Shown: positions 1 to 14,483 of the stretch, piece by piece
How the letters are laid out: every line of letters begins with the position of its first letter
Numbering within the stretch: position 1 is the first letter of the stretch
Source of the DNA: Bdellovibrionales bacterium
GTDB taxonomy: Bacteria; Bdellovibrionota; UBA1018
NCBI GenBank assembly: GCA_018968995.1
Contig: JAGWZD010000025.1
Location: 1-14,483, forward strand
DNA length: 14,483 bases
Direction of reading: 5' to 3'
Position numbers and translations under genes: made by a program
Notes under the pieces: generated by a model
Database searches by the model: none
Told to the model about the DNA's origin: nothing
Seen by the model: the letters and a program-made list of their open reading frames with translations, nothing else

Positions 1-2321
1 CGCTAAGACTCTCTGGTCCAGCCTTGGGGGCAATATCTGCTGTCTGTCTGTCTGGACTGATGCATTCAGGAACCTGCCAGGCTCAAGTGACTCTTTCGGG
101 CGTTTCTCCGTACTCCATTAGCACTGGAAATGTGATTTATCATGCCGACTCTACAGCATTAGCCGTAGACTCCTCTGTGGGCTTCCACGCTTTTGATCTG
201 ACCTCTAATTCCACCGAGTCGAATCTGATTTATCTCGACGTGAGTACAAATAAGAATTTTGGATCCTTGAGCAGCACTCAGGACGTGGTCGTAACCGTCA
301 CCATGAATGGCATTGAGGTGCCGATCGCGAAAGCGGGAGTGGTGGGATCGGTATCGGATTGCAGTTCATCGAATTGTCAGGCTTTGAGTTCTTCGAAATA
401 TTTTGCAGCGAAGTACCCCGCCTCTCCAGCGAGTCAGGTACTTCGTGTTGGATTTTATCCAAAGGACATTTGTTCTTCGGTAACCCTGTCGGGAGTTTGT
501 TCGGGCGGCTCGGTTGTGCCACCCTCTTCCGGAGTACCGACTGTTTTTCCGATAAAGGTCTACATTGGAATCGAAAATACTGATGGGGGTATCGGAAATA
601 AGACCGACTCAGAAGAGAATGCGAGTGTTTCTTTAAGCTTTCAGTCCTCGTCGCTGGTCTCCACTCCAAGCCTCAGTTGCCCTGTTGATCTTTCAAGCGC
701 TTACACGCCAGGAGACTCTGAAATCATCTGGAATGCTTCCTCTTTTACAACGAGTACAACGATTGGGGCAGCTCCTGTAGATACATTAATTGTTCTCGCA
801 AAAGATATCGATTCTGGAGCGCTTGGGGCCATTGATGCTGCTGATCAAATTACTGCTCGTATTTCATCGGGTGGGACAAGTGCTATCGGTGGCTTCACAA
901 ATACGACTGATGGAATCAATCATCGTTATGATGTCGCGATTTATGCTCGAGATAAGGCAGGCTCGTTAAGCAGCCCCTGTGCAGGTGCGGGATCTGAGTA
1001 CTTGGTTCAGACTTCAAAAATTCAGGGACTACTCACAAAAAGTCAGTGTTTCATTGCGACAGCAGCTTACCGTTCGGCAGACGATCCTGCAGTGCTGATG
1101 CTTCGAAGCTTTCGCGATCAAACGCTTCGCACGACTTCAATCGGCCGGCTTTTTGTCGAGCTTTACTACCAGATTTCTCCGGCCATTGCTCAATGGATAC
1201 TTAGGTTTCCCGCGCTCCGAGGCCCAGTCTTGACGTTATTAGCACCGATACAAGTTTGGATTTGGATGATGATGCATTTAGGATGGGGATTCATCCTGAT
1301 GGCGCTCGCTTTGCCGATTTTTTTCTACGCGTTTCATCGGCGTGCTCTTGCGCTGGTATTATTAATGAGTGTGGGATCTTTGATTTCTCCTCAAATTCGA
1401 GCTGAAGAAGAGGATTCGATTATCGACGAGATCCGGCGGGAATATCCTCAAGACTCTTCTGATAAGGCTATTCAGCCCTACATCGATCAACAAAAGAAGA
1501 AGCTTCAAGCCTCAGACGATGATGGATCGTTCATCGAAGACGTGCGCAGCCAAACGGAAAAGCTGGCCTCTGATGAAAAAGGTTACGCTGAAAATAAAAA
1601 GAGGGCACTAACCGAAAGTGAGCCTCAGAGTGGAGCCATCGAGTCAGTTAAATCAGGGACATCGAAGCTGAAGGCTAAAAAAGCACCACGCAAAGGAAGT
1701 GCTTTTGGGGTCACCATTTCCGTTCGACAGACTCGGGAAGTTACCGCGGATTCCGGCGCAACTTATCGGACCTTTGACTCGATGTACGGCACGGGCCACT
1801 CTCCAGAATTCCAGTTTTTTTACGAAACTCAACCCTTTCATGGCGAGTGGTCAGGCAGCTTTGGTTTTTTCGGACAACTCGGCTTTTCATGGAAGCGCGC
1901 TTCGGGAAACTATGAGTTCTCTTTAGTTCGTCCCGGATCAGGAACGGGAAACTTTCCTTCAACTGCGGGAACCGAGTTCACCTTTGTGACCGTTCCGTTA
2001 ACAGCAGGCGCGATTTATCGAATGAATCTTCTTCGCTTTGCTAGACCGTATGTGAAGGCGGGAGCAACGCTCATCGGGTACGTTGAGGATCGAAGCGATA
2101 ATCGGGGAACTTATTGGGGTGAATCTCGTGGAGTTTTGACTGGTGCAGGTGTGGCTATTCCTCTGGATTTTTTGGACTCTGTGGGTTCTTGGAGCATGTA
2201 TGAAGCCTATGGCGTGTACCGACATGCTATCACAATCGACTATCAACGGATGGATACGCTCTCGGGTGCACTCAGTTTTGCTGTGAGCGGTTTGAGTCTT
2301 GGTTTAACTTTCGAACTCTAA
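1..2321 (+). CDS. CFI-box envelope protein with C-terminal beta-barrel-like domain (5' end outside window)
   Basis: The frame is open to the left edge with no stop, so the gene starts before the window; the TTG at 24 is only an internal candidate, and residue numbers here count from it. The order is: the end of a hydrophobic, signal-peptide-like stretch (1-20, ending CQAQ); a Ser/Thr/Gly-rich extracytoplasmic region (21-335); a CFIATAAY motif (342-349) followed by the helical, hydrophobic CFI-box domain (342-415); one or two membrane segments (about 405-456) with an RR pair at 439-440; an acidic/Lys-rich coiled region (460-555); and a beta-strand-rich tail (560-765) that resembles an outer-membrane barrel and ends LTFEL. 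CFI-box domains are normally C-terminal sorting signals in Bdellovibrio-type bacteria. Here about 300 residues follow it, and the segment around 440-460 resembles a second signal peptide (QIRA before EEED). Function is unknown; an envelope location is inferred. truA follows after 17 bases. Confidence 0.8.
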   Translation, partial: LRLSGPALGAISAVCLSGLMHSGTCQAQVTLSGVSPYSISTGNVIYHADSTALAVDSSVGFHAFDLTSNSTESNLIYLDVSTNKNFGSLSSTQDVVVTVTMNGIEVPIAKAGVVGSVSDCSSSNCQALSSSKYFAAKYPASPASQVLRVGFYPKDICSSVTLSGVCSGGSVVPPSSGVPTVFPIKVYIGIENTDGGIGNKTDSEENASVSLSFQSSSLVSTPSLSCPVDLSSAYTPGDSEIIWNASSFTTSTTIGAAPVDTLIVLAKDIDSGALGAIDAADQITARISSGGTSAIGGFTNTTDGINHRYDVAIYARDKAGSLSSPCAGAGSEYLVQTSKIQGLLTKSQCFIATAAYRSADDPAVLMLRSFRDQTLRTTSIGRLFVELYYQISPAIAQWILRFPALRGPVLTLLAPIQVWIWMMMHLGWGFILMALALPIFFYAFHRRALALVLLMSVGSLISPQIRAEEEDSIIDEIRREYPQDSSDKAIQPYIDQQKKKLQASDDDGSFIEDVRSQTEKLASDEKGYAENKKRALTESEPQSGAIESVKSGTSKLKAKKAPRKGSAFGVTISVRQTREVTADSGATYRTFDSMYGTGHSPEFQFFYETQPFHGEWSGSFGFFGQLGFSWKRASGNYEFSLVRPGSGTGNFPSTAGTEFTFVTVPLTAGAIYRMNLLRFARPYVKAGATLIGYVEDRSDNRGTYWGESRGVLTGAGVAIPLDFLDSVGSWSMYEAYGVYRHAITIDYQRMDTLSGALSFAVSGLSLGLTFEL

Positions 2322-2338
2322 TTTTTTATCTGAACACC

Positions 2339-3157
2339 ATGCAGAAATTCGCCGCTAGAATCAGCTACCTTGGAACTCGGTACTGCGGCTGGCAGAAGCA
2401 GCATGGCTCAGCGGCAGAGGGTGGTCCGAGCATTCAGTCTTGTGTAGAGCAGGTGCTAGAGAGCATTGTGAACGAGCCGGTCAGCGTGGTGGCTAGCGGT
2501 CGTACCGATGCTGGCGTGCACGCTTCTGGGCAAGTGGTTCATTTTCTGTTGAAAAGACGAGAGTGGACTGCAGAGGTTCTTCGTCGGGCCCTTAATTCGC
2601 GTCTGCCGCCCTCAATTCGGGCTCTCAAGGTTCAGCCGGTTTCCCTAGAGTTTCATGCCCAAAAATCGGCCATCAAGAAGCAATACAGTTATTACTTCCA
2701 GCAGGGGGCAGCCTCTCATGCCCCGGTAGAAGCTCATAGCTGGTGGATCCATCGGTCGCTCGATCAGAGGGCCATGCAGGAGGCCCTGGAGGAACTGGTA
2801 GGAGAGCACGATTTTTTACCCTTTCAGGCCCGGGGGGCTAAAGTAAAGACCACCGTCCGGGAGGTCCTTGAGGCTCAGGTCGAATGGATCCCCCTTCCAT
2901 TGGGCTACCCAGGCGCCTGGGTGCTACCCGGGGATTCAGGGGCTTTTGGCTTTATCCGGGTCCGGTTGGTGGGTACGGGATTTTTAAAGCAAATGGTCCG
3001 GGGAATCGCCGGTACCCTCCTGGAAATCGGGGAGGGGAGACGCTCGGTCCACAGTATTCGGGAGATCCTGAAGACCCAGGACCGAAGCCTGGTGGGTCCT
3101 ACTGCCCCGGCTAGGGCTCTTTGGCTTGAACAAGTCTGGTATGACGAGTTCAGTTGA
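2339..3157 (+). CDS. truA: tRNA pseudouridine synthase A
   Basis: TruA converts uridines 38-40 in the anticodon stem-loop of many tRNAs to pseudouridine in the cytoplasm. The 272-residue product has the family length. It carries the N-terminal strand with LGTRYCGWQ, the catalytic-aspartate motif GRTDAGVHA (Asp57, equivalent to Asp60 of E. coli TruA), and the C-terminal FLKQMVRGIAGTLLEIG block that is typical of the family. An extra short stretch (HGSAAEGG, about 22-29) sits before the PSIQ motif. The ATG at 2339 is the natural start because the motif-bearing N terminus begins there, although no clear Shine-Dalgarno sequence precedes it. Its position 17 bases after the preceding gene and 35 bases before tig suggests co-transcription. 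The second half (about 2810-3120) uses CGG, GGG and CCC codons much more than its neighbours. Confidence 0.96.
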   Translation: MQKFAARISYLGTRYCGWQKQHGSAAEGGPSIQSCVEQVLESIVNEPVSVVASGRTDAGVHASGQVVHFLLKRREWTAEVLRRALNSRLPPSIRALKVQPVSLEFHAQKSAIKKQYSYYFQQGAASHAPVEAHSWWIHRSLDQRAMQEALEELVGEHDFLPFQARGAKVKTTVREVLEAQVEWIPLPLGYPGAWVLPGDSGAFGFIRVRLVGTGFLKQMVRGIAGTLLEIGEGRRSVHSIREILKTQDRSLVGPTAPARALWLEQVWYDEFS

Positions 3158-3192
3158 TTGACTTTCGGGGCTGGTCTGCCTAGAACCGGCCC

Positions 3193-4542
3193 ATGTCAAA
3201 TCTTCAGGTTACCGTTGAAAAGGTTGAGAAAAAATCCAATATCCTTCGCCAATTGAAAGTACGCGTTCCTGCTAAGGTCGTGTCCTCACACCTCGAAAAG
3301 GGGCTACGGGAAGTTCAAAAGACAGCCAAGCTCAAAGGCTTCCGTCCAGGTCATGTGCCTCTGCCTGTGGTGAAGCAATTCTACGGCGAAGATGTCCGCC
3401 ACCAGGTTTTTCACGACCTCATTGATGAGTCGTTTCAGGAAGCGGTTCGCGGCGAGAAGCTCCGTGCTGTAGGTCGTCCCCAGATTGAAACTCCTGATCA
3501 CAAAACCGGTGCTGGTGAGCACGATCATTCGATCGAAGAGGGTAAGGATCTCACTTACGTTGCGACAGTGGAGGTAATGCCGGACATTGAAGTGAAAGGC
3601 TACACCGGGATTTCGCTGACTCGCGAATCCACGAAGGTTGAAAAGTCCGACATTCAAAAGATTATCGATAACTTTCAGAACTCTCAGGCTCAGCTGGTTC
3701 CGATTACCAATGAAAGCCACAAAGCCCGCAAGGGTGACTCGGTTGAGATGAAGTTCGAAGGCGGTTTGGTTGTGGGAGACAAAGTCGAGCCCAAGGCTGG
3801 AATGAGCGGCTCGCGATTGCTCGAGATTGGTTCAGATACCCTGATTCCCGGGTTTGAAGATAACCTCGTGGGAATGAAGAAGGGTGAGACCAAGACCTTT
3901 AAAATCGATTTCCCAAAAGACTTCTATGAGAAGGAGCTTGCTGGACAGCCAGCGAGCTTCACCGTCACCATCAATGAAATTAAGGAGAAGCAACTTCCAG
4001 AGCTGAATGACGAGTTTGCGAAGCAAATGGGCTATGAAAGCCTCGCTGATTTGAATCAGAAAGTGGAAGACCACCTCGCTCAGGAGAAGAAATCAGAGTC
4101 GGACCGTAAGCTTCGAAGCGATCTTCTTCAGGCGCTCATTGATAAGAATGCCTTTGATGTTCCACAGTCGCTGATTCAGGCGCAGGCGCGCGCTCTGGCT
4201 CAGGACGTAGCGCAGAATCTCAAGCGTCAGGGTGCCGATGACAAGACGGTTCAGGAAATCTTGATGTCCGAAATGCAAAATATTTCAAAGAAAGCCGAAA
4301 GCCAGGTGAAGGCAAGCCTGTTAGTGGAGGCAGTCGCTAAGGCTGAAAAGTTTGAAGTCACTGCCGAAGATCTTGAAGCTGAGATTTCTAAGATGGCGAT
4401 CAGCATGAAAGCTGAAGAGCAGAAGGTGAAGGAATTCTATATGAGCAATCCTTCCCGGAAGGAAGACCTCGAGTACCGTATCCGAGAGGAGCGAACCTTG
4501 GGTTGGCTTCTTGAAAAAGCAAAAATTAAAGACGCTAAATAG
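3193..4542 (+). CDS. tig: Trigger factor, ribosome-associated chaperone and peptidyl-prolyl isomerase
   Basis: Trigger factor binds the ribosome at the peptide exit (via protein L23) and shields nascent chains. The 449-residue product matches the family length. It has the N-terminal ribosome-binding signature LKGFRPGHVP (48-56), the FKBP-type isomerase domain (about 179-265, with GFEDNLVGMKKGE) and a long helical C-terminal chaperone region (266-449). A short Asp/His/Gly-rich insertion (about 102-119) lies between the N-terminal domain and the strand leading to the isomerase domain. The ATG at 3193 gives the conserved N terminus, but no good Shine-Dalgarno sequence is visible. The gene ends at an intrinsic terminator. 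It overlaps the convergent PilZ-domain gene by 8 bases at the 3' ends. clpP and clpX, frequent downstream neighbours of tig, are absent here. Confidence 0.97.
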   Translation: MSNLQVTVEKVEKKSNILRQLKVRVPAKVVSSHLEKGLREVQKTAKLKGFRPGHVPLPVVKQFYGEDVRHQVFHDLIDESFQEAVRGEKLRAVGRPQIETPDHKTGAGEHDHSIEEGKDLTYVATVEVMPDIEVKGYTGISLTRESTKVEKSDIQKIIDNFQNSQAQLVPITNESHKARKGDSVEMKFEGGLVVGDKVEPKAGMSGSRLLEIGSDTLIPGFEDNLVGMKKGETKTFKIDFPKDFYEKELAGQPASFTVTINEIKEKQLPELNDEFAKQMGYESLADLNQKVEDHLAQEKKSESDRKLRSDLLQALIDKNAFDVPQSLIQAQARALAQDVAQNLKRQGADDKTVQEILMSEMQNISKKAESQVKASLLVEAVAKAEKFEVTAEDLEAEISKMAISMKAEEQKVKEFYMSNPSRKEDLEYRIREERTLGWLLEKAKIKDAK

Positions 4543-5017
4543 TTAACGCAGATCTCAAGTGACAGAGCCCGCAGATTTCATCAGACAGGCTGATGGGGTC
4601 TGCGGGTTTTCTTTTTTCTAATAGCGATCCACATCGGCACACGGAAAGGGCGGGGTTCTCGAGTGCCTCGACCCAGTCTTGAGGAAGGGCGTCAATGAGC
4701 TCGATCTCGTGTCGATACAAGGTAATCTGCTCGTCAGGCCAGCTGTCGAGAGCGGGCTCTTGTCGAATCAGCCTTCCCCGAATGACTCTCGCAATGTTGT
4801 GAATCGGATGAGTCAAGACGAGTCGCAGCCAGCGTCGCTCTTCGATTTCAACCGAACTGCAGAGCATCAGCCCCTGGGAAGAGATATCTCGAACAATGCC
4901 TGCCTGGGGCCCCTCTGGAGCCGTAAAATAATCCCAGGTGACTGGAACACCCGAGAGAGTTCTTTTTGCGTGACGGATTTGAAGCAGTGGTGTTGCGCCC
5001 ATACGGGTGGGGCGCAA
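4535..5017 (-). CDS. PilZ-domain protein with Cys-rich (zinc-ribbon-like) C terminus
   Basis: PilZ domains bind cyclic di-GMP and control motility, adhesion or secretion outputs. This 160-residue product shows the two ligand motifs: RHAKR at 15-19 (RxxxR) and DISSQG at 44-49 ([D/N]xSxxG). The following strand-rich segment fits the PilZ barrel. The C terminus has C127-x-C129 and C149-x-x-C152, a spacing that could bind a metal; this part is inferred. The start is uncertain. A TTG at 5017 is the first possible start after an in-frame stop, and the ATG at 5002 is the alternative; neither has a well-placed Shine-Dalgarno sequence. It lies 84 bases downstream of the mechanosensitive channel gene on the same strand and probably shares its transcript. 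Its 3' end overlaps tig and contains the tig terminator. Confidence 0.8.
   Translation of the reverse strand: MRPTRMGATPLLQIRHAKRTLSGVPVTWDYFTAPEGPQAGIVRDISSQGLMLCSSVEIEERRWLRLVLTHPIHNIARVIRGRLIRQEPALDSWPDEQITLYRHEIELIDALPQDWVEALENPALSVCRCGSLLEKRKPADPISLSDEICGLCHLRSALTI
4568..4618 (+). terminator. Intrinsic terminator of tig
   Basis: An outer stem CCCGCAGA (4568-4575) pairs with TCTGCGGG (4599-4606), and an inner stem CATCAG (4579-4584) pairs with CTGATG (4590-4595). A T-rich tract (4607-4617) follows at once on the plus strand. The minus-strand side has no T run, so it is one-directional. It lies entirely inside the 3' coding region of the convergent PilZ-domain gene. Confidence 0.88.
4993..5017 (-). 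other. Inverted repeat over the start of the PilZ gene
   Basis: TTGCGCCC (4993-5000) and GGGCGCAA (5010-5017) are perfect 8-base arms around a 9-base spacer. On the minus strand the element spans both candidate start codons (TTG 5017, ATG 5002), so an RNA hairpin could mask translation initiation or a protein could bind the DNA. The symmetry is visible; any role is inferred. Confidence 0.4.
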
Positions 5018-5040
5018 AGCGAGAGTCGTGCCACCTCAGG

Positions 5041-5070
5041 CCCCCTTATTTCGCGCTGCCCGCGAGGGGG
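5041..5070 (-). other. Hairpin-forming sequence between mscS-like and PilZ genes
   Basis: CCCCC (5041-5045) and GGGGG (5066-5070) enclose an inner stem TCGCG/CGCGA (5051-5055 and 5061-5065) with a 5-base loop; TTATT is left as a one-sided bulge. There is no T run on either strand, so it is not an ordinary intrinsic terminator. It may be an intercistronic RNA structure or chance. Confidence 0.3.
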
Positions 5071-5101
5071 TGTCTGGAATTCGTGCAGAATTCGATGCGA
5101 T

Positions 5102-6154
5102 CTAGAGGGAGTTTTGCACGGTATGGACTTGATGCCTTTGGTAGGATGCCGGCACTCCTGCCTCCTCTAAAGCCTTGAGGCCGGCGCTAAGCACCCGATC
5201 CTGAAGCCGAAACTGGCTTCCATAGTCTTGAAGAAAATAGGCCACTTTCAAGGTGACCCCGCCATCCTGAGCTTCGGTAATGTAAACCACAGGGGCTGGG
5301 TTAGATTGGATTTCAGGGATGTTTCGGCAGCACTCTAAGAGTGTATCCCTGGCCCGGTTCAAATCTGCCCCATAACCCACCTTAAAGACTTGTGAGCGCG
5401 CAAAGGGTTCAGTTCTGATGCTGAAATTGGAGATCTGCGCTTGAGACATCATGCGATTAGGGATCGTCATGAGCTCATCAGAAAGGCCGATCAGAACCGT
5501 AGATCGCCACGAAATCTCGTAGACTTGCCCGACCCAACGCTGATTCCCGTTTTGAATCTCAATCCAATGTCCGATCTCGTAAGGTTTATCGATTTGTAGA
5601 GAGACCCCAGCAAATAGATTTCCCAGAGTGTCTTGAAGGGCTAGACCCAGAACAACCGAGAAGATTGCAGAGGTTGCCAAAAGCGGTCCGATCTTCAGCC
5701 CGAAAATCTCGGTGAGCATCCAAGCGCCAACGATGAGCGACGCGAGTAGCGTGAACAGATTGACCAGCAAAAGCGGGACTCCGACTTTCATGTGCCCCAG
5801 GAATAAGTATTCGAGAATCAGCACTCGGAGGGTCTTGATAAAAATAGTGGCTCCAAGAATCAGGGCTCCTAGACCAATGTAGGGCTGTATGAACTGGATA
5901 ATCCGAGTGGAGGGCAAAAAATCTAATGCGCTATAGGCGCTAAAAAAGCCGACAAAAATGAGGATCTGACCCAGAAGATGAGCGAAATGTCTGCCTAGAT
6001 TTTTATGTCTCTCGGAGGAGACCTCGCGGAGCAGAAACTTATATAAAATCCAAGAAGACAGTGCGAGCCCAATAAGGGCAAGGGCCGGTTCAGGTTGGAG
6101 TAGTTCGTGAATTTTATTGGCCGGAAGAAAGGATTCTTTCATGACTTCAACCAT
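5102..6154 (-). CDS. MscS-family mechanosensitive ion channel
   Basis: Small-conductance mechanosensitive channels open under membrane tension and release solutes during osmotic downshock. The 350-residue protein has about four hydrophobic segments (near 22-42, 58-78, 90-110 and 124-148). The MscS pore helix follows (about 155-190, with FSVVLGLALQDTLGNLFAG), then the beta domain (DKPYEIGHWIEIQ, GQVYEISWRSTVL, IPNRMM at 231-236) and a C-terminal alpha/beta vestibule to 350. This is longer than E. coli MscS because of the extra N-terminal helices. The start is ATG 6154 or ATG 6142 (Met5); neither has a clear Shine-Dalgarno sequence. The start lies only about 11 bases after the parB terminator T tract, so a promoter must overlap that terminator or lie in parB, or else expression depends on read-through. 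The PilZ gene follows on the same strand. Confidence 0.93.
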   Translation of the reverse strand: MVEVMKESFLPANKIHELLQPEPALALIGLALSSWILYKFLLREVSSERHKNLGRHFAHLLGQILIFVGFFSAYSALDFLPSTRIIQFIQPYIGLGALILGATIFIKTLRVLILEYLFLGHMKVGVPLLLVNLFTLLASLIVGAWMLTEIFGLKIGPLLATSAIFSVVLGLALQDTLGNLFAGVSLQIDKPYEIGHWIEIQNGNQRWVGQVYEISWRSTVLIGLSDELMTIPNRMMSQAQISNFSIRTEPFARSQVFKVGYGADLNRARDTLLECCRNIPEIQSNPAPVVYITEAQDGGVTLKVAYFLQDYGSQFRLQDRVLSAGLKALEEAGVPASYQRHQVHTVQNSL

Positions 6155-6164
6155 ACCAGTGGTG

Positions 6165-6206
6165 AGGCAAAAATAAAAAGGGCCGCCTGGAATTCAGGCA
6201 GCCCTT
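6165..6206 (-). terminator. Intrinsic terminator of the parA-parB operon
   Basis: On the minus strand a 12-pair stem (6195-6206 with 6078+100 to 6189, that is 6178-6189) closes a 5-base loop. One position, 6184/6200, is a G-U wobble that pairs only in minus-strand RNA. It is followed by a T-rich run (6165-6179 region, TTTTTATTTTT). It lies 45 bases after the parB stop codon. Confidence 0.9.
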
Positions 6207-6250
6207 CAAAAGCTCACAGATCAAGTGAGCAAGATTTCCGACCCTCAGCT

Positions 6251-7189
6251 TTAGGGTTGAGTGAGTCGATCTTCGAGCTTTTCAACCAGCTGCCTGAGGG
6301 TATGGAGGTATCCCTCGAGCTTTTGGTTTCCTTCAGTGGATTTCCATTTAAAGCTCGGAACCGAGAGCTTATCGCCCTCAAATTCGAACTGAAAAGGCTG
6401 GGGCTCTTTTTTGAGTTTATTAGCAGCGCTACTTTTCGTGGTGGTCCCGTCCTGTGGATCGACGAGAACCTCTTCTCTGGCTGAAGCTTCTTCAATCAGT
6501 GCGAGATGCTTTTCTTGGTCGATATTCAGCAACTGACGAAGCAATGAGCGATTTTTAAGTCCCCGCTTGAGAAGCTCTGCTTTGGTGTCCTCTGGAAGTC
6601 TGGTGAAACCAATGCATTCAGTGATTCTAGACTTCGGCTTACCGAATGCTTTCGCAATCGTGTCATGGCTTGTGTAGAGCTGCGCCTCAAGTAAGGACAG
6701 GTACCCTTCTCCTTCTTCAAGAGGATGAAGATCTACGCGGTCAAGGTTTTCACGAAGAGCAATCTCGTGGGTAGCCTTGTCGTTTGTCGAAAGCACGCGA
6801 GCTGGGATCCGCTCCATTCCTGCGAGTTTCGAGGCGCGAAGGCGGCGTTCGCCAGCGATGACCTTGTAGCGATCTCCGTCTTGAACAACCAAAATCGGCT
6901 GGAGAACTCCATGTTCTTTGATTGAGTGCGCGAGTGCTTGAACTTCTGAGTCATCAAAGTGCACGCGCACTTGAAGTTCAGAAGCATCAACCTTCTCCAC
7001 CGGAACGAAGTTCACCAGAAAGGTGGTGAGATTTTTCAGATGAGAGTGAGTCGTGCCAGCGGTGTTACGTGCAGTCGAATAGAGCTGCTTTAAGTAGCCG
7101 CTTCCCTGGCGAGTCTTAATCTTGCTGTCTTCAGCAGGCTTTGTGGTTTGTTGGCTTTCCGTTGCGTTCAGTTCACTGTTCTTATCCAT
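6251..7189 (-). CDS. parB: ParB/Spo0J-family partition protein
   Basis: ParB proteins bind parS sites, hydrolyse CTP and spread on DNA as clamps to form the partition complex moved by ParA. The 312-residue product has a variable N terminus (1-62) and a ParB/sulfiredoxin-like domain (about 63-155). That domain has the CTP-binding boxes GERRLRAS (113-120) and ENLDR (147-151, often ENIQR in other members). An HTH region follows (about 168-198, TIAKAFGKPKSRITECIGF). The C terminus (about 286-310) is leucine-patterned and may be the dimer interface. The start ATG 7189 has AGGAG nine bases upstream. It follows parA by 27 bases and forms an operon with it, closed by an intrinsic terminator. The HTH differs from the usual chromosomal ParB type, which fits a different DNA site. 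The symbol is by family; it may not be the main chromosomal parB. Confidence 0.92.
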   Translation of the reverse strand: MDKNSELNATESQQTTKPAEDSKIKTRQGSGYLKQLYSTARNTAGTTHSHLKNLTTFLVNFVPVEKVDASELQVRVHFDDSEVQALAHSIKEHGVLQPILVVQDGDRYKVIAGERRLRASKLAGMERIPARVLSTNDKATHEIALRENLDRVDLHPLEEGEGYLSLLEAQLYTSHDTIAKAFGKPKSRITECIGFTRLPEDTKAELLKRGLKNRSLLRQLLNIDQEKHLALIEEASAREEVLVDPQDGTTTKSSAANKLKKEPQPFQFEFEGDKLSVPSFKWKSTEGNQKLEGYLHTLRQLVEKLEDRLTQP

Positions 7190-7216
7190 GAAAGTGACTC
7201 CTATTTGAGAAAGGGT

Positions 7217-8266
7217 TTAAGTAAAAATCAGTTCTTCAGCGAGGCTGTTGATGTCCTGAGCGGCTGTACCTTTAGAGCTCACGTCCCAAACAGTGGTGCG
7301 GCGTTTGGTTGCTTCATTCAGGTCAGCAGATCTGTTGATGACTGTTCGAGTGCAGGACTCTGGAAACTGAGTCCGAAGCTCACCCAAAACTTCCTGGCTG
7401 ATCACTTCACGGTTGTCGTACATGTTCGGCACGATTCGAACCTGAAGCTTGTGACGGAATTCCCGTTCCAGCTCCTCGATCGTCGTCATGACCAGCGACA
7501 TTCCATGAAACGAAAGAGGGTTGGTTGCGCAAACCACATTCACTAGGCCCGAAGCCACAAGCATCGATCCGTTCAGAATCGAGGCAGCTGGGTTGGTGTC
7601 TGCGACGATCAGGTCGTACTGATCGGCGATTTTCGCAATCGCCTCCGAGAGACGGTACTCACGACGCGGCTTGTTATTGAGCGGAATCTCAATATTACAG
7701 AGCCCCAGATTCGCTGGAATCAAATCCAGCCCGGGCGCCACATTTATGACGCTTTGATCGATGGGTAGATCATTGATCAGAACGTCGTAAATTGTGGGGC
7801 GTTCATGAGCATCGAGGATATCGAGGTTCACAGTGAGGTGGCCCTGACCATCGAGGTCAATGGCCAGAACTTTGAGTCCCATCATCGAAGCGCGCATGAC
7901 GTACTGAGCGGTAAGAGTCGATTTACCGGTTCCGCCCTTCACGTTGTAGAACATTTGAATCTTGGTCTTGGGGCGTTTGAACAAAACGTCGGTCGCCGCG
8001 GCGACCGATGAGAGCGCCTCGACTGGAATCGGGGCACCCGCGGCCTCTGCCCCGTCACCCATGGAAGCTGGGGCTGTGTCCCGAACAGTGCGGAAATAAT
8101 CCTGCATGTCCTCAAGAGTGATCATCTTTCGATCCACGTTTCCGATCTTTTTCTTGATCGTTTTGAGAAGACCCTGCTGCTCTAAGTCTCCGATGATGGA
8201 TTTGTCGAGCTTTGCCAACTGCGCAAATTCGGCGGGTGTGAAGCACATTTCACGAAATGAAGCCAT
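7217..8266 (-). CDS. parA: ParA-family partition ATPase with N-terminal HTH-like domain
   Basis: ParA ATPases bind non-specific DNA when ATP-loaded and move ParB-parS complexes. The 349-residue product has a deviant Walker A box KGGTGKST (110-117), the Walker A'-like IDLDGQGHLT (136-145) and a Walker B-type DLIVADTNP (218-226). Residues 8-60 (FTPAEFAQLAKLDKSIIGDL and the following MITLEDMQDYF) look like a MerR-type winged helix, as in larger plasmid-type ParA proteins that repress their own operon. An Ala/Gly-rich linker (about 62-98) joins the two parts. One copy of the palindrome is encoded in it (S87-D93). The start ATG 8266 is supported by AAGGAGG nine bases upstream. Two more palindromes lie upstream of the gene, so autoregulation through ParA or ParB is likely but inferred. 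The symbol is by family. Confidence 0.93.
   Translation of the reverse strand: MASFREMCFTPAEFAQLAKLDKSIIGDLEQQGLLKTIKKKIGNVDRKMITLEDMQDYFRTVRDTAPASMGDGAEAAGAPIPVEALSSVAAATDVLFKRPKTKIQMFYNVKGGTGKSTLTAQYVMRASMMGLKVLAIDLDGQGHLTVNLDILDAHERPTIYDVLINDLPIDQSVINVAPGLDLIPANLGLCNIEIPLNNKPRREYRLSEAIAKIADQYDLIVADTNPAASILNGSMLVASGLVNVVCATNPLSFHGMSLVMTTIEELEREFRHKLQVRIVPNMYDNREVISQEVLGELRTQFPESCTRTVINRSADLNEATKRRTTVWDVSSKGTAAQDINSLAEELIFT
7989..8008. promoter_or_regulatory. Palindrome copy 1, inside parA (candidate parS/operator)
   Basis: A perfect 20-bp dyad: TCGGTCGCCG followed by its reverse complement, identical to the core of copies 2 and 3. It encodes residues S87-D93 in the linker of ParA. The symmetry stops at 20 bp here (7988 and 8009 do not pair). 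Confidence 0.65.
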
Positions 8267-8275
8267 GAGAACTCC

Positions 8276-8282
8276 CCTCCTT
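8276..8282 (-). promoter_or_regulatory. Shine-Dalgarno sequence of parA
   Basis: AAGGAGG on the minus strand, nine bases before ATG 8266. It is the strongest ribosome-binding site in the minus-strand block and fixes the parA start. Confidence 0.8.
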
Positions 8283-8315
8283 GAGAGTCGGTAAGAAAAA
8301 CCTCTGACGCACCTG

Positions 8316-8343
8316 ATTGTAGTGCGACGAGTTCATGGCGCAA
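8316..8343 (-). promoter_or_regulatory. Possible sigma70-type promoter of parA-parB
   Basis: On the minus strand TTGCGC (8338-8343) is followed after 16 bases by TACAAT (8316-8321, five of six matches to the consensus -10). The -35 match is weak (three of six). Palindrome copy 2 begins 10 bases upstream of the -35 box. Confidence 0.4.
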
Positions 8344-8353
8344 GTGCTAACTA

Positions 8354-8381
8354 CAAATCGGTCGCCGCGGCGACCGATTTG
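8354..8381. promoter_or_regulatory. Palindrome copy 2, upstream of parA (candidate parS/operator)
   Basis: The same 20-bp core (8358-8377) is extended by CAAA on the left and TTTG on the right into a perfect 28-bp dyad. It lies between the ABC exporter operon and the parA promoter-like sequence. Its centre is 46 bp from the centre of copy 3. No T run follows on either strand, so it is not an intrinsic terminator. Confidence 0.72.
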
Positions 8382-8399
8382 GGTGTTCTGAGTCTCGTG

Positions 8400-8427
8400 A
8401 TCTTCGGTCGCCGCGGCGACCGAAGAT
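8400..8427. promoter_or_regulatory. Palindrome copy 3, upstream of parA (candidate parS/operator)
   Basis: The same 20-bp core (8404-8423) is extended by ATCT on the left and AGAT on the right into a perfect 28-bp dyad. It lies 10 bases after the stop codon of the last ABC permease gene. The arms differ from those of copy 2 but remain self-complementary. Confidence 0.72.
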
Positions 8428-8437
8428 GAATTGGAAA

Positions 8438-9250
8438 TCAACTGCTCGCGCTTTGATAGCGACGAAGTCCCGCTTTCCATAGAGAGCGATTCAGGAAGAA
8501 GAAAGAAATCAAGACTACCGCCAGGACCACCACTTCTGGAGTGGTGAGTCCGTGAATCACAGCACGAGCCGGGATGCTTCCAATAAAAGCAAAGGGAAGA
8601 GCCGTCATGATGAGGTAGCGAATGGCTCGTGGGTAGAGCGTGTCGGGCTTAGTCGCGAAGGAAAAAAACTGATAATAGAGACGCGAAAAAATAAATCCGC
8701 GCTCTGTCCAAAAGATCCACACGCTAAAGGCGAATCGAAGTAGCACGGCGGCAGTGAGTCCAAAGAGAAGCCAGAACCCCAGATTCAGCCAGTGCCAGCC
8801 TCCTGGGAACCCGGCGCTTTCGGCGTAACGAATGATGATCCCCAGGCCCAGTAAGAAGTTGAAACCCGCAGTGAGGTTGATCCACCGGGTGAGGGAAAGG
8901 AACACAGGCGAGATCGGTTTAGTGAGTAAGATGTCGAGCTCGCCCCGATTGACGAGATCGGAAAAGTTCCAAAAATTCCTCTGAAAGAAGATCGTGAAAA
9001 GCGCGTCTGAGGCGAAGAACACTCCCAGAAAAAAGTACACTTGGTCGCGAGTCCAGCCAGCCAGTGTGGGGGCGTTTGCGTAGATCACTCCAAACAGAGT
9101 GAACTCCACGGTGATCCAGATCATGTCCACCGCTACAGAGGTGAGAAAGTTGGTGCGATACACAGCCTCTCGCACCCAATTGTTTTTGAGTTGGACCCTG
9201 AGGATCGATAGCCCAAGGCGGATTCTCTGAGAAAGCGAAGTCACGTCCAT
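8438..9250 (-). CDS. ABC-2 type exporter permease (COG3694-like)
   Basis: This is the third gene of an ATPase-permease-permease exporter operon. The protein, about 270 residues, has an amphipathic N terminus, then about six membrane segments (including VAVDMIWITVEFTLFGVIYA and VVVLAVVLISFFFLN near the C terminus). The motif RGELDILLTKPISPVF in the first third is typical of this permease family, in which NYLLKPI/LTKPI follows a Gly-Glu or Gly-Ser. The start is uncertain. ATG 9250 is chosen, but AGGAG sits only two bases before it; GTG 9244 is better spaced, and GTG 9265 would overlap the upstream gene. The gene is followed by two palindromes and not by an intrinsic terminator. The substrate is unknown; families of this layout are annotated as putative multidrug or lipid-type exporters. 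Confidence 0.88.
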   Translation of the reverse strand: MDVTSLSQRIRLGLSILRVQLKNNWVREAVYRTNFLTSVAVDMIWITVEFTLFGVIYANAPTLAGWTRDQVYFFLGVFFASDALFTIFFQRNFWNFSDLVNRGELDILLTKPISPVFLSLTRWINLTAGFNFLLGLGIIIRYAESAGFPGGWHWLNLGFWLLFGLTAAVLLRFAFSVWIFWTERGFIFSRLYYQFFSFATKPDTLYPRAIRYLIMTALPFAFIGSIPARAVIHGLTTPEVVVLAVVLISFFFLNRSLWKAGLRRYQSASS

Positions 9251-9257
9251 CTCTCCT

Positions 9258-10043
9258 TTAACCACCGAGGCTTGAGTACTTGCGGATTCCCCAGCCCCAA
9301 GACAGGCGAATGAGAACCGATAATCCCATCATCCAAGCCAGGGCCATTCCCAGCCCGTGCAGGTATTCCGAATGCGTCCAGTTTCCGAGGGCGTACTGGG
9401 TGGGGCCGTAGACATATAAATAGAAGGGAGTGGATTTCCAGATCCACTGACTCGCTACTGGAAAAAGGTTCAGCGGAATGAGCTCGCCCGAGAGCAGCTG
9501 AACCAGCATGTTCTTAACCATGAGCAAGCTGTAGGCTTCCTCCCAAAGAAAGGCCGCCGTGGCGAGCACTGCTCCAATTTGGTAGTGAATGACGTTCCCG
9601 GCGATCGCGAGGAGCATCGCTCCCCAAAGACGAGGAATCGAAAATCCGAAAGCTGCAAACGCGAGTGTTCCGATGCAAAGACAAACCAAAGCTACAAACA
9701 AACGGCCACCCACGCCGCGTAAGTAGACAAACTCCACTGCGCTGATGGGCTTAAGTAAGTAATTACTGAGGCTCCCCGTGCGAATCATCTCTTGAAGATC
9801 AAAGTCGTGATCCCCGCCGCGCACTTGAGTGAAAAGGGTGCTGACTAAGGTGTATTGAATGAGCTGGGCGTAGCTCCAGCCAGCAACTTCGGTCTGACCG
9901 CCTAGTTGAAAAAGGGCGTACCAAAGAATGATCTGAATCGCTGCAGGTACCAGGGCCGAACTAAAGATCGACAGGAAAAACTCGACTCTGTAGGCCGCGT
10001 CCTCTTGGAAGCCATTTTTCAGTGCAGCCAGGCGCCAGCTCAT
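9258..10043 (-). CDS. ABC-2 type exporter permease (COG4587-like)
   Basis: This is the second gene of the exporter operon. The 261-residue protein has about six membrane segments and the family motif RTGSLSNYLLKPISAVEF (about 88-105), cognate to the LTKPIS motif in the next gene. The two permeases probably form a heterodimer in the inner membrane, with the ATPase dimer below them. The ATG at 10043 overlaps the ATPase stop codon in an ATGA arrangement, which indicates translational coupling. The gene ends at 9258, directly before the Shine-Dalgarno-like AGGAG of the next permease. The substrate cannot be read from the sequence. Confidence 0.9.
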   Translation of the reverse strand: MSWRLAALKNGFQEDAAYRVEFFLSIFSSALVPAAIQIILWYALFQLGGQTEVAGWSYAQLIQYTLVSTLFTQVRGGDHDFDLQEMIRTGSLSNYLLKPISAVEFVYLRGVGGRLFVALVCLCIGTLAFAAFGFSIPRLWGAMLLAIAGNVIHYQIGAVLATAAFLWEEAYSLLMVKNMLVQLLSGELIPLNLFPVASQWIWKSTPFYLYVYGPTQYALGNWTHSEYLHGLGMALAWMMGLSVLIRLSWGWGIRKYSSLGG

Positions 10044-11074
10044 GTCGAACCCTTTGCCTCATTGGACTCGCCTGATTCATACATTCGCTGAATCACATAT
10101 TCGAGGTCAGGCTCATGAATGCTCATGTCGATGACTTGGTAGGACTGCATCAGTTTCTGAAGAGTGCCGACGATTTGCTCGTTTCCTAAAGTGAATCGAA
10201 CTGAGCCCTCTGGGATCTCTTCTTCAGTCTCGCCGTTAGCCAAAACGATTTGCGAACTGGCCACGCCTGTTTGACGAGAGAGTTCCTCGGCCGTTGGTTT
10301 CTCTAGAAGTCGAACCGAGAGCTGACGCTCGCCTTTTTTAGTGAGACCTTCAGGTTTCCCGTCGTAGATCATTTTTCCTGAGCGCAAGATCATCACTCGC
10401 GAGCAGAGCCTCTCGATGTCGTCCATGTTGTGGCTGGTGAGAATGATGGTGGCCTTCTCGCGGTGGTTGAACTCGCGAAGAAATTCCCGAAGCTTATGTG
10501 CTGCTAGAACATCCAAGCCGATGGTGGGTTCATCGAGGAAGATCACTTTCGGCCAATGTAAAAGAGCGCCGATCAGTTCCATTTTCATCCGCTCTCCTAG
10601 CGAGAGACGACGAATTTGGGTCTGAAAAAGCCGAGTCACGTCGAGTAACTCCGCCAGAGTGTGCAGCCTTTCCTGGTATTTGGCTTTTGGGATTTCATAG
10701 ATGGCTTGAATCAAATCAAAGGCATCGACGGCCGGAAGATCCCACCAAAGCTGGGCCTTCTGGCCCATGACTAACGAGATGCTTCGTCGAAAATCTAAAG
10801 TGCGCTCAAAGGGGTCGACGCCTAGTACTCGAGCCTTCCCACTGCTAGCCGGAATGAGTCCGGAAAGAATTTTTAAGAGAGTCGTTTTTCCGGCCCCGTT
10901 GGCTCCGATAAGGCCCACAAAGGCCCCGGCCTCGATAGAAAAGGACACTTCTTGAAGGGCCTGGCTTTCTTGGTACTCGGGCTTCACGAGGAGCTCGAGG
11001 GTTCCCTTGAGTCCGGCTTTCTTTTTTACAGAGCGGAAGGACCGGCTGACGCGGTCCACTTCAATGACGTGCAT
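10040..11074 (-). CDS. ABC exporter ATP-binding protein (COG4586-like)
   Basis: This is the first gene of the exporter operon. The 344-residue protein has a full nucleotide-binding domain: Walker A GANGAGKTT (57-65), the ABC signature LSLGERMK (157-164), Walker B VIFLDEP (177-183), a D-loop GLD (186-188) and the H-loop His215 in TSHNMDD. About 100 extra C-terminal residues (245-344) form a regulatory-type alpha/beta extension, as in ATPases paired with ABC-2 permeases. The insertion SVKKKAGLKGTLELLVKPEY (15-34) before the Walker A strand is characteristic of the COG4586-type family. ATG 11074 is used although no Shine-Dalgarno sequence is visible; the conserved N terminus HVIEVDRVSRSF begins there. 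The tRNA-Phe gene lies 58 bases upstream on the same strand, so read-through is possible. Confidence 0.94.
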   Translation of the reverse strand: MHVIEVDRVSRSFRSVKKKAGLKGTLELLVKPEYQESQALQEVSFSIEAGAFVGLIGANGAGKTTLLKILSGLIPASSGKARVLGVDPFERTLDFRRSISLVMGQKAQLWWDLPAVDAFDLIQAIYEIPKAKYQERLHTLAELLDVTRLFQTQIRRLSLGERMKMELIGALLHWPKVIFLDEPTIGLDVLAAHKLREFLREFNHREKATIILTSHNMDDIERLCSRVMILRSGKMIYDGKPEGLTKKGERQLSVRLLEKPTAEELSRQTGVASSQIVLANGETEEEIPEGSVRFTLGNEQIVGTLQKLMQSYQVIDMSIHEPDLEYVIQRMYESGESNEAKGST

Positions 11075-11132
11075 ATGACGTCGGGCTTATCACAAAGGTT
11101 CTGATTAAAGGGGGAGGAGTTACAGATAAAGG

Positions 11133-11208
11133 TGGTGGGTTGGGACGGAATCGAACCGCCGACACATGCCTTTTCAGGGCATTGCTCTACCGACTGAGCT
11201 ACCAACCC
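11133..11208 (-). tRNA. tRNA-Phe: tRNA-Phe (anticodon GAA)
   Basis: A complete 76-base cloverleaf is visible on the minus strand. The acceptor stem is GGGTTGG/CCAACCC, the D stem GCTC/GAGC, the anticodon stem ATGCC/GGCAT with loop CTGAAAA (anticodon GAA), the variable loop GTGTC, and the T arm GGCGG-TTCGATT-CCGTC with one G-U pair. The discriminator is A and the CCA end is encoded. It lies between the peptidase lipoprotein gene and the ABC ATPase gene. Confidence 0.97.
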
Positions 11209-11272
11209 CCACGGCTGCCAGCATTACTGGAGTTCTTGATGGCTATGCGATCTCTCGTAAAAACGCAACGGG

Positions 11273-13792
11273 TTATTCCGACGCCCGGGATCCCACGATG
11301 GCGGGGAGTTCCAGGGTTTCTTTGCCGCGGCGAATGCCCAGACGAACCTGATCGCCCGCTTTTAAAATGCGCAGAACACCCATGAACTCTCTTAGACTCG
11401 GGGTGATTTTTTTCTCCCCAGTGGCCAAGGCAATTTCAAAAAGGATGTCCCCGGCTTTTACTCCTGCTTTTTCGGCAGGGCTACCGGTTCGCGCACCCGA
11501 AAGGAGCACACCATTTTTTGAGGTATCGCCACCCGGACCACTTGGAGAGGTGAGCTGGGCATAGTCCGGGATAGTACCCAAAAAAGCCGACCCCATTCCT
11601 TGACGAGAGCTCGAGTCTGCGGCCATGAACGATTGGCTTGAGGCTTTCTGGTACTTTAGTTTTCTGGGGTAACTCGCGGCTCGAATGGCCAGACGTGACA
11701 CGGCCTCGGCTACTTGCACTCCGCCGGTGGCGTTGATTTTCTCCCAGGTGTCCGATACCCGATGGTAGTTTTCGTGGGGTCCAGTGAACAGGTGAAGCAC
11801 TGGCACGCCTTTGGAGTAGAAAGACATTTGATCGCTGGGCCCATACCCGTCACCACCTCCGGGGCATTGTAGGCCGAGGCTTTGGCATTCCTCGGACACC
11901 CAAGTTTTCCATTCCGAAGCTGATTCTGTGCCGAAAATAATCAGCTTATTGTCGCGAAGTCTTCCGACCATGTCCATGTTGAGCATGGCTTTCATGGGGA
12001 TTCGCATGCCTTCGAAAAGCTCGGCTACACGCGCTGATCCGGCAGCTCCTGACTCCTCAGCGGTAAAAGCAGCAAAAATAAAACAGGCATTTCGAGAGAG
12101 TTTTCGATTGCTGTCGATTTGCTGAGAGAGCATTCGAGCCGCCTCAATCACTGCAGCGACCCCAGAGGCGTTGTCATCTGCGCCGTGGTGAATTCCCTTC
12201 TTGGTGGGCTCAAGCGATCCTGAATGTTTGAGACCCAAGTGATCCAAGTGTGCTCCGATCACAACAGCAGGCACTTTTTTGGCGCACCCTTGGCCAAGAG
12301 TTCCTAAAATATTTCGACCAGAAATCAACGAAACTTCAGCTTCTTTCGCGATTGGCACGATTCCGGGCTTAGTCTGTGGGGATTCGTCCAGAGGGCGAAT
12401 ACGGATGGCGTGCTTATAGCCTTCTCCGGGGGCTGGCTGGGTGGAAGCTTTGAAAGTCGAAAAAAACGGCTTCATTCCAGCTCGCTCGAAAAGATTTGCC
12501 GTGAGTTCCTCGGCTTGGGTCATCTCCCTGGTGCCGATTCCTCGACCGGCGAATTCAGCCGCGCTCAGGGACTTCACCACTGAAAGGTAGCGCTCAGCCG
12601 GGAGTGAAGATTCAAAAGACAACTCGCTTGTAGGCTCGTCTGAGTTTTCAACCCAGTCGGCAACAAAAACATTAGTTTCTCGCGGAGCTGACCCATTTCG
12701 ATTGGACGAAAAGGCTAGTTTTTTTCCATCCGGAGAGAACATTGGAAATCCATCAAAAACCCCTGAATGGGTGATTCGCTCTAAGCCTGTGCCGTTGGTT
12801 CGGATGGAGTAGATGGCAAAACTTCGACCCTTCGGATCTTCGAAGTTGCTCGAAAACAAAATGCGATCGGCTTTTGGAGTGAAATAGGGTGCAAAGCTAG
12901 CAGCGTTCAGTCGAGTCACTTGTCGAGCATTCGTTCCATCAACATTAGCCATCCAGATTTCAAGTTTCGTGGGGCGAACGAGATGTTGTTTTAAGAGTTC
13001 CTGATAATCGGCTAGTTCTTTCTCAGATTTTGGTCGAGAAGCGCGCCACACCAGCTTTGTGCAATCCTGTGAGAAAAAAGCTCCCCCATCGTAGCCGGGA
13101 GTATTCGTGAAGCGCTTCACTTGGGTGAGGGTTCCAAACGAGTCGAGCTTACCGAGATACAGCTCCAGGTCTCCGTCGCGATCGCTGGTAAAAACCACGC
13201 TTCCATCTTTGCAGGTCACGGCCTCAGCATTATAGGCCCTAGGGGCAGTGGGTTCGAAGGCTTGGAGTGAGTTCGGCGCGTCGGGGTTCACCGAATAGAA
13301 TTGATAGGTATTGTAGGCTGGCCAAACGTAGCCCTTGGTTCGGTCTGGTTCGGTGGGACACGCGGGGTCTGCTTGGTGCGTACTGCTGTAGAGAATTCGC
13401 TCATTTCCAGGGAGGTAAAAGGAGCAGGTGGTGCGGCCCTCTCCCGTCGAGACTAGCTGAGCGTCGGTTCCATCCGATCGCATCCGGTAGATCTGATCGC
13501 AGTCGGGCTTGGACTGGGGTAGCCCAGGCACTCCCCCTCCTTTGGCCTGAAAGGTGAGCCACCGGCCATCAAAAGACCAGTAGGCTTCGGCGTTGGTGCC
13601 CCCATGGGTGAGTTGGCGGATGTTTTTGAAATGCTTTTCTCCGGGAAACCCTAATTTGTCGTTGGGAAGTGCCGCGGTTCCTTGACGCGCTGCGGTAGAG
13701 CAGCCAGTGAGGCTGCTGCAAAGAACAATCAGGCAGAGGCCCAGGTGTGTATGGATCTTTGCGTTAAGGCGAATCAGGTGCAGAAAAACCAT
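11273..13792 (-). CDS. Lipoprotein with TolB-like propeller, M28 zinc peptidase and PDZ domains
   Basis: A secreted or outer-membrane-anchored peptidase is predicted. The 839-residue protein starts with a signal peptide and lipobox LTGC (28-31; Cys31 would be lipidated). Residues about 65-370 hold PD40-type propeller repeats such as YWSFDGRWLTF, FTSDRDGDLELY and FSPDGKKLAFSSNRNG. Residues about 400-705 form an M28 aminopeptidase-like domain with all five metal ligands visible: His515 (AHLDH), Asp539/540 (GADDNAS), Glu579/580 (TAEES), Asp607 (NMDMVGR) and His677 (NYHRVSD). A PDZ domain (about 732-830, GSPAEKAGVKAGDILFEI) ends the protein. ATG 13792 has GGAG about nine bases upstream. The substrate is unknown; protein or peptide turnover in the periplasm or outside is inferred. 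It is transcribed divergently from groES. Confidence 0.93.
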   Translation of the reverse strand: MVFLHLIRLNAKIHTHLGLCLIVLCSSLTGCSTAARQGTAALPNDKLGFPGEKHFKNIRQLTHGGTNAEAYWSFDGRWLTFQAKGGGVPGLPQSKPDCDQIYRMRSDGTDAQLVSTGEGRTTCSFYLPGNERILYSSTHQADPACPTEPDRTKGYVWPAYNTYQFYSVNPDAPNSLQAFEPTAPRAYNAEAVTCKDGSVVFTSDRDGDLELYLGKLDSFGTLTQVKRFTNTPGYDGGAFFSQDCTKLVWRASRPKSEKELADYQELLKQHLVRPTKLEIWMANVDGTNARQVTRLNAASFAPYFTPKADRILFSSNFEDPKGRSFAIYSIRTNGTGLERITHSGVFDGFPMFSPDGKKLAFSSNRNGSAPRETNVFVADWVENSDEPTSELSFESSLPAERYLSVVKSLSAAEFAGRGIGTREMTQAEELTANLFERAGMKPFFSTFKASTQPAPGEGYKHAIRIRPLDESPQTKPGIVPIAKEAEVSLISGRNILGTLGQGCAKKVPAVVIGAHLDHLGLKHSGSLEPTKKGIHHGADDNASGVAAVIEAARMLSQQIDSNRKLSRNACFIFAAFTAEESGAAGSARVAELFEGMRIPMKAMLNMDMVGRLRDNKLIIFGTESASEWKTWVSEECQSLGLQCPGGGDGYGPSDQMSFYSKGVPVLHLFTGPHENYHRVSDTWEKINATGGVQVAEAVSRLAIRAASYPRKLKYQKASSQSFMAADSSSRQGMGSAFLGTIPDYAQLTSPSGPGGDTSKNGVLLSGARTGSPAEKAGVKAGDILFEIALATGEKKITPSLREFMGVLRILKAGDQVRLGIRRGKETLELPAIVGSRASE

Positions 13793-13862
13793 GGAAGATG
13801 CTCCTAAAAGCGAAATGGGCTTTTTTTGCGGTTATTTAACCTAAAAATCGAGGTTGCCCAAG

Positions 13863-13893
13863 TTGACAATTCGGGGGGCGTGACCAATATACG
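13863..13893 (+). promoter_or_regulatory. Promoter-like sequence of groES-groEL
   Basis: A perfect TTGACA (13863-13868) precedes AATATA (13886-13891, spacing 17) or TATACG (13888-13893, spacing 19). The -35 box is strong and the -10 is ambiguous. No CIRCE inverted repeat (TTAGCACTC-N9-GAGTGCTAA) is present, so HrcA control is not indicated. A heat-shock sigma factor promoter cannot be recognised with confidence. Confidence 0.5.
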
Positions 13894-13923
13894 GACAGAC
13901 TTTAACGGAGGAGGTTATTGACC

Positions 13924-14211
13924 ATGCAAGTTCGTCCACTACATGACCGTGTTCTAGTAAAGCGTTTCAACGAAGAAGAACGCTCCAAGGGGGGGATCAT
14001 CATCCCCGATACCGCAAAGGAAAAGCCCATCCAGGGTGAAATCATTGCTGTCGGCCAGGGCCGAATTGCCGAAGATGGCAAGATTCGTCCGCTGGACGTG
14101 AAGAAGGGTGATCGCGTGCTTTTTGGCAAGTATGCCGGCACCGAGATTAAGATCGACGGCGAAGAATTCTTAATGATGCGCGAGGAAGATATCCTCGGCG
14201 TTCTGAACTGA
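13924..14211 (+). CDS. groES: Co-chaperonin GroES
   Basis: GroES caps the GroEL ring as a heptameric lid during ATP-driven protein folding. The product is 95 residues, the usual length. It begins [14 protein letters not shown] and has the mobile-loop segment [19 protein letters not shown], the strand [29 protein letters not shown] and the C-terminal [10 protein letters not shown], all typical. AGGAGG (13909-13914) is nine bases before ATG 13924. An in-frame TTG at 13918 is too close to that ribosome-binding site (three bases) and is rejected as the start. groEL follows after 26 bases. Confidence 0.98.
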
Positions 14212-14234
14212 TTTTAGTGAAAGGAAGGGACTAA

Positions 14235-14483
<249 letters not shown>

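Follow-up and report, generated by a model that had tools for sequence, protein, structure and literature searches.

The palindrome and the parA-parB pair

In a draft genome of the Bdellovibrionales (G000; 87% complete, 453 contigs), a parA-parB pair, here parA2 and parB2, is accompanied by three copies of a palindrome, which raises the question whether these copies constitute the centromere of a partition system or the operator of some regulator. The window, i.e., the whole stretch of DNA analysed, comprises 14,483 nucleotides of this genome. A 20-bp palindrome is exact at its positions 7989-8008, 8358-8377, and 8404-8423; one copy lies within parA and two are located in the gap upstream of it (Table 1). 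The original prediction of three exact copies, with none elsewhere in the window, was borne out, and no further 20-bp palindrome with up to three mismatches was found in the 2,412,595-base (2.41-Mb) draft genome besides the window's three. Judging from the comparisons described below, the palindromes are very probably parS2 sites, at which ParB2 would be loaded; together with ParA2 and ParB2 they would make up a second ParABS (ParA2-ParB2-parS2) that has become a fixed part of the chromosome in the order.

Table 1. Features of the parAB2 locus (positions in the window)
Feature	Position	Strand	Description
parB2	6251..7189	-	ParB with CTPase N-domain and HTH; Pfam ParB_N 2.1e-24, HTH_ParB 3.2e-08
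ParB2 recognition-helix segment, residues 183-199 GKPKSRITECIGFTRLP	6593..6643	-	near-invariant (39 genomes); different in 19 canonical ParB
ParB2 N-terminal conserved peptide, residues 25-41	7067..7117	-	at the place of the canonical LG(R/K)GL ParA-binding motif
parA2	7217..8266	-	ParA ATPase with predicted N-terminal winged helix-turn-helix; KGGTGKST; Pfam AAA_31 1.3e-34; AF2, Foldseek
ParA2 predicted N-terminal winged HTH, residues 1-64	8075..8266	-	AF2 H11-18, H22-30, E37-41, E44-50, H51-64
Putative parS2 copy	7989..8008	.	core 7991-8006; in the parA2 ORF, linker between winged HTH and ATPase
Putative parS2 copy, 28-bp perfect palindrome	8354..8381	.	16-bp core 8360-8375; upstream of parA2
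Putative parS2 copy, 28-bp perfect palindrome	8400..8427	.	16-bp core 8406-8421; upstream of parA2

The conserved core and its distribution

Comparison of relatives reduced the conserved part of the palindrome to 16 bp, GGTCGCCRYGGCGACC. The palindrome proposed originally is real, but its conserved unit is these 16 bp (18 bp with the flanking Y/R) and not 20 bp. The base flanking the core is C or T in 98% of the half-sites, and the core centre (n=139) reads GC in 51 cases, AC in 43, GT in 41, and AT in 4. In the 47 parA2 loci scanned (one per genome, 525,540 bases in total), 141 cores are exact; a single mismatch occurs in 22 further cores, two mismatches in 7, three in 18, and four in 114. 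The corresponding numbers for a reversed-pattern control in the same loci are 0, 0, 1, 9, and 77. The invariance of the exact set follows from its having been searched as exact; it is the mismatch counts that show the sharpness of the word. Chance in a G+C-rich background was ruled out by the absence of exact matches to the reversed pattern and by 200 dinucleotide-preserving shuffles of the window, none of which contained the 20-bp palindrome at up to three mismatches. The longest perfect palindrome in 40 Markov simulations of the window measured 20 bp in one run and at most 18 bp in the remaining 39. An RNA hairpin or terminator was thought unlikely, since the stem letters are invariant, with no covariation, and the copies in coding sequence occupy two frames.

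The exact core is present in 48 of the 55 genomes of the window's order versus one of the 313 other genomes of the phylum; in the same whole-genome scan the reversed pattern gave one match each in two of the 368 genomes. The single core outside the order (G227) is situated inside an ORF resembling dnaJ by eye, with neither parA2 nor parB2 in the stretch examined around it. Orthologs of parB2 (E <= 1e-40) occur in 47 of the 368 phylum genomes, all in the window's order and in all six of its families, and orthologs of parA2 (E <= 5e-135) occur in the same 47 genomes. As expected of relatives that carry the orthologous pair, every one of these 47 genomes also has the core. Among the 55 genomes of the order, 47 have the pair and the core, seven have neither, and one (G052, 72% complete) has three cores without the pair, the last of them 250 bases from a contig end; its parAB2 may fall in an assembly gap. 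The eight genomes without parA2 and parB2 are G025, G032, G038, G041, G043, G051, G052, and G053, seven of which also lack the core. Within genus g24, parA2, parB2, and the core are all present in G031 and all absent from G032. Fisher tests of the co-occurrence of parA2, parB2, and core are extreme but ignore relatedness, and the joint absence in three families (f1, f2, and f6) constitutes the better argument. As parA2 and parB2 always occur together, co-occurrence speaks for the pair and cannot tell which of the two proteins would bind the core.

Viral contigs contain the core at other loci as well (at least 80 loci; among the matches listed, 79 with a single copy and one with two). In so large a collection, such single copies could have arisen by chance.

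Position of the copies and selection on the DNA

The order contains 158 exact cores (row sum over 55 genomes), of which 150 are located at the parAB2 locus: 141 in the 47 scanned loci and nine more (four in G017, one each in G008 and G031 on the same contig, and three on G014:C88, which adjoin the ABC genes, the G014 locus being split over contigs). Three of the others are the contig-end cores of G052. The remaining five lie away from the locus (G000:C40, G005:C68, G014:C110, G033:C104, and one unplaced core of G023), so that the word is local and not scattered through the genomes. The copy on G000:C40 (6019-6034, L198) is the fourth 16-bp core of the window's genome; it lies isolated and directly before an AMP-binding enzyme gene, as does the core of G005:C68 (L199:7567-7582), these being both genomes of the window's genus. 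The two may be a distant copy that has been conserved, or the core may serve regulation there. Another exact core, L197:8996-9011 (G033:C104:26996), is found within an ORF that by eye resembles mnmG; the canonical parA is 2-3 kb away, and this core may be due to chance.

Exact clusters comprise one to seven copies. Only one exact copy is found in G019, G039, and G050, which is few for a centromere; in Pseudomonas aeruginosa a single parS suffices, according to two papers (PMC4368675, PMC7022226). Cores inside parA2 number 40, with one or two per genome in 34 of the 47 genomes, and lie 179 to 353 bases into the gene, between the N-terminal domain and the ATPase. Sixteen of them are read in one frame (GR[HR]GD) and 24 in another (VA.AT). 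An identical DNA word in two frames and at differing positions means that the DNA, not the peptide, is conserved; the DNA of the core itself is thus under selection. No core was found in parA2 in 13 of the 47 genomes, nine of them in family f2.

These positions bear on the possibility that the palindrome is an operator through which ParA2 (by its winged HTH), ParB2, or another regulator controls parAB2 or the neighbouring ABC operon, with no part in partition. The in-gene copies, in two frames and in 34 genomes, argue against it, as do the three copies in the 20-kb stretch of G023, which sit 1.6-3.0 kb upstream with none at the parA2 promoter, the six copies of G017 spread over about 7 kb, and the persistence of the core in G033, G048, G049, and G054, in which parA2 showed no ABC gene next to it. 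The operator reading can draw on the two copies in the gap upstream of parA2, on the winged HTH predicted in ParA2, and on spacing: the nearest upstream core lies 76-203 bp before the inferred parA2 ATG in 42 of the 47 genomes, the exceptions being G017, G018, G034, G023, and G019 (the stretch of the last stops at a contig end). An operator without partition is unlikely. The operator was an alternative to partition in the original prediction; as the only role it is weakened by the in-ORF copies, the copies at 1-7 kb, and the absence of any within 1.6 kb upstream in G023, whereas as an additional one it is likely. With such spacing in 42 of the 47 genomes, autoregulation in addition to partition is likely, and the predicted DNA-binding domain of ParA2 together with the promoter-near copies implies that the palindrome may partly serve as an operator. 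Autoregulation is known of type Ia ParA proteins and speaks for the operator reading.

ParB2

The ParB2 alignment comprises 39 sequences from as many genomes (the other 8 of the 47 fall outside the set) and was compared with 19 canonical ParB from the order (20 loci fetched). The GERR box, a CTPase motif, is present in 39/39 ParB2 and 19/19 canonical ParB. The HTH proved as unusual as predicted: the recognition helix differs from the canonical one and is near-invariant, its segment reading GKPKSRITECIGFT(R/K)LP. With Caulobacter residue numbering anchored on the GK motif, as given in part of PMC7383237, residue 173 is Lys in all 39 ParB2 vs Arg in all 19 canonical proteins, and residue 178 is Glu in all 39 vs Asn in all 19; both positions are DNA contacts in ParB, changed and invariant in ParB2. 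Residue 162 is His (31) or Tyr (8) in ParB2 vs Gln in 19/19 canonical ParB, and residue 172 is Pro in 36 of the 39 vs Asp or Glu. Residue 201 corresponds to Ser, Ala, or Gly as aligned, or to Arg if a one-residue insertion is set later; this insertion before helix 6 makes the position ambiguous, so that the recognition rule cannot be read off. A match of C6 with Arg201, after the Noc rule in the cited part of PMC7383237, was dropped, as the MAFFT alignment and the start of the helix at R214 in the AF2 model put Ser, Ala, or Gly at 201. The AF2 model is poor overall (pLDDT 60) and good at residues 161-239.

The half-site, G0 G1 T2 C3 G4 C5 C6 R7 when lined up on the dyad, differs from the canonical TGTTTCAC (GGTCGCCR at parS2). 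It agrees with parS at G1, T2, and C5, and with the Noc site at C6. Such agreement fits ParB-type docking on a 16-bp palindrome. In the literature, the letters of the half-site led to no ParB work by title, among the matches listed. At the N-terminus, LG(R/K)GL is found in 0/39 ParB2 vs 19/19 canonical ParB; it is replaced by GSG(Y/F)L(K/R)QLY in 38 of the 39, the remaining one being cut by a contig end. Two irregular genes were observed: the parB2 match of G033 (L206, G033:C37) is broken into two pieces that differ in frame, and a TGA interrupts the parB2 match of G035 (G035:C10:36703-37593), through either assembly error or decay.

Noc, with its NBS sites, is a ParB-fold protein with a 16-bp palindromic site of its own, and ParB2 might similarly spread from its sites to act on division or membrane, as in nucleoid occlusion or DNA anchoring, and not on segregation. 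The closest NCBIfam model is indeed nucleoid_noc, and Noc structures are among the PDB relatives of ParB2; the score, however, is 148.9 bits, below the cut-off of 315, and ParB2 stands apart from the one Noc included in the tree (long branches). Noc sites are scattered round the chromosome, as described in PMC4331003, whereas 150 of the 158 exact cores lie at one locus, and a cognate ParA adjoins ParB2 in 47/47 genomes. A Noc-like role is thus highly unlikely, even more so than an operator.

ParA2

ParA2 is 349 residues long. No Pfam match was obtained for residues 1-100, and residues 1-64 are predicted to form a winged HTH, i.e., a type Ia-like N-domain with putative DNA binding; the AF2 model has a mean pLDDT of 80-87 for blocks of residues 11-60 and of 68 as a whole. 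In Foldseek, Soj-type ATPases come first (about 250 columns), followed by 3ez2, titled Partition protein, which we take to be that of P1, and Vibrio cholerae ParA2 (7npe), with 381-397 columns, gaps included; the latter alignments therefore exceed the length of the ATPase domain. With its predicted winged HTH ahead of the ATPase, ParA2 resembles ParA of type Ia, the kind encoded by plasmids and secondary chromosomes; it differs from that kind in that Soj-type ATPases rank higher, the gene is on the main chromosome, and the protein is shorter.

Genomic setting

The window encodes an outer-membrane protein, truA, tig, a protein with a weak PilZ match, mscS, parB, parA, two ABC2_membrane_6 proteins, an ABC ATPase, and an M28 peptidase, and looks chromosomal. 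The outer-membrane protein (24-2321) contains a CFI-box domain mid-protein (over the cut-off) and a sub-cut-off Bd0486-like beta-barrel at its end. The ABC transporter operon (two ABC2_membrane_6 genes and the ATPase, 8438-11074) adjoins the sites and could feel the spreading of ParB2.

Synteny with the window, which extends across families, was compared in stretches of 27 parAB2 genomes and of G052, several of which stop at contig ends. In 23 of the 27 genomes the cores have ABC genes next to them (inverted in G023), and tig is downstream of parB2 in 16; no tig was seen in the kilobases past parB2 in G007, G012, G018, G023, G027, G050, and G054. The G052 stretch gave no match to the window's genes. 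The parAB2 locus is chromosomal: canonical parAB, dnaA, and parAB2 share one contig in G027 (843 kb), G035 (675 kb), and G050 (909 kb), the three of the genomes looked at in which the distance from parB2 to dnaA is measurable. This distance is about 179, 308, and 157 kb, respectively, and the canonical pair lies about 12-17 kb from dnaA.

Most relatives hold canonical parAB and parS besides parAB2. Canonical parS (TGTTYCACGTGRAACA, up to one mismatch) is found in 51 of the 55 genomes of the order (reversed control: 5/55), among the matches listed usually on the contig that also carries canonical parAB, and was not found in G000, G009, G020, and G044. In the window's family, a canonical-like ParB with 30-38% identity (E 5e-21 or better) is encoded by 32 of the 35 genomes, and 30 of these encode ParB2 as well; G025 and G032 have the canonical-like ParB only, G000 and G020 have ParB2 only, and G003 has ParB2 and a weak canonical-like piece. 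In the G000 draft neither a canonical ParB or pair nor TGTTTCACGTGAAACA at up to two mismatches was found, which may reflect an assembly gap at 87% completeness; coexistence is accordingly demonstrated for the relatives and not for the window's own draft. The original prediction of a self-contained ParABS system is supported, with the correction that these bacteria have another ParABS as well.

Plasmid relatives

In small trees with long branches, in which plasmids are represented by five ParB and four ParA sequences, the pair of a Candidatus Megaera polyxenophila plasmid (CP113872) is nearest to ParA2 and ParB2. Its ParA likewise has about 65 residues ahead of the ATPase domain; its ParB, in contrast, is 34.7% identical to ParB2, and no GGTCGCC palindrome is present in the 5.6-kb stretch fetched. 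A plasmid-type origin of parAB2 is only suggested by these trees. Three of the plasmid parAB loci looked at carry paired palindromes of their own in or after parB, i.e., the same plan as parAB2 with other words. These candidate plasmid parS are L352:2902-2919 and 3326-3343 (Nitrosococcus), L357:3298-3315 and 3382-3399 (Chlorohelix), and L356:3390-3407 and 3507-3528 (Azospirillum).

A recent capture of parAB2 as a plasmid or mobile element, in which case its palindrome would be a plasmid parS without chromosomal role, is extremely unlikely, the least probable of the readings considered. The pair occurs in 47/55 genomes and six families, tig and the ABC genes flank it as described, it lies on the dnaA contig in three genomes, and no plasmid or phage record reaches 60% protein identity to ParB2 (tblastn; distant ParB only, six of the plasmid matches being fetched). 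The points in its favour are the Megaera pair, closest of the few plasmid pairs compared, the plasmid-type N-domain predicted for ParA2, and the lack of LG(R/K)GL, shared with plasmid ParBs as described in part of PMC13245405. Synteny largely refutes a recent capture; an old plasmid origin of parAB2 is possible.

Relation to known partition systems

Canonical ParABS (Soj/Spo0J, parS TGTTTCACGTGAAACA) resembles the present system in having a ParA ATPase, a ParB with CTPase motifs and HTH, and 16-bp palindromes by parAB. The parAB2 locus has the genes of a type I ParABS (a Walker ATPase gene of the ParA type beside a ParB gene, the latter with GERR and HTH) and its sites (palindromes clustered near parAB and co-inherited with it). 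It has none of the canonical marks, i.e., canonical parS at the locus, LG(R/K)GL, and, as measured in three genomes, closeness to oriC/dnaA.

In the Streptomyces plasmid SCP1, according to the cited part of PMC13245405, a single DNA molecule likewise carries a pair of type I HTH-ParB systems, each with a parS of its own; the ParBs are without LG(R/K)GL, and three identical inverted repeats are situated around the parAB1 operon. SCP1 is a plasmid, whereas here both systems are chromosomal and conservation of the second extends through an order. For Bdellovibrio bacteriovorus, passages of PMC10547168 and PMC7186360 describe a single parAB along with two near-consensus parS and a further two parA genes that are orphans. 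A second chromosomal ParABS is not named in the passages on chromosomal ParB in PMC7022226 or on the ParB-CTPase fold in PMC12704722, and the open-licence literature yielded no report of a second ParABS on the main chromosome or of a non-canonical parS in this group. As far as searched, the machine is of a known kind; new are the DNA word, its place, and the coexistence with the canonical system.

Proposed function and implications

ParB2 would bind CTP, load at clusters of GGTCGCCRYGGCGACC, and slide onto flanking DNA, and the resulting partition complex would stimulate the ATPase of ParA2. Nucleoid-bound ParA2 could then move or anchor the parAB2 region of the chromosome, in parallel to the canonical ParABS beside dnaA. 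The cellular task that we infer is thus the movement or anchoring of DNA located 150-300 kb from the origin. ParB2, and perhaps the winged HTH of ParA2 too, may regulate the parAB2 operon. Cross-talk with the canonical ParABS is proposed to be absent because the DNA address and the recognition helix differ. More broadly, it seems reasonably likely, if less so than the assignment of the palindromes to parS2, that two orthogonal ParABS operate on one chromosome throughout the order: the canonical one at the origin and a plasmid-derived, domesticated second one with its own centromere 150-300 kb away.

Chromosomal parS sites are among the most conserved bacterial DNA words. ParB2 represents a naturally occurring ParB clade whose new word is fixed, with more than 140 aligned sites and a canonical control in the same genomes. 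Among ParB specificity switches, the one for which a detailed account was found is that of the ParB/Noc pair (PMC7383237, in the part cited); with this clade, its sites, and the canonical control, the ParB recognition code becomes testable outside that pair (Glu at 178 and Lys at 173). The system also offers an orthogonal ParB-parS pair for DNA labelling and raises the question why one chromosome keeps two partition systems. If the proposal is true, a single bacterial chromosome would have two dedicated centromeres of different specificity.
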